Below are positions 1 through 64,000 of a DNA stretch of 64,000 nucleotides, piece by piece. A model generated the notes under the pieces. The model did no database searches. It was not told where the DNA came from and saw only the letters and a list, made by a program, of their open reading frames with translations. This DNA is from Microlunatus soli (lineage in GTDB: Bacteria; Actinomycetota; Actinomycetes; Propionibacteriales; Propionibacteriaceae). How positions within the stretch are numbered: position 1 is the stretch's first letter; each line of letters begins with the position of its first letter. A program made the translations under genes and the position numbers. Location: positions 5,084,001-5,148,000 of the forward strand of contig NZ_LT629772.1 of the NCBI RefSeq assembly GCF_900105385.1, given 5' to 3'.

Positions 1-791
1 CCGACATTGCCGCAGTTGCACGGTACGTCGGAGTCGTGCACGCGGGTGTGGCCGATCTCGCCGGCCAGCTGGGAGGTCCCGCGGACGACGCGGCCGTTCA
101 CCACGACGCCGCAGCCGATCACGGTGCCGACCTTGAGGCAGAGCAGCACCTCCGGGTCGTCGGCGCGAGCGCAGTGTTCGCCGAACGCGAGCAGGTTGAC
201 GTCGTGGTCGACGAAGACCGGGACGTCCAGCCAGTCCAGGAGCTGGTCTCGGACGGCTTCTGGCGTCCACTGGCGGGGTGAATTGGCGGGTTGGTGAGCG
301 CGAAGCTCCACTGGTGCAGGGATTCCGATGCCGATCCCGTGCACGCTGCCGGTATCGATGCCGCGATCGGCGAGTAGTCGCTGGAATCCATCGGTCACCA
401 TGCCGAGGACGGCCTCGACCCCGTCATCGAGGCTGATGTCGACGACTTCGCTGACCTCGATGACCCCGGAGAGGTCGGTCACCGCGAGCCGGACGCCGCT
501 GATGCCGAGTTGTGCGGCCAGTGCGGTTCCGGCTGCCGGATTGAAACTGAGGTGCGCCGTGGGGCGCCCGCGGCCCGTCGACATGGCCGGATCCGGCTCG
601 CTCTGGTGCACCAGTCCGGAGTCCAGCAGGACGTCGATCCGGTCGGTGATCGTCGACCGTGCCAGACCGAGTTCGTCGGCGATCTGCCCGGTAGTGCTCG
701 CCTGCCCGCGACGGACCAGATCCAGGACCTCGCCGGCCCGGGTGATCCGACTGGGAGTAGCCGGGCGTCTTGCCCTGGTCTGCGTGCTCAC
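1..791 (-). CDS. ROK-family transcriptional repressor, C-terminal part cut by window edge
   Basis: An open frame runs from a GTG at 791, preceded by GGAGG, off the left edge (263 codons seen). The N-terminus holds a winged helix-turn-helix (about residues 18-70, with LGLARSTITDRI), followed by the ROK sugar-kinase-like fold. The last visible residues are GHTRVHDSDVPCNCGNV, which is the start of the ROK zinc motif CxCGxxGC. ROK proteins of this layout repress sugar-uptake operons and release DNA on binding a sugar or sugar phosphate. It is divergent from the ABC operon starting at 960, so it probably controls that operon. The ligand is not deducible. Confidence 0.9.
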   Translation of the reverse strand, partial: MSTQTRARRPATPSRITRAGEVLDLVRRGQASTTGQIADELGLARSTITDRIDVLLDSGLVHQSEPDPAMSTGRGRPTAHLSFNPAAGTALAAQLGISGVRLAVTDLSGVIEVSEVVDISLDDGVEAVLGMVTDGFQRLLADRGIDTGSVHGIGIGIPAPVELRAHQPANSPRQWTPEAVRDQLLDWLDVPVFVDHDVNLLAFGEHCARADDPEVLLCLKVGTVIGCGVVVNGRVVRGTSQLAGEIGHTRVHDSDVPCNCGNV

Positions 792-854
792 GACCCTCCT
801 TCGGTGACCGGATCTCAGAGTATCGGCCACGGACCCCAAATATATGTCACACAC

Positions 855-899
855 CGATCGATAATTTTCTATGATCGAACGATTTATGGCGACGATCGA
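855..899. promoter_or_regulatory. Candidate ROK operator region
   Basis: This is an AT-rich patch between two divergent genes in otherwise GC-rich DNA. It contains three GATCGA copies (856, 873 and 894). It also has an imperfect inverted repeat in which CGATC(G)ATA at 855-863 faces TATGATCG at 870-877. A TACTAT hexamer at 911-916 could be the -10 element of the downstream operon. GATCGA is common in this genome, so operator status is inference from position only. Confidence 0.3.
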
Positions 900-959
900 C
901 ATTAAGTGTGTACTATCCCGGTAGGTGCAGCGGCAACCGTGACCACGGAGGAATCAACG

Positions 960-2351
960 ATGACCAGACCTGACCCGATCGGCGCCCGGCGACTCACTCG
1001 TCGCGGCCTGTTGCGTACCGGGGGAGCAGCGTTGGCGACCGGCGTCGGATCGTCGGTGCTGACCGGATGTGGTGGCGGCGGCGCTGGGTCCTCGGATGCG
1101 GTCGAGTTGTCGTTCATGTACTGGGGGTCGGCGTTCGAGAAGAAGGCGATCGACTCGATGCTGCAGAAGTTCGACGACAGCCACGACAAGATCGACGCCA
1201 CCGCGAAGTTCGTGCCGACGTCGAACTACGACACCAAGATGTCCAGCATTGTCGCCGCCAAGACGCCACCGGACGTCGCCTACCTGAGTGGGTCGCAGCT
1301 CTATGACTTCGCCGGCAAGGGACTGATCCTCAACCTGTTCCCGTATCTGAAGAAGTATCCGGCGCTCGGCGATCGGCTGCCCAGCAGCTACTTCTGGTAC
1401 GGCAAGGACAAGCTGGCTGCCAACCAGCTCGCTCAGGGTGTCCAGATCCTCTATTACAACAGCGATCTCTTCGGCAAGGCCGGCCTGGATCCGGCCCCCT
1501 TCACCGTCGATACCGCGTGGAGTTGGGACGACTTCGTCGAGGCGGCGACGAAGCTGACGCTGGACGACCAGGGCCGCAATCCGTCGCAGTCCGGTTTCGA
1601 TCCCAAGAAGGTCCGGCAGTACGGCACCATCGCTCCGACTGGTGGGTCACCGTTGTATGCGTTGCTGCGGTCGGCCGGTGCGGACTTCATCAACGACGAC
1701 GGTACGAAGTATGCGATGGACTCGGCGGCAGCGATCACGGTGATCAAGAATGTCCAGGACTTGATCTACAAACACCGGGTTGCGCCGACTCCGGCGCAGC
1801 TGGGCAAGAACGCGCCGACCACATCGGTGCAGCTGCAGACCAAGCGGATCGCGATGATCATCGACGGCAATTGGCAGATGCTCGATCTGATGGAGCAGAA
1901 GGTGCCGTTCGGTGTCGCCTGCCTGCCGAAGTACGACGAACCGATCACTGTCACCGGCGGAGCCGCCGGCGCGATCTTCCAGGGCACCAAGCATCCCGAA
2001 CAGGCGGTCGAGCTTTACCTCTACTACAACGATCCGGCCAATGTCGATCTCTTCTCCGACGGGCTGTGGGCGCCGTTGCAGACCAAGTACTACACCGATC
2101 CGAAGCTGGTCGACACCTGGGTGACAGACAAGTACCCGGCCAACTTCAAGACCGCGGTGGTCGAGCCGACCTTGAAGAACGGCGTGATCTATTGGGGCCA
2201 GAACCTCAAGAACACCGAGAAGATCGACCAGCAGGTGACACCGGCGACCGATCAGATCGGTCTGGGCAAGGATGTCGCGACAGTGGTCAAGGGCCTCAAG
2301 GGCAAGGTCGAACCGCTGCTGCAGGGCATGTGGCCGACCCAGGAGCTCTGA
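960..2351 (+). CDS. Sugar ABC transporter substrate-binding lipoprotein
   Basis: This is a family-1 extracellular solute-binding protein of 463 residues that captures a carbohydrate outside the membrane. The ATG at 960 is chosen because GGAGGA lies just upstream and it gives a clean signal peptide; an upstream GTG-type start at 906 would add residues with no signal character. The N-terminus has a twin-arginine TRRGLLR motif (R14, R15) and a lipobox LTGC (Cys37), so it is probably a Tat-exported lipoprotein. It is first in a nine-gene operon and precedes two permeases. No ATPase gene follows, which is usual for actinobacterial importers that share MsiK. The substrate is unknown. Confidence 0.93.
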   Translation: MTRPDPIGARRLTRRGLLRTGGAALATGVGSSVLTGCGGGGAGSSDAVELSFMYWGSAFEKKAIDSMLQKFDDSHDKIDATAKFVPTSNYDTKMSSIVAAKTPPDVAYLSGSQLYDFAGKGLILNLFPYLKKYPALGDRLPSSYFWYGKDKLAANQLAQGVQILYYNSDLFGKAGLDPAPFTVDTAWSWDDFVEAATKLTLDDQGRNPSQSGFDPKKVRQYGTIAPTGGSPLYALLRSAGADFINDDGTKYAMDSAAAITVIKNVQDLIYKHRVAPTPAQLGKNAPTTSVQLQTKRIAMIIDGNWQMLDLMEQKVPFGVACLPKYDEPITVTGGAAGAIFQGTKHPEQAVELYLYYNDPANVDLFSDGLWAPLQTKYYTDPKLVDTWVTDKYPANFKTAVVEPTLKNGVIYWGQNLKNTEKIDQQVTPATDQIGLGKDVATVVKGLKGKVEPLLQGMWPTQEL

Positions 2352-2361
2352 ACCGGACTCG

Positions 2362-3288
2362 ATGACCGCGTCCGTCACACCCTCCGCGCGCCGCAGCAGC
2401 GGGCTGACCCGTACCGAGGCCCGCTGGGGCGTCCTGTTGGCCCTGCCTGCGATCCTCGGTTTCGCCGCCTTCACGTTGATCCCGATGATCGCTTCGTTGG
2501 TGATCAGCCTGACCGACTGGTCGGTCGGTGGCGTCCCGCACTTCATCGGGCTGGACAACTACGTCCGGATGTTCACCCGGGACGACGACTTCGGCAGCTC
2601 ACTGTGGGCCACCGTCTACTACACCCTCGGCGCGGTGCCGTTGACCATGATCGTCGCCTTCGCCGCGGCCCTGCTGTTGAACGCCAGTGTTCGCGGTCAG
2701 GCGTTCTTCCGGGTGATCTTCTATCTGCCGGCGATCGTGCCGCTGGTGGCGAACTCGATGCTCTGGCTGTGGCTGTTCAATCCCGACTTCGGACTGCTGA
2801 ATGCCGTCACCGGGATGGTCGGACTGCCGAGCTCGGACTGGGTGTACGGGGAGAACACCGCCATCCCGTCGTTGATCTTGATGAGCACCTGGGGGTTCGG
2901 CAATGTCGCAGTCCTGTTCCTGGCCGGGCTGCAGGGCGTGCCGCGCCATCTGTACGAGGCGATCTCCGTCGACGGCGGCGGGATGTGGCGCAAATTCCGA
3001 CACATCACGCTGCCGATGATGACCCCGACGATCTTCTACAGCCTGGTCACCGGAGTGATCGGTTCGTTCCAGGTCTTCGTCCAGGCCGCCGTGATGACCC
3101 AGGGCGGGCCGAACAACAAGACGCTGTTCTTCATCTACTACATCTACCAAGCAGCCTTCACCAACAACGAGCTCGGCTACGCCAGCGCACTGGCTTGGAT
3201 CCTGTTCGTGGTGATCCTGGTGATCACCGCGGTGATGTTCAAGAACTCCTCCCGTTGGGTCTATTACGAGGCCGGAGGTGCCCGATGA
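2362..3288 (+). CDS. Carbohydrate ABC transporter permease (MalF/UgpA type)
   Basis: A six-helix inner-membrane permease of 308 residues that forms one half of the importer channel. The EAA loop that docks on the ATPase is visible as YEAISVDGGG, followed by LPMMTP. The ATG at 2362 is chosen over an in-frame upstream ATG at 2272, which lies inside the binding-protein gene and adds an unrelated Arg-rich stretch. It starts 11 bases after the binding protein and overlaps the next permease by 4 bases (ATGA), which indicates translational coupling. Confidence 0.93.
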   Translation: MTASVTPSARRSSGLTRTEARWGVLLALPAILGFAAFTLIPMIASLVISLTDWSVGGVPHFIGLDNYVRMFTRDDDFGSSLWATVYYTLGAVPLTMIVAFAAALLLNASVRGQAFFRVIFYLPAIVPLVANSMLWLWLFNPDFGLLNAVTGMVGLPSSDWVYGENTAIPSLILMSTWGFGNVAVLFLAGLQGVPRHLYEAISVDGGGMWRKFRHITLPMMTPTIFYSLVTGVIGSFQVFVQAAVMTQGGPNNKTLFFIYYIYQAAFTNNELGYASALAWILFVVILVITAVMFKNSSRWVYYEAGGAR

Positions 3289-4184
3289 CCGCGCTGCTGG
3301 AACGACCGACCGGGCCGGCGGTCACCGAGCAACACCGGCCGGCCACGAACCAACGCCGGAAACGGCTGCTCGGCAAGGTCGTCATCTATCTGCTGTTGCT
3401 GGCCGGTGCGATCCCGACCCTGCTGCCCCTGGTGTGGCTGGTCCGCAGTGCCTTCATGGAGTCGGCACAGATCTTCGTCTCACCGCCGGAGTGGATCCCC
3501 AAGCCGGTCGCCTGGGACAACTTCACCGGGGCGCTGACCTCGGTGCCGTTCGCCCGCTACTTCGCCAACACCATGATCATCGAGGTCGGGGTGATGGTCG
3601 GCACCCTGCTGTCCTGCAGCCTGGCCGCCTTCAGCTTCGCCCGGCTGCGCTGGCGGCGCAAGAACCTCGTCTTCGGTGTGCTGATGACCGGGGTGATGTT
3701 GCCGTACGCGGTGACCCTGATCCCGACATTCCTGTTCTGGCAGAAGCTCGGGCTGGTCGACACCTACGTCCCGTTGATCCTGCCGGCCTGGTTCGGCAAC
3801 GCGGTGTTCAACATCTTCCTGCTCCGGCAGTTCTTCCTGACCATCCCGTTCGAGCTGGACGAGTCGGCATACATCGACGGAGCCAATCCGCTGCAGGTCT
3901 TCTTCATGATCATCCTGCCGTTGTCCAAACCCGCGCTGGCGGTGGTCTCGGTGTTCACGTTCCTGACGGTGTGGAACGACTATCTCGGTCCGTTGATCTA
4001 TCTGAACAGCTCCGACAAGTACACCCTGGCGATGGGGCTGGCGTCCTTCCAAGGGACCTACACCGCACAGTGGGGCTACCTGATGGCGGCCGCTACCGTC
4101 GTCCTGATCCCGATCATCATCCTGTTCGCCTTCGCGCAGAAGTACTTCGTCGAAGGCATCACGCTGACCGGAATGAAAGGCTGA
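3285..4184 (+). CDS. Carbohydrate ABC transporter permease (MalG/UgpE type)
   Basis: The second permease of the importer has 299 residues. A cytoplasmic N-terminal tail of about 30 residues precedes the first membrane helix (VIYLLLLAGAIPTLLPL). The EAA loop reads DESAYIDGANPLQVF and is followed by LPLSKP, as is typical of the MalG group. The ATG start overlaps the stop of the upstream permease by 4 bases. Together with the gene at 2362 and the lipoprotein at 960 it forms a complete import unit apart from the ATPase. Confidence 0.93.
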   Translation: MTALLERPTGPAVTEQHRPATNQRRKRLLGKVVIYLLLLAGAIPTLLPLVWLVRSAFMESAQIFVSPPEWIPKPVAWDNFTGALTSVPFARYFANTMIIEVGVMVGTLLSCSLAAFSFARLRWRRKNLVFGVLMTGVMLPYAVTLIPTFLFWQKLGLVDTYVPLILPAWFGNAVFNIFLLRQFFLTIPFELDESAYIDGANPLQVFFMIILPLSKPALAVVSVFTFLTVWNDYLGPLIYLNSSDKYTLAMGLASFQGTYTAQWGYLMAAATVVLIPIIILFAFAQKYFVEGITLTGMKG

Positions 4185-4192
4185 ACGCACCC

Positions 4193-4522
4193 GTGTACAA
4201 GGTGTTGGTGTTGTACGGCGAACCCGAGCGGCCCGAGGAGTTCGATCACTATTACGACCAGACCCATGTCCCGCTGGCCTCGAAGATGCGCGGCCTGAGC
4301 CGCTGGACGATCACCAAGTTCGAGCCGGCACCGGATGGCACCCCGCCGCCGTACTACTACGCCGCGGAGCTCTATGCCGAGACCCGTGAGGCATTGGAAG
4401 AGGTCCTTGCCTCCGACGAGGGGCGGGCGGCGAATGCTGATGTGGAAGAGTTTGCGACCGGTGGCGCGGTGTACTGCTTCGGTCCCGAGGTCGACGTGCC
4501 CGTCGAAGGGAGCTCTCGATGA
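4193..4522 (+). CDS. EthD-domain protein
   Basis: A 109-residue alpha/beta-barrel protein of the EthD family. It opens with VYKVLVLYGEPERPEEFDHYYDQTHVPLA, quoted here in overlapping parts: VYKVLVLYG then EEFDHYYDQTHVPLA. The Tyr-His 'YxxxHxPLA' signature and dimeric ferredoxin-like fold are family hallmarks. The start is a GTG at 4193, 8 bases after the permease stop, and the stop overlaps the next ATG by 4 bases. EthD-like proteins accompany oxidative degradation genes, but their biochemical role is mostly unclear. Its position inside a transport and catabolism operon suggests a small accessory enzyme or ligand-binding protein. Confidence 0.8.
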   Translation: MYKVLVLYGEPERPEEFDHYYDQTHVPLASKMRGLSRWTITKFEPAPDGTPPPYYYAAELYAETREALEEVLASDEGRAANADVEEFATGGAVYCFGPEVDVPVEGSSR

Positions 4523-5706
4523 GTGACAACACCCATGGCGGGCCGGCCGATGCCGGTCCGATCGACGTGCTGGTCGTCGGGCTCGGCTTCGGGTCGGCGT
4601 TCGCCCCGATCTACCAGGCCCATCCCGCCGTCGGCCGGGTCGGCCTGGTCGACAGTAACGCCGAACGACTGGCCGCGGTCGGCGCCGACCTGAGTATCGC
4701 CGACCTGTTCACCGATCTCGATGCTGCGCTCGCCGAGCCGGGCTGGGATGCGGTCCACCTGCTGACCCCGGTGGCACTGCATGCCGAGCAGGTTCAGCAG
4801 ATCCTGGCATCGGGCCGGCACTGCGCCTCCGCGGTGCCGATGGCCACCTCGCTCGATGATCTTGATCGGCTGATCGCGGCGCAGCAGCGCTCGGGCAAGA
4901 ACTACATGATGATGGAGACCGCACGGTATTCCCGGGAGTTCTTCCACGCCCGCCGGCTGCTGCGGGACGGCACGCTCGGACGGCTCAGCTATTTCCGCGG
5001 CGAGCACCTGCAGAATCTGGACGGTTTTCCGCCGTACTGGCTCGGGTTCCCGCCGATGCACTACGTCACCCACGCCCTGTCGCCGGCCCTGGCGCTGTCC
5101 CGGTCCCGGGTCGAATCCGTACGCTGCCTGGGATCCAGCCGACTCACGCCCGATCACATCGGGGTGGCCGGGGACGGTTTCGGCACCGAGGCGGGGCTGT
5201 TCCGACTGCGGTCGGTCGACCCCGACATCGGCGACGACCTTGTCGCCAACATCACCCTGTCGTTCTTCCAACTCGGTCGCAGCTACATGGAGGGCTTCTC
5301 GGTCTACGGCACCGAAGGTGCCTTGGAGTGGCCGCAGTTGGAGGGCGGGCCGATGAAGGAGTTCCGGGCCGGTGCCGTACCGGCCGGCGGTCGGGGTCGC
5401 GCGATCGAAGACGGCGATATCCGACCGGCGGGAGAGCCGGACCTGCTGCCGATCGAGCTCCGCCGCTTTGCCGACGGCGGTCATGGCGGTTCGCACCCCC
5501 ATCTGGTGCACGAGTTCGTCTCCAGCATCGTCCAGGGCCGATCGCCGCGAGTCGATGCGCGTGTCGCTGCGACCTGGACTGCGCCGGGGATCTGCGCCCA
5601 CACCTCGGCCCTGCAAGGCGGGCAGGAGATCGCCGTTCCCGATTACGATGCGGACCTGGCGACCGTCGCCGACGATGCCGACCCGGCGGGCGGGGGCGGC
5701 CGGTGA
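4519..5706 (+). CDS. Gfo/Idh/MocA-family oxidoreductase
   Basis: A 395-residue NAD(P)-dependent sugar or cyclitol dehydrogenase-like protein. The N-terminal Rossmann fold has VLVVGLGFGSAFAP, and the C-terminal alpha/beta substrate domain follows from about residue 130. In the classic family the motif around the catalytic lysine is EKP; here the corresponding place reads CASAVPMATS, so the usual catalytic Lys appears to be missing. Its active site may therefore be altered, or it may be a binding or non-canonical member. Starts at ATG 4519, overlapping EthD, and its stop overlaps the next GTG. Confidence 0.85.
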   Translation: MSDNTHGGPADAGPIDVLVVGLGFGSAFAPIYQAHPAVGRVGLVDSNAERLAAVGADLSIADLFTDLDAALAEPGWDAVHLLTPVALHAEQVQQILASGRHCASAVPMATSLDDLDRLIAAQQRSGKNYMMMETARYSREFFHARRLLRDGTLGRLSYFRGEHLQNLDGFPPYWLGFPPMHYVTHALSPALALSRSRVESVRCLGSSRLTPDHIGVAGDGFGTEAGLFRLRSVDPDIGDDLVANITLSFFQLGRSYMEGFSVYGTEGALEWPQLEGGPMKEFRAGAVPAGGRGRAIEDGDIRPAGEPDLLPIELRRFADGGHGGSHPHLVHEFVSSIVQGRSPRVDARVAATWTAPGICAHTSALQGGQEIAVPDYDADLATVADDADPAGGGGR

Positions 5707-6941
5707 CCGAGCTGACCATCGCTCTGGTCGGCGCACTGGACACCAAGGGCGCCGAATACGGCTACCTCCGCGAGATGATCGAGCGACTCGGCGCGAAAGT
5801 GATCATGATCGACGTCGGCGTACTCGGCGAGCCGGCCGTGACTGCCGACCTGGACCGAGCACGGATCGCCGATCTGGGTGGCGGTGATCTTGATCGGCTG
5901 CGCGGTGCCGGCGATCGCGGCGCGGCCATGCAGGTGATGGCGCTCGGCGCCGGCCGGGCCGTTTCGCAGATGATCACCGCGGATCGACTGGACGCCGTAC
6001 TGACCGTCGGCGGATCCAATGCCGGCTACGTGATGGGGGAGGTAGCCACCCACGTACCGATCGGGTTCCCCAAGCTGCTGGTGTCGACCATCGCCGCCGG
6101 TGACACCAGACCGTATGTGCGGGCCACCGATGTCACCCTGACCTATCCGGTGGTGGACATCAACGGACTGAATCGGATTACCCGACCGATCCTGGCCAAC
6201 GCTGCACATGCCTGTGTCGGGATGGCGGGCGCCCGCAACGATCGCGCCGCGACGGCTTCGCTCGGATCGGACCGGATGCTGGTCGCGGTGACGATGTTCG
6301 GCGTCACCACGGCCGCCGGCACGGCGACGGTCAACGGACTGGCCGAGCACCAGTTGGAGGGCTTGACGTTCCATTGCACCGGGGTCGGCGGTTCCAGCAT
6401 GGAGACCCTGATCCGAGCCGGCCTGATCGCCGGGGTCGCCGATCTGACCACCACCGAGCTGGCCGACGACCTGGTCGGCGGGGTCTGCACCGCTGGGCCG
6501 GATCGGCTGACCGCGGCCGGTCGTGCAGGGATCCCACAGGTGGTCAGCGTCGGTGCCCTCGACATGATCAACTTCGGCGCACCCGAGACGGTCCCGGCAC
6601 GCTTCGCCGACCGGAACCTGCTCGCCCACAACCCGGCGGTCACGCTGATGCGTACCGATCCGGACGAAGCGACCGAGCTGGGACGGCGACTCGCGGCCAA
6701 GCTCAACGATGCCACCGGCCCGGTGACGGTGCTGTTCCCACACGGCGGCCTGTCACAGCTGTCCGTACCGGGTGGACCGTTCGCCGACCCGGTCGCGGAT
6801 CGGGCGCTGTACGGGGCGCTGCGGGCCGGGTTGCGGTCCGGCATCGAGCTGCACGATTTCGACACCGACATCAACGATCCGGCGATCGCCACGACCGCCG
6901 TCGAGCTACTGGCCGGTTGGCTGGAGAAGGAGAACACGTGA
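5703..6941 (+). CDS. Tm-1-like ATP-binding domain protein (UPF0261)
   Basis: A 412-residue protein matching the UPF0261 / Tm-1 N-terminal family. Recognisable stretches are VGALDTKGAEYGYLR at the N-terminus, GGSNAGYVMGEVATHVP near residue 105, and the phosphate-binding-like GVGGSSMETLIRAG in the middle. In tomato, the Tm-1 antiviral protein joins this domain to a TIM barrel; here the TIM barrel is the next gene. The bacterial family has no settled enzymatic function. The GTG start at 5703 overlaps the upstream stop and the TGA stop overlaps the next GTG. Confidence 0.88.
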   Translation: MTELTIALVGALDTKGAEYGYLREMIERLGAKVIMIDVGVLGEPAVTADLDRARIADLGGGDLDRLRGAGDRGAAMQVMALGAGRAVSQMITADRLDAVLTVGGSNAGYVMGEVATHVPIGFPKLLVSTIAAGDTRPYVRATDVTLTYPVVDINGLNRITRPILANAAHACVGMAGARNDRAATASLGSDRMLVAVTMFGVTTAAGTATVNGLAEHQLEGLTFHCTGVGGSSMETLIRAGLIAGVADLTTTELADDLVGGVCTAGPDRLTAAGRAGIPQVVSVGALDMINFGAPETVPARFADRNLLAHNPAVTLMRTDPDEATELGRRLAAKLNDATGPVTVLFPHGGLSQLSVPGGPFADPVADRALYGALRAGLRSGIELHDFDTDINDPAIATTAVELLAGWLEKENT

Positions 6942-7777
6942 ACACGCTGACCCGTACCGAGTTGCTGGAGAGGTTCGCCACCAAGATCGCGGCCGGACAG
7001 CCGATCATCGGCGGCGGCGCCGGCACCGGGCTGTCGGCCAAGTGCGCCGAAGCGGCCGGACTGGACTTCATCGTGATCTACAACTCCGGCCGGTATCGGA
7101 TGGCCGGACGGTCCTCGATGGCCGGGCTGATGCCCTACGGCGACGCGAACGCGATCGTGATGGAGATGGGCACCGAGGTGTTGCCGGTCACCGACTCGAT
7201 ACCGGTGCTAGCAGGCGTCTGCGGCACCGACCCGTTCCGGGACATCCCACGATTCCTCGACACCGTCAAGGCAGCCGGCTTCGCGGGTGTGCAGAACTAT
7301 CCGACCGTCTGTCTTTTCGACGGCATCATCCGGGCCAACCTGGAGGAGACCGGGCTCGGCTTCTACCGGGAGGTCGAGTTGATCAAGGCCGCCCGGGAAC
7401 GTGACCTGATCACTGCGGCCTATGTCCACGATGAGGCCGAGGCGAAGGCGATGGCCGAGGCGGGGGCCGACATCCTCGTCCCGCACATGGGCCTGACCAC
7501 CTCAGGAATGATCGGCGCCCAGAGCTCGCTCAGCCTGGACGAATCGGTCGAGCTGGTGACCAAGCTGCGGGACGCGATCTTCGCGGTCGACCCGCAGGCG
7601 ACCGTGATCTGTCACGGCGGCCCGATCGCTGCCCCCGACGACGCGCGCTATGTGTTGTCCCGGGTCGACGGCGTGGTCGGCTTCCTCGGTGCCAGCAGCA
7701 TGGAACGGCTGCCGACCGAGATCGCGATGGTGGAACACATGACCAGCTTCCGGACCATCCGTGACGTCGCCGGCTGA
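6938..7777 (+). CDS. Phosphoenolpyruvate hydrolase-like TIM-barrel protein
   Basis: A 279-residue TIM barrel of the PEP mutase / PEP hydrolase-like family that forms the C-terminal half of Tm-1-type proteins. Seen motifs include IGGGAGTGLSAKCAEAAG, IVIYNSGRYRMAGR and FAGVQNYPTVCLFDG. The family suggests chemistry on a C-C or P-C bond of a 2-oxo or enol compound, but the actual substrate is unknown. Starts at GTG 6938, overlapping the Tm-1 ATP-binding gene by 4 bases, so the two products are probably made in equal amounts and act together. Confidence 0.87.
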   Translation: MNTLTRTELLERFATKIAAGQPIIGGGAGTGLSAKCAEAAGLDFIVIYNSGRYRMAGRSSMAGLMPYGDANAIVMEMGTEVLPVTDSIPVLAGVCGTDPFRDIPRFLDTVKAAGFAGVQNYPTVCLFDGIIRANLEETGLGFYREVELIKAARERDLITAAYVHDEAEAKAMAEAGADILVPHMGLTTSGMIGAQSSLSLDESVELVTKLRDAIFAVDPQATVICHGGPIAAPDDARYVLSRVDGVVGFLGASSMERLPTEIAMVEHMTSFRTIRDVAG

Positions 7778-7807
7778 CCCGACCAGATCGAACGACAGGA
7801 GGATGAC

Positions 7808-8920
7808 GTGACCATCGAATTTCTCGGCATGATCGGGACCCATGAGGTGTCGGAGGTCCACGCCCGAACCGGCCCCTTCATCCAGCCCGACTTCGTCGAA
7901 CGGATCACTCACGCCCACGAGGATGCGGGTTTCGACAAGGTACTGATCGGCTATGGCTCCTCGACTGCAGAAGGAACGCAGGTGGCGGCCTGGGCTGCGG
8001 CGCGCAGCGATCGGCTGCAGTTCCTGATCGCCCATCGCCCGGGTGTCACCTTTCCCACCTTGGCCGCCCGGACCTTCGCCACCCTTGATCAGTTCAGCCA
8101 GGGCAGGGTGAACGTGCACATCGTGACCGGCGGCGTGCCGGCCGACCTGCGTCGCGAGGGTGACTTCGCCGACAAGGATGCCCGGTACGCACGGACCGAT
8201 GAGTACATCACCCTGCTCCGTCGGGCGTGGGAGTCCGAGGTGCCGTTCGACCACAGCGGCCCGGGCTATCGACTCGACGGCTTCCGCAGCGAGGTCCGAC
8301 CCTGGCAGGACCGTCGGATCCCGATCTACTTCGGCGGTTCCTCCGCTGCGGCCTACCGGGTCGGCGGTAGTCAGGCCGACACCTACATGCTGTGGGGTGA
8401 GCCGCTGGCCGAGACCCGGCAGCAGATCGAGTCGGTCCGCGCGGCTGCCGCAGCGGCGGGGCGAGCGCAGGCACCGGCCTTCTCGGTCTCGTTCCGGCCG
8501 ATCCTCGGGGCAACCGAGGACGAGGCGTGGGAGCGGGCACATCGGGTGCTGGCCACCATCCAGGACAGCGGCGGCGGACTCGGCGCCTTCGTTTCCAGCA
8601 CGGCTCTGGTCGGTGGTGGCCGACCGGCCAGCGTGGCGTCCCAGCGGCTGCTGGCTGCCGCCGCCAAGGGAGATCTTCATGACCGCGCCCTGTGGACCCC
8701 GACCGCAGCGGCGACCAACGCATCGGGCAACACCACGGCCCTGGTCGGCACCCCGGAAACCGTCGCCGAGGCGATCGCCGACTACGCCGAGCTCGGCGTC
8801 TCGGCGTTCCTGATCCGAGGCTACGAGCCGTTGGCCGATGCCGTCGAATACGGTCGAGAGTTGTTGCCCCGAGCTCGCGCCGCCATCGATGCCCGGCTCG
8901 GGACGACGGCGACCGCGTAA
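7808..8920 (+). CDS. LLM-class flavin-dependent monooxygenase (SsuD-like)
   Basis: A 370-residue luciferase-like TIM barrel that uses reduced FMN and oxygen. Sequence features are VLIGYGSSTAEG, FLIAHRPGVTFPTLAARTFATLD and VNVHIVTGG, which match the alkanesulfonate monooxygenase SsuD group. The GTG at 7808 has a strong AGGAGG about 6 bases upstream. It lies in an operon with an importer, which suggests oxidative cleavage of the imported compound (C-S, C-N or C-P bond, or Baeyer-Villiger type). A separate flavin reductase is not present nearby. Confidence 0.9.
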   Translation: MTIEFLGMIGTHEVSEVHARTGPFIQPDFVERITHAHEDAGFDKVLIGYGSSTAEGTQVAAWAAARSDRLQFLIAHRPGVTFPTLAARTFATLDQFSQGRVNVHIVTGGVPADLRREGDFADKDARYARTDEYITLLRRAWESEVPFDHSGPGYRLDGFRSEVRPWQDRRIPIYFGGSSAAAYRVGGSQADTYMLWGEPLAETRQQIESVRAAAAAAGRAQAPAFSVSFRPILGATEDEAWERAHRVLATIQDSGGGLGAFVSSTALVGGGRPASVASQRLLAAAAKGDLHDRALWTPTAAATNASGNTTALVGTPETVAEAIADYAELGVSAFLIRGYEPLADAVEYGRELLPRARAAIDARLGTTATA

Positions 8921-8953
8921 GCACCTACTCCGAGACGCGCCGAAAGGGAAGAC

Positions 8954-9538
8954 ATGGCCACCGAGTCCGAAACCACCGATCCGCATGAGCACGGGCCTGA
9001 TCATGAGCATGATCATGAGATCGCGGCACCCGAGGACCGCAGGCTGCATCACATCCCACCGGCCGCGCTGACCGAAGACACCATGCAGACCTCCGGCATG
9101 CGCCGCCGGGAGGCGATCTCCGGCAAGACGGTCGGATCATCGAAGATCTGGATGGGGGAGACGATCGTGCCGCCGGAGACCGGGTCCGGCAACCACCACC
9201 ACGGCGAATCCGAGACCGCCATCTATGTGGTGGAAGGGAATCCGGAGTTCGTCTTCCTCGATGCCGACGAGGAGGTCCGGGTGCGTACCAAGCCGGGCGA
9301 CTACGTCTATGTGCCGCCCTTCGTGCCGCACCGCGAGGAGAATCCGGATCCCGAACACGACGCCGTCGTCGTGATCGGCCGGTCGACCCAGGAAGCGATC
9401 GTGGTCAACCTCGAGGATCTGGTCTGGGTCGGTCCGGTCGCCGTCGGTCGGCACGACCTGGAACGACCGACCTGGCATGATCACGAGATCGATCAGCGCA
9501 AACCGGATGGCGACGAGCAACGCTCCGATGACCGCTGA
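8954..9538 (+). CDS. His-rich cupin-domain protein
   Basis: A 194-residue protein. The first 25 residues are unusually rich in His, Asp and Glu (HEHGPDHEHDHE), encoded by a GATCATGA-rich repeat, and may bind metal. The cupin barrel follows, with metal-ligand motif 1 as GSGNHHHGESETAIYVVEG (His-His-Glu) and motif 2 as GDYVYVPPFVPHREEN (His). Such single-domain cupins are often Mn/Fe/Zn isomerases or dioxygenases acting on small acids or sugars. It is last in the operon, 33 bases after the monooxygenase, with GAAAGGGAAG upstream. Confidence 0.85.
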   Translation: MATESETTDPHEHGPDHEHDHEIAAPEDRRLHHIPPAALTEDTMQTSGMRRREAISGKTVGSSKIWMGETIVPPETGSGNHHHGESETAIYVVEGNPEFVFLDADEEVRVRTKPGDYVYVPPFVPHREENPDPEHDAVVVIGRSTQEAIVVNLEDLVWVGPVAVGRHDLERPTWHDHEIDQRKPDGDEQRSDDR

Positions 9539-10152
9539 CGGTCCATCGCCGGCGCCGCACCATCCCGATCAATGGGTGGCTCGTGCTGACAGGCCACGAC
9601 GAAGGTGAGATCGTCGCGATCGAAGGTCTTGACACTCATCTGGTTCAGTGGGTGGGAATAGGGATGCGGAGAACGGCGCTCTGACGCGCCGGGGCACAGC
9701 ACGGCCATCGGTCGAATTTGCGATCGGCGACGGACCAGGTCAGCCGACACTTCCTTCTGGACGTCGCGACCGACGGCATGGGGCTGCAGCGCAGCCGCGA
9801 TGGCAACGCCAGCTGGGACAAGACTGCAGGCCGGCGGAGGCCGTCTTTCCCACTCGAACAAGTCCAGCCCGCTCCGATCATCCAGCGAAGTCATCGTTCC
9901 CTGGGCAGCGCCGATGCCACGTCGGCGCGGCCGCGCCCAGCCGGTCGCCGCGATGCGCGACCAGATCGGGCTTGACTGTGCCGCCGCGTCATGGTTTTCA
10001 ATGACTCGTCCGCTCAGTCAGGGTCGGTCGCTCGCCATCGATCAAGGAGTCAGATGATCCCGGAACGTTGCCGGCCGGCTGTCCCAGGTACGTCCATGTT
10101 CTGCAGTCGGGTTCATCCCTGCCACGACTCCAGGTCACGTTGAGGAGTTCCG
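9539..10152. other. 614-base stretch without a convincing gene
   Basis: I see no recognisable gene. A minus-strand frame from 9894 to 9493 (133 codons, beginning MTSLDDRSGLDLFEWE) is open but has no recognisable domain, lacks a convincing ribosome binding site and runs into the cupin gene. Fragments in other frames are no better. It could be a decayed gene. The last 60 bases probably hold the promoter of the MerR gene; a GAGGAG site lies just before its ATG. Confidence 0.4.
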
Positions 10153-10866
10153 ATGGGATGGAGTACTGCGGAGGTGGCGCGGCTAGCCGGGGTGAGCGTA
10201 CGGGCGGTCCGCTACTACCACGAGATCGGCCTGTTGCCGGTACCGGAGCGACGGGCGAATGGCTACAAGTCCTACGGCGCCGTCCATCTGGTGCGGCTAC
10301 TGCGCATCCAACGGCTCAGCGCTCTCGGGTTCACCCTTGCCCAGATCGGCGACCTGGACGAACCGGGGCCACACACAGAGGCGCTGTTCCGCTCACTGGA
10401 CGTGGAGATTGCCGACAAGATCCAGCAGTTGCAGCAGATCCGGAACGAACTGCGCGACGTCCTGGAGAACGAGGTCCAGGAGGGCCTGCCGCCGGGCTTC
10501 TCGCCCCCTGCGACCGGCGCGGTCGTCACAGAGCGCGACAAATCGACGCTCTCGGTCCTCGGACAACTGCTGCCGGCCGAACGTCAGGAGCGCCTGAAGG
10601 AATGGCTGGCGACCAGCACGGTCGATTCCACCGCGGACGACGACTTCGAGCAGTTGCCCGACGACGCCGACGAAGCCACCCGCGCCGATCTCGCCCGACG
10701 CATGCTGCCCGCAGCGCGCGCTGCTCAGAATTCCCGTCCGTCGGCCGATCCCACGCCGCCCACAACTGCACGCGCCATCGGAACCGCACTGCGCGACATC
10801 TACAACCCGGCACAGATGGACGTCCTGGTCCGGGTCGCCACCCTCCTCGACGCCGAATCCGCCTGA
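10153..10866 (+). CDS. MerR-family transcriptional regulator
   Basis: A 237-residue regulator. The N-terminal winged helix (residues 3-70) reads TAEVARLAGVSVRAVRYYHE, followed by IGLLPVPERRANGYKSYG, the classic MerR pattern. A coiled-coil dimerisation helix follows (about 80-115). The long C-terminal part (about 120-237) has no Cys cluster, so it is not a metal sensor; it may bind a small molecule. The ATG has GAGGAG at good spacing. It is followed 16 bases later by a CPBP protease gene and may control it. Confidence 0.9.
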   Translation: MGWSTAEVARLAGVSVRAVRYYHEIGLLPVPERRANGYKSYGAVHLVRLLRIQRLSALGFTLAQIGDLDEPGPHTEALFRSLDVEIADKIQQLQQIRNELRDVLENEVQEGLPPGFSPPATGAVVTERDKSTLSVLGQLLPAERQERLKEWLATSTVDSTADDDFEQLPDDADEATRADLARRMLPAARAAQNSRPSADPTPPTTARAIGTALRDIYNPAQMDVLVRVATLLDAESA

Positions 10867-10882
10867 CCAGATTGGTTTCCCC

Positions 10883-11605
10883 GTGATCCACAGTTCACCG
10901 AGCAGCAGCGCCGACGAGGTCAGGCTCAAGACACGGCCACGCCCGGGCTGGCCCGAGCTCGGGATCGGTCTGGCGGTCCTGCTGATCCTTGAAGTCGGCC
11001 TCGCCCGGGCCGCCCTGACGATGCATCTCGGCGCCGTCGTCACCGGCGTCTTCATGACCGCTCTGTCGGCGATCGTCGCCGGCGGCGGCTTCGCGGCCGC
11101 GGCGCTCACTCGGGTACGGTCGACGGCCGCCTTCGGCCTGGTCGCGACATCGTGGAAGTGGATCCTTGTCGGAGTTGGCGGAGGGATTGTCGCAACTGCG
11201 CTGAAGATCCCTGCGACCAAGGCCTTCACGGCGATCTTCGGAGCGGCGACCAGCAGTCAGACGAGTTGGTCGGCGGCCGGCGCCGGCGGCCTCGGAGCGG
11301 TGCTGCTGTCGTTTCTGTTCCTCGGCGTGCTGACCCCGATCGGTGAGGAGCTGTTCTTCCGAGGTGTGGTGACCACGGTCCTGCTTCGGTACGGCGCCGT
11401 GGTCGGAGTCGTCGGCAGCACCGTCCTGTTCGCTGTCCTGCACGGCGAGCCGGTGCTGATGATCTCCGCAGTCCTGGTGGGGCTGCCGGCTGCGGAACTT
11501 CGCCGCCGGACCGGGTCGATCTGGCCCGGCGTGGCACTCCACATCACGTTCGATCTCATCTCCAGCATCGGCCTGTTCATCGTTCTCCCGAACCTCACCC
11601 ACTGA
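10883..11605 (+). CDS. CPBP-family intramembrane metalloprotease
   Basis: A 240-residue polytopic membrane protein of the CAAX protease / bacteriocin-processing (Abi) family. The catalytic motif 1 is GEELFFRG, motif 2 is AVLHGEP, and motif 3 is GVALHITFD; these supply the Glu and His residues of the family. Start is GTG 10883. In bacteria these proteins act in peptide processing, immunity or stress responses, and the substrate here is unknown. It is probably cotranscribed with the MerR gene. Confidence 0.87.
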   Translation: MIHSSPSSSADEVRLKTRPRPGWPELGIGLAVLLILEVGLARAALTMHLGAVVTGVFMTALSAIVAGGGFAAAALTRVRSTAAFGLVATSWKWILVGVGGGIVATALKIPATKAFTAIFGAATSSQTSWSAAGAGGLGAVLLSFLFLGVLTPIGEELFFRGVVTTVLLRYGAVVGVVGSTVLFAVLHGEPVLMISAVLVGLPAAELRRRTGSIWPGVALHITFDLISSIGLFIVLPNLTH

Positions 11606-11697
11606 CGACAGCCGGTGGACCGACGGTTCGGACCGCAGGACCACATCGACAACCAACGAATATCCGTCAGAACTCCGATCATGAGAGGACATCAACC

Positions 11698-11883
11698 ATG
11701 GGATGGTTCACCGCGAGGCAACAGCGCAGAGAGGCTCGCGAGCAGCGCGTTCGCGACAAGGCTTACGACAAGGCGATCAATCAAGGACAGACGCCGGAGG
11801 ACGCGAAGCTGGCAGCAGAACGCGCCGTGCGCCGACGCCGACGCATCCGGCGTGCGGCAATCATCACCGCCGTCGACAAGTGA
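11698..11883 (+). CDS. Small basic protein of unknown function
   Basis: A 61-residue Arg/Lys-rich protein, mostly predicted helical. It opens MGWFTARQQRREAREQR and has a second basic run RRRRRIRRAAI near the end. A GAGAGGA site 8 bases before the ATG supports translation. It has no recognised domain; it may bind nucleic acid or membrane. It sits alone between the CPBP protease and the SDR gene. Confidence 0.6.
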   Translation: MGWFTARQQRREAREQRVRDKAYDKAINQGQTPEDAKLAAERAVRRRRRIRRAAIITAVDK

Positions 11884-11917
11884 TCACCGGACCGATCCGA
11901 CAATCCACGTAACGTCA

Positions 11918-12661
11918 ATGACCCATCAGTTCCAGAATCAGCGTGTCCTCGTCACCGGTGGCTCAGCAGGTATCGGCAAGGCAGCAGCAACAGCGTTCGC
12001 CGACGAGGGCGCGGACGTGATCATCGTCAATCGCAGCCACGACTCCGGGACAGCCGCCGTCGCCGAGATCACCGATCGCGGCGGTCAGGCCGAATTCCAC
12101 TCCGCCGACCTGACTTCCAGCGAAGCGATCAGCGAACTCGTCGTGGCAACCGGACCCGTTGATGTGTTGGTCACCAGTGCCGGCTACCGGCCGATACCCG
12201 GGCCTGCCGCCGACACCAGTGAAGATGATCTTGACGCGACGTGGGCTGTGAACGTCAAAGCTCCGTGGCTGTTGTCGGCAGCCTACGGCCCGATGATGGC
12301 GCAACGCCGGTCCGGCGCCATCGTGCATGTCTCCAGTGTGAGCGGCACCCTCGATCAGGAAGGATTCGGGGCGTACAACGTGTCGAAGGCCGCGCTGAAC
12401 GGCTTGGTGCGGGCGTTCGCGCGAGAGCTCGGCCCGACCGGAGTACGGGTGAACGCCGTGGCGCCGGGGCCGACGTACACGCCGTACACCGAACAGTTCG
12501 GCAGTGCGTTGGACGAGTTGATGCGTCCGTATCCGCTCGGTCACCCGGCCACGGCCGATCAAGTTGCGGCGGCAATCATCTTCCTCGCCGGATCCACCGC
12601 CTCGCACATCACCGGTGCCGTCCTTCCCGTCGACGGTGGCCAAGGCACCGTCATCCGCTGA
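11918..12661 (+). CDS. Short-chain dehydrogenase/reductase
   Basis: A 247-residue classical SDR. The Rossmann motif is VTGGSAGIGK (TGxxxGIG), the catalytic Ser is in HVSSVSG, and the catalytic pair is YNVSK. The ATG at 11918 gives a normal family length; an upstream in-frame ATG at 11615 would add about 100 residues of non-homologous sequence that overlaps the small basic gene. C-terminal PVDGGQG is typical. The substrate is unknown. The gene is convergent with, and overlaps by 11 bases, the transporter gene at 12651. Confidence 0.9.
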   Translation: MTHQFQNQRVLVTGGSAGIGKAAATAFADEGADVIIVNRSHDSGTAAVAEITDRGGQAEFHSADLTSSEAISELVVATGPVDVLVTSAGYRPIPGPAADTSEDDLDATWAVNVKAPWLLSAAYGPMMAQRRSGAIVHVSSVSGTLDQEGFGAYNVSKAALNGLVRAFARELGPTGVRVNAVAPGPTYTPYTEQFGSALDELMRPYPLGHPATADQVAAAIIFLAGSTASHITGAVLPVDGGQGTVIR

Positions 12662-13778
12662 CCCGCATCGAGCTCCTCCCGGAGCCGGCCGGTGACGCTC
12701 GTCGTGTTCCGGCCTGTCGACGACGTCTGAAGATCATGCTGATGATCACCAGATGCGGGAACTCGATCAGCATCCCGATCACGATCGCGGCGTAGGTCAG
12801 TGGTCGGCCGGGCAAGGCGAGTGCCGTCACGGCCAGCATCAACGGAGCATTGCGGGCAGCGGTCGTCATGGTGAGCAGTACGTGATCATGATGCTCGAGG
12901 CCGACGAGCCGGCCGATCAACTCGGTGGCGATGAAGATGAGCACAAAGAACACGCAGATCGCGATCAGGCAGCTGAGAAAGACGCCGCCATGGTCGGCGA
13001 TGACCCTGGCGTTACCGGCGAAGATCTCCACGATCAGGGCGGCGATCAGGAGAGGAGCAGAGCCGCTCACCAGGTGGCTCAGACGTCGGAACGTTCGCGG
13101 CGCTGCCGAGGAGAGAATCCGGCGTAGCAACCGTGAGCCGGCGAATGGCACGGCGAACCAGAGCAGCAGGGTCTGGGCGATGTCGGCGATGCCGATTCCT
13201 GTGTCCCGACTGAAGAAGAGCCAGATCAGGATCGGATACCCGATCAGCTGGGTGATCATGTTCACCGGAAGCAACATCGAGCCCACTGCCGTATTGCCGC
13301 CGGCGATGCGGGTGAACCCCAGGAACCAGTCGGTGCACGGCGCGGCGAGGTAGATGAACAGCCCGATGAAGACGGCCTGCTGACCCCCGACGAACAATCT
13401 GGCGAGGACGTAGCCGAGGATCGGGATGATCAGGAAATTGACACCCCAGGCGAGCCCGGCGACCCGCCACGCCGAAATGCCGGCCAGGCCGGTGAAGCGG
13501 GCCTCGAAGAACAGCGCCGAGACCAAGATCAAGACTGTCGGAGAGACCAGTGCACCCGTCCGAGTGCCGACCCCGGGCGCAAGCAGGCCGATTGCACAGC
13601 CCAGCAGGATCGCAGCACTCAGCATTCCTGCCAACCGCCAGGTCGGTGCCTGTGATGCGGGCTCGACGTCTCCGCCGATTGGTTTCCGGGACGTGCCTGC
13701 GCGCTCGTCGGTGATCGACACTTCGGCGGGCGGGTGCTGTGTGGGTGAGTCTTCGGCAGTCGACAGCCGGTTCAGCAT
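12651..13778 (-). CDS. ACR3/bile-acid-symporter-like transporter
   Basis: A 375-residue, roughly ten-helix membrane protein of the BASS/ACR3 superfamily. The helix motif AAPCTDWFLGFTRIAGG keeps the APCT Cys that binds arsenite in ACR3 pumps, but the following residues differ from authentic ACR3 (usually an M/V-rich helix and a TKGD-like turn). The ATG at 13778 overlaps the upstream flavoprotein stop (ATGCTGA), so they are cotranslated. The first 45 residues are an extra hydrophilic tail. The operon begins with bL36 and a Fur/Zur box, so the exported or imported ligand could be a metal-related compound rather than arsenite. Confidence 0.8.
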   Translation of the reverse strand: MLNRLSTAEDSPTQHPPAEVSITDERAGTSRKPIGGDVEPASQAPTWRLAGMLSAAILLGCAIGLLAPGVGTRTGALVSPTVLILVSALFFEARFTGLAGISAWRVAGLAWGVNFLIIPILGYVLARLFVGGQQAVFIGLFIYLAAPCTDWFLGFTRIAGGNTAVGSMLLPVNMITQLIGYPILIWLFFSRDTGIGIADIAQTLLLWFAVPFAGSRLLRRILSSAAPRTFRRLSHLVSGSAPLLIAALIVEIFAGNARVIADHGGVFLSCLIAICVFFVLIFIATELIGRLVGLEHHDHVLLTMTTAARNAPLMLAVTALALPGRPLTYAAIVIGMLIEFPHLVIISMIFRRRRQAGTRRASPAGSGRSSMRVSG

Positions 13779-14953
13779 GCGCAGCTGACGCCGCAGCAAC
13801 TCAGGTCGTCGGTCCACATCCCGGCCTCTCGCCAGTACTCCAGGCCGCTGGTGTCGCGGCTGAACCGATCGCCGATCGTCCGGGCGATCTGGGCGTAGCG
13901 CTGCCGAAACTTGTAGACGAAGCAGAACCGCAGATCGTCGTGCCGCAGTGCCGGCCCGTTCAGGAAGAGACCCGGGGTCACCGTGGACTCGTCGTCCGCG
14001 GTGAGCAGCGGCCAGCCATCGGAGCGGCGGGCGAACAGGCCGGCAACAGGGCCCAATCCCGGGCCGAAGCCGGTGGCCAGTACCGGCTGGGCACTCGACG
14101 GGTGCCGGGCGCCGCCGGTCGTGCGGACGAGGTATCCGTTGCGGTCCTGCTCGATCGATGCGGCCCTGCCGCGCGCGAGCTTCAGCCGTCCGGTGCCCAT
14201 CGCTCGGTCGAGTCGCTGCCGCGTCCGTGGCGCCAGTTGGTAGGACGGATCCGACCCGGCACCGGCGTTCCAGGGATGCTGGTGATCGAGCACCGTCACC
14301 CGGCTGCCTCGCTGCACATGATGGCAGGCCAGGTCGATGCCCGATTCGTACCCGCCGATGACCACCAAGCGGTCGGAATGCGCCGGCGCTTGCCAGGCCC
14401 GCGAATCGCTGCTGTGCACGGCGAGTGCTGCGTTGGTGACCGCAGGTGCAGTGGGCTCGGTGAACTCGCCGCCGGCCCAGACCAGCGTACGCGCCCGGAT
14501 CGGTCCACGGCTGGTGTCCACTCGGAACGCCTGGCCGTCGGCTCGCACCGCCGTCACCTCTGTTCCGGTCGACACCGGCACCTCGAAATGCTGCGCGACG
14601 GCAGCCAAGTAGCGGGCGTACTGCGCGCCGTCGGGGTAGTCGACTCCGAGGGAGAAGGCTGGAGAGGTTTCGGGATGGATGGCATTCAGATCGGTGGCGC
14701 CGAAGCCGTTGCCGGTGAACGACGGCGTCAAGAAGCGCTGCTTATCGGGCCAGTCCGCGAAGGTCTGTCCGATCTCGCCTCGTTCGACGACGCCGATCGA
14801 GACCTGTGGCAGTACCGACAGCGCGAGGGCGGTGCCGATACCGGCCGGCCCGGCACCCACGACCAAGCAGTCCAGGCGTTTGGGGAGGCGCCGGACGGCC
14901 GGCCGGTGATGTCGGGTCCTCGGTGTCGGCGACGTCCTGCTCGCTGCTCTCAT
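13772..14953 (-). CDS. FAD/NAD(P)-dependent flavoprotein (ArsO/CzcO-like) with Cys-rich tail
   Basis: A 393-residue class-B flavin oxidoreductase-like protein. The FAD-binding motif is [10 protein letters not shown] near residue 30, the NADPH-binding stretch is [11 protein letters not shown] near residue 200, and a FATG-like motif reads VLATGFG. It ends in [12 protein letters not shown], a four-Cys tail suited to metal or thiol chemistry. The ATG at 14953 is preferred because it overlaps the rpmJ stop (ATGA); a longer frame from 15079 is only the rpmJ region read out of frame. Homologues occur in arsenic (ArsO) and zinc (CzcO) contexts; the reaction is unknown. Confidence 0.85.
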
Positions 14954-15072
14954 CCTTGGCGGGCCTTGAACCGCGGGTGCAATTTGTTGATCACGAACAC
15001 CCGTCCTCGTCGGCGGACGACCTGGGCACCGGGCTTCTCGGCCAGGGCCCGGATCGAGTTGCGAACCTTCAT
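14950..15072 (-). CDS. rpmJ: 50S ribosomal protein bL36, zinc-independent (C-minus) paralogue
   Basis: A 40-residue protein beginning [19 protein letters not shown] and ending FKARQG. It is bL36, but it lacks the Cys3-His zinc ribbon of the standard form, so it is the C-minus type. Such paralogues replace the zinc form when zinc is scarce and are normally repressed by Zur. GGAAGG lies 8 bases before the ATG. The stop overlaps the flavoprotein start, and a perfect Fur-family palindrome lies 26 bases upstream. It is too short for usual ORF cut-offs and is easy to miss. Confidence 0.95.
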
Positions 15073-15097
15073 GTGACACCTTCCAGGCGACTCATAA

Positions 15098-15112
15098 TGA
15101 GAATGATTCTCA
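15098..15112. promoter_or_regulatory. Fur/Zur-type operator
   Basis: TGAGAATGATTCTCA is a perfect 7-1-7 palindrome, the layout bound by Fur-family regulators. It resembles actinobacterial Zur boxes (TGAAAATGATTTTCA). It lies 25-40 bases before the bL36 start, next to a possible -10 TATAGT (15116-15121, minus strand), so binding would block transcription. The bL36 paralogue downstream argues for Zur rather than Fur. Confidence 0.88.
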
Positions 15113-15221
15113 ATACTATACGTGTCGAGCGCCTCCGGGTCAGCAAGGGGAGCGTGGCAAACTCACAGTCGCGATCTCAACGGCTCGACCTGTCGGTGCT
15201 GCTGGGGTGATCGATGGGAGA

Positions 15222-16529
15222 ATGACTGACGTGTGGTTGCCCTACGGACGCGGAAAGTTGCAGGTGGACCTGCCGGCGGCGGCTCGGCCGACGGTTCTGT
15301 CGGCCCCGAATGCCAGTCCGATCGCAGATCCCGATGATGCGGTCCGACGCTGCCTCCACGAGCCCGTCGGCAGTCCCGGCTTGCCCGAGCTGGCGGCCGG
15401 TCGGAAATCGGCCTGCATCGTGATCTGTGACATCACCAGGCCGGTGCCGAATCACCTGTTCCTCGCGCCGATGATCAAGATCCTGCTGGACTGCGGGATG
15501 CCGCGGTCGGAGATCACGATCCTCGTCGCGACTGGTCTGCATCGTCCGAACCTCGGTGCTGAGCTGGCCGAGTTGATCGGCGATCCGTGGGTGCTCGACA
15601 ATGTCGAGGTCGTCAATCACGATGCCCGGGACGTAGCCGATCTGGTGGATCTCGGAGTGACCCCGACCCGCGGGACGCCCATCCACCTCAATCGACGCTT
15701 CGTCGAGGCCGATCTGCGGATCGTCACCGGGCTGGTCGAGCCACACTTCATGGCGGGGTGGTCGGGCGGTCGGAAGGTGATCGCGCCGGGCATCGCCGGT
15801 CATCAGACCATTCGTACGTTCCACTCGCATCGGTTCATGGCCGATCCGCTGGCCACCCAGTGCAACCTGGACGGCAACCCACTGCATGAAGATCAACTAG
15901 ATATCGTCAGAGCAGTCGGGGAGGTGTACGCGTTGAACACCGTCATCGACGATGAGCGACGCTTGCTCGATGTGTTCTTCGGTGATGTTCTCCAGTCCCA
16001 TGCCGATGCGGTCACCGCCGCGGCTCGTACCTCGACGATCAGCGCCGAGCGACGCTTCCGTACGGTCCTCACCTCGTCCGCCGGCTATCCGCTGGACAAG
16101 ACCTACTACCAGACGATCAAGGGGATGGTCACACCGCTGGATATCCTGGAGCCCGGCGGCACGCTGCTGATCGCCTCGGAGTGTTCGGAAGGCCTGGGAT
16201 CCCCGGAATTCGTGGCGGCCCAGCGTGAGCTGATCGCCCGCGGTGCGGACGCCTTCCTCGATCATCTTTCGACCAAACAGATGGCCGACATCGATGAGTG
16301 GCAATCACAGATGCTGCTGCGGTCCCAGCGGATGGTGCGGATCCAGCTGTACAGCACGGGCCTGTCAGCGGAGCAGCAGAAGCTGACCGGCGTCGAGGTC
16401 ATCGACGATCTCGGTCAAGGGATCAGCGACAGTCTCCGAAGGTCGGGCGACGATTCCTTGGCGATCATCCCCGACGGGCCGTACCTGATTCCGAGGTTGG
16501 CACCCCAGGAGCATCAATCCCACAGTTGA
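15222..16529 (+). CDS. LarA-family nickel-pincer racemase/epimerase
   Basis: A 435-residue LarA-like protein. Catalytic and cofactor residues line up with lactate racemase: Asp70 and Arg73 in CDITRP, His107 in ATGLHRP, His175 and Lys185 in EPHFMAGWSGGRKV, and His201 in RTFHSHRF (counted from ATG 15222). In LarA the Lys carries the nickel pincer nucleotide and the His pair moves the hydride. The ATG at 15222 has GGGAGA upstream and is preferred over GTG 15207. LarB/C/E maturation genes are not in the window. Homologues act on various 2-hydroxyacids, so the substrate need not be lactate. Confidence 0.85.
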   Translation: MTDVWLPYGRGKLQVDLPAAARPTVLSAPNASPIADPDDAVRRCLHEPVGSPGLPELAAGRKSACIVICDITRPVPNHLFLAPMIKILLDCGMPRSEITILVATGLHRPNLGAELAELIGDPWVLDNVEVVNHDARDVADLVDLGVTPTRGTPIHLNRRFVEADLRIVTGLVEPHFMAGWSGGRKVIAPGIAGHQTIRTFHSHRFMADPLATQCNLDGNPLHEDQLDIVRAVGEVYALNTVIDDERRLLDVFFGDVLQSHADAVTAAARTSTISAERRFRTVLTSSAGYPLDKTYYQTIKGMVTPLDILEPGGTLLIASECSEGLGSPEFVAAQRELIARGADAFLDHLSTKQMADIDEWQSQMLLRSQRMVRIQLYSTGLSAEQQKLTGVEVIDDLGQGISDSLRRSGDDSLAIIPDGPYLIPRLAPQEHQSHS

Positions 16530-16698
16530 GCGTGGCGCCGGCCGGGGGTTGAGCGGAACCGCGATGGGGAAGCGCGGAATGTGGGTGTCACGCCGCGTCA
16601 TCGATCAGCGGTGACCACGGCGTTCGTGCCGATGTTGTTCGCCGTCCGGCCGCTGCGCAGTGTCGAGTTGATCTTGGTCAAGGACAGTGGAGGTCATC

Positions 16699-17484
16699 AT
16701 GGTTCGTCCCGGACAACAGGACGGTCGTTCATCACTGCTGCGGGGGTTGTCGCTGCTCGAGCTGTTCAGCGTGCAGGACTCGGAGCTGAGCATCTCCGAA
16801 ATGGCCCGGCGGTCCGGAATCCCGAAATCGACCACTCACCGGCTGGTCACCGACCTCGTCTCCTGGGGTGCGCTGGAGCTCGGCTCCCGTGGTGCCAGGT
16901 TGGGGGTCCGGATGTTCGAGCTCGGACACCTGGTCCCGACCCAACGGACGCTGCGTGAGCTGGCGATTCCTTATGCACACAACCTGAACGAGGTCACCGG
17001 CCTGACCTCCAATCTCGCGGTCCGCGATGGCACCGACGTTGTCTACATCGAGAAGATCACCAGCCCCGACCTGCAGGTGCCGCACTCGCGTACCGGCGGT
17101 CGGCTCCCGTTGAACTGCACCGCACTGGGGAAGGCGATCCTGGCCTTCAGCGAGTTCGGATTCATCGAGAACGTCTTGGCCGGCGAGCTGACTCGGCGCA
17201 CCACGAAGTCGATCATCGATCCGGTGGTGCTGCGCCGGGAGCTCGCCGACGTTCGGGAGACCAAGGTTGCCTTCGATGTGGAGGAGTCCCAGCTCGGGCT
17301 CTTCTGCGTGGCGGCGCCGATCTTTGCCCACCACGGCCAGCTGGTCGGTTCGATCTCGGTCACCGGCGGGACGGCCCTGTCCCAAGCGCAGCATTTCGCC
17401 CCGGCCGTGCGGACCACCGCGATGGCGCTGTCCCGGGCCCTCGGTCAACGTCCGAGGACGTCTCGCCCGATGCAGGTCGCGTGA
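16699..17484 (+). CDS. IclR-family transcriptional regulator
   Basis: A 261-residue regulator. The winged helix (about residues 8-70) includes LSISEMARRSGIPKSTTHRL, and the C-terminal ligand domain (about 85-250) includes RLPLNCTALGKAIL and CVAAPIF. The ATG at 16699 has GGAGG at the right distance; GTG 16687 is less likely. IclR proteins sense small carboxylates or aromatics. It is downstream of the LarA-like gene (gap about 170 bases) and convergent with the orphan binding protein at 17504; it could control either. Confidence 0.9.
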   Translation: MVRPGQQDGRSSLLRGLSLLELFSVQDSELSISEMARRSGIPKSTTHRLVTDLVSWGALELGSRGARLGVRMFELGHLVPTQRTLRELAIPYAHNLNEVTGLTSNLAVRDGTDVVYIEKITSPDLQVPHSRTGGRLPLNCTALGKAILAFSEFGFIENVLAGELTRRTTKSIIDPVVLRRELADVRETKVAFDVEESQLGLFCVAAPIFAHHGQLVGSISVTGGTALSQAQHFAPAVRTTAMALSRALGQRPRTSRPMQVA

Positions 17485-17503
17485 TCCGCTCGTACACGTC
17501 TGG

Positions 17504-18802
17504 TCAGACTGCTATCGCGGCCTCGACCTGGTCACGGACACCGTTCAGGGCCTCTGCGACCGTGATCTCACCGGTGTAGGCGCGCTCCAGCTGGGGACGA
17601 TAGATGTTGAGTGCAGCGGAGGTCGCGTTGGTGAAGTTCCGGGAGCGAAGGTGGTCCGATGCCTCGACGAGCAGGTTCATGTTCGCCGGGTATTTGCCCG
17701 GAGCCTTGAGCGCCTTCGCTGCTCCCCGGTGGGTCGGGATGCCGATACCGGAGTCGGCGATGATCTTGCCGCCCTCCGGGCCGATCGCGTATTCCAGGAA
17801 GTCCCAGGCCAGATCCGGGTTCTGCGCCTTGTCCGGGATGATGTACATGACCATGCTGGCTTCCTGGATCTGGTTCTCACGGCCGGGGATCGGCGCGACG
17901 TCCCACTCGAAGTCCTTGATGTTCTCGTCGAAGTAGGCGATCGTCGAGGTCGCGTTCTGATACATGCCGAGCTTTCCGCCGGTGAAGAGCCGCTGGTCCG
18001 CTCGGTCGGGCTGGAGATCTCCCCAGCTGGGACACACCTTGTGTTTGGTGATCAGGTCGCAACACCACTGCATGGCATCAAGGCCGATCTCGTCGGCCAG
18101 GGTGAAGCTGTGGCCGTCCTTGGAGAAGGTTCCCGGTCCACCGTTGTTCACCGCCCACATGTTTTCGTACGCGCCGTCCTTGGCGATGACCGCACCCCAC
18201 TGATCTTCGGAGGCCTTCGTCAGCGCCTTCGCGGCCTCCAGGAAGTCTTCCCATTTCCACCCCTCGTCGGTCCACGTGGTCGGCGGCAGCGGAATGCCCT
18301 CCTTCTCGAACATCGTCTTGTTGTAGAAGATGCAGCGGTTCTGGGCCGCGATCTGTACCGCGCGTTGACCGGTCGGGAGCTTGGAGAAGTTGAAGACGTT
18401 CTCGTAGTAGTCGTCGAGGTTCAGTCGGCTCTCGGCAACGTAAGGACCGATGTCCTTGGCGAGCTTCTTGCTCGATATCTCTGGGAGGAAGTCGTCGTCC
18501 AGGCGCATGAAGTCGGGCGGCTTGCCGCCGGACAGCAGTGTACGGAATCGGGTCGAGTAGTCGTCGCCGGAGACGGCCGCCTGTGCTTGGAACGTGGTCT
18601 TGGATTCGGACTCGAACCCCTTGGCGATCGGGCCGACGACGAGATCTTGAAATCCGTCATCCCAGCCCGCGGCGGTGACCGTGTCGCCACCTGCCGTCGT
18701 GGCGCTGTTGCCTCGTGCGCAACTGGACAGCAGGAGCGCAGAAGCACTTGCGCCGGCTGCTCCGAGAAAGTAGCGGCGGTTCATCATTGACCCGCTGATC
18801 AT
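17504..18802 (-). CDS. Orphan sugar ABC substrate-binding lipoprotein
   Basis: A 432-residue family-1 solute-binding protein. The ATG at 18802 follows GGAGG. The signal has a twin-arginine NRRYFLG motif and a lipobox LLSSC (Cys28). The mature part has the usual two-lobed sugar-binding pattern, with YNKTMFEKEGI and GGKLGMYQNATST. No permease or ATPase gene is adjacent on either side, so it must use an importer encoded elsewhere, or the operon has been dispersed. It is divergent from a Gfo/Idh/MocA dehydrogenase and a sugar isomerase. Confidence 0.92.
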   Translation of the reverse strand: MISGSMMNRRYFLGAAGASASALLLSSCARGNSATTAGGDTVTAAGWDDGFQDLVVGPIAKGFESESKTTFQAQAAVSGDDYSTRFRTLLSGGKPPDFMRLDDDFLPEISSKKLAKDIGPYVAESRLNLDDYYENVFNFSKLPTGQRAVQIAAQNRCIFYNKTMFEKEGIPLPPTTWTDEGWKWEDFLEAAKALTKASEDQWGAVIAKDGAYENMWAVNNGGPGTFSKDGHSFTLADEIGLDAMQWCCDLITKHKVCPSWGDLQPDRADQRLFTGGKLGMYQNATSTIAYFDENIKDFEWDVAPIPGRENQIQEASMVMYIIPDKAQNPDLAWDFLEYAIGPEGGKIIADSGIGIPTHRGAAKALKAPGKYPANMNLLVEASDHLRSRNFTNATSAALNIYRPQLERAYTGEITVAEALNGVRDQVEAAIAV

Positions 18803-19121
18803 CGCGCCCCTCCTTCGTCTGGTATCGACCAACTTGTGGTGGTCTGATCGGGTGCTCGATCGGGCGGAAATCCTCACTCCGGCCACGCCGCACCCTGAGC
18901 GAATGGTGCCGAGCCCACCGCATCCGCGCCGAACCTCGCCCAGGATTGCGGAGATCGCGGCGATTCGGTCGTCGCGTCCCGGTCAGCGGGACGTTTGCGG
19001 GCATCGGTAGGGAAGCTCAGGCCGCAGTGATGGGTCGTCATGATCAACTCTGCGCTCACCGGTGTCCGGATGGCGTCGCCAGTGGTCCGTTGCAGGACCG
19101 GGTCTGGAATGATCGACACCC
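18803..19121. other. 319-base divergent intergenic region
   Basis: This region separates the binding lipoprotein (minus) and a Gfo/Idh/MocA gene (plus) and must hold both promoters. I see no ORF of note. At 18827-18844 there is an inverted repeat GACCA-N8-TGGTC, 25 bases before the lipoprotein start, which could be a regulator site (IclR or similar). No strong -10/-35 pair stands out. Confidence 0.35.
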
Positions 19122-20276
19122 ATGACAGACGTCCGCTTCGGCATCATCGGCATCGGCAACATCGGCAACACCCACGTGGCCCGGTTCGAGCGTGGCGACA
19201 TCGCGAACGCGCGACTGGTCGGGATCTGCGACTCGGATCCGGCGAAACTGGCTCGGTATCCGCATCTGAAGGGCTGGAGCGACAGTGCCGAGATGATCGC
19301 GTCCGGAGAGGTCGACGCGGTCATCATCGCGACACCGCACTACGCACACACCCCGATCAGCATCGACGCTCTCGGCCATGGTCTGCACGTGCTGTGCGAG
19401 AAGCCGTTGGCGGTGCACCAGGCCGACTGTGACCGGATGATCGCCGCCCACACCGACCCCGATCAGGTGTTCGCTGTCATGTTCGACACCCGGACCGAAC
19501 CCCGTTACCGGCAGCTGCGGGAGCTGATCCGGTCCGGGCAGCTCGGCCGGATCCGTCGGATCAACTGGATCCTGACCGCCTGGTTCCGGTCCAACGCCTA
19601 CTACGCCTCCAGCAACTGGCGCGCGACCTGGGGCGGTGAGGGCGGTGGCATGCTGGTGAACCAGCTCCCGCACGACCTGGATCTCTTCCAATGGCTGTTC
19701 GGTTTGCCGCAGCGGGTCCGGGCCTTCTGCCCGATCGGCAAGTACCACCCGATCGAGGTCGAGGACGAGGTCAACGCCCTGTTGGAGTTCGCCGACGGCA
19801 GCACCGCGGTGCTGGTGGCGACCACCGGCGAGGCACCCGGAACCGATCGCCGCGAGATCATCGGCGACAACGGCCGCGTCGTGGTCTTCCCCGACCGGCT
19901 CGAGTTCACTCGCACTGCTGTGCCGACGTCGGAATTCAATGCGACGACGAAGGAATCCTTCGGCTCCCCGGAGACGTCGTTGGAGACGATCAAGATCGAC
20001 GGCAAGGGCGGCCGGCACACCGAGGTGATCAACGCGTTCGTCGGCGCCGTGCGGGGTGAACGGTCACTGATCGCCGAGGCGGCCGAAGGGCGTGCCTCGG
20101 TCTCCTTGGCCAACGCGATCATCCTGTCGTCCGAACTCGACAAGACGGTGGAGCTGCCGCTCGATCCGGAGACGTTCGAGCAATGGTTGGCCGACAAGCG
20201 CAAGGCGTCGACCTACGATGCCGCCGCCACAGCCACCGGCGCCGTGGCCGACATGAACGACTCGTTCTCCTCCTGA
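19122..20276 (+). CDS. Gfo/Idh/MocA-family dehydrogenase
   Basis: A 384-residue NAD(P)-dependent sugar or inositol-type dehydrogenase. The Rossmann motif is FGIIGIGNIGNTH, and the catalytic-lysine motif CEKPLAVH is intact, unlike the homologue at 4519. The C-terminal substrate domain includes GGGMLVNQLPHDLDLFQWLFG with the conserved His-Asp. Together with the isomerase that follows 24 bases later, it suggests oxidation and isomerisation of a cyclic polyol or a keto-glycoside. Confidence 0.92.
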   Translation: MTDVRFGIIGIGNIGNTHVARFERGDIANARLVGICDSDPAKLARYPHLKGWSDSAEMIASGEVDAVIIATPHYAHTPISIDALGHGLHVLCEKPLAVHQADCDRMIAAHTDPDQVFAVMFDTRTEPRYRQLRELIRSGQLGRIRRINWILTAWFRSNAYYASSNWRATWGGEGGGMLVNQLPHDLDLFQWLFGLPQRVRAFCPIGKYHPIEVEDEVNALLEFADGSTAVLVATTGEAPGTDRREIIGDNGRVVVFPDRLEFTRTAVPTSEFNATTKESFGSPETSLETIKIDGKGGRHTEVINAFVGAVRGERSLIAEAAEGRASVSLANAIILSSELDKTVELPLDPETFEQWLADKRKASTYDAAATATGAVADMNDSFSS

Positions 20277-20300
20277 CCGACCGACCCGAACGAGGACCCG

Positions 20301-21128
20301 ATGACCACCGCGCAGTCGACCGACGGCCAGCTGTTTCCCCAGACGCCGGGGATGGTGTCCTTCACCTACCGGCGAGAGTTCGAGCAGGACCTGGCGGGCA
20401 CCCTGGACCACATTCGCTCGCTCGGTGTGACCGACATCGAGTTCTCCAACCTGTTCGGCCACACGGCAGCCGAGATCCGTGCCCTGCTTGACGAACGAGG
20501 CATGCACTGCTCGTCCTACGGAGTCGGTTACGCCGACGTCCAGGACTCCACCGACGAGGTCGCGGCGGCAGCCAAGACGCTCGGGGCCGATTTCGTGCGC
20601 GTCGCCTGGGTGACGCACGAAGCACCCTTCACCGAACCGCAGGCCGAGGTCGTGGCGGAGGCGTTCAACCGGGTTGGGACCCGGCTGCGTACCGATCACG
20701 ACTTGATCTTCTGCTATCACAATCACGGGTACGAGTTCGTCCCGCACAACGACGGCACGCTGTTCGACCTGATCGTCCAGAGCACCGATCCTGCCGTAGT
20801 GAGCTTCGAGCTGGACATCCTGTGGGCCTTCTTTCCCGGTCACGATCCGGCGCAGCTGCTGCGTCGCTACCCGGACCGATTCCGCCTGATGCATCTGAAA
20901 GATCTCCGGCGCGGCGTCGAGGGCGACCTCAGTGGATCGACGGCAAAGGAGAACGACGTCGCGCTCGGGGACGGGCAGCTCGATCTGCCCGACATCCTCC
21001 GCGCAGCCCGCGCGTCGTCGATCGAGCATTACTACATCGAGGACGAGAGTCCCTCGACCGCCGAGCAGGTGCCGCGCAGCCTTGCCTACCTGGCGTCGCT
21101 GCGTCGGGACGGGCGCGAGGCGTCATGA
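20301..21128 (+). CDS. Sugar phosphate isomerase/epimerase (xylose isomerase-like TIM barrel)
   Basis: A 275-residue TIM-barrel protein of the IolE/IolI/hydroxypyruvate isomerase superfamily. Metal ligands are suggested by HNHGYEF, SFELDILWAFFPGHDP, LMHLKD and YYIEDE. GAGGAC lies 6 bases before the ATG. It is cotranscribed with the upstream Gfo/Idh/MocA gene, a pairing common in cyclitol and 3-keto-sugar catabolism. Substrate unknown. Confidence 0.88.
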   Translation: MTTAQSTDGQLFPQTPGMVSFTYRREFEQDLAGTLDHIRSLGVTDIEFSNLFGHTAAEIRALLDERGMHCSSYGVGYADVQDSTDEVAAAAKTLGADFVRVAWVTHEAPFTEPQAEVVAEAFNRVGTRLRTDHDLIFCYHNHGYEFVPHNDGTLFDLIVQSTDPAVVSFELDILWAFFPGHDPAQLLRRYPDRFRLMHLKDLRRGVEGDLSGSTAKENDVALGDGQLDLPDILRAARASSIEHYYIEDESPSTAEQVPRSLAYLASLRRDGREAS

Positions 21129-21208
21129 TCATGCTCAATCAGCAGGACCAAAGTCCCGCTCGACGGCTCAACGCAGATCCGGGGGTAACCCGCCGCTAGC
21201 CTCGCGCT

Positions 21209-21895
21209 ATGACCGGAATATCGGTGGCTTCCGATTCGTCGGGCAGCATTCCACGACGGGTCTCGCCGGCGCTGCGGGCAGGGCGGCGGGTCGTCGGCGT
21301 CGCCCCCGTGCTGTCCTCTGCGCTGTTTGCCGGTTCGGTGCTGTGGTCGGCGAGTTTTCCCGGGGTGCCGTTCGTCGGCGTGGCGTTGGTCGCCCTGTTC
21401 GGGTGCACCACGCTGCTCTCCTGGTTGAGCTGGTTCACCGTCGAGCTGAGTGGCTCGCGTCGCATGGTGGCAGTCGTCGTGAGCGGCGTTCTGGTGTTGA
21501 GTTCGGTGGTGGTGACAGCGACCGGGGCACCCCTGCGTGCCAGGTTCGCCTGGAGCGCCGCGGCGTTCGAAGCCGTCGTTGCCGACGCCGATGCGCACCG
21601 AGCAGCGCCAATTCGGTCCGAGGTGGCTGCCGCTGGCGAGTTCGATCCGGCCGCGTTCCCGATTCGGTGCCCGGAATCGATCGGCTTGTTCTCGATATCG
21701 GGCTGCTCGGTCATCGAGCCGACCAAGCAAGCGCCGGGCGCGGCCGGCCATCGGGGCTACCTGTTCTTCGAGACCTGGAACGCGGTCACCGACGACTCCG
21801 TCATCGCCTATCTGCCGGCAGGTCCGATTCCCTGGGCATGGAACCCTCCTCGCCACCTCAGTGGAGCGTGGTACGGCGCCACCTGCGGTTGCTGA
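21209..21895 (+). CDS. Membrane protein of unknown function
   Basis: A 228-residue protein with three likely membrane helices in the first half (about residues 28-50, 52-72 and 83-105) and a hydrophilic, probably extracellular C-terminal half with paired Cys (RCPESIG, SGCSV, TCGC). I do not recognise the family. A TAGCCT hexamer at 21197-21202 lies 6 bases before the ATG, compatible with a leaderless transcript. It is convergent with the MFS gene at 21936. Confidence 0.65.
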   Translation: MTGISVASDSSGSIPRRVSPALRAGRRVVGVAPVLSSALFAGSVLWSASFPGVPFVGVALVALFGCTTLLSWLSWFTVELSGSRRMVAVVVSGVLVLSSVVVTATGAPLRARFAWSAAAFEAVVADADAHRAAPIRSEVAAAGEFDPAAFPIRCPESIGLFSISGCSVIEPTKQAPGAAGHRGYLFFETWNAVTDDSVIAYLPAGPIPWAWNPPRHLSGAWYGATCGC

Positions 21896-21935
21896 TCAGC
21901 ACCCCGGTATATCTGTTGCAGGATGGCTGATCCGG

Positions 21936-23183
21936 TCACGCCGGTTCGATGCTGACGTCGCGTTGAGGGCGGGCGACCAGCCAGAGCACCAGCACTGCCA
22001 GTAGTTGACCGACCAACATCACGGCGGCCACCGGAATCGCGCTGGTCACGCCGATCAAGCCGGTGATCGGTGTCGCCAGCGCACCCAGAGCCTGTCGGGA
22101 TGCGTTCAGGAAGCTGGCTGCGGAGCCGGCGGCGTGCCCTTGACGGGCCAAAGCCAGCGTCTGTGCGCAGGGCGTATTGATGCCGATGAAGAAGGTGAAC
22201 GCCCACAGCGGGACCAAGATCACGAGCAGCGAACGACTGCCGCTGATCCCGACGACCATCAGGGCGGTAGCCGCCAGCGCCAGCCCGGTCGTCGACACCA
22301 TGATCAACCGCCGGGGAGTGATCCGGTGGGCCAAGCGCGCCGCCGACTGGGTGCCGGCGAACATCGCCAGGGCATGCGAACCGAAGGCTAGGCCGTACTG
22401 CTGCTCGGTCAGCCGATATACCCGTTGGAACAAGAAGGACGACGCCGCCAGATAGCTGTACATGCCCATCCAGGCGAAGGCGGACACCAGCACGTAGCCA
22501 AGATACTGCTGATCGATGATCATGGTCCGAAAGGCCCGTGCGCGGATTCGTAGACCGCCGGTCTGCCGTCGGTGCCGCGGCAGCGTCTCGCCGACCACGA
22601 GGAGGACGCCGAGGCCGAGCACCAGGCCGTAGCCGGCCAGGGCGCCGAAGACACCCCGCCAGTCGGTGATCGACAGCAGCGTCGAGCCGAGCAGCGGTCC
22701 GATCGCGATCGCCAAGCCGGAGATCAATGCCATCGATGCCAGCATCCGCATCATCGCGAGACCGCGGTAGAGATCACGGACCATCGCCAGCGCGAGTGCG
22801 CCGGTGGCAGCCGAGGCAGCGCCCTGCACCATCCGTCCGGCGATCAGGGCGGGCACCGACGGTGCCATCGCGCAGAGCAGGGAAGCCGCCACGTGGACGC
22901 AGGTAGCGATCAACATCGGCAGCTTGCGGCCGATCCCGTCGCTGATCGGACCGGCGATGATCTGCCCGGCGACCATGCCGATCATGGCCCCGGTGAAGGT
23001 GAACTGGATCGAGGGCGCCGAGACACCGAAGCCGGAAGCGATCTGCGGGAAGGCCGGCAGATAGATGTCGATGGTGAACGTGCTGAGCGTCTGGAGGAGG
23101 CCGAGGGTGATGACGTACGACACCACCCGGCGTCGGGTCGTTCGACTGATCGGGACGGCCGGCGGGGCAATCTCGTCGGTCAC
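21936..23183 (-). CDS. Bcr/CflA-family MFS multidrug exporter
   Basis: A 415-residue, twelve-helix MFS transporter. It shows the Bcr/CflA pattern: TIDIYLPAFPQIASGF at helix 1, QIIAGPISDGIGRK in the 2-3 loop (motif A), and GRMVQGAASA in helix 4. These proteins export drugs, amino acids or sugars by proton antiport. It starts 2 bases after the ROK repressor stop, so the two are probably one transcript. Confidence 0.92.
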   Translation of the reverse strand: MTDEIAPPAVPISRTTRRRVVSYVITLGLLQTLSTFTIDIYLPAFPQIASGFGVSAPSIQFTFTGAMIGMVAGQIIAGPISDGIGRKLPMLIATCVHVAASLLCAMAPSVPALIAGRMVQGAASAATGALALAMVRDLYRGLAMMRMLASMALISGLAIAIGPLLGSTLLSITDWRGVFGALAGYGLVLGLGVLLVVGETLPRHRRQTGGLRIRARAFRTMIIDQQYLGYVLVSAFAWMGMYSYLAASSFLFQRVYRLTEQQYGLAFGSHALAMFAGTQSAARLAHRITPRRLIMVSTTGLALAATALMVVGISGSRSLLVILVPLWAFTFFIGINTPCAQTLALARQGHAAGSAASFLNASRQALGALATPITGLIGVTSAIPVAAVMLVGQLLAVLVLWLVARPQRDVSIEPA

Positions 23184-23185
23184 GC

Positions 23186-24382
23186 TCAGACCTGGGTGGG
23201 CTGCTGGAGCAGGCCGATCGGGTCCTGCAGCAGCGGCTCCATCGCGGCAGCGCCCGCGCCGACGAGTAGTTGCCGTTGCCCCAGAATCGGGGCGATCAAG
23301 GTCGGCGGCTCCCGCAGGGCACCGAGATTGGCCCCGGCGACGGCTGCAGCCAGCCGGTCCTCACCGACCTCGAGCAGCGTGGCGAAGAAGCCGCCGAGCA
23401 TGATCAACTGTGGATCGTAGGACCAGACGGCCATCCGCAATGCCGTCCCGAGGTAGTGCAGCTGTCGTTCGAGAAACGTCCGCAGACCGGCGCCCTGCTG
23501 GGTCCGGATCGCCTCGGCGAGCGCGGCCACGGTCGGCCGGGCGATCCCGTACGCCGCCCCGAACGCGTGCATGCCGACCACGCTGGTCAGGCAGCCGACA
23601 TTCCCGCAGACGCAGGTCGGTCCGTCCGGCGCGACCAGAGTGTGGCCGAGCCGTGCCGCCGCTCCCACGGCTCCGTCGAGGATGTGGCCGTCGACCATTG
23701 CCGCGCCGCCGATACCTCCTGGCCCGCCGTAGAGATAGACGACGTTTTCGGTGCCGCGAGCCGTTCCCCACAACGTCTCGGCGGTGAGCCCGAGCCGAGC
23801 ATCGAAGGCGACCGTCGACCGGAGGTGCGTCGTCTCGGCCAGCATGGCGGCGAACGGCACCTCGGTCCACTGCAGATGCGGAGCGAATTTGACCGTCGTA
23901 CCGGCCTTGTCCACCCGGCCCGGAATGGCGGCGCAGAGTCCGACCAGCTGTCCGGGATGATCTTCATGCATCCGGAGTACCGCGGCGGCGGTCATCTCGG
24001 CCGCCTCGTACGGAGCCGGTGCCCGCGATGTCTCGACGAACTCCTCGGCGACGATCCGACCGCCTAGCCCCACCAACGCGACATGGACACCGGTGACGTC
24101 GGGATTGACCGCGACCGACAACAACCGATCCGTCGGCGCAACCACCGGTGACGGACGGCCCACCGATCCACCCCGCGCGGTCGACGGCGACTGTTGGGCA
24201 ACGATGCCGGCCACCTCGAGGTCGCTGACCAGCGTGCCGATCGACGAACGGGACAGTCCGCTGAGCTGGGTCAATTCGGCGCGCGAGATCGCCTGCTCCT
24301 GATGGACACGGCGCAAGACCAGCGACAGGTTTCGTCGGCGGACGTCGTCCTGGCCGGCCCGGGGGACCACCGCATCGTTCAT
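23186..24382 (-). CDS. ROK-family transcriptional repressor
   Basis: A 398-residue regulator. The N-terminal winged helix (about 10-75) includes ISRAELTQLSGLSRSSIGTL. The ROK domain follows, with the zinc motif GHTLVAPDGPTCVCGNVGCL, quoted in parts: GHTLVAPDG and CVCGNVGCL. The catalytic Asp expected in sugar kinases of this fold is replaced or displaced, as usual in repressors. It is divergent from the carboxylesterase/ABC operon at 24543 and probably represses both itself and that operon. Confidence 0.92.
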   Translation of the reverse strand: MNDAVVPRAGQDDVRRRNLSLVLRRVHQEQAISRAELTQLSGLSRSSIGTLVSDLEVAGIVAQQSPSTARGGSVGRPSPVVAPTDRLLSVAVNPDVTGVHVALVGLGGRIVAEEFVETSRAPAPYEAAEMTAAAVLRMHEDHPGQLVGLCAAIPGRVDKAGTTVKFAPHLQWTEVPFAAMLAETTHLRSTVAFDARLGLTAETLWGTARGTENVVYLYGGPGGIGGAAMVDGHILDGAVGAAARLGHTLVAPDGPTCVCGNVGCLTSVVGMHAFGAAYGIARPTVAALAEAIRTQQGAGLRTFLERQLHYLGTALRMAVWSYDPQLIMLGGFFATLLEVGEDRLAAAVAGANLGALREPPTLIAPILGQRQLLVGAGAAAMEPLLQDPIGLLQQPTQV

Positions 24383-24426
24383 TCGTCAGCTCCTCTGATC
24401 GCTGCAGGCAATCTGCCATAAGTCTA

Positions 24427-24491
24427 GGACATGAACAAACGCGCGACCGCGTTGTGGGACAGACAAACTAATATTTGTCCAAGACATGAAC
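24427..24491. promoter_or_regulatory. Probable ROK operator sites
   Basis: This AT-rich intergenic stretch carries two direct copies of GACATGAAC (24428-24436 and 24483-24491) flanking the inverted repeat GACAAA-N6-TTTGTC (24462-24479). The layout lies between the divergent ROK gene and its likely target operon and is a good candidate for cooperative repressor binding. Confidence 0.6.
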
Positions 24492-24542
24492 ATATGGTCT
24501 AACATCGTGGCCGGATCTTGGTTCCGAAGAAGGGAGACACCG

Positions 24543-26090
24543 GTGGCGATGCTGGAGACCTGGCAAGGGCGGCTGCGAGGTGCCGATCTGGGGACGCCCG
24601 ACGGCGCCGCCGTCGGATACCTGAACATCCCGTACGCCCCGGGTCCGGTCGACGGACGACGCTGGATGCCGCCGGCCGGTCCCATCGGATGGACCGGCGA
24701 GCGGGACGGCACTCGCTTCGGGCCGGGCGCGCCGCAGCGGGCCGATCGCGCCGTCGGCTTCAGCACGGCGGAGGAGGGCTGTCTCAATCTGAATGTCTGG
24801 GCGCCGGCCACCTCCGCCGAGCCGCGACCGGTCCTGGTCTGGCTGCACGGCGGCGCCCACCTGTACGGGTCGAACACGCATCCGCTCTGCGACGGTGCCA
24901 GGCTCGCTGCAGCCGAGGGCATCATCGTCGTCGCGGCCAACTACCGACTCGGCGCCCTCGGATATCTCACGCTGGACCATCTGCTGGGTGAGTCCTACGG
25001 TCAGTCGGCGAACCTCGCCCTGCTGGATGCCCTGGCAGCGCTGCGTTGGGTGCAGCGATCGATCACCGCCTTCGGTGGCGACCCGGAACGGGTCACTCTG
25101 ATGGGACAGTCCGCCGGTGCGGTGATGACGGCAACCCTGCTCGGCCTGCCGGCTGCCCGCGGCCTGTTCGGACGAGCGATCGTGGAGAGCGGCAGCGCCG
25201 AACGCTGCCAGGACCGTGAGTTCGGTATCCGACGAACGGCCGACCTCCTGGCCATCTTGGGACTCACCGAGGCGACCGCGGGGAGGTTGCTGGCGTTGCC
25301 GGCCGCACAGTTGATCGATGCCCAGGAGCAGTTGATCAAGGAACGGTCCCGTGGAAGCAGCACGCTGTCGCTGGCCTTCGGTCCAGAGGTCGACGGCCGG
25401 CTGCTGTACCAGCGCCCGGTCGATGCGATCGCGGCGGGGGAGGGCGCCGACGTCGACCTCATCGCGGGCACGAATCTCAACGAGGGCAGCGGTTACGTCG
25501 ACCTCCGCCGGGGCGACGACCCGGCCCTGGTGTCGGAACTGCGGGCGCGAACGGCCGAACTGCTTCCGCGTTGCCAGGATCCGGTCTCGGACTACCGCGC
25601 GGCCGTCGAGGGAGACCTTGGTCGTTCGGCCACGACGGCGGAGGTCCTCGAAGCCTGCGTCGCCGACCAGCTGTATCGCCAACCGATCCAGCGATTGCTG
25701 GATGCCCGAGCAGCCGCGGATGATCAACAGCGCACCGGTCGGACCTTCAGCTACCTGTTCGGCTGGCCGCGACCGGATCACGGCTGGGCACGCCGGGCGG
25801 GACACTCGCTGGAACTCCCGTTTATCTTCCGGCACCTCGACGACAAGCCGGAGGCCGCCGAGGAGGTCGGGCCCGACGCACCGATTGCGATCCGAGACCT
25901 GATGAGCCGGTCCTGGGCCCGATTCGCTGCCAACGGTGATCCGACATCGGAACACGTCAGCTGGCGAACCTACGGATCGGAACGCTCGGTGCTGATGATC
26001 ACCGATCACCCGACTGTCGTCGCGGATCCACGTCGGCGGCTCCGGATGCTCTCCGCGGCGTACGGCGCCGACCGGACGACCATCAGCTGA
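24543..26090 (+). CDS. Type-B carboxylesterase
   Basis: A 515-residue alpha/beta hydrolase of the carboxylesterase/para-nitrobenzyl esterase family. It has the oxyanion motif WLHGGAHLYGS, the nucleophile GQSAGA, a Glu in GTNLNEGSG and the catalytic His in AGHSLELPF. No signal peptide is evident, so it acts in the cytoplasm. GTG 24543 follows AAGGGAGA; an ATG at 24486 lies in the operator region and is unlikely. As the first gene of an importer operon, it may remove acyl or ester groups from the imported carbohydrate. Confidence 0.88.
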   Translation: MAMLETWQGRLRGADLGTPDGAAVGYLNIPYAPGPVDGRRWMPPAGPIGWTGERDGTRFGPGAPQRADRAVGFSTAEEGCLNLNVWAPATSAEPRPVLVWLHGGAHLYGSNTHPLCDGARLAAAEGIIVVAANYRLGALGYLTLDHLLGESYGQSANLALLDALAALRWVQRSITAFGGDPERVTLMGQSAGAVMTATLLGLPAARGLFGRAIVESGSAERCQDREFGIRRTADLLAILGLTEATAGRLLALPAAQLIDAQEQLIKERSRGSSTLSLAFGPEVDGRLLYQRPVDAIAAGEGADVDLIAGTNLNEGSGYVDLRRGDDPALVSELRARTAELLPRCQDPVSDYRAAVEGDLGRSATTAEVLEACVADQLYRQPIQRLLDARAAADDQQRTGRTFSYLFGWPRPDHGWARRAGHSLELPFIFRHLDDKPEAAEEVGPDAPIAIRDLMSRSWARFAANGDPTSEHVSWRTYGSERSVLMITDHPTVVADPRRRLRMLSAAYGADRTTIS

Positions 26091-26119
26091 CATCTCTCAA
26101 GCCTCAAAGGAGAAGCTTC

Positions 26120-27802
26120 ATGATCAACCATCCAGTCAGCCGGCGACAGCTGATGACGATCGGCACCGCCGGCGCGGTCGGACTCGGGCTCGCCGGATGC
26201 TCCACCGGCGCTCCGACCAGTTCGACCGGCAGCAGGGCCGAGACCGTGCTGCCCAGCTACAAGCCGCAGCAGCCGGCGACCGGGGCCGGCGCAGTCAGCA
26301 GTGAGGTCGACGACCTGCCGCAGATCTACACCAGGAACCCGACCCGCTATTGGTCCAGCGTCGAGGCGCCACCCGGCGACGGCGGCCAGGTGACCACTTT
26401 CCAGATGCTGTGGTTCGCACCACCGGCGGCGGTGGGGAAGAACCCGTACTGGCAACAGCTCAACAAGAATCTCAACGTCGACTACCGACCGACCCTGGCC
26501 AGCTCGGACACCTACAACGACAAGCTGGCAACCGTGCTGGCCGGCGGCAACGTGCCCGACCTGGCGTTCATCCAGGATCAGGTCGCGGTCGGAGCGCAGG
26601 CCATTCAGCAAGGAGCATTCGCCGACCTGACCGACGTCCTGGCGGGTGACAAGATCCTGAAATACCCGAACCTGGCCAACCTGCCGACCTACGGCTGGCA
26701 GAACTCGGCCAAGAACGGCCGGATCTTCGGCATCCCGCATGTCAATCCGGCCGTCAGCTCTTCTGCGACGATCCGTACTGACCTGATGAGGGCCGCCGGC
26801 TACCGTGAGCAGCCGACATCGGCCGACGAGATGCTTGCCCTGTTCACCGACCTGAGCAAGATCAAGAAATTCGGCGGCAAGCAGGTTTGGCCGATCGGTG
26901 GTCTCGGCACCTATCAGATCCAACGGTTCGTCAGCTGGATGCAAGGTGTCGGGCCGAGCTGGCGGGAGGACGGCGGCAAGCTGATCAATCAGCTGGAGAC
27001 CGACGAATTCGCCTCGACGATCGACTACCTGATCAAGCTCTGGAAAGCGGGCTGCTTCCATCCTGATGCGCTGGCGCTCGGCTCGGACAGCCAACGGAGC
27101 AAGGAGAAGCAGATGTGGACCGAGGGGCGGTTCGCCTTCGAGCTGGACTCGCCGCCGTGGCTCGCCCAGCAGGGGATGCAGCAGGTCGAGGACGGCACAC
27201 AGGGGGCGATCGTCGACTTCCTGCAACCCGCGCCCGCCGACGGCGTCGAGGTCGTCGTCGAGCGGGACGCCGGCTACTGGGGCATTGTCGGCATCTCCGC
27301 CAAGGCGGCTGAGGATGACAGGAAGCTGGACCGGTTGCTGGGGATCTGCAACTACTTCGCCGCACCGTACGGGACCACGGAGTCGTTGTTCCTCGGATCG
27401 GGTATCGAGGGCTACAACTTCAGATTCGGTGCGGACAAGAAGATTATCGACCTGGACAACTCGCAGGCCGAGACCAATCTGCAGGGTCTGCACTGGCTCG
27501 GAGCCAGCAGCCCCTCCACCATCACGCTCGACGGTGTCAATGCGCGACGCAAGGACAATCTGCTGGCCGATCTGGAGATGCTCACCAAGGCGTCCAAGAC
27601 CGATCCCACCGTCGGTCTCTACTCCGATGCCCAGACCCGGTCGAGCGCCAAGCTGGATCAACTCAACGAGGACTGGCGGAACAAGATCGTCACCGGCCGA
27701 GCCCCGATGACAGCCATCGCCCAGTGGCGCCAGGAGTGGCGCAGGGCCGGCGGAGATCAGGTCCGCCAGGAATTCCAGGACGCGATGCAGAAGGGCCATT
27801 GA
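26120..27802 (+). CDS. Carbohydrate ABC substrate-binding lipoprotein (LplA-like)
   Basis: A 560-residue solute-binding protein, larger than the maltose type and typical of the LplA/YtcQ group. The signal peptide has a twin-arginine SRRQLMTIG and lipobox LAGC (Cys27). AAGGAGA lies upstream of the ATG. Large binding proteins of this group take up complex or oligomeric saccharides such as pectin fragments. The stop overlaps the next start (TGATG). Confidence 0.93.
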   Translation: MINHPVSRRQLMTIGTAGAVGLGLAGCSTGAPTSSTGSRAETVLPSYKPQQPATGAGAVSSEVDDLPQIYTRNPTRYWSSVEAPPGDGGQVTTFQMLWFAPPAAVGKNPYWQQLNKNLNVDYRPTLASSDTYNDKLATVLAGGNVPDLAFIQDQVAVGAQAIQQGAFADLTDVLAGDKILKYPNLANLPTYGWQNSAKNGRIFGIPHVNPAVSSSATIRTDLMRAAGYREQPTSADEMLALFTDLSKIKKFGGKQVWPIGGLGTYQIQRFVSWMQGVGPSWREDGGKLINQLETDEFASTIDYLIKLWKAGCFHPDALALGSDSQRSKEKQMWTEGRFAFELDSPPWLAQQGMQQVEDGTQGAIVDFLQPAPADGVEVVVERDAGYWGIVGISAKAAEDDRKLDRLLGICNYFAAPYGTTESLFLGSGIEGYNFRFGADKKIIDLDNSQAETNLQGLHWLGASSPSTITLDGVNARRKDNLLADLEMLTKASKTDPTVGLYSDAQTRSSAKLDQLNEDWRNKIVTGRAPMTAIAQWRQEWRRAGGDQVRQEFQDAMQKGH

Positions 27803-28788
27803 TGATGGCGGTCAGTCACCAGGCCGTCGGGCAGGCAGCCGAAGCCGATCGGGCTCCGACCGTGCCGCCCCGTGAGCGGAGCACCAGGGCACCGCTGTTG
27901 ACCAGGATCCGTCGCGAGCGAAGCATGTATGCGTTCATCGTCCCAGGAATGATCTTCTTCCTGATGTTCTGTTACCTGCCGTTGCTGGGCAACGTGATCG
28001 CATTCAAGGAGTACTCGCCATTCCGCGGTGTCTTGGCCTCGCCCTGGGTCGGGATGCAAAACTTTGTCCGGATGGCTGCAGACCCCGAGTTGGTCCAGGC
28101 GATCGTCAATACCTTGGAGATTGCCCTGCTGCAGATCGTGTTCTCCTTCCCGGCTCCGATTCTGCTGGCCCTGCTGCTGAACAGCGTGCTGTCGAGTCGG
28201 GTCCGTCGCTTCGTCCAATCGGTGGTCTATCTCCCACACTTCATCTCCTGGGTGATCGTGATCTCCATCTGGCAGCAGATCCTCGGCGGTGCCGGACCGA
28301 TCGCCACGGTGTTCGCTCGGATCGGGATCCCCGGTGTGAACGTGATGGCCAATCCGGAGACCTTCAAGCTCCTGGTCACCTCGCAGGTGATCTGGAAGGA
28401 CATCGGATGGGGAACGATCATCTTCTTCGCTGCGATCTCAGCCATCCCGCCCGAGTTGTACGAAGCAGCGGCCGTCGACGGTGCAGCTAGCCTGCGTCGG
28501 ATCTGGCATGTGACCCTGCCCGGGATCATCCCGGTCGTCTCGCTGTTGCTGGTGCTGACCATCGGCAACGTGCTGACCGTCGGCTTCGAGCAACTGTTGC
28601 TGCAGCAGCCGATCGTCGGTGCTGATTCTGCCGAGGTGATCGACACCTTCGTCTATTTCCGGGGTGTCGTCGGCGGAGATTGGGGCTTGTCCGCCGCTGC
28701 AGGGCTGGTGAAGGGTGTGATCGGGACGGCGCTGGTGCTCGCGGCCAATCGCTTCGCCCGTCGGGTCGGCACGGGCGGGATCTTCTGA
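27802..28788 (+). CDS. ABC transporter permease (LplB/YteP type)
   Basis: A 328-residue, six-helix permease. A hydrophilic N-terminal tail of about 45 residues precedes IVPGMIFFLMFCYLPLLGN. The EAA loop reads YEAAAVDGAASLRRI. LplB-type permeases pair with large binding proteins like the one upstream. The ATG at 27802 overlaps the upstream stop; a second ATG follows at once at 27805. Confidence 0.93.
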   Translation: MMAVSHQAVGQAAEADRAPTVPPRERSTRAPLLTRIRRERSMYAFIVPGMIFFLMFCYLPLLGNVIAFKEYSPFRGVLASPWVGMQNFVRMAADPELVQAIVNTLEIALLQIVFSFPAPILLALLLNSVLSSRVRRFVQSVVYLPHFISWVIVISIWQQILGGAGPIATVFARIGIPGVNVMANPETFKLLVTSQVIWKDIGWGTIIFFAAISAIPPELYEAAAVDGAASLRRIWHVTLPGIIPVVSLLLVLTIGNVLTVGFEQLLLQQPIVGADSAEVIDTFVYFRGVVGGDWGLSAAAGLVKGVIGTALVLAANRFARRVGTGGIF

Positions 28789-29672
28789 TGGCGGCCTCTG
28801 TCGGCCGTCCGCCGTGGCTGGATCGCCCGATCCCGGTGGTGTCGGCGGCCAAGGCCGTGATCATCATCATCATCACGGTCGTGATGCTGTATCCCTTCCT
28901 CTACATCATTGCCATGAGCTTTGCGGCCAAAGATTCCTCGATGAGTGGATTCTGGCCGACCGCGTTCTCGGCCGATTCCTACCGCTCGATTCTCGGCGGT
29001 GGTGTCGTCACCAGGGCCCTACTGGTCAGCGGGTTCGTGACGTTCATGGGCACGCTGCTGTCGCTGGCGTTCACCTCGACATTGGCCTACGGACTGACCC
29101 GGGTGAGGGATGTTCCTGGTGCGCGCGTTGCGCTGATCCTGGTGCTCGCCACGATGTTCTTCGGCGCCGGCATCATCCCGAACTTCCTGTTGATCAAGTC
29201 GCTCGGGCTGATCGACTCGTTGTGGTCGCTGATCCTGCCGGGGATGGTATCGGCCTTCAACCTCGTGGTGATGCGAAACTTCTTCATGAACATTCCCGTC
29301 GGTCTGTTGGAGGCCGCCCGGATCGACGGCGCCAGCAACTTCCGGATCTTCGCCCAGATCGTGCTGCCGCTGTCCAAGCCGGTGATGGCGGTGATCGGAC
29401 TCTTCTACGCCGTCGGCTACTGGAACAGCTACTTCAACGCTCTGATCTACATCAGCACCCCCGACAAGTGGCCGATCCAGGTTGTACTGAATCAGTACGT
29501 CATTCAGGGCAGTCAGATTGCACGACTGCAGGCGACCGACATCCCCACCCCGCCTGCGCAGTCGATCCAGATGGCCGTCGTTGTCCTGGCCACGGTTCCG
29601 ATCCTGATCATCTATCCGTTCCTGCAGCGACATTTCGCCAAGGGCATGCTGACGGGAGCGATCAAGGAATGA
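28788..29672 (+). CDS. ABC transporter permease (YtcP/YesQ type)
   Basis: A 294-residue six-helix permease, partner of the gene at 27802. The first helix includes VIIIIITVVMLYPFLYII. The EAA loop is LEAARIDGASNFRIF, followed by LPLSKPV. The C-terminus FAKGMLTGAIKE is characteristic of the YtcP group. Start and stop both overlap neighbours (ATGA), and again no ATPase gene is present. Confidence 0.93.
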   Translation: MAASVGRPPWLDRPIPVVSAAKAVIIIIITVVMLYPFLYIIAMSFAAKDSSMSGFWPTAFSADSYRSILGGGVVTRALLVSGFVTFMGTLLSLAFTSTLAYGLTRVRDVPGARVALILVLATMFFGAGIIPNFLLIKSLGLIDSLWSLILPGMVSAFNLVVMRNFFMNIPVGLLEAARIDGASNFRIFAQIVLPLSKPVMAVIGLFYAVGYWNSYFNALIYISTPDKWPIQVVLNQYVIQGSQIARLQATDIPTPPAQSIQMAVVVLATVPILIIYPFLQRHFAKGMLTGAIKE

Positions 29673-30640
29673 ACTCGACCGAGCTACGATACGACCAGCG
29701 ACCGCTGGGGCAGACCGGCCTCATGGTGAGCAGCCTGGCACTTGGGACCGCCCGGTGGAGATCCACCGGAGACCGGACCGCATCGGCCGACGAACGTCGC
29801 CAGCTGTTCGAACGGGTTGCCCAGGGCACTGGAGCCGACCAGCAGATCGCGGTGATCGACACCGCCAACAGTTACGGCGACAGCGAGCAGTTGATCGGCG
29901 GACTGGTCGACGCGTACGGCGGATTGCCCGACCGCGTCCTGCTGCAGACCAAGGCCGACCGGGACTTCGGCAGCGGCGACTTCTCCGGAGCCCGGATGCG
30001 ACGATCCCTGCAGGAGAGCCTGGACCGGTTGGGTCTGACCTCGCTGCCGATGGTCTACATCCATGACCCGGAGAACACCACCTGGGACTCGGCGATGGCC
30101 ACCGACGGCCCGGTTGCCGCACTGGTCCGGGCAAAGGAACAGGGCCTGATCGACCACCTCGGACTGTCCGGCGGGCCGGTTGGACTGATGGAGCGCTATC
30201 TGCGGACCGGGCTGTTCGAAGCCTTGATCACTCACATGCGCTACACCTTGGTCGACCGATCCGCCGATCGGTTGCTCACCGTCGCCGCAGAGTTGGGTAT
30301 CGGCGTGTTCAACGCCGCTCCGTACGGGGGTGGTCTGCTGACGCGCTGGCCGGCGACGACCCGACGCTACGCCTACGGTGACGGTAATCCGGAGTTGTTG
30401 GCGGCTGCCGACGCCATGGGCCGACTCTGCGCCGACCAACGGATCCCGCTGGCTGCGGCAGCGCTGCAGTTCTCGCTGCGGGATCCCCGGATCACCTCGA
30501 CGATCGTGGGTATGTTGTCCGTTGCGGACCTGGATGCGACGATCGACCTCGCGGCCATGGAGCTGCCAGCCGCATTGTGGAGCGAACTTGATCAACTCCT
30601 ACCGCCCAGGAGGACCTGGCAGGATGCCGACGAGCTCTGA
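29669..30640 (+). CDS. Aldo/keto reductase
   Basis: A 323-residue (beta/alpha)8 NADPH-dependent oxidoreductase, related to L-fucose/D-threo-aldose dehydrogenases. It has ALGTARW near the N-terminus, the catalytic Asp-Tyr region IDTANSYGDSE, the Lys in LQTKAD and the His region VYIHDPE. It is translationally coupled to the permease and likely oxidises or reduces the imported sugar. Confidence 0.9.
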   Translation: MNSTELRYDQRPLGQTGLMVSSLALGTARWRSTGDRTASADERRQLFERVAQGTGADQQIAVIDTANSYGDSEQLIGGLVDAYGGLPDRVLLQTKADRDFGSGDFSGARMRRSLQESLDRLGLTSLPMVYIHDPENTTWDSAMATDGPVAALVRAKEQGLIDHLGLSGGPVGLMERYLRTGLFEALITHMRYTLVDRSADRLLTVAAELGIGVFNAAPYGGGLLTRWPATTRRYAYGDGNPELLAAADAMGRLCADQRIPLAAAALQFSLRDPRITSTIVGMLSVADLDATIDLAAMELPAALWSELDQLLPPRRTWQDADEL

Positions 30641-31319
30641 CCGGAACGAACCTCGAGCGCAGGTCCGGATCATCTCCGGTTCCGGGCGCTACGCCGACCC
30701 CTGGCACGACTTCGCACGGACGTCGCAACGGATTGCGGAGGTGATCACCGGGCTCGGGCACGAGGTCAAGATCGACGACCGCGTCGAGGACGCGCTGACC
30801 GATCTCGCCGGTGTCGACCTGGTGGTGGTGAACATCGGCAACCCCGAACGGCACGGCGGGGAGACGGCGCAGGTTGCGGCCGCCATGGGCGGGCTACGCG
30901 AGCATCTGGCGGCCGGCGGCGGGCTGTTGTCGGTACATTCCTCGGCCACATCGTTCCCGGCGACCCCGGCCTGGGAGGAGATCGTCGGTGGCCGGTGGAT
31001 CGGCGGTCGATCCATGCACCCGAGGATCGGCGAGACGACGATCACGATCAACACGGACTGCCATCCGATCACGGCGGGACTGGCCGATCTCACCGTCTGG
31101 GACGAGCGTTACAGTTATCTGCGGATCTCGCCCGAGGTGGTCCCGCTGGCCGAACACTCCCACGACGGACTCAGGCACGTGATGGCGTGGGCTCGGGACG
31201 ACCCTCGCGGCCGGGTGGTCTTCGATGGGCTCGGGCACGGCGTGCGATCCTATGATTCCGACTCTCGCGTCGATCTGCTCCGCCGCGAGGTGCAATGGCT
31301 GCTCGGCCCTCGCCGGTGA
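30624..31319 (+). CDS. ThuA-domain protein
   Basis: A 231-residue ThuA-like (glutamine amidotransferase class-I fold) protein. Motifs include VRIISGSGRYADPWHDF and GGLLSVHSSATSF, with a conserved WDERYSYLR. ThuA proteins occur in trehalose/maltitol and 3-keto-disaccharide catabolism, but their chemistry is not settled. The ATG at 30624 lies 17 bases inside the aldo/keto reductase gene, so the two overlap in different frames. Confidence 0.83.
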   Translation: MPTSSDRNEPRAQVRIISGSGRYADPWHDFARTSQRIAEVITGLGHEVKIDDRVEDALTDLAGVDLVVVNIGNPERHGGETAQVAAAMGGLREHLAAGGGLLSVHSSATSFPATPAWEEIVGGRWIGGRSMHPRIGETTITINTDCHPITAGLADLTVWDERYSYLRISPEVVPLAEHSHDGLRHVMAWARDDPRGRVVFDGLGHGVRSYDSDSRVDLLRREVQWLLGPRR

Positions 31320-31416
31320 ACTCGAAGATCATCAACCGCCACCGACCGGTCCGGTAAAATGACTACACCGTTCCTGCGGCCATGCAGGTGAGTTCTCGAG
31401 TCGAAGAAGGGAAGCG

Positions 31417-32127
31417 ATGTCCGTTCCTGATCATGCGGGTGGGCCGCGCGAGATCGCCCGCCGCGGACTCCGTGATCAGGTGTACGACGCGTTGTTCGAC
31501 CTGATCGTCCAAGGCAGTGTTGCGGCGGGGGAGCGGCTTCGGATCGACGGGTTGGCGGCGGACCTGCGGGTGTCGCAGACCCCGGTCCGGGAGGCGCTGG
31601 CCAACCTGGAACGGACCGGCCTGGTCACCCGCGAGGGGTTCAAGGGCTACCGGGTCGCCGAGCCGCTGACCGATCAGCAGGGTGCGGAGCTGATGGACGC
31701 TCGGGAGATGATCGAGATCCAGGCGACCCGGTGGTATGCGGCGCAACTGCCCGGCGGAGTTGATGATCTTCGGGCGGCGCACGCCGGACACGTCACGGCA
31801 GCCGCGGAGGTCAGCGAACTGCTCCGCGACGGCACTGTCGACATGCCGGCCTTCCGGCACTACTTCGACGCCGACGCAGCCTTCCATCGGGTGATCTACG
31901 TGGGCAGCGGCAACCATTTCCTGATGCAGATGGCCACCGACCTCGGCGGCCATCTGCATCGGCTGCGGGAGACCGTGCTGCACCGGACCTATGACATGGG
32001 CCAGGCCGTCGCCGAACACGCCGCGGTCCTGAAGGCCGCCGAGGCCGGCGACCCGGACCGGATGGTTGCCGCGATGCAGCAACACATGGCCGGTGTCCGG
32101 GAGCGCTCGGTCAGGCGGGACGACTGA
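31417..32127 (+). CDS. GntR/FCD-family transcriptional regulator
   Basis: A 236-residue FadR-type (FCD) regulator. The winged helix (about 15-80) includes RIDGLAADLRVSQTPVREAL, and the all-helical FCD domain (about 90-225) has the metal-binding His residues in FHRVIYVGSG and EHAAVLKA. AAGGGAAG precedes the ATG, and a TAAAAT -10 hexamer lies at 31355-31360. It is convergent with the sugar-acid cluster (32160-38356), and I infer it binds the TCCTATAGGA sites there. Confidence 0.9.
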   Translation: MSVPDHAGGPREIARRGLRDQVYDALFDLIVQGSVAAGERLRIDGLAADLRVSQTPVREALANLERTGLVTREGFKGYRVAEPLTDQQGAELMDAREMIEIQATRWYAAQLPGGVDDLRAAHAGHVTAAAEVSELLRDGTVDMPAFRHYFDADAAFHRVIYVGSGNHFLMQMATDLGGHLHRLRETVLHRTYDMGQAVAEHAAVLKAAEAGDPDRMVAAMQQHMAGVRERSVRRDD

Positions 32128-32156
32128 GGCAACCCTTCGACAGGCTCAGGGGCCTC
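32126..32156. terminator. Hairpin between convergent genes, with common intergenic repeat
   Basis: GAGGC (32126-32130) pairs with GCCTC (32152-32156), enclosing CCCTTCGACAGGCTCAGGG (32133-32151), whose CCCT and AGGG ends also pair. The inner 19-mer matches an intergenic repeat known from many high-GC genomes. It lies exactly between the convergent genes ending at 32127 and 32160 and probably terminates both. Confidence 0.55.
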
Positions 32157-32159
32157 TTC

Positions 32160-33080
32160 TCAGGCCAGGGCGGAGGTCAGCACCTGCCGGATGTAGTCCC
32201 GGTTCTCCGCGCAGACACCGATCGAGTCCGAGCCGTAGTGCTCGCAACAGAACGGGCCGGTGTAGCCCAGCTCGATCGCCCGCCGGATCACCTGGCGGTA
32301 GTTGACGTAGCCGTACTTCAGCGGCATCGGCGCGCTGGAGTAGGAGCCGGTGGCCGGGTCGAAGTCCCGGGTGTAGTTCTTGATGTGCCAGAAGTTGCTG
32401 TGCGGCAGGACCTTCTCATACATCTCGGTCGGGTGCGGCATCGGCCGATGCAGCCGGACCAGGTTGCCCAGGTCAGGGTTGAGGCCGACGGCTTCATGAT
32501 CGACATCGGTGACGAAGGCAACCGCGTCGTCGGGGGTGCCGACGTAGGTGTCCTCGTACATCTCCAGGCTGAGCCCGATGCCGTTGGTCTTGGCATGATC
32601 ACCGAGTTCGCGGATCCGCTCGATGGCGAGATCACGAAGCGCCGGATCGTCCTGGTGACCATCGACCAGCCAGAACCAGATCTGCTCGTTCTGCTCGGGG
32701 GTGGTGGCCTGCATGAAACCGGTGTTGACGATCGTCGCCCCGAAGGTCGGCGCAAGATCGATCAACCGGTGCGCATCGGCAAGGTTTCGTTCCCCGAACT
32801 CCTTGTCCACAACGGAATTGCGGGTCATCGAGATCGACGAGATCGACAGTCCCTCACCCTGCAGCGTCGCCCGGAACTCCTCGACTCGTTCATCGGACAG
32901 CGCGGCCAGCGGGACCCAGGCGTCGGTCGGATCGATATGGGTGAAGCCGAGCTCGGCGACCTGGCGGAGCTGGCCTGCCCACACCGAAGCCGGCGCGTCC
33001 TTGATGTGGCCGCCGTCGGGTGCCTTGTTGCCGAACGACAGCATGTTGCAGGCGATGGGCCAGTCCTGGGCCGTGTACAT
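32160..33080 (-). CDS. Sugar phosphate isomerase/epimerase
   Basis: A 306-residue TIM barrel of the xylose-isomerase-like superfamily. Ligand motifs are LSLEMYEDTYVGTP (Glu), VGLNPDLGNLVRLH (Asp), FWHIKNY (His) and the late Glu/His in CCEHYGSDS. GAGAGG lies before the ATG. It follows the MFS permease by 39 bases in the same direction, suggesting a permease-isomerase operon for a sugar or sugar acid. Confidence 0.88.
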   Translation of the reverse strand: MYTAQDWPIACNMLSFGNKAPDGGHIKDAPASVWAGQLRQVAELGFTHIDPTDAWVPLAALSDERVEEFRATLQGEGLSISSISMTRNSVVDKEFGERNLADAHRLIDLAPTFGATIVNTGFMQATTPEQNEQIWFWLVDGHQDDPALRDLAIERIRELGDHAKTNGIGLSLEMYEDTYVGTPDDAVAFVTDVDHEAVGLNPDLGNLVRLHRPMPHPTEMYEKVLPHSNFWHIKNYTRDFDPATGSYSSAPMPLKYGYVNYRQVIRRAIELGYTGPFCCEHYGSDSIGVCAENRDYIRQVLTSALA

Positions 33081-33119
33081 CTGGTTTCCTCTCAGTGGTG
33101 ATCAGGTCGGGTGTGATGC

Positions 33120-34433
33120 TCAGCCCACGTTGACCTTGGCCATGGGCTTGCGGAGCAGCAGTCCGTAGGCGGCCGCTCCGATGAATGCGATGGCGCCGGC
33201 GATCATGAACGACGGCGTGTAGCTGTGGTAGCTGTCGTAGATCGCACCGGTCAGGATCGGTGCCAGCGCGCCGCCGAAGTAGCCGCCGAAGTTCATGATC
33301 CCACCGAACTGTGCGGCCTGCCGATCGGGGACCAGGTCGCTGGTGATCGCCCAGGACTGGGACTGCACCAGAGCGACGCCGGCCAGTGCAAGGCAGAGTA
33401 CGATCTCGGCCGACCAGAGCGACCGCATCAACGGCAGCACGACCAGCAGGATGCCGACCCAGATGCTGCCGCCGACGATCAGCAATCGCTTGGAGCGCAG
33501 CGGTGTCCGGCCGCGACGGACCAAGATCACCGACAGCCGACCGCCGAAGATCGCGGTCAGCGCGGCGACCACATAGGGGAGCGCTGCGTACAGCCCGGTG
33601 CCGGCCACGGTCACGCCGAGGGTGGTTTGCAGGTAGAGCGGCAGGAAGGTGATGAAGATGTTCCAGGCCCAGATCGATCCGAAGAAGCCGATGATCAGGC
33701 CCCAGGTCTGTGGCCGGGCGAAGAAGTGCAACCAGGGAATGTGTTCCTGCTCGATGACGCCCTCGTCGCGACCGGCCAGGATGTGCCGGTACTCCTCCTC
33801 GGAGAGGTGCTTGGACTCCTCGGGGTAGCGGAACCAGACCAGGAAGCAGACCGCGAGCAGGATGCCGGCAACACCGATGATCACGAACATCGCCCGCCAG
33901 CCGAGCGCCAGCGACAGCACCGTCAATACCGGCGGCGCGATTGCGCTGCCCCACTTGGAACCCGAGTCCCAGATGCCGGTGGCCTGACCGCGTTCGGACC
34001 GCGGGAACCAGGAGGTGGTGATCTTGCTGGAGTTGGGGGAGTTGGGTGACTCACCGACGCCGAGCAGCACCCGGAAGACGACGAACTGCCACATCGCCTG
34101 ACCGGCGGCCATCAGCGCGGTGGCGATCGACCACAAGCCGACCGCGAGGAAGAACATCCGCTTCGAGCCGACCTTGTCGATCAGCCAGCCGGCCGGGAGC
34201 TGGCACAGCGCGTAGGTCCAGGAGAACACCGAGCCGAGCACACCGATGTCGGTCATCGTCAGGCCGAGTTCGTCGACGATGTGCGGTGCCGCGATCGCCA
34301 CCGACGAACGGTCCATGTAGTTCAGCACGCCGGCCAGCAGCAGCCAGATCAACACGAAGTAGCGGAAGTTGCGGAGCTTGCGTCCATCGCGCTGCTGGCG
34401 CGAGGTCTGCAGCGGTGAAGTGGCTTCGGACAC
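33120..34433 (-). CDS. MFS transporter, anion:cation symporter (ACS) family
   Basis: A 437-residue twelve-helix MFS protein. It shows the ACS pattern, with NYMDRSSVAIAAP at helix 1, GWLIDKVGSKR (motif A), and RVLLGVGESPNSPNSSK in helix 4, like hexuronate, galactonate or phthalate carriers. GTG start at 34433. The substrate is likely a sugar acid or other organic acid. A TCCTATAGGA palindrome at 34475-34484 overlaps its likely -10. Confidence 0.9.
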   Translation of the reverse strand: MSEATSPLQTSRQQRDGRKLRNFRYFVLIWLLLAGVLNYMDRSSVAIAAPHIVDELGLTMTDIGVLGSVFSWTYALCQLPAGWLIDKVGSKRMFFLAVGLWSIATALMAAGQAMWQFVVFRVLLGVGESPNSPNSSKITTSWFPRSERGQATGIWDSGSKWGSAIAPPVLTVLSLALGWRAMFVIIGVAGILLAVCFLVWFRYPEESKHLSEEEYRHILAGRDEGVIEQEHIPWLHFFARPQTWGLIIGFFGSIWAWNIFITFLPLYLQTTLGVTVAGTGLYAALPYVVAALTAIFGGRLSVILVRRGRTPLRSKRLLIVGGSIWVGILLVVLPLMRSLWSAEIVLCLALAGVALVQSQSWAITSDLVPDRQAAQFGGIMNFGGYFGGALAPILTGAIYDSYHSYTPSFMIAGAIAFIGAAAYGLLLRKPMAKVNVG

Positions 34434-34474
34434 GGGTACTCACATCCTTGTGACGGCGGGACGGCCCGACTATA

Positions 34475-34484
34475 TCCTATAGGA
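34475..34484. promoter_or_regulatory. TCCTATAGGA operator, copy 1
   Basis: A perfect 10-base palindrome lies 42 bases before the GTG of the MFS gene. It includes the minus-strand -10-like hexamer TAGGAT, so a bound regulator would block RNA polymerase. The same palindrome appears at 35522-35531 in the same cluster. The GntR protein at 31417 is the best candidate ligand. Confidence 0.7.
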
Positions 34485-34490
34485 AACGGG

Positions 34491-35513
34491 TCAGCGGTCT
34501 GTTGCTCCGACCGGCCCGAAGCGCCGACGGTAGGCCGGCCAGACCTCGGGATTGACCACATTCTGCGGCGTCCGTCCGGCGGCGACATCGAGCAGGCACT
34601 GGCGTGCCTCGGCCGAGGTGTCCGTGGCGTAGCTGTCGGTCCAGCACAGCGAATGCGGGCCGAGGATCACGTTGTCCAGCGCTGTCAGCGGACTCGACGC
34701 CGGCAACGGCTCAGTCGCGAACACGTCCAGTCCCGCCCCGGCCAGCGGTCCTGAGGTCAGAGCGGCGACCAATGCGTCCTCGTCCACCACGCTGCCGCGA
34801 GCGATGTTGATCAAGAAGCTGCCCGGCTTCATCGCCGCGAGTTGGTCGGCCCCGATGAAATGTCGGGTCTGCGGGCCGGCGGAGATGGTGATGATCACGT
34901 AGTCGCTGGTGGCCAGCAGTTCGTCGAGTCCGAGTTGAGTGATCCCCAATTCAGGGCGCGGGGTCCGGTTGTAGGCAACGACGTCCAGGCCCATCGCGGT
35001 CAACGTCTCGGCCGTCGCGGCGCCGATGCCGCCGAGCCCGATCACCCCGACGGTGGCGTTCTGCAGCCCGCGGCCACGCAGTGCACCGTTGGCCCGCCAG
35101 TCGCCGGTGCGGGCCAAGCGATCCTTGGCCAACAGATTGTGGCCCAACGCGAACAACAGCGTCACCGCGGTGTGCACCATCGGCGTCCGGACGCCGTGCG
35201 GGGCATTGGTGACCAGCACGCCACCCTCGGAACACGCCGCAAGATCGATCTGGTCGTATCCCGCACCGAACCGGGCCACATGCCGCAGCGACGAGGCGGC
35301 GGACAGGCTCTCGGCGGCGATACCGGAATGCCCGAGGATCCAGACCGCATCGAAGTCGTCGAGTTGGCCCGCGGCGTACGCATGGCCGTCGGCGGTCACC
35401 CACTGCCAATCCACGCCGGCGGCGGTCAGCGCATCGAGCCCGATGTCGCCGTAGATCACCTTCCCGTCGGCGTCCAGGCTGTCGGTCGAGATGGCAAGGC
35501 GGTACGGCGTCAC
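34491..35513 (-). CDS. D-isomer-specific 2-hydroxyacid dehydrogenase
   Basis: A 340-residue NAD-dependent dehydrogenase related to phosphoglycerate dehydrogenase. The dinucleotide-binding motif is VIGLGGIGAATAE near residue 158. The catalytic Arg is in INIARGSVVDE, and the His in LGPHSLCW. GTG start at 35513 with no Shine-Dalgarno site; TAGGAT ends 7 bases upstream, so a leaderless transcript is likely. It probably interconverts a 2-hydroxy and a 2-oxo sugar acid. Confidence 0.88.
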   Translation of the reverse strand: MTPYRLAISTDSLDADGKVIYGDIGLDALTAAGVDWQWVTADGHAYAAGQLDDFDAVWILGHSGIAAESLSAASSLRHVARFGAGYDQIDLAACSEGGVLVTNAPHGVRTPMVHTAVTLLFALGHNLLAKDRLARTGDWRANGALRGRGLQNATVGVIGLGGIGAATAETLTAMGLDVVAYNRTPRPELGITQLGLDELLATSDYVIITISAGPQTRHFIGADQLAAMKPGSFLINIARGSVVDEDALVAALTSGPLAGAGLDVFATEPLPASSPLTALDNVILGPHSLCWTDSYATDTSAEARQCLLDVAAGRTPQNVVNPEVWPAYRRRFGPVGATDR

Positions 35514-35520
35514 GGGATGG

Positions 35521-35532
35521 ATCCTATAGGAT
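35521..35532. promoter_or_regulatory. TCCTATAGGA operator, copy 2 (divergent promoter)
   Basis: ATCCTATAGGAT is a perfect 12-base palindrome between the divergent dehydrogenase (start 35513) and FAH-family (start 35623) genes. TAGGAT is a good -10 hexamer on both strands. On the minus strand it is followed by 7 bases and the GTG start. A second structure, GGTCGGC-N8-GCCGACC (35542-35563), lies in the leader of the plus-strand gene. Confidence 0.75.
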
Positions 35533-35622
35533 TCGGGGAGTGGTCGGCACTGTCGGGCCGACCTCTACGATCGGGCGTGAACGAACGGTCAGCCATAGAC
35601 GAGGGACGAGGGTTACGCGAGG

Positions 35623-36816
35623 ATGAGTCAACTCTGCGATCCGGGCAGCCTGCTGCCCGCCGATCACCGACAAGCCGTGCTGCTGGGGCGCGTCTTCGAC
35701 CCGCAGGAAGGCGGGCCGAGCGTGGTAGTGATCCGCGATGCCGAGGTCTGCGACATCACCGACACCGCGGCCACGATCAGCGAGTTGCTGGATCGCCCCG
35801 ATCTGCTCGACGTCGTCGCCAACGCTGCGCCGCGCAAGACCTGGCCGCTGGCTGACGTACTCGCTGCGACAGTTGCCGAGCCGGCGCAGGAAGTCGTCCG
35901 ATTCCTCAGCCCGATCGACCTGCAGGTGATCAAGGCTGCCGGCGTCACCTTCGCCAAGAGCATGATCGAGCGGGTGATCGAGGAGCGCGCCAAGGGTGAC
36001 GCGACCAAGGCCCAGAAGATCCGTGGCCAGATCGACGAGGCGATCGGCGGCGCCATCAGCGGGCTGCAGCCGGGCTCGGCCGAGGCCGACCGCGTCAAGT
36101 CGATCTTGATCGAGGAGGACCTCTGGTCGCAGTACCTCGAGGTCGGCATCGGTCCGGACCCGGAGATCTTCACCAAGGCTCCGGTGCTCAGCTCGGTCGG
36201 GGCCGGCGCCGCGATCGGCGTCCTGGAACGCTCGACCTGGAACAATCCCGAGCCCGAAGTGGTGTTGGCCGTGACCTCCGACGGCCGTCCGGTGGGCGCG
36301 ACGTTGGGCAACGACGTCAACCTGCGGGACTTCGAGGGACGCAGCGCGCTGTTGCTCGCCGAGGCCAAGGACAACAACGCCTCCTGCGCGATCGGCCCGT
36401 TCCTCCGGCTGTTCGATGATCATTTCGATCTTGATCAGGTGGCCGGTCTGGTGGTGGATCTTGAGGTGGCCGGTCTGGACGACGACTACCGGCTGATCGA
36501 GCAGAGCTCGATGGATCAGATGAGCCGCGGCTTGACCGAGTTGGTGCAGCACGCCCATGGTGATCACCACCAGTATCCGGACGGGTTCGTGCTCTTCACC
36601 GGCACCCTGTTCGCGCCGACCCAGGACCGTGATCAACCGGGGATGGGATTCACCCACCACCGCGGCGACGTGGTCACCATCTCCAACCCGGCCCTGGGAG
36701 CATTGGTCAACCGGGTCAACACTGCCGAGGCCGCACCGGACTGGACCTTCGGGATCCGCCGACTGATCGGCAACCTCGCCGAACGGGGCCTGCTGACGGC
36801 GCCCGCACGGCGATGA
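35623..36816 (+). CDS. Fumarylacetoacetate-hydrolase-family protein, 2-keto-3-deoxy-pentonate dehydratase-like
   Basis: A 397-residue FAH-superfamily protein. The metal-binding region includes WNNPEPEVVLAVTSDGRP, NDVNLRDFEGRSALLL and AEAKDNNASCAIGPF. Its length and long N-terminal domain match 2-keto-3-deoxy-D-xylonate or L-arabinonate dehydratases of the Weimberg pathway rather than short FAH hydrolases. An aldehyde dehydrogenase fitting the next step follows 19 bases later. GAGGG lies about 10 bases before the ATG. Function by context; confidence in the family is higher than in the substrate. Confidence 0.82.
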   Translation: MSQLCDPGSLLPADHRQAVLLGRVFDPQEGGPSVVVIRDAEVCDITDTAATISELLDRPDLLDVVANAAPRKTWPLADVLAATVAEPAQEVVRFLSPIDLQVIKAAGVTFAKSMIERVIEERAKGDATKAQKIRGQIDEAIGGAISGLQPGSAEADRVKSILIEEDLWSQYLEVGIGPDPEIFTKAPVLSSVGAGAAIGVLERSTWNNPEPEVVLAVTSDGRPVGATLGNDVNLRDFEGRSALLLAEAKDNNASCAIGPFLRLFDDHFDLDQVAGLVVDLEVAGLDDDYRLIEQSSMDQMSRGLTELVQHAHGDHHQYPDGFVLFTGTLFAPTQDRDQPGMGFTHHRGDVVTISNPALGALVNRVNTAEAAPDWTFGIRRLIGNLAERGLLTAPARR

Positions 36817-36835
36817 CCGCGACCCGTCGGGGACA

Positions 36836-38356
36836 ATGACCAACACAGCGCAGGACAGCACCACTACGAGCAGGGAGCAGCGAACGGCGATGAGCCAGAC
36901 CAACACCGCAGAACAGCACGCGACGACCGTCCCGGAGCTCAACGAGCAGGTGGAGGCCGCACATCGCGCCTTCCTGGTCGCGCGGGACGTCCCGCCGACC
37001 GAACGCAAGAACTGGTTGTACGCGATCGCCGATGCATTGGATGCTGCCGCCGGCACCCTGATCCCGATCGCCGATGAGGAGTCCCACCTGGGCGAGACCC
37101 GGCTGACCGGCGAGCTGAAACGGACCAGCTTCCAGCTGCGGCTGCTCGCCGACGACGCCGCCTCCGGTGAGCCGCTCGACCTGATCATCGATCATGCCGA
37201 CGGCGAGTGGGGGATGGGGCCGCGACCCGACCTGCGCCGGATGAGCGAACCGGTCGGCGTGGTCGGTGTGTTCGGCGCCTCGAACTTTCCGTTCGCCTTC
37301 TCGGTGATCGGCGGCGACTCCGCATCGGCGTTGGCCGCCGGGTGCAGTGTCGTGCACAAGGGGCATGAGGCGCACCCGAAGCTGGCTGCGGCGACCGCGA
37401 AGATCGTCGTCGACGCGTTGGCCGGTGCCGGCGCGCCGGACGGTCTGTTCGGCCTGGTCACCGGATTCGACGCCGGCACCGCGCTGGTCGAGCATCCGCT
37501 GGTCCAGGCCGTCGGCTTCACCGGCTCCACCCGAGGCGGGCGCGCGCTGTTCGACCGGATCGCCGCCCGGCCGGAGCCGATCCCGTTCTACGGCGAATTG
37601 GGCAGCACCAACCCGGTGTTCGTCGCTCCGCAGGCCTGGAAGGCCCGGTCGGCCGACATCGTGTCAGGTTTCCTCGGCTCGGTGAGCATGGGGGTCGGGC
37701 AGTTCTGCACCAAGCCCGGGCTGCTGATCGTGCCGGCCGGCAGTGACCTGCCGGCGCTGCTCGAGGGTGCCGATGTCGATCGCCGGCTGGGGGCGATGCT
37801 GACGCCGCGGCTGGAGGACGGCTTCCTCGGTGCGCTGCACGAGATGCGTGATCGGCAGGGGGTCAGCGTGATCGCCGGCGGCAACGGCGTCGATCAGCTG
37901 AGCGTGTTGCAGACGACCGCCGAACAGGTGCTGGACGCACCGGAGATCCTCGCCGCCGAGATGTTCGGACCGGCGACCCTGATCATCGAATACAGCCGCG
38001 ACGATGCAGCCATCGAGCTCGCCGAGGCGCTGGAGGGCCAGCTCACCGCCACCCTGCAGGCCGACGACGCCGACGACGTCGACGGACTGGTCCGGGTGCT
38101 CGCACGCAAGGCGGGGCGGATCCTCTGGAACGGCTGGCCCACCGGGGTCACCGTCAGCTACGCCCAGCTGCACGGCGGTCCGTACCCGGCCACCACCGCG
38201 CCGGCGACCACCTCGGTCGGCACCACCGCCACCCGCCGTTTCCTGCGTCCGGTCGCCTATCAGGACTTCCCGCAGGCACGGCTGCCGGAGGTGCTGCGCG
38301 ACTCTGCTCCGGCCGGTCTGCGTCGTCGCGTCGACGGGGAGTGGACCACCAGCTGA
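36836..38356 (+). CDS. Alpha-ketoglutarate-semialdehyde-type NADP aldehyde dehydrogenase
   Basis: A 506-residue aldehyde dehydrogenase of the 2,5-dioxovalerate (ketoglutaric semialdehyde) group. It has GVFGASNFPFAFSVIGGD, GFTGSTRGGRALFDR, the general-base Glu in ELGSTNPVF, and the nucleophile Cys in VGQFCTKPG. This would convert 2-oxoglutarate semialdehyde, the product of the preceding dehydratase, to 2-oxoglutarate. An alternative start at ATG 36890 gives 488 residues; the first 18 residues are low-complexity and may not be translated. Confidence 0.88.
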   Translation: MTNTAQDSTTTSREQRTAMSQTNTAEQHATTVPELNEQVEAAHRAFLVARDVPPTERKNWLYAIADALDAAAGTLIPIADEESHLGETRLTGELKRTSFQLRLLADDAASGEPLDLIIDHADGEWGMGPRPDLRRMSEPVGVVGVFGASNFPFAFSVIGGDSASALAAGCSVVHKGHEAHPKLAAATAKIVVDALAGAGAPDGLFGLVTGFDAGTALVEHPLVQAVGFTGSTRGGRALFDRIAARPEPIPFYGELGSTNPVFVAPQAWKARSADIVSGFLGSVSMGVGQFCTKPGLLIVPAGSDLPALLEGADVDRRLGAMLTPRLEDGFLGALHEMRDRQGVSVIAGGNGVDQLSVLQTTAEQVLDAPEILAAEMFGPATLIIEYSRDDAAIELAEALEGQLTATLQADDADDVDGLVRVLARKAGRILWNGWPTGVTVSYAQLHGGPYPATTAPATTSVGTTATRRFLRPVAYQDFPQARLPEVLRDSAPAGLRRRVDGEWTTS

Positions 38357-38393
38357 GCTTGTCGACTGGTCAGGAATCGGCCACGATGAGGTC

Positions 38394-38834
38394 ATGGACA
38401 GCTCGTCCCCGGAGCCCCCGATGCCGACTTCGGGGCAGCGGTTCCTGAACGGGCCGCACGGGATCCTGATCGTCGACAGCTGGCTTGGCGACCCGATCAG
38501 TCGGCGGTTGTCCCCACTGTCGATCGTGCTGGACGGCTACCAGGTCTCACCGACCCGGTGGGGCGGCAATGTGATCGCCTGCCCGCCGGGGCGACATCAG
38601 GTCGTCACCTGGGCCGACGGAGCGTTCGGCCAACTGGGAACCAGTCGGCTGGAGGTCGATCTGGCCGACGGGCAGACGCTGACCGTGTATTACCGGGTGC
38701 CGGCCGGCAGTCGCGGCCGTGCGGTCTTGTCGGTGAACCGCCCACGGACCGGCCTTCGTCTCGCCGTCGGTGTCGCCGCCGGTGCGCTGGTGGCGGCCGT
38801 CGCCATCCTCGCCGTCGTCATCAGGTCGAGGTGA
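38394..38834 (+). CDS. Small C-terminally membrane-anchored protein
   Basis: A 146-residue protein with a beta-rich N-terminal domain (about residues 17-110, with GPHGILIVDSW and GGNVIACPPGRHQV) and one C-terminal membrane helix (about 122-143) ending in RSR. The domain has the feel of a small beta-sandwich; I do not recognise a named family. It is convergent with and overlaps the TetR gene by 14 bases. Confidence 0.65.
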   Translation: MDSSSPEPPMPTSGQRFLNGPHGILIVDSWLGDPISRRLSPLSIVLDGYQVSPTRWGGNVIACPPGRHQVVTWADGAFGQLGTSRLEVDLADGQTLTVYYRVPAGSRGRAVLSVNRPRTGLRLAVGVAAGALVAAVAILAVVIRSR

Positions 38835-39480
38835 GGCGGGGCGCGGGCTCGGCGAAGCCGTTGAACAGCGCCAGCAGCTGATCGACCAACTCCGGGCCCA
38901 ACGGCGCGTGGTCGACCAGCAGCCGGTGGTAGATCGGCGCGAACAGCAGGTCGATCGTCGCCTCGACGTCGATCTCCGGCCGTACCTCGCCGGACCGGAT
39001 GCCGCGGCGCAGGATGTCGGCCGCGACCTCGCGCCGCGGCCGATGCCAGTGCTCGCGCAGATCCCGGGCGAGCTGCGCGTCGGACTCGGCGCGGGCGGTG
39101 ACGGCCCGGATCGCGGCGGCCGTCGGACCGTCGTCGGTGAAGAGCGTGATCAACGCCTGCATCTGCGCCGCAATGGCGTCCCGTGCCGAGGCGGACGGAT
39201 CGTGTTCGATGCTGCTGTGTGAACGGTCCAGCAACCCGTCCAGCACGATCGCTCCCGGGGAGGACCACCACTTGTAGAGGGTTACTCGGCTGACGCCGGC
39301 CCGGGCGGCGATCGACGACATGGAGAGCGCCGCCAGCCCACCTTCGGTGACCAGGTCGACGGCGGCAGCCAGGATCGCCGTCCGGGTGCGGCTGCTGCGC
39401 GGACGGCCTGGTCCCCGTGCCGCGGGGACCGACTCTGCTGGCATGGACTCTGCGCCTCGGGTGTGATCTGGTGTGCTCAT
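38821..39480 (-). CDS. TetR/AcrR-family transcriptional regulator
   Basis: A 219-residue regulator. The helix-turn-helix (about 35-80) reads GGLAALSMSSIAARAGVSR, then VTLYKWWSS, followed by the ligand-binding helical domain. ATG 39480 gives a normal length; a longer frame to 39855 runs antisense through the PoxB-like gene and is not used. It is divergent from the PoxB-like gene and is its likely repressor. Confidence 0.9.
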   Translation of the reverse strand: MSTPDHTRGAESMPAESVPAARGPGRPRSSRTRTAILAAAVDLVTEGGLAALSMSSIAARAGVSRVTLYKWWSSPGAIVLDGLLDRSHSSIEHDPSASARDAIAAQMQALITLFTDDGPTAAAIRAVTARAESDAQLARDLREHWHRPRREVAADILRRGIRSGEVRPEIDVEATIDLLFAPIYHRLLVDHAPLGPELVDQLLALFNGFAEPAPRLTST

Positions 39481-39567
39481 GGCAATCGCGGCTCCGTAAA
39501 TACTGAACAGAGCGTACACTAACGGGGAAGGTGTCGCCCGGTGACTGCGGGCCGCGGCGTTGCGTTC

Positions 39568-39589
39568 CATGATCGACAGCTCGATCATG
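39568..39589. promoter_or_regulatory. Perfect inverted repeat in the poxB-like leader
   Basis: CATGATCGA at 39568-39576 and TCGATCATG at 39581-39589 form a perfect 9-base inverted repeat with a CAGC loop, 21 bases before the ATG at 39611. As DNA it could be a TetR-type operator; as RNA it would be a strong hairpin just before the ribosome binding site. Confidence 0.6.
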
Positions 39590-39610
39590 TCCGACAAGCG
39601 GAGGTGTCTG

Positions 39611-41335
39611 ATGACGACGGTCGCGGAGAACATCGTTGCCCACCTGAAGGCCGCCGGGGTCCAGCGGATCTTCGGCATCCCGGGGGATTCGCTGAACGGG
39701 TTGACCGACGCACTGCGCAAGGACGGCAGCCTGGACTGGATGCACGTCCGGCACGAGGAGGCAGCGGCGTTCGCCGCTGCTGCCGAGGCCGAGCTGACCG
39801 GCGAGCTCGCGGTCTGCGCCGGCAGTTGTGGACCCGGCAACCTGCATCTGATCAACGGGCTGTACGACGCCCACCGCAGTCGGGTCCCGGTGCTGGCGAT
39901 CGCCGCTCAGATCCCCAGCGTCGAGCTCGGCGGCAACTACTTCCAGGAGACCCGACCGGAGCAGTTGTTCGCCGACTGCAGCTCCTATTGCGAGCTGGTG
40001 TCGACCCCCGATCAGATGCCCCGGGTGCTGCAGATGGCGATGCGGTCGGCGATCGAGAACCGGGACGTCGCGGTGGTGGTGATCCCGGGCGACGTCGCCC
40101 TGGCCGAAGCGGTCTCCAACCAGGTGCAGGCCATCACGCCGACCCGCTCGCGCGTCATCCCGTCCTCGGCCGAGCTCGATCAGGCTGCCGCGATCCTCAA
40201 CGGCGGCAAGAAGATCACCATCCTGGCCGGCGCCGGGACGGCCGGTGCGCACCAGGAGTTGATCAATCTCGCCGACCGGCTGGCGGCCCCGATCGTGCAC
40301 CCGCTGCGCGGCAAGGAGCACGTCGAGTACGACAACCCGTACGACGTCGGGATGACCGGGCTGATCGGTTTCGCCTCCGGTTACCGGGCGATGGAGAGCT
40401 GTGACACGTTGCTGATGCTCGGCACCGACTTCCCGTATCGTCAGTTCTTCCCGGCGAAGGCCAAGATCATCCAGGTCGACCTGCGCGGTGATCAACTCGG
40501 TCGACGGACCCGACTTGATCTTGGTCTGGTCGGTGACGTCAAGGACACCGTCGAGGGCCTGCTGCCGCGGTTGACCGAACATGCCGATCGCAAGCATCTG
40601 GACTCCGCCGTCGAGCACTACCGCAAGACCCGCCGCAAACTCGATGATCTGGCCACCGATGATCATGGCCGCAGCCCGCTGCACCCGCAGTACGTCGCCC
40701 GGATGGTCGACGAGACCGCCGCCGAGGACGCGGTGTTCATCCCCGATGTCGGTTCGCCGGTGGTCTGGGCGGCCCGCTATCTGACGATGAACGGCCGCCG
40801 CCGACTGATCGGGTCGTTCAACCACGGGACGATGGCCAACGCGCTGTCGCATGCGATCGGTGCGCAGTCGATCGACCGGGATCGTCAGGTGGTCGCGCTG
40901 GCCGGCGACGGCGGACTGGCGATGCTGCTCGGCGAGTTGATCACCCTCAAGCAGCTCGATCTCCCGGTCAAGGTGGTCGTCTTCAACAACTCCTCGCTGA
41001 ACTTCGTCGAGCTGGAGATGAAGGCAGCCGGCTTCGTCACCTACGGCACCGGACTGGACAATCCGGACTTCGCCCAGGTCGCCGAGGCCGTCGGCATCAA
41101 GGGCCTGCGGGTGGACAAACCGAAGCAGCTGAAGAAGGCGCTGCAGGAGGCCTTCAGTCATGACGGACCGGCGCTGGTCGACGTCCAGACCGTCCGACAG
41201 GAGCTGACCATCCCGCCGGCCATCACCGCCGAACAGCTGAAGGGTTTCACCCTCTATGCGATCCGTACGGTGATGTCCGGCCGCGGCGATGAACTCCTCG
41301 ACCTGGCCACCCAGAACCGCCGCCAACTCTTCTGA
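39611..41335 (+). CDS. poxB: PoxB-like thiamine-diphosphate pyruvate dehydrogenase/oxidase
   Basis: A 574-residue ThDP enzyme, the same length as E. coli pyruvate:quinone oxidoreductase. It has the N-terminal catalytic Glu in HVRHEEAAAFAA, AGSCGPGNLHLINGLYDA, and the ThDP/Mg motif GDGGLAMLLGELITLKQ ending in FNNSS. The ATG at 39611 has GGAGG upstream; the in-frame ATG at 39560 lies in the leader repeat. It would decarboxylate pyruvate to acetate (PoxB), but acetolactate synthase-like or oxidase activity cannot be excluded. Confidence 0.87.
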   Translation: MTTVAENIVAHLKAAGVQRIFGIPGDSLNGLTDALRKDGSLDWMHVRHEEAAAFAAAAEAELTGELAVCAGSCGPGNLHLINGLYDAHRSRVPVLAIAAQIPSVELGGNYFQETRPEQLFADCSSYCELVSTPDQMPRVLQMAMRSAIENRDVAVVVIPGDVALAEAVSNQVQAITPTRSRVIPSSAELDQAAAILNGGKKITILAGAGTAGAHQELINLADRLAAPIVHPLRGKEHVEYDNPYDVGMTGLIGFASGYRAMESCDTLLMLGTDFPYRQFFPAKAKIIQVDLRGDQLGRRTRLDLGLVGDVKDTVEGLLPRLTEHADRKHLDSAVEHYRKTRRKLDDLATDDHGRSPLHPQYVARMVDETAAEDAVFIPDVGSPVVWAARYLTMNGRRRLIGSFNHGTMANALSHAIGAQSIDRDRQVVALAGDGGLAMLLGELITLKQLDLPVKVVVFNNSSLNFVELEMKAAGFVTYGTGLDNPDFAQVAEAVGIKGLRVDKPKQLKKALQEAFSHDGPALVDVQTVRQELTIPPAITAEQLKGFTLYAIRTVMSGRGDELLDLATQNRRQLF

Positions 41336-41380
41336 TCTGCGGGTGACGGTGTTGTCGGCGGGGGATGACAGGATGGTGCC

Positions 41381-42352
41381 ATGGCGCGGGCGGTGCAGGT
41401 GTACGGGCGGGCGGTGCTGATCAGCGGACCCGAGGGTTTGCTGGCCGATCGCGCCGTGGCAGAGCGGCTTGCCGTTGCCCGCAAGGACGACCCCGAGGTG
41501 GAGATCTCCCAGGTCGAGGGCGGGACGCTGGACGCCGGCACGCTGGCCGAGATCACCAGCGCCTCGTTGTTCTCCAGCCGTCGGGTTGCCGTGATCAGGG
41601 ATCTGGGTTCGGTGTCGGCAGACCTGCATGCCGAGATCGTCACGTTGGCGACCCAGCCACTGGAGGACCTCGGACTGCTGCTGGTGCACCCAGGAGGCAA
41701 CAAGGGCAAGGGGCTGCTGGACAAGCTGAAGAAGGCCAAGATCGAGGTCGTCGACTGTCCGACCATGAAGACCTGGGATCTGCCGAAGTTCGTAGCGGCC
41801 GAAGCCCGGCGAGCCGGTGCGACGATGGAACCGGAGACCACCCAAGCGGTGGTCGACGCGGTCGGCCACGACCTGCGGTCACTGGCCTCCGCGGTGTCCC
41901 AGTTGGCTTCCGACAGTGACCAGCGGGAGATCCCCCGGGCCCTGGTCCAGCGCTATTTCGGTGGCCGGGCCGAGGTGACCAGCTTTGCCGTCGCCGATGC
42001 CGCGCTGGCCGGTCGTGCCGGGCAGGCGATGGAACAGCTGCGGTGGGCGCTGTCCACCGGCGTCGCACCGGTGCTCGTCACCAGCGCGCTCGCGTCCGGA
42101 CTGCGCAGTCTCGGCAAGTACGTCGCCGCCGGAGGCGGGATGCGGGATGCCGATCTTGCTCGGGAGATCGGGGTGCCGCCATGGAAGTTGAAGACCCTGC
42201 GGGCGCAGTCCCGTGGTTGGGACGAACGCGGTGTCGCGCACGCGCTGCGATCGGTGGCGGTGGCTGACGCCGAGATCAAGGGCGCCGCCGATGACGCCGA
42301 GTTCGCGTTGGAACGGGTCGTGCTCTCGGTCGCCCGCGGCCACGGCCGCTGA
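41381..42352 (+). CDS. holA: DNA polymerase III subunit delta
   Basis: A 323-residue clamp-loader subunit that opens the sliding clamp with the gamma/tau and delta-prime subunits. Motifs include VLISGPEGLLADRAV at the N-terminus, LFSSRRVAVIRDLG, and the C-terminal lid domain with GMRDADLAREIGVPPWKLKTLRAQSRGW. The conserved neighbours rpsT and lepA downstream support the call. Confidence 0.95.
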   Translation: MARAVQVYGRAVLISGPEGLLADRAVAERLAVARKDDPEVEISQVEGGTLDAGTLAEITSASLFSSRRVAVIRDLGSVSADLHAEIVTLATQPLEDLGLLLVHPGGNKGKGLLDKLKKAKIEVVDCPTMKTWDLPKFVAAEARRAGATMEPETTQAVVDAVGHDLRSLASAVSQLASDSDQREIPRALVQRYFGGRAEVTSFAVADAALAGRAGQAMEQLRWALSTGVAPVLVTSALASGLRSLGKYVAAGGGMRDADLAREIGVPPWKLKTLRAQSRGWDERGVAHALRSVAVADAEIKGAADDAEFALERVVLSVARGHGR

Positions 42353-42373
42353 GCGGTCACAGGCACGCAAAAA

Positions 42374-42401
42374 TCCCGGCCCCCGTACGAGGGGACCGGG
42401 A
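42374..42401 (-). terminator. Rho-independent terminator of rpsT
   Basis: On the minus strand, TCCCGG plus CCCC pairs with GGGG plus CCGGGA around a short loop, and the hairpin is followed by ATTTTTGCG. It lies 17 bases after the rpsT stop. It may also slow transcription of holA from the other side. Confidence 0.85.
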
Positions 42402-42417
42402 CAATGCCGAGTTGGGA

Positions 42418-42681
42418 TCAGCCGAGCTTGGCGGCCTGGGACGCGATCGCCGACTTGCGGTTCGCGGCCTGGTTCTTGTGGATGACGCCGTTGCTGGCAG
42501 CCTTGTCGAGCTGACGGGTCGCGGCCCGGGCAGCCTCACGTGCCTTGTCGGCGTCGCCGGCCGCGGCGGCCTCGCGGAACGCGCGCACGGAGGTACGCAG
42601 CGACGACTTGGCGGCCTTGTTGCGCTGACGCGCTGCCTCGTTCGTCTTGATCCGCTTCATCTGGGACTTGATGTTCGCCAC
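42418..42681 (-). CDS. rpsT: 30S ribosomal protein S20 (bS20)
   Basis: An 87-residue basic helical protein, [18 protein letters not shown] at the start and IASQAAKLG at the end, the normal length for bS20. It binds 16S rRNA early in 30S assembly. The GTG start at 42681 is chosen on homology; a longer frame to 42738 adds residues not found in bS20. GAGG lies 9 bases upstream. It is convergent with holA. Confidence 0.97.
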
Positions 42682-42800
42682 GTGGCAAGCCTCTGACATC
42701 TCGAAGTTGGTGGTGGAACGCGATCGATGGGAACCCACCGGACGCGACAGTCAACGATATCAGCGCCCTCCGGGCGGGACAAATCGCAGAACCGTCGAGG

Positions 42801-44825
42801 TCACCCGGCAGCCGACCGCGGATCCAGGATCACCACATCCTCGCCGTCCAGGTCGAGGCGGTCGGTGACGGTCCGCCCGGTCAGCAGGTCCCGCCAGCTG
42901 CCGGGTGCCGGCACCGAGGTGGTCGTGCTGGCGTGATTGATCACGAACAGCAGCCGGCCGCGCCGGACCGCTTCGATCCCGGAGGGGAGGTCGGGCAACA
43001 CCGGCCGGACATCGCGTTCGGCGAGCACAGCGCCGAGCAGCCGCGCCAACTGCTCCGGGGCCGGGACGGTGCCGACGTACCACGCCGTACCCGACCCGGA
43101 ACGATGCCGCAGCACCGCGGGCAGCCCATCGACGGGCCCACCGCTGAACGACGCGATCACCTCGGCGCCCTCGGCTCGCAGTTGTTCGGCCCAGATCGTC
43201 ACCGGCCCGTTGCCGAGCAGGTCGGACTCGATCCGCAGTTCGTCGGCGTCGGGCAGCGGCAGCCACTGTTCGCCGCTGGCGCCGATCAGGTCGGTCAGTC
43301 CGACCGGGAACCTGCCGCGTCGGACGTGGCCGTTGCGATCGGCGACGCCGGCGAACGGGCCGAGCACCAGGGCGCCGCCGTCGGCGACGTAACCGCGCAG
43401 ATTGGCCTGGGCCGCATCGTCGAGCAGGTACGCCGACGGCGCCAACACCACCCGATAGCGGGACAGATCGTCGCCGCTGCCGACGATGTCGGCGCTGACT
43501 CCTCTTTCCCACAGCTGTCGATACCAGGCCTTGAGCTGGGCGTGGACCTGGAGCCGGTCGGACGGGACGGTCTCCTCCTCGGCGGCCCACCAGCTCGACC
43601 AGTCGAAGACGATCGCCACGTCGGCGTGCACCCGCTGGTCCAGCACCGGCCGGAGGGTACGAAGTTCCTGACCGTGCGCGACGACGGCGCGCCACCGCTC
43701 GGAATCCTCGCCGGCGTGCGGCACCAGGGCCGCGTGGAAGCGTTCGGTCCCGGCGGTGGAGGCCCGCCATTGGAAGTAGCAGGATCCGTCGGCACCCCGG
43801 CCGATCGCCCGCAGCGATTCCAGCCGGGTCCGTCGCACTGACTTCGCGACGTTGTGGCCGCGCCAGTTCACCGCTCCCGATGCCTGCTCCAGATACATCC
43901 AGCCGCGGTCGCCGCCCAGGGTACGCATCAGATCGTTGCTCAGCGACGCCTCGACGATCGAGTCCGGGTCGTTCGGGTCGGGGTAGTTGTCGTCGGCAAT
44001 GATGTCCAGCTCCGGCGCCCACTGCCGGTAGTCGGCACCGGGATAGAAGCGCATCAGGTTGGTGGTCACCGGCAGATCGGGGCGCCGCTCGATGATCATC
44101 GTCCGCTGATCACGGTAGAGATCCAGCAACTGATCGGAGATGAAGCGCCGGAAGTCCAGCCGCTGCGACGGATTGATCACGTACGGCGCCCGTCGCGGCG
44201 GGATGATCTCCGCCCAGTCGCTGTAACGCTGGCTCCAGAAGGTCGTCCCCCAGGCGGCGTTCAGCGCGTCCAGGTCGCCATAGCGGTCCTGCAACCAGGA
44301 CCGGAAACGTTCGGCGCACAGGTCGCAGTAGCACGGGGTGCCGTACTCGTTGCCGACATGCCACATCGCCACCGCCGGATGATCGGCGAACCGGTCCAGC
44401 AGTTCGGTCACGATCCGGCGGGAGTGCTCGCGGTAGACCGACGAGCTGGCGCAGTAGTGGTTGCGTGCCCCGTAGCCGAGCCGGATGCCGTCTCGGTTGA
44501 CCGGCAGTGACTCCGGCCAGCGGTGCCCCATCCACGGCGGCGGCGAGGCGGTCGGGGTGGCCAGGTCGATCGCCACGTCGTGCTCGGCCAGCAGCTCGAT
44601 CACCTGCTGCAGCCAGCCAAAGGTGAACCGCCCCGGTTCCGGCTCCAGACTGGCCCAGCTGAACACTCCGACGGTGGCCAGGTTGACCCCGGCCTGCTGC
44701 ATCAGTCGGGCGTCCTCGATCCAGACCTCTGGGCTCCACTGTTCAGGGTTGTAGTCACCGCCGTACAGGAATCCGAGACGATCGGTGAGGGTGGCCAGTC
44801 CGGGCCGAGGGGATGGCGTCGACAT
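42801..44825 (-). CDS. Beta-galactosidase, glycoside hydrolase family 42
   Basis: A 674-residue GH42 enzyme. The catalytic acid/base is Glu160 in HVGNEYG, and the nucleophile is Glu313 in YLEQASG. Cys125, Cys165, Cys167 and Cys170 match the GH42 structural zinc site. The trimerisation domain (about 385-600) and a small C-terminal domain follow. No signal peptide is seen, so it hydrolyses galactosides or arabinosides in the cytoplasm. It is not linked to a transporter here. Confidence 0.93.
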   Translation of the reverse strand: MSTPSPRPGLATLTDRLGFLYGGDYNPEQWSPEVWIEDARLMQQAGVNLATVGVFSWASLEPEPGRFTFGWLQQVIELLAEHDVAIDLATPTASPPPWMGHRWPESLPVNRDGIRLGYGARNHYCASSSVYREHSRRIVTELLDRFADHPAVAMWHVGNEYGTPCYCDLCAERFRSWLQDRYGDLDALNAAWGTTFWSQRYSDWAEIIPPRRAPYVINPSQRLDFRRFISDQLLDLYRDQRTMIIERRPDLPVTTNLMRFYPGADYRQWAPELDIIADDNYPDPNDPDSIVEASLSNDLMRTLGGDRGWMYLEQASGAVNWRGHNVAKSVRRTRLESLRAIGRGADGSCYFQWRASTAGTERFHAALVPHAGEDSERWRAVVAHGQELRTLRPVLDQRVHADVAIVFDWSSWWAAEEETVPSDRLQVHAQLKAWYRQLWERGVSADIVGSGDDLSRYRVVLAPSAYLLDDAAQANLRGYVADGGALVLGPFAGVADRNGHVRRGRFPVGLTDLIGASGEQWLPLPDADELRIESDLLGNGPVTIWAEQLRAEGAEVIASFSGGPVDGLPAVLRHRSGSGTAWYVGTVPAPEQLARLLGAVLAERDVRPVLPDLPSGIEAVRRGRLLFVINHASTTTSVPAPGSWRDLLTGRTVTDRLDLDGEDVVILDPRSAAG

Positions 44826-44858
44826 GCATCCGTCCTGAATCGATGGCGTGGGACTGCA

Positions 44859-45893
44859 TTATCCCGTGCCGACCCGGCGGACGAACCGGAGCATCGCATC
44901 GGCGGACAGCTGTTGCCAAGTGCGGATGGTCGGCAGCCCCGGTGATGCGGGCCGGCGAGAGGCGCTGTGCAGGAAGACGGCCCAGGATCCGATCAGGCCG
45001 AAGCGGAGCCGCTCGGGCGCCGCAGCGCAGGCCGGGTGGGTGGCCAGCAGCTCGACGATGTCGAGCTCGCCGCCGTCGCCACGGTCGGCGCCGGACGCGA
45101 TCATGTCGGTCACCAGGAAGACCGGGTCCAACCAGCCGACAGCGCGCCGGGCATGCGCCCAGTCCACGAACCAGGGCTCTCCGCTGCTGGTGATCATGAT
45201 GTTGTCGGCGCGCAGGTCGAAATGGCACAGGGTGTCGCCGGGCAATGCGGCCTGCAGCTCCTGCTCGACCATGATCAACTCGTCGAGCCGCTCGGTGATC
45301 CAGGGATCGTCCAGCCACGGATCGTCGTCCGCGTCGGCCAGCCGCTGCCAGCCGCCGAACATGTCGACCATCGTCTCGGTGGCACCCGGCTCGTCGGTCC
45401 ACGGCGCCGGGGTCAGTTGCTGGCTCAGCCGAAGACACAGATCCAGGCACCGTACGGCGTCGGCGCGGCTCCACGGATGGGCCGGTGGTGTGCCGTCGAG
45501 CAGCGGGAAGGTGATCGCGATCCAGGCCTGTTCGGTGCCGGTTCGATCATGGACTCCGAACTCCTTCGCGCCGGTCGGCTTGAGGATCCCGGGCAGCCGC
45601 GGCAACCGCAGCCCGCGGTCACGCTCGTTGCGGTAGATCCGCAGGGAGTCGGCGTTGATCGCCGCAGTGACGGCCTTGACGAACAGGCCGTCACCGGAGG
45701 CGGTCTGCACGGTAGCTGCCACGCCGGGTGAGAAGCCGCCCCGACGATCGATGATCTCCGACACCGGTCCGGGAAGCTGATCGGCGACCCAGTCACGGAC
45801 CTCGGCCGGCAGCTGCGCGTACGGGATCCGGACGCCGGCGGCGTAGCTGGCCGGCAGTGTGCTTTGCGCGGACGACGTCTGGTCGATGCTCAT
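44859..45893 (-). CDS. Aminoglycoside-phosphotransferase-like (APH) kinase
   Basis: A 344-residue protein-kinase-like phosphotransferase. The catalytic loop is LCHFDLRADNIMI (HxDxxxxN), and the metal-binding Asp is in FVDWAHA. The Gly-rich loop is RGGFSPGVAATV. Start ATG at 45893 (MSIDQ) is preferred over an upstream ATG at 45932. The family includes antibiotic and small-molecule kinases; the substrate is unknown and resistance should not be assumed. Confidence 0.85.
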   Translation of the reverse strand: MSIDQTSSAQSTLPASYAAGVRIPYAQLPAEVRDWVADQLPGPVSEIIDRRGGFSPGVAATVQTASGDGLFVKAVTAAINADSLRIYRNERDRGLRLPRLPGILKPTGAKEFGVHDRTGTEQAWIAITFPLLDGTPPAHPWSRADAVRCLDLCLRLSQQLTPAPWTDEPGATETMVDMFGGWQRLADADDDPWLDDPWITERLDELIMVEQELQAALPGDTLCHFDLRADNIMITSSGEPWFVDWAHARRAVGWLDPVFLVTDMIASGADRGDGGELDIVELLATHPACAAAPERLRFGLIGSWAVFLHSASRRPASPGLPTIRTWQQLSADAMLRFVRRVGTG

Positions 45894-46049
45894 GATCGTT
45901 CCATGATCGACATGTCCACCGGTGGACGGCAACCGATATTCCCCTGGCCGTCCCGGGTGGAGCTGACATCGGTCGTGCTGTCGAGATGGCGGCTGCTGGT
46001 TCGACGTAGGGGAAAGAGCAGGTCACCGTCGACAGCACAGGAGCTTGAG

Positions 46050-47387
46050 ATGCAGTATCCACGGGCACTTCGGCCCTTGTCCGTATCTACCTACCGCTGG
46101 CTGGCGTCGGCCCTGGTCGCTTCCCTGATCGGTTCCGGTCTGTGGGTGGTGGCGATGGTCTGGCAGATCGTCGCGATCGGCGGCGGCGCCGGCGAGCTGT
46201 CGCTGGCAGCCGGCGGTTCCGCCGTCGGAATGCTGCTGACCATCCTGCTCGGCGGAGCGTTGGCCGATCGGGTGCCGCAACGCCGGATCCTGATCGTCGT
46301 CGAGTCGACCAGAGCCGTCACCGTCGGCGTGATCGCGCTGCTGTCGTTGACCGGGACGGTGCAGGTCTGGCAGATCGCTGCCGTCGCCCTGGTGATGGGC
46401 GCGGTCGGTGGTCTCTACTATCCGGCCTACACCGCCTTGCTGCCACAGATCCTGCCCGCCGATCAGTTGCTGGCCGCCAACGGCTTCGAGGGGATGACCC
46501 GGCCGGTGTTGGCCCAGGCTGCCGGTCCCGCTGCGGCCGGTGCCCTGATCGCGAGCAGCTCGCCGGGGGCCGCGATCGCGGCCAGCGCGTTGACCGGAGT
46601 TGCTGCCGTGCTCTGCATCCTCCGGCTGCCGCATCTCGCCCAGGTTTCGGCAACCGCCGGGACCGCGTCGAGTGGCCCGGCCGTGGTCGCCCTGCTGCGG
46701 GATGTCCGCGATGGCTTCGGCTATATGGGAAAGACACCGTGGCTGCTGGGAACATCGGTCTTCGCCTCGTTGATGATCATGGTCGTGATGGGACCGTTCG
46801 AGGTGTTGGTGCCGTTTGCGATCAAGGACCAGGTCGGCGGCGGCGCCCAGCAGCACGCCTGGGTGCTGGCGGCGTTCGGGATCGGCGGTGCGGTCGGCTC
46901 CCTGGTGATCGCGTCCCTGCGACTGCCACGCCGCTATCTGACCGTGATGATCATGCTGTGGGCGCTGGGCTGTCTGCCGTTGGCGGTCTTCGGGCTCACC
47001 GACCAGGTGCTGCCGATGATCATCGCCGCCTTCGTCGTCGGTGCCGGCTTCAACGGCGGAGTGGTGATCTGGGGCACCCTGCTGCAACGCCGGGTGCCGC
47101 GGGAGATGATGGGGCGGGTCTCCAGCCTGGACATGTTCGTCTCCTCGGCGTTCATGCCGGTTTCGATGGCGGTCGCCGGCCCGGTCGGGCAGGCCGTCGG
47201 GCTGCCCGTCACCTTCCTGATCGTCGCCCTGGCCCCTGCCCTGATCGGTCTGCTGGCGATCATCGCGGCCCGGATGCCGGCCGACGAGATCCGACATCCG
47301 TTGGACACGGTCGAATCCGACGACCTCGACACGGTCGCATCGGCGACGCCGGCAGAGCAGAGTGAACTCGTCGGCGCCGCTTGCTGA
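46050..47387 (+). CDS. MFS exporter (EntS/MFS_3-like)
   Basis: A 445-residue MFS transporter. It has LWVVAMVWQIVAIGGG at helix 1, GGALADRVPQRR (motif A) and PAYTALLPQILPADQLLAANGF, typical of the EntS/DHA3 group that exports siderophores and macrolides. ATG 46050 has AGGAG upstream; a longer frame from 45864 overlaps the divergent kinase gene. Substrate unknown. Confidence 0.88.
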   Translation: MQYPRALRPLSVSTYRWLASALVASLIGSGLWVVAMVWQIVAIGGGAGELSLAAGGSAVGMLLTILLGGALADRVPQRRILIVVESTRAVTVGVIALLSLTGTVQVWQIAAVALVMGAVGGLYYPAYTALLPQILPADQLLAANGFEGMTRPVLAQAAGPAAAGALIASSSPGAAIAASALTGVAAVLCILRLPHLAQVSATAGTASSGPAVVALLRDVRDGFGYMGKTPWLLGTSVFASLMIMVVMGPFEVLVPFAIKDQVGGGAQQHAWVLAAFGIGGAVGSLVIASLRLPRRYLTVMIMLWALGCLPLAVFGLTDQVLPMIIAAFVVGAGFNGGVVIWGTLLQRRVPREMMGRVSSLDMFVSSAFMPVSMAVAGPVGQAVGLPVTFLIVALAPALIGLLAIIAARMPADEIRHPLDTVESDDLDTVASATPAEQSELVGAAC

Positions 47388-47447
47388 GGCCGGAGCGGCC
47401 CGGCGAACCGGTTACCGTGAGGCCGGACAGCTGACTATGGCGGGCCG

Positions 47448-47885
47448 TCAGACGCGGGTCAGTACACCCTCGACGATCCCGCTCAGAACGGCAACGATCA
47501 GGGCAGCCACGACGGCGGAACCCGGTTCCAGGACGAGTGACAGCCCGAGCGCCAGGACCCCGAACAACACAGCACCGGAGATCGCATCGACGACGGTGTA
47601 CCTGCTGCGCTCCGGGTCTCGCGCCGTTCGTGCGACCAGCGAGCCGACAACCCGCCGGACCACGTGATCGATCGTGAACGCCACCACCCAGACCCCGACC
47701 AACCGAACAGCCAGCTGCCAGATCGGCAGCGGGGCGAAACCGTCGAAGGCGGGGATCAGCGCTATCACACCGACGCCGACCGGATAGCTGATCGCCGCAC
47801 TGACAACGGTCGGCCTGCTCGGCAGTCCGAGCGTCGCGATCCGTTGGAGATGGTGTCGCATCAGAAAGCCGTTGCCGGTCGTCAT
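47448..47885 (-). CDS. Small membrane protein of unknown function
   Basis: A 145-residue hydrophobic protein with about four membrane helices (roughly residues 28-48, 54-74, 100-118 and 122-142), separated by a charged loop VRRVVGSLVARTARDPERSR. No recognised family. GAGG lies 8 bases before ATG 47885. The longer frame to 48584 runs antisense through the TrmH gene and is discarded. Confidence 0.6.
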   Translation of the reverse strand: MTTGNGFLMRHHLQRIATLGLPSRPTVVSAAISYPVGVGVIALIPAFDGFAPLPIWQLAVRLVGVWVVAFTIDHVVRRVVGSLVARTARDPERSRYTVVDAISGAVLFGVLALGLSLVLEPGSAVVAALIVAVLSGIVEGVLTRV

Positions 47886-47992
47886 CCTGCCCTCGAATCG
47901 CCGTTCGGTACGTGTCAGGCCGATTCCTCGCACCGTAACAGCAGGGAGATTCACCACCCGCTCGTCGTGTGAGCCGGCGTGGGTTGTCCGGA

Positions 47993-48799
47993 TCACCAGG
48001 CGTCGCGCTGGGCACGGGCGTGGTAGAGCAGCACACCGGCCGACACCGCGACATTCAACGAGTCCGCACGACCCAGCATCGGGATCCGGATCCGGTCGAA
48101 GCCAGACCAGTCCGGCGACACCCCGTGCCGCTCGTTGCCGATCACCAACGCCACCGGTCCGCGCAGATCGGACAGCGGGTAGGGCAGCCCGCGGTTGGCA
48201 TCGGCGACCATGATCGACACCGCTCGCCGCTGCAACCAGTCGACCGCAGCGGAGGGCCGTTCGAACAGCAGTTGCGGTACGGTCAGACTGAGACCGCGAC
48301 TGCCCTGGAAGACCTTGTCGCCGTCCGGGCGGGCGCGGGTGTTGGTCACGATCAGCAGATCGGCGCGGCAGGCGTCGATGGTGCGGATCACGGTGCCGAG
48401 GTTGCCGGGGCTCTGCAGGCCGTCGGCGACGACGATCAGCGCATCGTCGGGCAGGCCGAGCTGCTCGGTGTTCCATCGTGGCTGCTCGATGATCGAGATC
48501 AGGCCGTCGGGCTGATGCCGGTCTGACAGCCGTTCGATGATCTTGCCGGAGATCCGGTAGCTCCTGCCGGCCCGGGAACGGCACAGGTCCAACAGCGCAT
48601 CGGCCTCGCCCGAGTGCAGCAACTCCGGCACCGAGAAGGCGGTGTCGAACTGCGCCCCGGCGTCGACCGCCGCCCGATGGGCCCAGACGCCGTCGATCAG
48701 CAGCCGGCCGGGCTGTTGGCCGCGCTTGACCGCGAGCGCTCGGCGTACGTCAGTGTGTGCCGAACCGATCTGTGTGGTCCGCGTTGCGTGTGCGGACAT
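47993..48799 (-). CDS. SpoU/TrmH-family rRNA/tRNA 2'-O-methyltransferase
   Basis: A 268-residue trefoil-knot (SPOUT) methyltransferase. Motif 1 is [11 protein letters not shown], motif 2 is [12 protein letters not shown], and motif 3 is [20 protein letters not shown]. The N-terminal part (about 15-105) is an RNA-binding domain with GRLLIDGVW. The target nucleotide is not known. It is divergent from lepA, with a 111-base shared promoter region. Confidence 0.93.
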
Positions 48800-48910
48800 C
48801 GAAGGTCGTCCTCATGTCGGCATCCTCCGACCGGACGGCTGAGTTGGCAACGGGTTTTACCGGCATGGGAGGATAGGACTTCAGCCGTACCACCGACCAG
48901 ACTGGAAGAC

Positions 48911-50782
48911 GTGTCCGCACAGACCACTCGCCGTTCCGGACCTGCTGCACCGCAGCCGGGAAGCACCGACCCCTCGATCATCCGCAACTTCTGCATCATT
49001 GCGCACATCGACCACGGCAAGTCGACGCTGGCCGACCGGATGCTGCAGCTCACCGGCGTGGTCGAGGAACGATCGATGCGCGCGCAGTACCTGGATCGGA
49101 TGGACATCGAGCGTGAGCGTGGCATCACCATCAAGTCCCAGGCCGTCCGGATGCCGTGGGGGGTGGGGGAGACCACCTATGTGCTGAACATGATCGACAC
49201 CCCCGGCCACGTCGACTTCACCTACGAGGTGTCCCGTTCGCTGGAAGCCTGCGAGACGGCGGTGCTGCTGGTCGACGCGGCGCAGGGGATCGAGGCTCAG
49301 ACGCTGGCCAACCTGTACCTCGCCATCGACGCCGATCTGCACATCATCCCGGTGCTGAACAAGATCGATCTACCCGGCGCCCAGCCGGAGAAGTACGCCG
49401 AGGAACTGGCCGGGATCATCGGCTGTGCCGTCGACGACGTCTTGAAGGTGTCGGCCAAGACCGGCGAAGGCGTACCCGAACTGCTCGATCAGATCGTCGC
49501 GCAGACCCCGGTGCCGGTCGGCAAGGCCGACGGCGAGGCCCGAGCGCTGATCTTCGACTCGGTCTACGACACCTACCGCGGCGTGGTGACCTATGTCCGC
49601 GTCGTCGACGGTCGGATCAGCCACCGGGACCGGATCCTGATGATGTCGACCAAGACCGCCCACGAGGTGCTCGAGGTCGGTGTGATCTCACCGGAGCCGA
49701 TCAAGACCCCGTCGCTGGCGGTCGGCGAGACCGGCTACCTGATCACCGGGGTCAAGGACGTCCGGCAGTCCCGGGTCGGTGACACCGTGACCCTGCAGGC
49801 CAAACCGGCCGCCGAGCCATTGGGCGGCTACGCCCATCCCAAGCCGATGGTGTTCGCCGGCCTCTACCCGATCGACGGCGCCGACTACCCGGAGCTGCGG
49901 GAGTCGCTGGAAAAACTGCAGCTCAACGACGCGTCGCTGACCTACGAGCCCGAGACCTCCACCGCGCTGGGCTTCGGCTTCCGCGCCGGCTTCCTCGGAC
50001 TGCTGCACATGGAGATCATCCGAGAACGCCTGGAACGGGAGTTCAACCTCGACCTGATCTCGACCGCGCCGAGCGTTGTCTACCAGGTGAAGATGGAGAA
50101 CGGTGAGGAGCACACCGTCACCAACCCGTCGGAGTTTCCGACCGACGGCAAGGTGGCCGAGGTCCGCGAGCCGATCGTCCGGGCCACGCTGCTCAGCCCG
50201 AGCGAGTTCATCGGCACGATCATGGAGCTCTGCCAGGCGCGCCGCGGCGTCCAGCTCGGGATGGACTACCTGTCCGCCGACCGGGTCGAGATCCGCTACC
50301 AGTTGCCGCTGGCCGAGATCGTCTTCGACTTCTTCGACGCGTTGAAGTCGCGGACCAAGGGTTACGCCAGCCTGGACTACGAGCCGGACGGCGAACAGAG
50401 CGCCGATCTGGTCAAGGTGGACATCCTGCTGCACGGCGAGCCGGTGGACGCGTTCTCCGCGATCGTGCACCGGGACAAGGCTTACAGCTACGGCGTGGAG
50501 ATGTCGAGCAAGCTGAAGGATCTGATCCCACGGCAACAGTTCGAGGTGCCGATCCAGGCCGCGATCGGCTCCCGGGTGATCGCCCGGGAGACCATCCGCG
50601 CGATCCGCAAGGATGTGCTCTCCAAGTGCTACGGCGGCGACATCTCCCGCAAGCGCAAGCTGCTGGAGAAGCAGAAGGAGGGCAAGAAGCGGATGAAGAT
50701 GGTCGGCCGGGTCGAGGTCCCGCAGGAGGCCTTCGTCGCCGCGTTGTCCACCACCGAGCCTGCCAAGGAATCCAAGAAGTAG
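48911..50782 (+). CDS. lepA: Elongation factor 4
   Basis: A 623-residue translational GTPase. G1 is [10 protein letters not shown]3 is DTPGHVDF, G4 is NKIDLP, and the C-terminal unique domain ends with [18 protein letters not shown], which is the EF4 signature. It promotes ribosome back-translocation or initiation-stage quality control. The GTG start at 48911 gives normal length; an upstream in-frame start at 48614 lies antisense in the TrmH gene. Confidence 0.97.
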
Positions 50783-50786
50783 CTCC

Positions 50787-51542
50787 TCACAGCAGCATCT
50801 GGGCCTCGCCGCCGTCGACGTACAGCTCGCTGCCGGTCATGAAGCTCGATTCGTTGCTGGCCAGGAAAAGCGCACCGTTGGCGATCTCTGCCGGATCGCC
50901 GACGCGTTGGAGTGGAACGGCGCTGGTGAACATCTCGGCCGTGGACGCGGTCCCGCCGATGGCACCCGCCACTCCGTCCAGCCCGGGCGTGCCGGTCGGC
51001 CCCGGCGTCAGGACGTTGACCCGGATCTTCGGTGCCAGCTCGGACGCCCAGGTCCGCGCGAACTGACGCAGCGCCGCCTTGGAGGCGGAGTAGGCGCCGA
51101 AGCCGAACGTCACGCCCCGGCTGGTCGACGTCGAGCTGACGACGATGATCCGGGCATCCTCGCTGAGCAGCGGCAGCGCCTTCTGGACGGTGAACACGGT
51201 TCCCCGGACGTTGACGTCGAAGGTCAGATCGAAGTCCTCGGGGGTGATGTCCTCGATCCGCCCGACGGTGCCGAGGCCGGCGTTGGCGACCAGGACGTCC
51301 AGCCGGTGGCCGTCGTTGTTGATCTTGCTGAACAGCTGATCAAGATCATCCAACCGGGATACGTCGCCCCGGATGCCGATCGCCATCCCGCCGAGCTCGG
51401 CGACCGCCGTGTCCAAGGCGTCCTGCCGCCGCCCGGTGATGTAGGTCAGTGCACCCTCGTGGATGAAACGCCGAGCGATGGCCAGACCGATCCCTGAGTT
51501 GCCTCCGGTGACGAGTGCGACCTTTCCGTCGAGTGCTCCCAT
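50787..51542 (-). CDS. Short-chain dehydrogenase/reductase
   Basis: A 251-residue classical SDR with VTGGNSGIGLA (cofactor motif), VVSSTSTSRG (Ser), YSASK (Tyr-Lys) and a C-terminal YVDGGEAQ. It is divergent from a TetR regulator, and the intergenic region has two palindromes, so regulation by that TetR is likely. It ends 4 bases from the convergent lepA stop. Confidence 0.9.
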   Translation of the reverse strand: MGALDGKVALVTGGNSGIGLAIARRFIHEGALTYITGRRQDALDTAVAELGGMAIGIRGDVSRLDDLDQLFSKINNDGHRLDVLVANAGLGTVGRIEDITPEDFDLTFDVNVRGTVFTVQKALPLLSEDARIIVVSSTSTSRGVTFGFGAYSASKAALRQFARTWASELAPKIRVNVLTPGPTGTPGLDGVAGAIGGTASTAEMFTSAVPLQRVGDPAEIANGALFLASNESSFMTGSELYVDGGEAQMLL

Positions 51543-51582
51543 GATGATTCTCCTTGCCCAGTACGGATCCCAATTTTGACTG

Positions 51583-51616
51583 ACTGGTCCAGTATGGGCA
51601 TTCTGTACCGATCGGT
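51583..51616. promoter_or_regulatory. Two palindromes in the SDR/TetR divergent promoter
   Basis: ACTGGTCCAGT (51583-51593) and ACCGATCGGT (51607-51616) are perfect palindromes between the SDR gene and the TetR gene. TTGACT at 51576-51581 could be a -35 element, which would place the first palindrome in the spacer. TetR regulators usually bind such sites next to their own gene. Confidence 0.55.
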
Positions 51617-51648
51617 CAAATAACTGGATCGGCGACTATCCTGAGGTC

Positions 51649-52263
51649 ATGGCACGGACACGGGGCTACGACGAGGACACCGTGGTGGCGGCGGCCCAGG
51701 ATCAGTTCTGGGCCACCGGCTACCGGGGGACAAGCCTGGACATGTTGCTGTCGGCGACCGGGCTCGGCAAGGGGAGTCTGTACAACTCCTTCGGCAGCAA
51801 ACGGGCGCTCTACCTGCGGGCGTTCGACAGGTACTGCCACGATCAGCTGGCCGAGATCGCCGCGGGCCTCGACGGTCCGGATCACAAGGCTGCCGCCAGG
51901 TTGCGCCGCTACATCGACACCCAGATCGGCGGGCTGGGGCGGAGGCGAGGGCAGCAGGACGTGCCACGAGGGTGCTTCATCGCCAAGGCGGCGGCAGAGA
52001 TGGCCGCGGAGGATCCCGAGGTCGCGGCGATCGCCACCCGGGCCCTGGAGCGGCTCGGTGACCTGCTCGCCGACTGCATCCGGGCTGCGCAACGGGCCGG
52101 GGACATCGACCCGGACCGTTCCGCGCGGGCCTTGGGACGGATGCTGCTCGTTGCCCAGCGGGGAGCCGAGGCGCTCGCGGAGGCGGGCGTCGGGTCGGCG
52201 GTGATGAAGGACGTCGCCAAGGAACTGACGTCCTCGGTGCTACCGGAGCTGTCGAGGACCTGA
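51649..52263 (+). CDS. TetR/AcrR-family transcriptional regulator
   Basis: A 204-residue regulator. The helix-turn-helix reads GTSLDMLLSATGLGKGSLYN, then SFGSKRALYL. The C-terminal domain includes DVPRGCFIAKAAAEMA, a pattern shared with AcrR-group regulators of SDR or detoxification genes. It is divergent from the SDR gene at 50787. Confidence 0.9.
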   Translation: MARTRGYDEDTVVAAAQDQFWATGYRGTSLDMLLSATGLGKGSLYNSFGSKRALYLRAFDRYCHDQLAEIAAGLDGPDHKAAARLRRYIDTQIGGLGRRRGQQDVPRGCFIAKAAAEMAAEDPEVAAIATRALERLGDLLADCIRAAQRAGDIDPDRSARALGRMLLVAQRGAEALAEAGVGSAVMKDVAKELTSSVLPELSRT

Positions 52264-52403
52264 TCGACCTCACCGTCGTCCCACGAGGCTGTGAGATCGG
52301 CGTTCGTTCATCGTGATCCGTCCGCAACGGCTACGGAACGCCTGCGGCCTAGCGTCGTACGGCACGGCCTCGAGCTACCCAGACCGACCGAGCAGGAGTG
52401 CCC

Positions 52404-52820
52404 ATGGACCGAGTGCAGATCGACCTCGTGCAGTCCACCTTCGCCCAGATCGCACCGATCGCCGACATCGCGGCGGGGTTGTTCTACGACGACCTGTTCA
52501 ACCGTGATCCGTCGCTGCGGTTGCTGTTCGCCGACGACCTCACCGAGCAGCGGCAGAAACTGATGCAGATGCTCGGTGCGGCCGTCGACGGACTGGACGA
52601 CTGGGAGGCAACCGTTCCGGTCGTCCGCGCCCTGGGCGAACGGCACGCCGGATACGGCGTCCTCCCCGAACATTTCGACACCGTCGGGGCGGCCCTGATC
52701 GGCACCCTGGAGAAGGGCCTCGGCGAGGACTTCACCCCGCAGGTCAAGGACGCCTGGGAGCGGTGTTACGGATTGGTCGCCGGCGAGATGCGCAGCGTCC
52801 TGGGCGCCGCTGCCGGATGA
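52404..52820 (+). CDS. Single-domain globin
   Basis: A 138-residue globin related to the haem domain of flavohaemoglobins. The proximal His is His81 in GERHAGYGV, and Tyr28 is the likely B10 distal Tyr, which favours oxygen binding and NO dioxygenation. It has no reductase domain. GGAG precedes ATG 52404 (GTG 52398 is weaker). Its neighbours include a thiol oxidoreductase, which suggests a nitrosative or oxidative stress role. Confidence 0.85.
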   Translation: MDRVQIDLVQSTFAQIAPIADIAAGLFYDDLFNRDPSLRLLFADDLTEQRQKLMQMLGAAVDGLDDWEATVPVVRALGERHAGYGVLPEHFDTVGAALIGTLEKGLGEDFTPQVKDAWERCYGLVAGEMRSVLGAAAG

Positions 52821-52847
52821 CGTCGTCGATCCTCGGCCCGGCGAGCG

Positions 52848-53483
52848 TCAGCTGAAGTCCAGACCGCCGGTCCGGGTCCGTTTCAGTTCGAAGAAGTGCG
52901 GGTTGCCGGCCAGCAGCACCGCGCCGTCGAACATGTCGAGCGCTGCCTGCCCGCGCGGAATCGCGTTCAGCACCGGACCGAAGAAGGCGACGCCGTTGAC
53001 GTGGATCGTCGGGGTGCCGACGTCGTCACCGACCGGGTCCATCCCCCGATGGTGGGACTTGCGCAGTTCCTCGTCGTAGTCGGTGCTGTCGGCAGCCGCG
53101 GCCAACTCGGCGGGCAGTCCGACCTCGGCCAGGGACTCCTTGATCACCCGGTCGTAGTGGTCGTCGCCGTGCTCCTTCTTGTAGCCCTGGTTGTGGATTC
53201 GGGTCCCCATTGCGGTGTACAGGTCCCGGAGCACGTCATCGCCCTGCTGCTGCGCGGCCGCGATCGCGACCCGGACCGGGCGCCAGCCGTCGTTCAGGCC
53301 CTTCTTGTAGCCGGCGTCGAGGTCGCGGCCCTCGTTCAGCACGGCGAGACTCATCACGCGGAACTGCAGGTCGATGTCGCGTTGTTTCTCCACTTCCAGG
53401 ATCCAGCGCGACGAGATCCAGGCAAACGGACAGATCGGGTCGAAATAGAAGTCGACCTGGGGGCGATCGGTGGTGACGGTCAT
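52848..53483 (-). CDS. DsbA-family mycothiol-dependent oxidoreductase/nitroreductase-like
   Basis: A 211-residue thioredoxin-fold DsbA-like protein. The active site reads DPICPFAW, so the CxxC motif of typical DsbA proteins is CPFA with one Cys, and a cis-Pro is in VGTPTIHV. This resembles mycothiol-dependent enzymes such as Rv2466c, which however has CPWC. The start is ATG 53483; a longer frame to 53831 is not supported. Likely a cytoplasmic detoxification enzyme. Confidence 0.83.
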
Positions 53484-53607
53484 CAACACTCCTTGGTGGA
53501 ATACAACACTCCGTGGTGCATGCCGGGCACGTTTCAACGGTAGTCGACGCAGCGGACCCGTTGCGCCGGTCCCACCCTGCGAACGGTCCGCCCAGTAGGG
53601 TCTGCCC

Positions 53608-54756
53608 ATGGCAACTGAGCAGGCGAGGACGACCGACGACGGGGCAGGCACCGCCGATCGGTCCGGGGTACCCCTCCCACTGTGGGGCGTGCTGGTGGCG
53701 GCAGGGCTGGTGATCCTGTGCGCCGGCCTGCGAGAGGTCGCCGACATCATCGCGCCGATCTTCCTGATGGTCACCCTGGTGATCACGGTCCATCCGCTGC
53801 GCAAGGTGCTGCTCCGCTGGCACTTCCCCAACTGGCTGGCCAGTCTGCTGGTGCTGATCGTGATCTATCTCATGATGGCCGTCATCCTCGGCGCGGTCGC
53901 GTTGTCGGTCACTCAGCTGGCGCTGCAGCTGCCCAACTATCAGAAGGCGTTCGAGAGCCTGTACGACTGGGCGCTCGGGACGCTGCGACAGTTCGGGGTG
54001 GACACCAGCGACTGGCGCGGAATGCTGTCCAAGATCGACATCGGCAGCTTCACCGGCGCCGCGCAGGGTGTACTGGCCGGGGTGACATCGGCCTTCTCGC
54101 TGGTCGGTTTGATGGCGCTGACGGTGATCTTCCTGGCATTCGACGGCGCCGGCGCCCGAGCCCGGATGCTGATCGTCCGCCGGCTGAAGCCGGGTGTCGC
54201 CGACGCCTTCGCCGACTTCGCCCACCGGGTCCGCAGCTACTGGATCGTCACCACCGTCTTCGGCCTGATCGTGGCCGGCTTCGACGTGATCGCGCTGTTG
54301 ATCATGGGCGTGCCACTCGCTCTGACCTGGGGTGTGCTGGCGTTCGTCTCCAACTACATCCCCAACGTCGGGTTCATCATCGGGCTGATCCCGCCGGTCG
54401 TGATCGCGCTGCTGGAGAGCGGGCCCGGAATGGCGCTCGCGGTGGCGATCACCTATGCGGTGATCAACTTCTTCATCCAGACCCTGATCCAGCCCCGGTT
54501 CACCGGCGACGCGGCCGGGATCAACGCCACCATCGCGTTCATCTCGCTGATCTTCTGGGCCTCGATCCTCGGCCCGCTGGGCGCGCTGCTGGCGGTGCCG
54601 GCGACCCTGTTCGTCAAGGTGGTGCTGATCGACCATTCCCCGAATGCCCGCTGGTTCGGCGCCCTGATCAACTCCGACAGTGACGACAAACCCAAGCCGA
54701 AGAAGCGCAAACGGTCCAAGCCGACACCGCCGGCGGTCTCGGTGGAGGGCGGCTGA
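53608..54756 (+). CDS. AI-2E-family transporter
   Basis: A 382-residue protein with about eight membrane helices and the AI-2E signature [30 protein letters not shown], quoted as [14 protein letters not shown] and [10 protein letters not shown]. The C-terminal tail is Lys/Arg-rich ([13 protein letters not shown]) and cytoplasmic. Family members have been linked to autoinducer-2 export or Na+/H+ exchange; the role here is uncertain. Confidence 0.87.
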
Positions 54757-54785
54757 TTGAAAGCTGCCGGGGCGGCCCGTAGAGT
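54757..54785 (+). promoter_or_regulatory. Promoter of leaderless mtnP
   Basis: TTGAAA (54757-54762) and TAGAGT (54780-54785) are separated by exactly 17 bases, and the GTG start follows 7 bases later. This is a near-consensus promoter whose transcript would begin at or next to the start codon, so no ribosome binding site is needed. The TTG inside the -35 box is sometimes mistaken for a start. Confidence 0.72.
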
Positions 54786-54792
54786 CACCGCA

Positions 54793-55632
54793 GTGACCAC
54801 CTCCGCAGCGCCCGACCGGGCCGACATCGGCATCATCGGCGGGACCGGCTTCTACAGCTTCCTCGACGATCCGCAGGTCGTCGAGGTCGACACCCCGTTC
54901 GGTCGGCCGAGTGCACCGATCTCGATCGGTGAGGTCGGCGGCCGGTCGGTCGCGTTCCTGCCCCGGCACGGGGAACGGCATCAGTTCGCGCCGCATCGGG
55001 TCAACTACCGGGCCAACCTCTGGGCGTTGCGCTCGGTCGGCGTCCGGCAAGTGCTCGGCCCGTGTGCGGTCGGCTCACTCAAACCCGAGCACGGTCCCGG
55101 GACGTTCGTCGTCCCTGATCAGGTGGTCGATCGGACCTGGGGGCGCGAACACACCGTCTACGACACCGAAGGTCCGGTCGTGCACGTCGGCTTCGCCGAT
55201 CCCTATTGCCCGCGGGGGCGGGCGACCCTGTTGAACAACGCCTCACCCGAGACCGGGGTGCTGGTCGACGGCGGAACACTGGTGGTGATCAACGGTCCAC
55301 GCTTCTCCTCCCGCGCCGAATCGCAGTGGCATGCCGCCGCCGGCTGGTCGGTGGTCGGGATGACCGGCGTACCGGAGTCCAGCATCGCCCGTGAGTTGGC
55401 GATGTGCTACTCGACGGTCTGCCTGGTGACCGATCACGATGCCGGCGTCGAGGGCGGGGAGTCGGTGTCCCACGTCGAGGTGGTCCGGCAGTTCGGCGCC
55501 AACATCGATCGGCTCAAGAGTCTGTTGCGCGACGTGATCTCGACCCTGCCGGAGCCGGAGACCGACGAGGAGGCGACCTGCGCCTGCCGGCGCGCCCTGG
55601 ACGGGATCGAACTCCCGATCACTCTTCCGTGA
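54793..55632 (+). CDS. mtnP: S-methyl-5'-thioadenosine phosphorylase
   Basis: A 279-residue purine nucleoside phosphorylase-superfamily enzyme that splits methylthioadenosine for methionine salvage. It shows IGIIGGTGFYS, FLPRHGERHQFAPHRVNYRA, and the base-binding end GMTGVPESSIARELAM. GTG 54793 is preferred because it fits a leaderless promoter; a TTG at 54757 would extend the protein but lies in the -35 box. It overlaps the convergent GntR gene by 14 bases. Confidence 0.92.
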   Translation: MTTSAAPDRADIGIIGGTGFYSFLDDPQVVEVDTPFGRPSAPISIGEVGGRSVAFLPRHGERHQFAPHRVNYRANLWALRSVGVRQVLGPCAVGSLKPEHGPGTFVVPDQVVDRTWGREHTVYDTEGPVVHVGFADPYCPRGRATLLNNASPETGVLVDGGTLVVINGPRFSSRAESQWHAAAGWSVVGMTGVPESSIARELAMCYSTVCLVTDHDAGVEGGESVSHVEVVRQFGANIDRLKSLLRDVISTLPEPETDEEATCACRRALDGIELPITLP

Positions 55633-56374
55633 GGTCGCCGTTCTCCAGATCCCGTCGGATCCGGGCCTCGATGCCGGCATAGTGCCGGACGATCATCGCC
55701 CGCGCGACCTCGACATCGCCGGCGAGGACAGCGTCGGCGATGGCGGCATGATCATCCACGATCAGCGTCGGTTCCCGATGCGGGCTGGCCGGCGCCGCCC
55801 GGTGATAGGCCTGCCAGAACAGGTCGAACAGCTGCAACAGCATGGCGTTGCCGAGGTCGACATACAGCAGCTGATGGAACGCCCGGTCCAGATCGATCAG
55901 GCCCTCGCCGCGGGACACCGCCTCCCGCATCGCCCGGACCAGCTGCCGCAACTCCTCGCGGTGGCCCTTGGACAGGGTGCCGATCGCGTCGCCGATCAGA
56001 GCGGTCTCCAGGGTCTTGCGGAGCCCGACCAGATCGGCCAGCGCCCGTGGCCCGCGCATCAAACCGTACGGCAGGTGGTCCAGCAACGGTTCGAAGGAAA
56101 AATCGCGGACGAAGACGCCGCTGCCACGCCGGGTCTCCAGCACGCCGGTCGACTCGAGCGCCTTGACCGCCTCCCGGACCGAGTTCCGTCCGACACCGAA
56201 CAGCCGGGCCAGCTCCGCCTCCGGCTTCAACGGGTCACCCGCCCGGAGCCCTTCGCGGACGATGAAATGGCGGATCTCGTCCTGAACACTCTTGTGCAGC
56301 GGTGCCGTCCGGAGCGAGGTCGGCGGCAGCTGCGGAACCGCAGGTTCGGAGCGACGGGTGGGGGGAGTGCCCAT
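55619..56374 (-). CDS. GntR/FCD-family transcriptional regulator
   Basis: A 251-residue FadR-type regulator. The winged helix (about 25-95) includes KPEAELARLFGVGRNSVREA, and the FCD domain has LDRAFHQLLYVD and VRHYAGIEARI with the metal-binding His residues. ATG 56374 is preferred to a frame reaching 56536. An AGGATATCCT palindrome 48 bases upstream may be an autoregulatory site. Targets are not obvious in the window. Confidence 0.9.
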   Translation of the reverse strand: MGTPPTRRSEPAVPQLPPTSLRTAPLHKSVQDEIRHFIVREGLRAGDPLKPEAELARLFGVGRNSVREAVKALESTGVLETRRGSGVFVRDFSFEPLLDHLPYGLMRGPRALADLVGLRKTLETALIGDAIGTLSKGHREELRQLVRAMREAVSRGEGLIDLDRAFHQLLYVDLGNAMLLQLFDLFWQAYHRAAPASPHREPTLIVDDHAAIADAVLAGDVEVARAMIVRHYAGIEARIRRDLENGDLTEE

Positions 56375-56421
56375 GACTGACCTCGTTCTCTCGGGCGGTT
56401 CTCCCGAGCGCGGCGACTTGT

Positions 56422-56431
56422 AGGATATCCT
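56422..56431. promoter_or_regulatory. AGGATATCCT palindrome upstream of GntR gene
   Basis: A perfect 10-base palindrome with TAGGAT/ATCCT half-sites in the opposite order to the TCCTATAGGA sites at 34475 and 35521. It lies just upstream of the GntR gene at 55619 and could be its own operator. Confidence 0.45.
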
Positions 56432-56495
56432 GCAGCGAAGCTCCGGGTAGGTCGTTGTCGGGGGATGCGGCCTACCCGGTACCTTCGGGTGGAGG

Positions 56496-57506
56496 CTACG
56501 CGAGACCTGCCGGTCCCTGATCGAGGCCCTGATCAAGGGTGGCCAGTCCCTGCTCGAGAGTCACCTGTGGCCGCCAATCGAGCAGCCGACGGGCTGCCGA
56601 ACTGTCGGCGGTGATGTGCCGGACGTCACCCAGCCGATAGTGCCCGGTGATCACCGGAGCGGGCCCGTTCATGATCATCGCCATCCGCGCCGCGACCTCA
56701 CCGATGGTGGTGATCGTGCCGGAGCCGATGTTCAACGCGGTGTAGCCGGTCAGACCGGGAGCCTGCAGTGCGGCCACCGTTGCCGCGGCGACATCGTCGA
56801 CATGGACGAAGTCACGACGCTGTCCGCCGTCCTCGAACACCGACGGGGCACGACCGGCCAGCAGTGCCGACCGGAAGATCGCTGCCACTCCCGCGTACGG
56901 GGTGTCCCGTGGCAGGCCGGGCCCGTAGACGTTGTGGTAGCGCAGCCCGACCGCCGTACCGCCGGACTCCCGCGCCCAGATCGCGGCCAGCTGCTCGGTC
57001 TGCACCTTGGTCGCGGCATACACGTTGCGCGGATCGAAGCCGGTGTCCTCGGCCACCAGACCCGGCCGGAGCGGCTCGGCACAGCGCGGACAGCGCGGCT
57101 CGAACATCCCGCGAGCAAGATCATCTTCGGTGCGCGGCGGCACCGGCACCGTGCCGTGCTGCGGGCACTGGGCGGTGCCTTCGCCGTAGACGACCATCGA
57201 GGAGGCGAGGACGACCCGGCCGATCGACCGCTCGGCTGCGACGCGGAGCACCGCAGCGGTGCCGAGATCGTTGTGGCGGGCGTAACCGTCCAGGTCGGAC
57301 AGGTCGACACCGAGCCCGACCTTCGCCGCCAGGTGGATGATGGCGTCCTGCCCTGCGGTGGCAGCCCGGAGTCGATCGACGTCGACGATGTCGTCCCGCG
57401 GATCGGTCGCCAGGTCGTAGCTGGTCGACCGGTGCCCGCCGGCCGCCAGGGCCCGCAGCACCGCCGATCCGATGAAGCCCGCACCGCCGGTGACCAACAC
57501 CCTCAC
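56496..57506 (-). CDS. NAD-dependent nucleotide-sugar epimerase/dehydratase with zinc-ribbon insert
   Basis: A 336-residue extended SDR. The cofactor motif is VTGGAGFIG, and the catalytic pair is Tyr163/Lys167 in NVYAATK. Between strand 5 and the active site is an insert with Cys114, His117, Cys139 and Cys142 (CPQH and CPRC), which probably binds zinc. Such enzymes act on UDP- or dTDP-sugars. The GTG start overlaps the histidine kinase stop by 4 bases, so the gene is coupled to the two-component system. Confidence 0.88.
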   Translation of the reverse strand: MRVLVTGGAGFIGSAVLRALAAGGHRSTSYDLATDPRDDIVDVDRLRAATAGQDAIIHLAAKVGLGVDLSDLDGYARHNDLGTAAVLRVAAERSIGRVVLASSMVVYGEGTAQCPQHGTVPVPPRTEDDLARGMFEPRCPRCAEPLRPGLVAEDTGFDPRNVYAATKVQTEQLAAIWARESGGTAVGLRYHNVYGPGLPRDTPYAGVAAIFRSALLAGRAPSVFEDGGQRRDFVHVDDVAAATVAALQAPGLTGYTALNIGSGTITTIGEVAARMAMIMNGPAPVITGHYRLGDVRHITADSSAARRLLDWRPQVTLEQGLATLDQGLDQGPAGLA

Positions 57507-58627
57507 CGGGCCGCCTCCGGGGCGGGCAGTTGGACGTCGAAGCGGCAGCCGAGATCGGCGTTGGAGACCGCGATCCGGCCGCGATGGGACTCCACCACGC
57601 CGCGGGCGATCGCCAGACCGAGGCCGGCACCGTCCGCGCTGCGCGCCCGGTCACCGCGCCAGCCGGCGTCGAACACCTTCGGCAGATCCTGTTCCGGGAT
57701 ACCGCCACAGCCATCGGTGACCGCGACCTCGAGGGCACCGTCGTCGCTGCGGCCGGCCGTGATCATCACCACGCCACCGGGTGCGGTGTGCCGGATCGCG
57801 TTGGCGATCAGGTTGCCGATCGCCCGGACCAGGGCGTCGGCGTCGCCGCTGATCGCCAGCCGATCCTGCTCCGGCACCTCCAGCCGCAGCGTGACGTCGG
57901 CCTGGTGGGCCACCGGCTCGGCTTCGTCGACCAGGTCGGTGATCAACTCGGTCAGCGCCAGCATCCGGTGTTCGCGGGTCGCCGGACCACCCTGCACCCG
58001 GGACAGCTCGAACAGATCGCCGACCAGGGTGTCCATCCGGCCGACCGTCGCCTGGATCTGACGCATCGCCAGCGGCACGTCGGCGATCATGTCGTCCTCC
58101 AGCGCTTCGGCCATCGCCCGCAGGCCGGCCAACGGCGTCCGGAGGTCGTGGGAGAGATGGCGGACCAATTGTTGCCGCGCCCGCTGCGCGGCCTGCTCCC
58201 GTTCTCGTGCCTCGGCCAACCGTGCCCTGGTGCTGTCCAGCTCGGTGAGCACGCTTGCCAGCTCGGCCGGCAACCCGGGGTCGGCCGGCGTGCTGTCCTG
58301 GCTGACCGCGAGCCGGGAGATTCCGGCGCCGAGGTGGGAGGCGCCGGCGACGATCCGCCGGGTGACCAGCAGCGCCAGACCGGTGGCCAGCACGAAGGAG
58401 ACCGCAAGGGCGAACAGGATGACGCCGCTGTCGTGCCGGGACAGGAACATCCGCCAGACGTTGATGATCACAGTCACCGCCACGGCGACCACCGGGGTCA
58501 GGGCGGCGATGATCAACTGATAGCGGATCGACGCCCGCCGGGTGAGCCGCAACGCGACCAGCGCGGCACCGCAGACGACCAAGCACCCGATGATCGTCAT
58601 CGCGGCGATGATCAACAGATCGCTCAT
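57503..58627 (-). CDS. Membrane sensor histidine kinase
   Basis: A 374-residue kinase. Helices at about 3-28, 36-57 and 68-89 anchor it with little extracellular domain, so it may sense the membrane or a partner. The HAMP-like linker precedes the DHp motif RHLSHDLRTPLAGL with phospho-acceptor His160. The ATP-binding motifs are NLIANAIRH (N box), VTDGCGGIPEQ (G1) and GAGLGLAI (G2). It overlaps the response regulator gene by 4 bases. Confidence 0.93.
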   Translation of the reverse strand: MSDLLIIAAMTIIGCLVVCGAALVALRLTRRASIRYQLIIAALTPVVAVAVTVIINVWRMFLSRHDSGVILFALAVSFVLATGLALLVTRRIVAGASHLGAGISRLAVSQDSTPADPGLPAELASVLTELDSTRARLAEAREREQAAQRARQQLVRHLSHDLRTPLAGLRAMAEALEDDMIADVPLAMRQIQATVGRMDTLVGDLFELSRVQGGPATREHRMLALTELITDLVDEAEPVAHQADVTLRLEVPEQDRLAISGDADALVRAIGNLIANAIRHTAPGGVVMITAGRSDDGALEVAVTDGCGGIPEQDLPKVFDAGWRGDRARSADGAGLGLAIARGVVESHRGRIAVSNADLGCRFDVQLPAPEAAR

Positions 58628-59328
58628 CGCAGCTCGTCCTCCCGTGCCACCCGATAGCCCTCACGTCCGACGGTCAGCACCAGTTTCGGCTCCGACGGGT
58701 CGTCCTCCACCTTCTGCCGCAGTCGGCGGACATGCACGGTGACGGTCGAGTTGTCGCCGAAGTCCCATCCCCAGACGCGATGCATCAGCGCCGACTTGCT
58801 GAAGGTCTCGCCCGGGTGCCCGGCGAGGAACGCCAGCAGATCGAATTCCCGACTGGTCAGGTTGACCTGGTTCCCGTCCCGGGTCACGATCCGGGCGGCC
58901 TGGTCGATCTCCAGGTCGGCCACCCGCAGCGTCCGGTCCAGCAGTTTGGCTCCGCCGAGCTGTTCGGCACGGCGGAGCAGGGCCTCGATCCGGAGCACGA
59001 TCTCCCGCGGGCTGAGTGGTTTGACCACGTAGTCGTCGGCGCCGACCTCCAGGCCGATCAAGCGGTCCTGCTCGTCACCGCGAGCGGAGATGATGATCAC
59101 GGCGGCGCGATCGCCGGCCGCCCGGCGGCGGCGCAACACCTCCAACCCGGACAGGGTCGGCAGCATCACGTCCAGCAGCACGACGTCCGGCGGTTCGCGC
59201 TGCCAGCTCGCGTACGCCTCCGCGCCGTCGTGGACGACGCTGACCTGATGCCCGGCGCTGCCGACGTAGTTCGCCAGCACATCGCCGAGCATCTGGTCGT
59301 CTTCGATGATCAACACCCGTGCAGCCAC
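58624..59328 (-). CDS. OmpR-family response regulator
   Basis: A 234-residue DNA-binding response regulator. The receiver has the phospho-acceptor Asp53 in VVLLDVMLP, acidic residues IIEDD and the Lys in YVVKPLSP. The C-terminal winged helix reads LTSREFDLLAFLAGHPGETF and VTVHVRRLRQKVE. It is first in the transcript RR - HK - epimerase and divergent from the GT2 gene, which it probably controls. Confidence 0.95.
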   Translation of the reverse strand: MAARVLIIEDDQMLGDVLANYVGSAGHQVSVVHDGAEAYASWQREPPDVVLLDVMLPTLSGLEVLRRRRAAGDRAAVIIISARGDEQDRLIGLEVGADDYVVKPLSPREIVLRIEALLRRAEQLGGAKLLDRTLRVADLEIDQAARIVTRDGNQVNLTSREFDLLAFLAGHPGETFSKSALMHRVWGWDFGDNSTVTVHVRRLRQKVEDDPSEPKLVLTVGREGYRVAREDELR

Positions 59329-59391
59329 TCCGTCAGCCTACGGCCGGTCGACACCGGCCCGGTGCCGACGACGCCTCGCCAGCACCGCCGT

Positions 59392-59407
59392 AAGCGAACC
59401 GAAAGCG
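59392..59407. promoter_or_regulatory. Candidate response-regulator direct repeat
   Basis: AAGCG at 59392-59396 and again at 59403-59407 are 11 bases apart, the spacing expected for OmpR-family dimers. The site lies in the 119-base region between the response-regulator and GT2 genes. A short repeat; inference only. Confidence 0.35.
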
Positions 59408-59447
59408 GTCGTGCATGGTGGATCAGGGCCGCGGCTGTCTAGCGTCG

Positions 59448-60119
59448 ATGACCATGACGACCGCATCGGATCCGGTGCAGGTGATCCTGCCCTGTCTCAA
59501 CGAGGCTGCCGCGCTGCCGGCGGTGCTGGCCCGGCTGCCCGCGGGCTATCACGCACTGGTGGTGGACAACGGCTCGACCGACGGTTCCGCGACCGTTGCC
59601 CGTGATCATGGTGCCGCCGTGGTGAGCTGCGGACAGCGGGGCTACGGCGCCGCCTGCCATGCCGGGCTCGAGGCGGCCACCGCACCGCTGGTCGCGGTGA
59701 TGGACGCCGACGGCACGCTCGATGCCGCCGAGCTGCCCCGATTGACTGCACCGGTGCTGGCCGACGACGCCGACCTGGTGATCGGCGCCCGGGAGCCGAC
59801 CGACGCGTCGGCCTGGCCATGGCGGCTGCGCTGGGCCAACCGCCGGCTCGCCGGACAGCTCCGGCGGCGGACCGGGGTGCCGCTGGTCGACCTCGGACCG
59901 ATGCGGGTCGCCCGACGGGACGCACTGCTGACCCTCGGGCTGCGGGACCGCCGCTCGGGCTATCCGGCCGAGACCGTGATCAATGCCGCCGCAGCGGGCT
60001 GGCGGATCGAGCAGGTACCGGTCGGGTACGCACCCCGGATCGGGCGGTCGAAGGTGAGTGGTACGCCGCTCGGTGCGCTCCGTGCGGTGATCGACATGAG
60101 TGGGGCGATCCGTCGATGA
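59448..60119 (+). CDS. Glycosyltransferase family 2
   Basis: A 223-residue GT-A glycosyltransferase with VILPCLNEAAALPAVL, VVDNGSTDGSATVA and the DxD-type VAVMDADGTLD. It has no membrane helix, so it works at the cytoplasmic face, usually on a polyprenyl-phosphate or lipid acceptor. ATG 59448 or 59454 are both possible. It overlaps the next gene by 4 bases. Confidence 0.9.
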   Translation: MTMTTASDPVQVILPCLNEAAALPAVLARLPAGYHALVVDNGSTDGSATVARDHGAAVVSCGQRGYGAACHAGLEAATAPLVAVMDADGTLDAAELPRLTAPVLADDADLVIGAREPTDASAWPWRLRWANRRLAGQLRRRTGVPLVDLGPMRVARRDALLTLGLRDRRSGYPAETVINAAAAGWRIEQVPVGYAPRIGRSKVSGTPLGALRAVIDMSGAIRR

Positions 60120-61441
60120 TCATGGGAGTCGCCGAGCCGACAGCAGCGGTGCCGGCGTCGACCGACACCGATCGGGCCGAGACGATCATCGTGCTGGCCA
60201 AGGAGCCGCTGCCCGGCCGAGCCAAGACCCGGTTGCAGACGAGGTTCACGCCCGACGAGGCCGCCGAGCTCGCCGCTGCAGCACTGAACGACACGCTGCA
60301 GGCGGTCCGTGCCAGCGGCGTACGACGCCGGATCCTTGCCTGGGCGGGGAATCCCGGCGGCTGGCAGGACGGATTCGACGTCATCGACCAGGGCGGCGGC
60401 GGGCTCGATGATCGGCTTGCGCTGGCCCTCGACACCGCCATGGTCGCCGATCCGGGCCGACCCGTGCTGCTGATCGCGATGGACACCCCGCAGCTGACAC
60501 CGGAGCTGCTCAACGTCTCCTGGGACGGTGCCGATGCCGTCCTCGGGCTCACCGACGACGGCGGCTACTGGGGGATCGGGCTGCGACACGGGCCGTCCCG
60601 CCCGGTGTTCGCACAGATCCCGATGTCGACCGAGCGGACCGGCGCGGCCCAGCTGTCCCGGTTGCTGGACCTGGGCTACCGGGTCAAGCTGCTGCCACCT
60701 CTCCGCGACGTCGACACGCCGACGGACGCGGCCGAGGTCGCCGAACAGTTCCCGTGGCTGCGGTTCTCCGCCGCCCATCGGCGGCTGACCTCACTCCGAC
60801 CGGAGATGCAGTCACTCGCCGAGACCCGGATGATCTTCGATCACGCCTACACCGGTAGGTCGTTGACGGCGGTCAGCGCCACCGGCACCGACCCGTTGCG
60901 GATCGATGATCAACTCTGGCAACACCCGGCCGACGACGCGGATCGTTTGGTGGTGGCCCGCAGTCAGCCGCCGGTGATCGACCTCGGCTGCGGGCCCGGT
61001 CGGATGGTCACCGCGCTGGTCCAGCACGGCCGCGCCGCGCTCGGCGTCGATCTGTCCGGCGCGGCCGTTGCGTCGAGCCAGCGCAACGGTGGGCCGGCGC
61101 TGCGTCGGGACCTGTCCGGGCCGTTACCCGGTGAGGGCCGCTGGGAGACCGTGCTGCTGATGGACAGCAACATCGGCATCGGCGGCGACGTCGACGCGCT
61201 GCTGCGACGATGCGCCCGGCTCGCCGTGTCGGGCGGACTGATCATCTGTGAGACCGACCCCGATCCCGATGCGGACGAGCTGCACGAGGTGCTGCTGCGA
61301 TCCGGACCGGTCGCCGGCACCGTGCGCTGGGCCCGGATCGGCGCCACAGCCCTGATCCGCCGCGGACAGGCGCTCGGCCTGATCGTGACCGAACGGTGGA
61401 CCGCCGACGGCCGTGTCTTCGTCGCCTTCCGGACGCTGTGA
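60116..61441 (+). CDS. DUF2064 glycosyltransferase-like domain fused to SAM methyltransferase
   Basis: A 441-residue two-domain protein. Residues about 22-230 are a DUF2064/TIGR04282 nucleotidyl/glycosyltransferase-like domain (LAKEPLPGRAKTRLQTRF, LLIAMDTPQL, GGYWGIGL). Residues about 245-441 are a class-I methyltransferase with motif I VIDLGCGPGRMVTAL (Asp289) and GVDLSGAAV. Most relatives have the two as separate genes, so the fusion links the activities. It may attach or modify and then methylate a sugar or lipid head group. Substrate unknown. Confidence 0.85.
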   Translation: MIMGVAEPTAAVPASTDTDRAETIIVLAKEPLPGRAKTRLQTRFTPDEAAELAAAALNDTLQAVRASGVRRRILAWAGNPGGWQDGFDVIDQGGGGLDDRLALALDTAMVADPGRPVLLIAMDTPQLTPELLNVSWDGADAVLGLTDDGGYWGIGLRHGPSRPVFAQIPMSTERTGAAQLSRLLDLGYRVKLLPPLRDVDTPTDAAEVAEQFPWLRFSAAHRRLTSLRPEMQSLAETRMIFDHAYTGRSLTAVSATGTDPLRIDDQLWQHPADDADRLVVARSQPPVIDLGCGPGRMVTALVQHGRAALGVDLSGAAVASSQRNGGPALRRDLSGPLPGEGRWETVLLMDSNIGIGGDVDALLRRCARLAVSGGLIICETDPDPDADELHEVLLRSGPVAGTVRWARIGATALIRRGQALGLIVTERWTADGRVFVAFRTL

Positions 61442-61456
61442 CGGAAGCCTCTGACG

Positions 61457-62791
61457 ATGACACTCCTGCGCGGAACCCGGCCGCCGGCCTCGACCACCGA
61501 CACCGGTGGCCGGCTGCGGTCGAAAGCGGTGATCGTGACGGCCACGTTGATGATCATGGCTATCGACCTCGGTGTGATCGGGCTGCGTCGGCTGGAGTTC
61601 GCCCGGCTGGGTCTGTTCGTCGGCGTGTTGATCTTCGGGATCATCGTGGTCCTGCTGCGGGGCCGGGCGGCGAGCCTGTCCCGGCGCGCAGTGATCATCA
61701 TCGCCGCGGCCTGCCAGCTGCCCGGCCTGGTCTCGGTGCCGGTGCTCAGCGACGACGCCTACCGCTATGTCTGGGACGGCCGGGTGCAACTCGCCGGGAT
61801 CGATCCCTATCGGTATCCACCGTTGTCCGGTGCACTGGCGTTCCTGCGGGACCCGATCCTGTTCCCACCCGGAGCAGAGCTACCGGTGATCAACCGGTCC
61901 TGGGTGCACACGATCTACCCACCCGTCGCCGAGCTGTGGTTCACCGCGGTGGCAGCGATCACCCCGTGGCGGCTCGGGACGTTCGGTGTCCAACTCGGAG
62001 CCGCGGTCCTGGTGGTGATCACCGTGCTGCTGCTGACCAGGGTGCTGACCGCCGGGCAGAGCCGACGTCGGCCGGTACTGGCGTTGATCTACGGCGCCTG
62101 TCCGGCGACGACCCTGGAGGCGGCCAACGGTGCCCACGTCGACACCCTGGCGGCGTTGTTCCTGGCCGCGATGGGACTGGCGGTGCTCCACCGACGGAAA
62201 TGGTTGACCGGGCTGTTCCTCGGACTGGCCGGCGCGGTCAAACTGGTGCCGTTGTTGCTGCTGCCGATCTTCCTGCGCCGAGGCCGGCGCGGTTCGCTGC
62301 TGACCGCGGTCGGGAGTTTCGCCCTCGGCTACCTGCCGCATCTGATCGCTGTCGGTGGACTGGTGGTCGGCTTCCTGCCCGGCTATCTCGCCGAGGAGGG
62401 CTTCGACGGCCGCCGCCGGTTCGCGTTGTTGATCTTGCTCCCTGAGGCCGCCCGGCTGCCGGTCGCGCTGCTGTTGGCCGCTGCGGTGGCGACGCTGGCC
62501 GTGCTGCGTACGCGTCGGGAGCCGCTGCTGCAGACCTGTTGCTGGCTCTACGGTGCCGCCTTCCTGATCGCGACACCGGCGTACCCGTGGTACCTGCTGC
62601 CGCTGATGGTGCTGGCGATCATGGCCGGCCGGCTGCGGTGGCTGGCACTCTGGCCGGCGGCGTACCTGAGCTATCTGCACGACCACAATCCGTGGCTGCA
62701 GTCCGTCGGCTACGGTCTGGCTGCCGTCGTGCTGGTCACAGCGACGCTGCTGGCTGCCCGCGACAGACGTCGGATCGCGGGCGTGAGCTAG
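61457..62791 (+). CDS. Polytopic membrane glycosyltransferase (GT87/mannosyltransferase-like)
   Basis: A 444-residue protein with about ten membrane helices. Early loop DDAYRYVWDGRVQLAGIDPYRYPP matches GT-C enzymes (Asp-Asp near the first loop, quoted as DDAYRYVWDGR), and later KLVPLLLLPIFLRRGRRG and TPAYPWYLLPL are typical of polyprenol-phosphate-mannose-using enzymes. It follows the fusion gene by 15 bases in the same operon. It probably transfers a sugar on the outer face of the membrane. Confidence 0.82.
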   Translation: MTLLRGTRPPASTTDTGGRLRSKAVIVTATLMIMAIDLGVIGLRRLEFARLGLFVGVLIFGIIVVLLRGRAASLSRRAVIIIAAACQLPGLVSVPVLSDDAYRYVWDGRVQLAGIDPYRYPPLSGALAFLRDPILFPPGAELPVINRSWVHTIYPPVAELWFTAVAAITPWRLGTFGVQLGAAVLVVITVLLLTRVLTAGQSRRRPVLALIYGACPATTLEAANGAHVDTLAALFLAAMGLAVLHRRKWLTGLFLGLAGAVKLVPLLLLPIFLRRGRRGSLLTAVGSFALGYLPHLIAVGGLVVGFLPGYLAEEGFDGRRRFALLILLPEAARLPVALLLAAAVATLAVLRTRREPLLQTCCWLYGAAFLIATPAYPWYLLPLMVLAIMAGRLRWLALWPAAYLSYLHDHNPWLQSVGYGLAAVVLVTATLLAARDRRRIAGVS

Positions 62792-62800
62792 CCTGCGGGC

Positions 62801-64000
62801 ATGCCCTCGACGCTTCCCGACGGTGAGCCGGCGCCGCCGACCGGTGAGCTGCCCGACGCCGCCCGGTCCACGATCGCGGACACGCCGCTGAGCTTCTATC
62901 TGCACGTCCCGTTCTGCACCACCCGCTGCGGATACTGCGACTTCAACACCTACACCGCCGCTGAGCTCGGCGATGCGCCCGGCGCCAGTCGCCGCGGCTA
63001 CGCCGACGCGGCGATCGCCGAAGTCGATCTTGCTCGCCGAGTGCTGGGCGACGCCGCGCCGCCGGTCAGCACGGTGTTCGTCGGCGGCGGCACCCCGACC
63101 CTGCTGCCGCCCGATGATCTTGGTCGGATGTTGGCGGCGATCCGGGACCGGTTCGGGCTGACGGCGGACGCCGAGATCACCACCGAGTCCAATCCCGAGT
63201 CGATCGACGCAGACGGTATGCGCCGGCTGGCCGATCATGGCTTCACCCGGATCTCGTTCGGGATGCAATCGGTCCGGCCCCATGTGCTGGCCGTGCTGGA
63301 CCGGGTGCACACGCCCGGCCGACCCGAGCAGGCCGTCGCCGAGGCCAAGCAGGCAGGGATCGCGCAGACCAGTCTGGACCTGATCTACGGAACGCCGGGG
63401 GAGACCCTCGCCGACTGGCAGGCCAGCCTGGCCGCCGCGATCGCCGCCGGTCCCGATCACGTCAGCGCCTACTCCTTGATCGTCGAGCCTGGCACGCGAC
63501 TGGCAACAAGGATCCGCAGAGGCGAGCTGCCGATGACCGACGATGATGATCTTGCCGACAAGTACGAACTCGCCGAGCAGATGCTGTCCGGGGCCGGCTA
63601 CCACAACTATGAGATCAGCAACTGGGCAACGAATCCGGCGACCAAGTGTCGGCACAACCTGGCCTACTGGTACGGACACAACTGGTGGGGTATCGGTCCC
63701 GGCGCGCACAGCCATGTCGGCGGCGTCCGGTGGTGGAACGTCAAACATCCCGCGGCCTACGCCGCCCGGATCGATCAGGGGGTGTCGCCGGCCCACGCTC
63801 GCGAGGTACTGGACGTGGAGGCTCGGCGGACCGAACGGGTGCTGTTGGAGCTTCGACTGGATACCGGACTCGATGCTGCGGTGTTGACCGATCGGGAGCG
63901 GGCCCGGGTGCCGGAGCTGGTCCACCGCGGCCTGGTCACCACCGATGATGATCAACTACTGCTGACACCGGCCGGCAGACTGCTGGCCGACGGCATCGTC
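62801..64000 (+). CDS. hemW: Radical SAM haem chaperone HemW, cut by window edge
   Basis: Four hundred codons of HemW are visible and the gene continues past the edge. The radical-SAM cluster ligands are Cys39, Cys43 and Cys46 in CTTRCGYC, followed by FVGGGTPTLLPP and SFGMQSV. The HemW-type C-terminal domain includes CRHNLAYWYGHNWWGIGPGAHSH, quoted here as CRHNLAYWYG and GIGPGAHS. HemW inserts haem; it was once annotated as coproporphyrinogen oxidase HemN. ATG 62801 starts 10 bases after the GT87-like gene, so it may share that transcript. Confidence 0.95.
   Translation, partial: MPSTLPDGEPAPPTGELPDAARSTIADTPLSFYLHVPFCTTRCGYCDFNTYTAAELGDAPGASRRGYADAAIAEVDLARRVLGDAAPPVSTVFVGGGTPTLLPPDDLGRMLAAIRDRFGLTADAEITTESNPESIDADGMRRLADHGFTRISFGMQSVRPHVLAVLDRVHTPGRPEQAVAEAKQAGIAQTSLDLIYGTPGETLADWQASLAAAIAAGPDHVSAYSLIVEPGTRLATRIRRGELPMTDDDDLADKYELAEQMLSGAGYHNYEISNWATNPATKCRHNLAYWYGHNWWGIGPGAHSHVGGVRWWNVKHPAAYAARIDQGVSPAHAREVLDVEARRTERVLLELRLDTGLDAAVLTDRERARVPELVHRGLVTTDDDQLLLTPAGRLLADGIV

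What the first reader, a model, noticed from the sequence alone, without database searches (positions are those of the whole stretch)
12651..15112. Zur-type operon joining zinc-free bL36, a Cys-tailed flavoprotein and an ACR3/BASS-like transporter
A perfect 7-1-7 Fur-family palindrome precedes a 40-codon C-minus rpmJ paralogue, whose stop overlaps a flavoprotein ending in CCGVSCAC, whose stop overlaps a transporter gene. Known: C-minus ribosomal paralogues are Zur-repressed and save zinc. Not known to me: why a flavoprotein and an ACR3-like carrier should be in the same zinc-starvation transcript. They may handle a metallophore, a metal-thiol complex or a zinc-dependent stress product rather than arsenite.
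Basis: partly seen in the sequence, partly recalled or inferred. Interest (0 to 1): 0.82.

Follow-up and report, generated by a model that had tools for sequence, protein, structure and literature searches.

The report
Zinc-starvation operon with unexplained flavoprotein-transporter pair
A soil actinobacterium carries three linked genes, probably switched on when zinc runs out, for a zinc-free ribosomal protein, a redox enzyme with a cysteine-rich tail and a membrane carrier; relatives of the enzyme often sit among zinc-starvation genes in bacteria and archaea, so it looks like an undescribed part of how microbes cope without zinc.

Summary
A perfect Zur-type box (15098-15112) precedes overlapping genes for a cysteine-free L36, a 393-aa flavoprotein and a BASS-fold carrier. 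Only five genome sites fit the box with at most one mismatch; three of the other four precede a znuA-like gene, type-B rpmE and aztD, so the box behaves as a Zur operator here (binding not tested). Among the 80 best relatives kept from one scan of 84,980 genomes, 65 have a carrier gene beside the flavoprotein: BASS/ACR3-like (31) or short FeoB-like (34). Forty-four of 80 (13 of the 31 actinobacterial-type loci) have zinc-starvation genes within about 8 kb, against 0 of 20 control windows. The carrier label changed at least three times on the flavoprotein tree. The flavoprotein ends in C-x(3,4)-C-x-C in 93 of 95 rows; its closest characterised fold is YpdA/Bdr. The carrier scores far below the ACR3 cut-off, the genome has a separate acr3, and 32 of 32 partner carriers show C/D/E/H where two canonical ACR3 have C and E. 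A related PCTDW-type Acr3 does raise arsenite tolerance, so the substrate is unproven. Best reading: a Zur-controlled zinc import/mobilisation module. I found no description of this pairing in the open-access papers searched.

The parts
15098..15112 (.). Zur-type operator TGAGAATGATTCTCA (perfect 7-1-7 palindrome)
   Evidence: three of the four other near-matches in the genome precede a znuA-like gene, type-B L31 and aztD
15115..15143 (-). sigma-70-like promoter CTGACC-17-TATAGT; the box starts after a two-base gap
   Evidence: 1 found in 3 kb, 0.3 expected from shuffles; consensus match only
14950..15072 (-). rpmJ paralogue, 40 aa, cysteine-free type-B bL36
   Evidence: 75.2 bits, cut-off 70
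15079..15084 (-). GGAAGG, a ribosome-binding-like site 6 nt before the rpmJ ATG
   Evidence: read from the sequence; inference
13772..14953 (-). FAD/NAD(P) flavoprotein (Pyr_redox_3), 393 aa, ending in [11 protein letters not shown] overlaps the rpmJ stop by 4 nt
13772..13798 (-). codons of the C-terminal tail C386-C387-x3-C391-x-C393 and the stop
12651..13778 (-). BASS-fold carrier, 375 aa from ATG (GTG at 13817 also possible), with PCTDW (147-151) and EFPH (339-342)

Best explanation
A Zur-repressed zinc-starvation operon with two jobs. The cysteine-free L36 replaces the zinc-ribbon L36 and spares zinc. The flavoprotein and carrier form a zinc acquisition or mobilisation pair: the BASS-fold carrier (a short FeoB-like permease in nearly all the non-actinobacterial loci surveyed) moves zinc, free or as a thiol complex, into the cell, and the YpdA/Bdr-like flavoprotein uses NAD(P)H and FAD to keep its flexible C-x3-C-x-C tail reduced, so that the tail takes the metal (or strips it from a thiol ligand) and passes it on, possibly to the COG0523 GTPase encoded nearby in many relatives. 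Supported by computation here: operator motif, gene overlaps, conserved association with zinc genes, conserved tail, exchangeable carrier. Inferred: Zur binding, zinc as substrate, import direction, redox chemistry of the tail, hand-over.
For: Operator: of 5 genome sites with at most one mismatch, 4 precede zinc-starvation genes (this operon; a znuA/aztC-like gene heading a znuACB-fur operon, its profile hits being below their cut-offs; type-B L31, 103.3 bits vs 86; AztD, 443.2 vs 400) and 1 precedes a kinase-like gene. Relatives: 65 of 80 loci have a co-directional neighbouring carrier (31 BASS, 34 FeoB-like); 44 of 80 hold at least one of COG0523 (39), L36/S14/L33 relatives (24), Fur-family (15), DUF3024 (7), FolE2 (3) or HisI (1) genes; 0 of 20 control windows hold any, though the same search does see ordinary ABC ATPases in them. 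Plasmid records show it in zinc islands in Klebsiella, Pantoea, Paracoccus, Paenibacillus and haloarchaea, and beside zinc-binding-protein genes in two staphylococci. Upstream windows of 98 loci hold 17 boxes, 0.37 expected. Tail in 93 of 95 rows; C344, C387, C391, C393 in all 65 aligned sequences. The BASS label needs at least 3 changes on the tree; a gammaproteobacterial locus (L106) has the BASS form inside the FeoB part. In 293 genomes of the order the flavoprotein and a high-scoring carrier (247 bits or more) occur in the same 3. Partner carriers: C148, D150, E339, H342 in 32 of 32. FeoB superfamily members import divalent metal (recalled).
Against: No expression, binding or transport data for any member were found in what I read. 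BASS proteins are not known to me as zinc importers and ACR3 proteins export. A PCTDW-type relative (Exiguobacterium Acr3) raised the As(III) MIC of E. coli AW3110 from 0.2 to 1 mM in the paper's table (its text says 2X; PMC9671657, passages), so C/D/E do not exclude arsenite. 36 of 80 loci had no zinc marker in the stretch held (18 of the 31 actinobacterial-type loci L045-L074 and L091) and 15 of 80 no recognised carrier. Only 2 of 43 FeoB-type and 11 of 32 BASS-type loci had this box upstream; other Zur motifs were not tested. The ribosomal relatives in other genomes were matched by similarity and not checked one by one for missing cysteines. In the model the tail (pLDDT about 48-72) and the block holding C344 (67) are low-confidence. 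Zinc is not redox-active, so the need for a flavin is indirect.
Confidence: 0.5

Rival explanations
1. Arsenite or other thiophilic metal(loid) efflux: the carrier is a divergent ACR3 pump that removes As(III), Cd or Co taken up by the derepressed zinc importers, and the flavoprotein is an ArsO-like helper.
For: The carrier keeps the Cys and Glu needed in ACR3 (PMC9671657 and PMC3317726 passages). A PCTDW-type relative confers As(III) resistance. The genome's own ars locus also pairs an FAD protein with acr3 and an ArsC-like gene, the last read by eye. Three nearer relatives sit near a CDF or other cation transporter, P-type ATPase or ArsR/SmtB gene.
Against: Score 69.5-70.1 against the ACR3 cut-off of 282.8 while a true acr3 (440.1 bits) exists elsewhere in the genome. 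In all non-actinobacterial survey loci with a recognised carrier except L106 the partner is FeoB-like, a superfamily known for import (recalled). A Fur-type box and L36, not ArsR and ArsC, accompany it here.
Confidence: 0.17
2. Thiol repair: the flavoprotein is a disulfide reductase that keeps the cysteines of zinc-free proteins reduced during starvation; the carrier moves a low-molecular-weight thiol or its disulfide.
For: Closest characterised fold is YpdA/Bdr bacillithiol disulfide reductase; invariant C344 and the tail cysteines could relay electrons (the relay is inference).
Against: FeoB-like permeases are not known to me as thiol carriers; the score to the YpdA model is 58.9 bits, cut-off 339.9.
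Confidence: 0.17
3. Small metallophore: the flavoprotein N- or S-oxygenates a small metabolite into a zinc ligand and the carrier moves it or its complex.
For: Weak similarity to Lys/Orn N-hydroxylases and flavin monooxygenases by profile and fold; zincophores are known (recalled).
Against: A FeoB-like exporter of an organic ligand would be odd. The reference proteins did not include metallophore enzymes, so their absence near the relatives was not tested.
Confidence: 0.1

Closest known systems
Zur-regulated operons with cysteine-free ribosomal paralogues
   Same: Zur-type box, type-B L36; a znuA-like gene, type-B L31 and aztD are also boxed in this genome
   Different: adds a flavoprotein and a carrier that I did not find described in this setting
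S. aureus 'flavin-containing putative monooxygenase', PDB 3d1c
   Same: full-length homologue with the same tail (ends SCCEVSCTC); best fold match, TM 0.82 / 0.89
   Different: I found no tested function; its genome neighbourhood was not examined
YpdA/Bdr bacillithiol disulfide reductase
   Same: next best fold (17-22% identity), two-dinucleotide-binding flavoprotein
   Different: 58.9 bits against 339.9; the alignment to 7a76 ends before the tail
ACR3 arsenite efflux carriers / BASS family
   Same: BASS fold (ASBT structures), conserved Cys and Glu
   Different: far below the ACR3 cut-off; D150 and H342 where two canonical ACR3 have A and A/V
FeoB ferrous iron transporter (partner in most other phyla surveyed)
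   Same: FeoB_N plus Gate domains (4 of 4 scanned) and an invariant GxGCNV motif in 31 aligned partners
   Different: about 550 aa; 118-120 bits against 315.65 for the FeoB model in 3 of 3 scanned
Zur-controlled oxidoreductases cg0795 (C. glutamicum) and SYNPCC7002_G0132
   Same: oxidoreductases in Zur regulons (PMC2823685, PMC4628125, passages)
   Different: the pAQ7 FAD protein that I take for G0132 is not this family (E 0.44 to P0003); cg0795 could not be fetched, and this family was found in 2 of 151 Corynebacterium genomes, one of them the seed genome

Membership tests
Zur regulon | Zur-type palindrome at the promoter | tested here: met
Zur regulon | same motif at established zinc-starvation genes in the genome | tested here: met
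   znuA-like, type-B rpmE, aztD; one further site is at a kinase-like gene
Zur regulon | zinc-dependent Zur binding and repression | not testable with these tools
   needs gel shift and RNA work; of three Fur-family genes two lie beside zinc genes, in L125 and L126
type-B (cysteine-free) bL36 | L36 without the CxxC zinc ligands | tested here: met
   NF002021 75.2 bits, cut-off 70; no Cys
ACR3 arsenite efflux family | score over TIGR00832 cut-off 282.8 | tested here: not met
   70.1 bits
ACR3 arsenite efflux family | essential Cys and Glu in membrane helices | tested here: met
   C148, E339 align with them; their importance is from passages of PMC3317726 and PMC9671657
ACR3 arsenite efflux family | arsenite transport | not testable with these tools
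   needs expression and tolerance assays
BASS superfamily fold | structural match to ASBT | tested here: met
   4n7w_B E 6.8e-8, TM 0.68 / 0.83
YpdA/Bdr | score over TIGR04018 cut-off 339.9 | tested here: not met
   58.9 bits
ArsO flavin monooxygenase | score over NF040505 cut-off 425 | tested here: not met
   45.5 bits
Flavoprotein group defined here | C-terminal C-x(3,4)-C-x-C tail and Pyr_redox_3 domain | tested here: met

The most novel reading that the evidence does not exclude
A redox-coupled zinc uptake module found in bacteria and archaea: one flavoprotein with a metal-accepting cysteine tail works with either of two unrelated permeases, so a BASS-fold protein has become a zinc (or zinc-thiolate) importer and a FeoB paralogue its counterpart elsewhere.
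Probability: 0.28. Interest if true: 0.9.

Novelty: new variant of a known kind. Interest (0 to 1): 0.72.

Why it matters
Zinc starvation responses are usually described as importers, COG0523 GTPases and zinc-free paralogues. A flavoprotein that keeps company with these genes in many phyla and both prokaryotic domains, with a conserved cysteine tail and an exchangeable permease, suggests a missing redox step in zinc uptake or delivery. It gives a concrete, testable family to proteins now annotated only as 'NAD(P)/FAD-dependent oxidoreductase', 'nucleoside recognition domain-containing protein' and 'arsenic resistance protein', including copies on Klebsiella plasmids.

Tried and rejected
An iron (Fur) or peroxide reading of the box was set aside because near-matches in this genome precede zinc genes. 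The idea that cg0795 of C. glutamicum or G0132 of Synechococcus 7002 already documents this family was tested as far as possible: the pAQ7 FAD protein is another family, cg0795 could not be reached. The idea that C and D in the carrier prove a divalent-cation substrate was dropped after the Exiguobacterium Acr3 paper; of the key positions only H342 (with Y143, R/K157 and F340) separates the partners from all five outsiders compared. The idea that the flavoprotein keeps carrier cysteines reduced fits the cysteine-bearing FeoB form but not the BASS form, which has one conserved Cys. My first neighbour table lost overlapping carrier genes through an ORF filter; and the tblastn recount replaced it, and recounted it (same totals; L081, labelled upstream, is downstream). 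One search checked that the control windows hold no N and do yield hits to ordinary ABC ATPases. The Paracoccus denitrificans zinc RNA-seq paper had none of the six flavoprotein-related terms; one search showed only 12 of 23 passages. In one search four of 99 rows (L032, L082, L089, L109) gave wrong short ORFs and were left out of the tail count, though not out; L044 and L072 are the same locus and both are among the 95.
Full report
WHAT IS THERE. The window lies in a 6.73-Mb single-contig genome. Its same-genus relative G227 has a contig of the same length as the Microlunatus endophyticus record behind L072, and the window's flavoprotein groups with that of Microlunatus parietis, so the genus is probably Microlunatus. 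On the minus strand, a perfect 7-1-7 palindrome (15098-15112) is followed by a 40-codon rpmJ without cysteine (15072-14950), a flavoprotein gene (14953-13772) and a carrier gene (13778-12651), each overlapping the next. One sigma-70-like promoter was found in 12400-15400, its -10 two bases upstream of the box, and none inside the operon. The L36 copy with a CxxC motif lies elsewhere.

THE BOX BEHAVES AS A ZUR SITE IN THIS GENOME. Only five sites in the genome fit TGANAATNATTNTCA with at most one mismatch, and the reversed-pattern control gives none. They are this operon; a znuA/aztC-like gene at the head of a znuACB-fur operon, where the box overlaps the probable ATG (its NCBIfam hits, best 158.4 bits to AztC, are below their cut-offs); a type-B L31 gene (103.3 bits, cut-off 86); an aztD gene (443.2 bits, cut-off 400); and one kinase-like gene that has no evident zinc link. 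A two-mismatch site precedes a COG0523 GTPase gene that is followed by a second Fur-family gene. Zur binding itself is inferred.

THE FLAVOPROTEIN BELONGS TO A WIDESPREAD GROUP LINKED TO ZINC STARVATION. With fixed tblastn thresholds, 65 of 80 have a carrier gene within 600 bases on the same strand: 31 BASS (27 downstream, 4 upstream) and 34 FeoB-like (all downstream); 15 have none recognised. Forty-four of 80 have at least one zinc-starvation marker in the stretch held, 42 if Fur genes alone are not counted; among the 31 actinobacterial-type loci L045-L074 and L091 it is 13. None of 20 control windows of 17 kb holds any of these genes, although ordinary ABC ATPases are seen in them. The controls are all actinobacterial, so they do not cover the other phyla, and some survey stretches are cut by contig ends. 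Annotated plasmids give the clearest islands: Klebsiella and Pantoea (folE2, dksA, GTP-binding protein, Fur, cysS, flavoprotein, FeoB-like, zigA), Paracoccus (aztABC, Fur, GTP-binding protein, flavoprotein, cysS), Paenibacillus (GTP-binding protein, rpsN, flavoprotein, FeoB-like, rpmG), haloarchaea (GTP-binding protein, flavoprotein, S14, FeoB-like) and two staphylococci (zinc-binding protein, flavoprotein, Gate-domain permease). Acaryochloris has zigA and Fur genes but no such carrier.

PROMOTER EVIDENCE IN RELATIVES. Upstream windows of 98 loci hold 17 boxes with at most one mismatch against 0.37 expected from the rest of the same loci; 11 of 32 BASS-type, 2 of 43 FeoB-type and 3 of 23 others have one (the four mis-called ORFs are among the 98). 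In the same-genus genome G012 a perfect box sits directly before flavoprotein and carrier with no rpmJ, and in G227 a one-mismatch box precedes rpmJ-flavoprotein-carrier with a divergent COG0523 gene. So in these cases the box follows the flavoprotein, not only rpmJ.

THE CARRIER IS EXCHANGEABLE. On a tree of 94 flavoproteins the BASS label needs at least three changes (gains or losses). Most BASS-type rows form one actinobacterial clade, a FeoB-type row (L067) sits inside that clade, and one gammaproteobacterial row (L106, COG0523-flavoprotein-carrier-COG0523) is BASS-type inside the FeoB part. In 293 genomes of the order, the flavoprotein occurs in 3 and the carrier with 247 bits or more in the same 3; ten others have only distant hits of 75 bits or less.

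THE TAIL. C-x(3,4)-C-x-C at the very C terminus is present in 93 of 95 rows, with CC in 83. In 65 aligned sequences C344, C387, C391 and C393 are invariant and C386 is present in 58. The S. aureus structure 3d1c has the same tail in its sequence. The predicted fold is confident overall (mean pLDDT 89), but the N terminus, the tail (72 then 48) and the block 341-350 that holds C344 (67) are less so. Its best matches are 3d1c and then YpdA/Bdr bacillithiol disulfide reductases. My reading that C344 lies near the flavin and could relay electrons to the tail is inference.

THE CARRIER. The fold is BASS. Against ACR3 it scores 70.1 with a cut-off of 282.8, while a canonical acr3 (440.1 bits) beside an ArsC-like gene (read by eye) lies at 1.44 Mb. 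C148, D150, E339 and H342 are invariant in 32 partner carriers, the window's included; two canonical ACR3 have A at 150 and A or V at 342, and three other relatives found near cation-transporter genes have C, D and E but not H. This set of side chains would suit zinc (inference). Against this, the Exiguobacterium Acr3 described in PMC9671657 has Cys-Thr-Asp-Trp and raises the As(III) MIC of E. coli AW3110 from 0.2 to 1 mM by its table (2X by its text; passages). The substrate therefore remains open.

LITERATURE. Ten searches of the held open-access library were answered; of papers I saw search listings and passages only, no whole text. The C. glutamicum Zur paper reports cg0795, an oxidoreductase of unknown function divergent from a COG0523 gene and strongly derepressed in a zur mutant (PMC2823685); whether it is in this family is untested, and the family was found in 2 of 151 Corynebacterium genomes. 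The Synechococcus 7002 paper reports an FAD oxidoreductase raised in the zur mutant and by TPEN (PMC4628125); the pAQ7 FAD protein that I take for it is another family. The COG0523 survey and the Zur review gave no passage on this pair for the terms used. Searches combining FeoB, FeoB-like, nucleoside recognition, FAD-dependent oxidoreductase or ACR3 with Zur and zinc terms gave no title or abstract start that describes it; listings were capped and most listed papers were not opened. Subscription papers are not covered.

VERDICT. The flavoprotein-carrier pair is best seen as a zinc import or mobilisation module, with arsenite or other metal efflux, thiol repair and metallophore handling as rivals.

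Noticed in passing
window 15207-16529 (+): Divergent neighbour of the operon is a LarA-like nickel-pincer racemase gene (351 bits, cut-off 460); whether the box also affects it is unknown.
   Followed up: no
G000 locus L126 3905-6215 (-): A COG0523 gene (best NCBIfam hit MRF, below cut-off) followed by a second Fur-family gene, with a two-mismatch Zur-type box upstream: the genome may have two Zur-like regulators.
   Followed up: partly
G000 locus L171: The genome's arsenic locus also pairs an FAD/NAD(P) protein (452 aa, cysteine-rich near its end, weak YpdA/ArsO hits) with acr3 and an ArsC-like gene, an echo of the zinc operon's flavoprotein-carrier pair.
   Followed up: partly
G227 (L013/L014, contig as in L072): The flavoprotein of Microlunatus endophyticus is split in two frames in the assembly; sequencing error or real frameshift not decided. 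Not mended.
   Followed up: no
L047 and L048: Frigoribacterium sp. JB110 and Microbacterium esteraromaticum share near-identical flavoproteins and the same zinc gene order, which suggests recent horizontal transfer; G012 (same genus as the window) nests among Microbacterium rows.
   Followed up: partly
L030 2579-3868 (+) and L185 13590-14855 (+): A second, unrelated FAD protein family links a Haloferax zinc cluster and the pAQ7 cluster of Synechococcus 7002 reported as Zur-controlled (27.8% identity over 414 columns).
   Followed up: partly
L163, L166, L167: Carriers annotated 'arsenic resistance protein' or 'bile acid:sodium symporter' sit near CDF, P-type ATPase, other cation transporter or ArsR/SmtB genes, so some may serve cations rather than arsenite.
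   Followed up: partly
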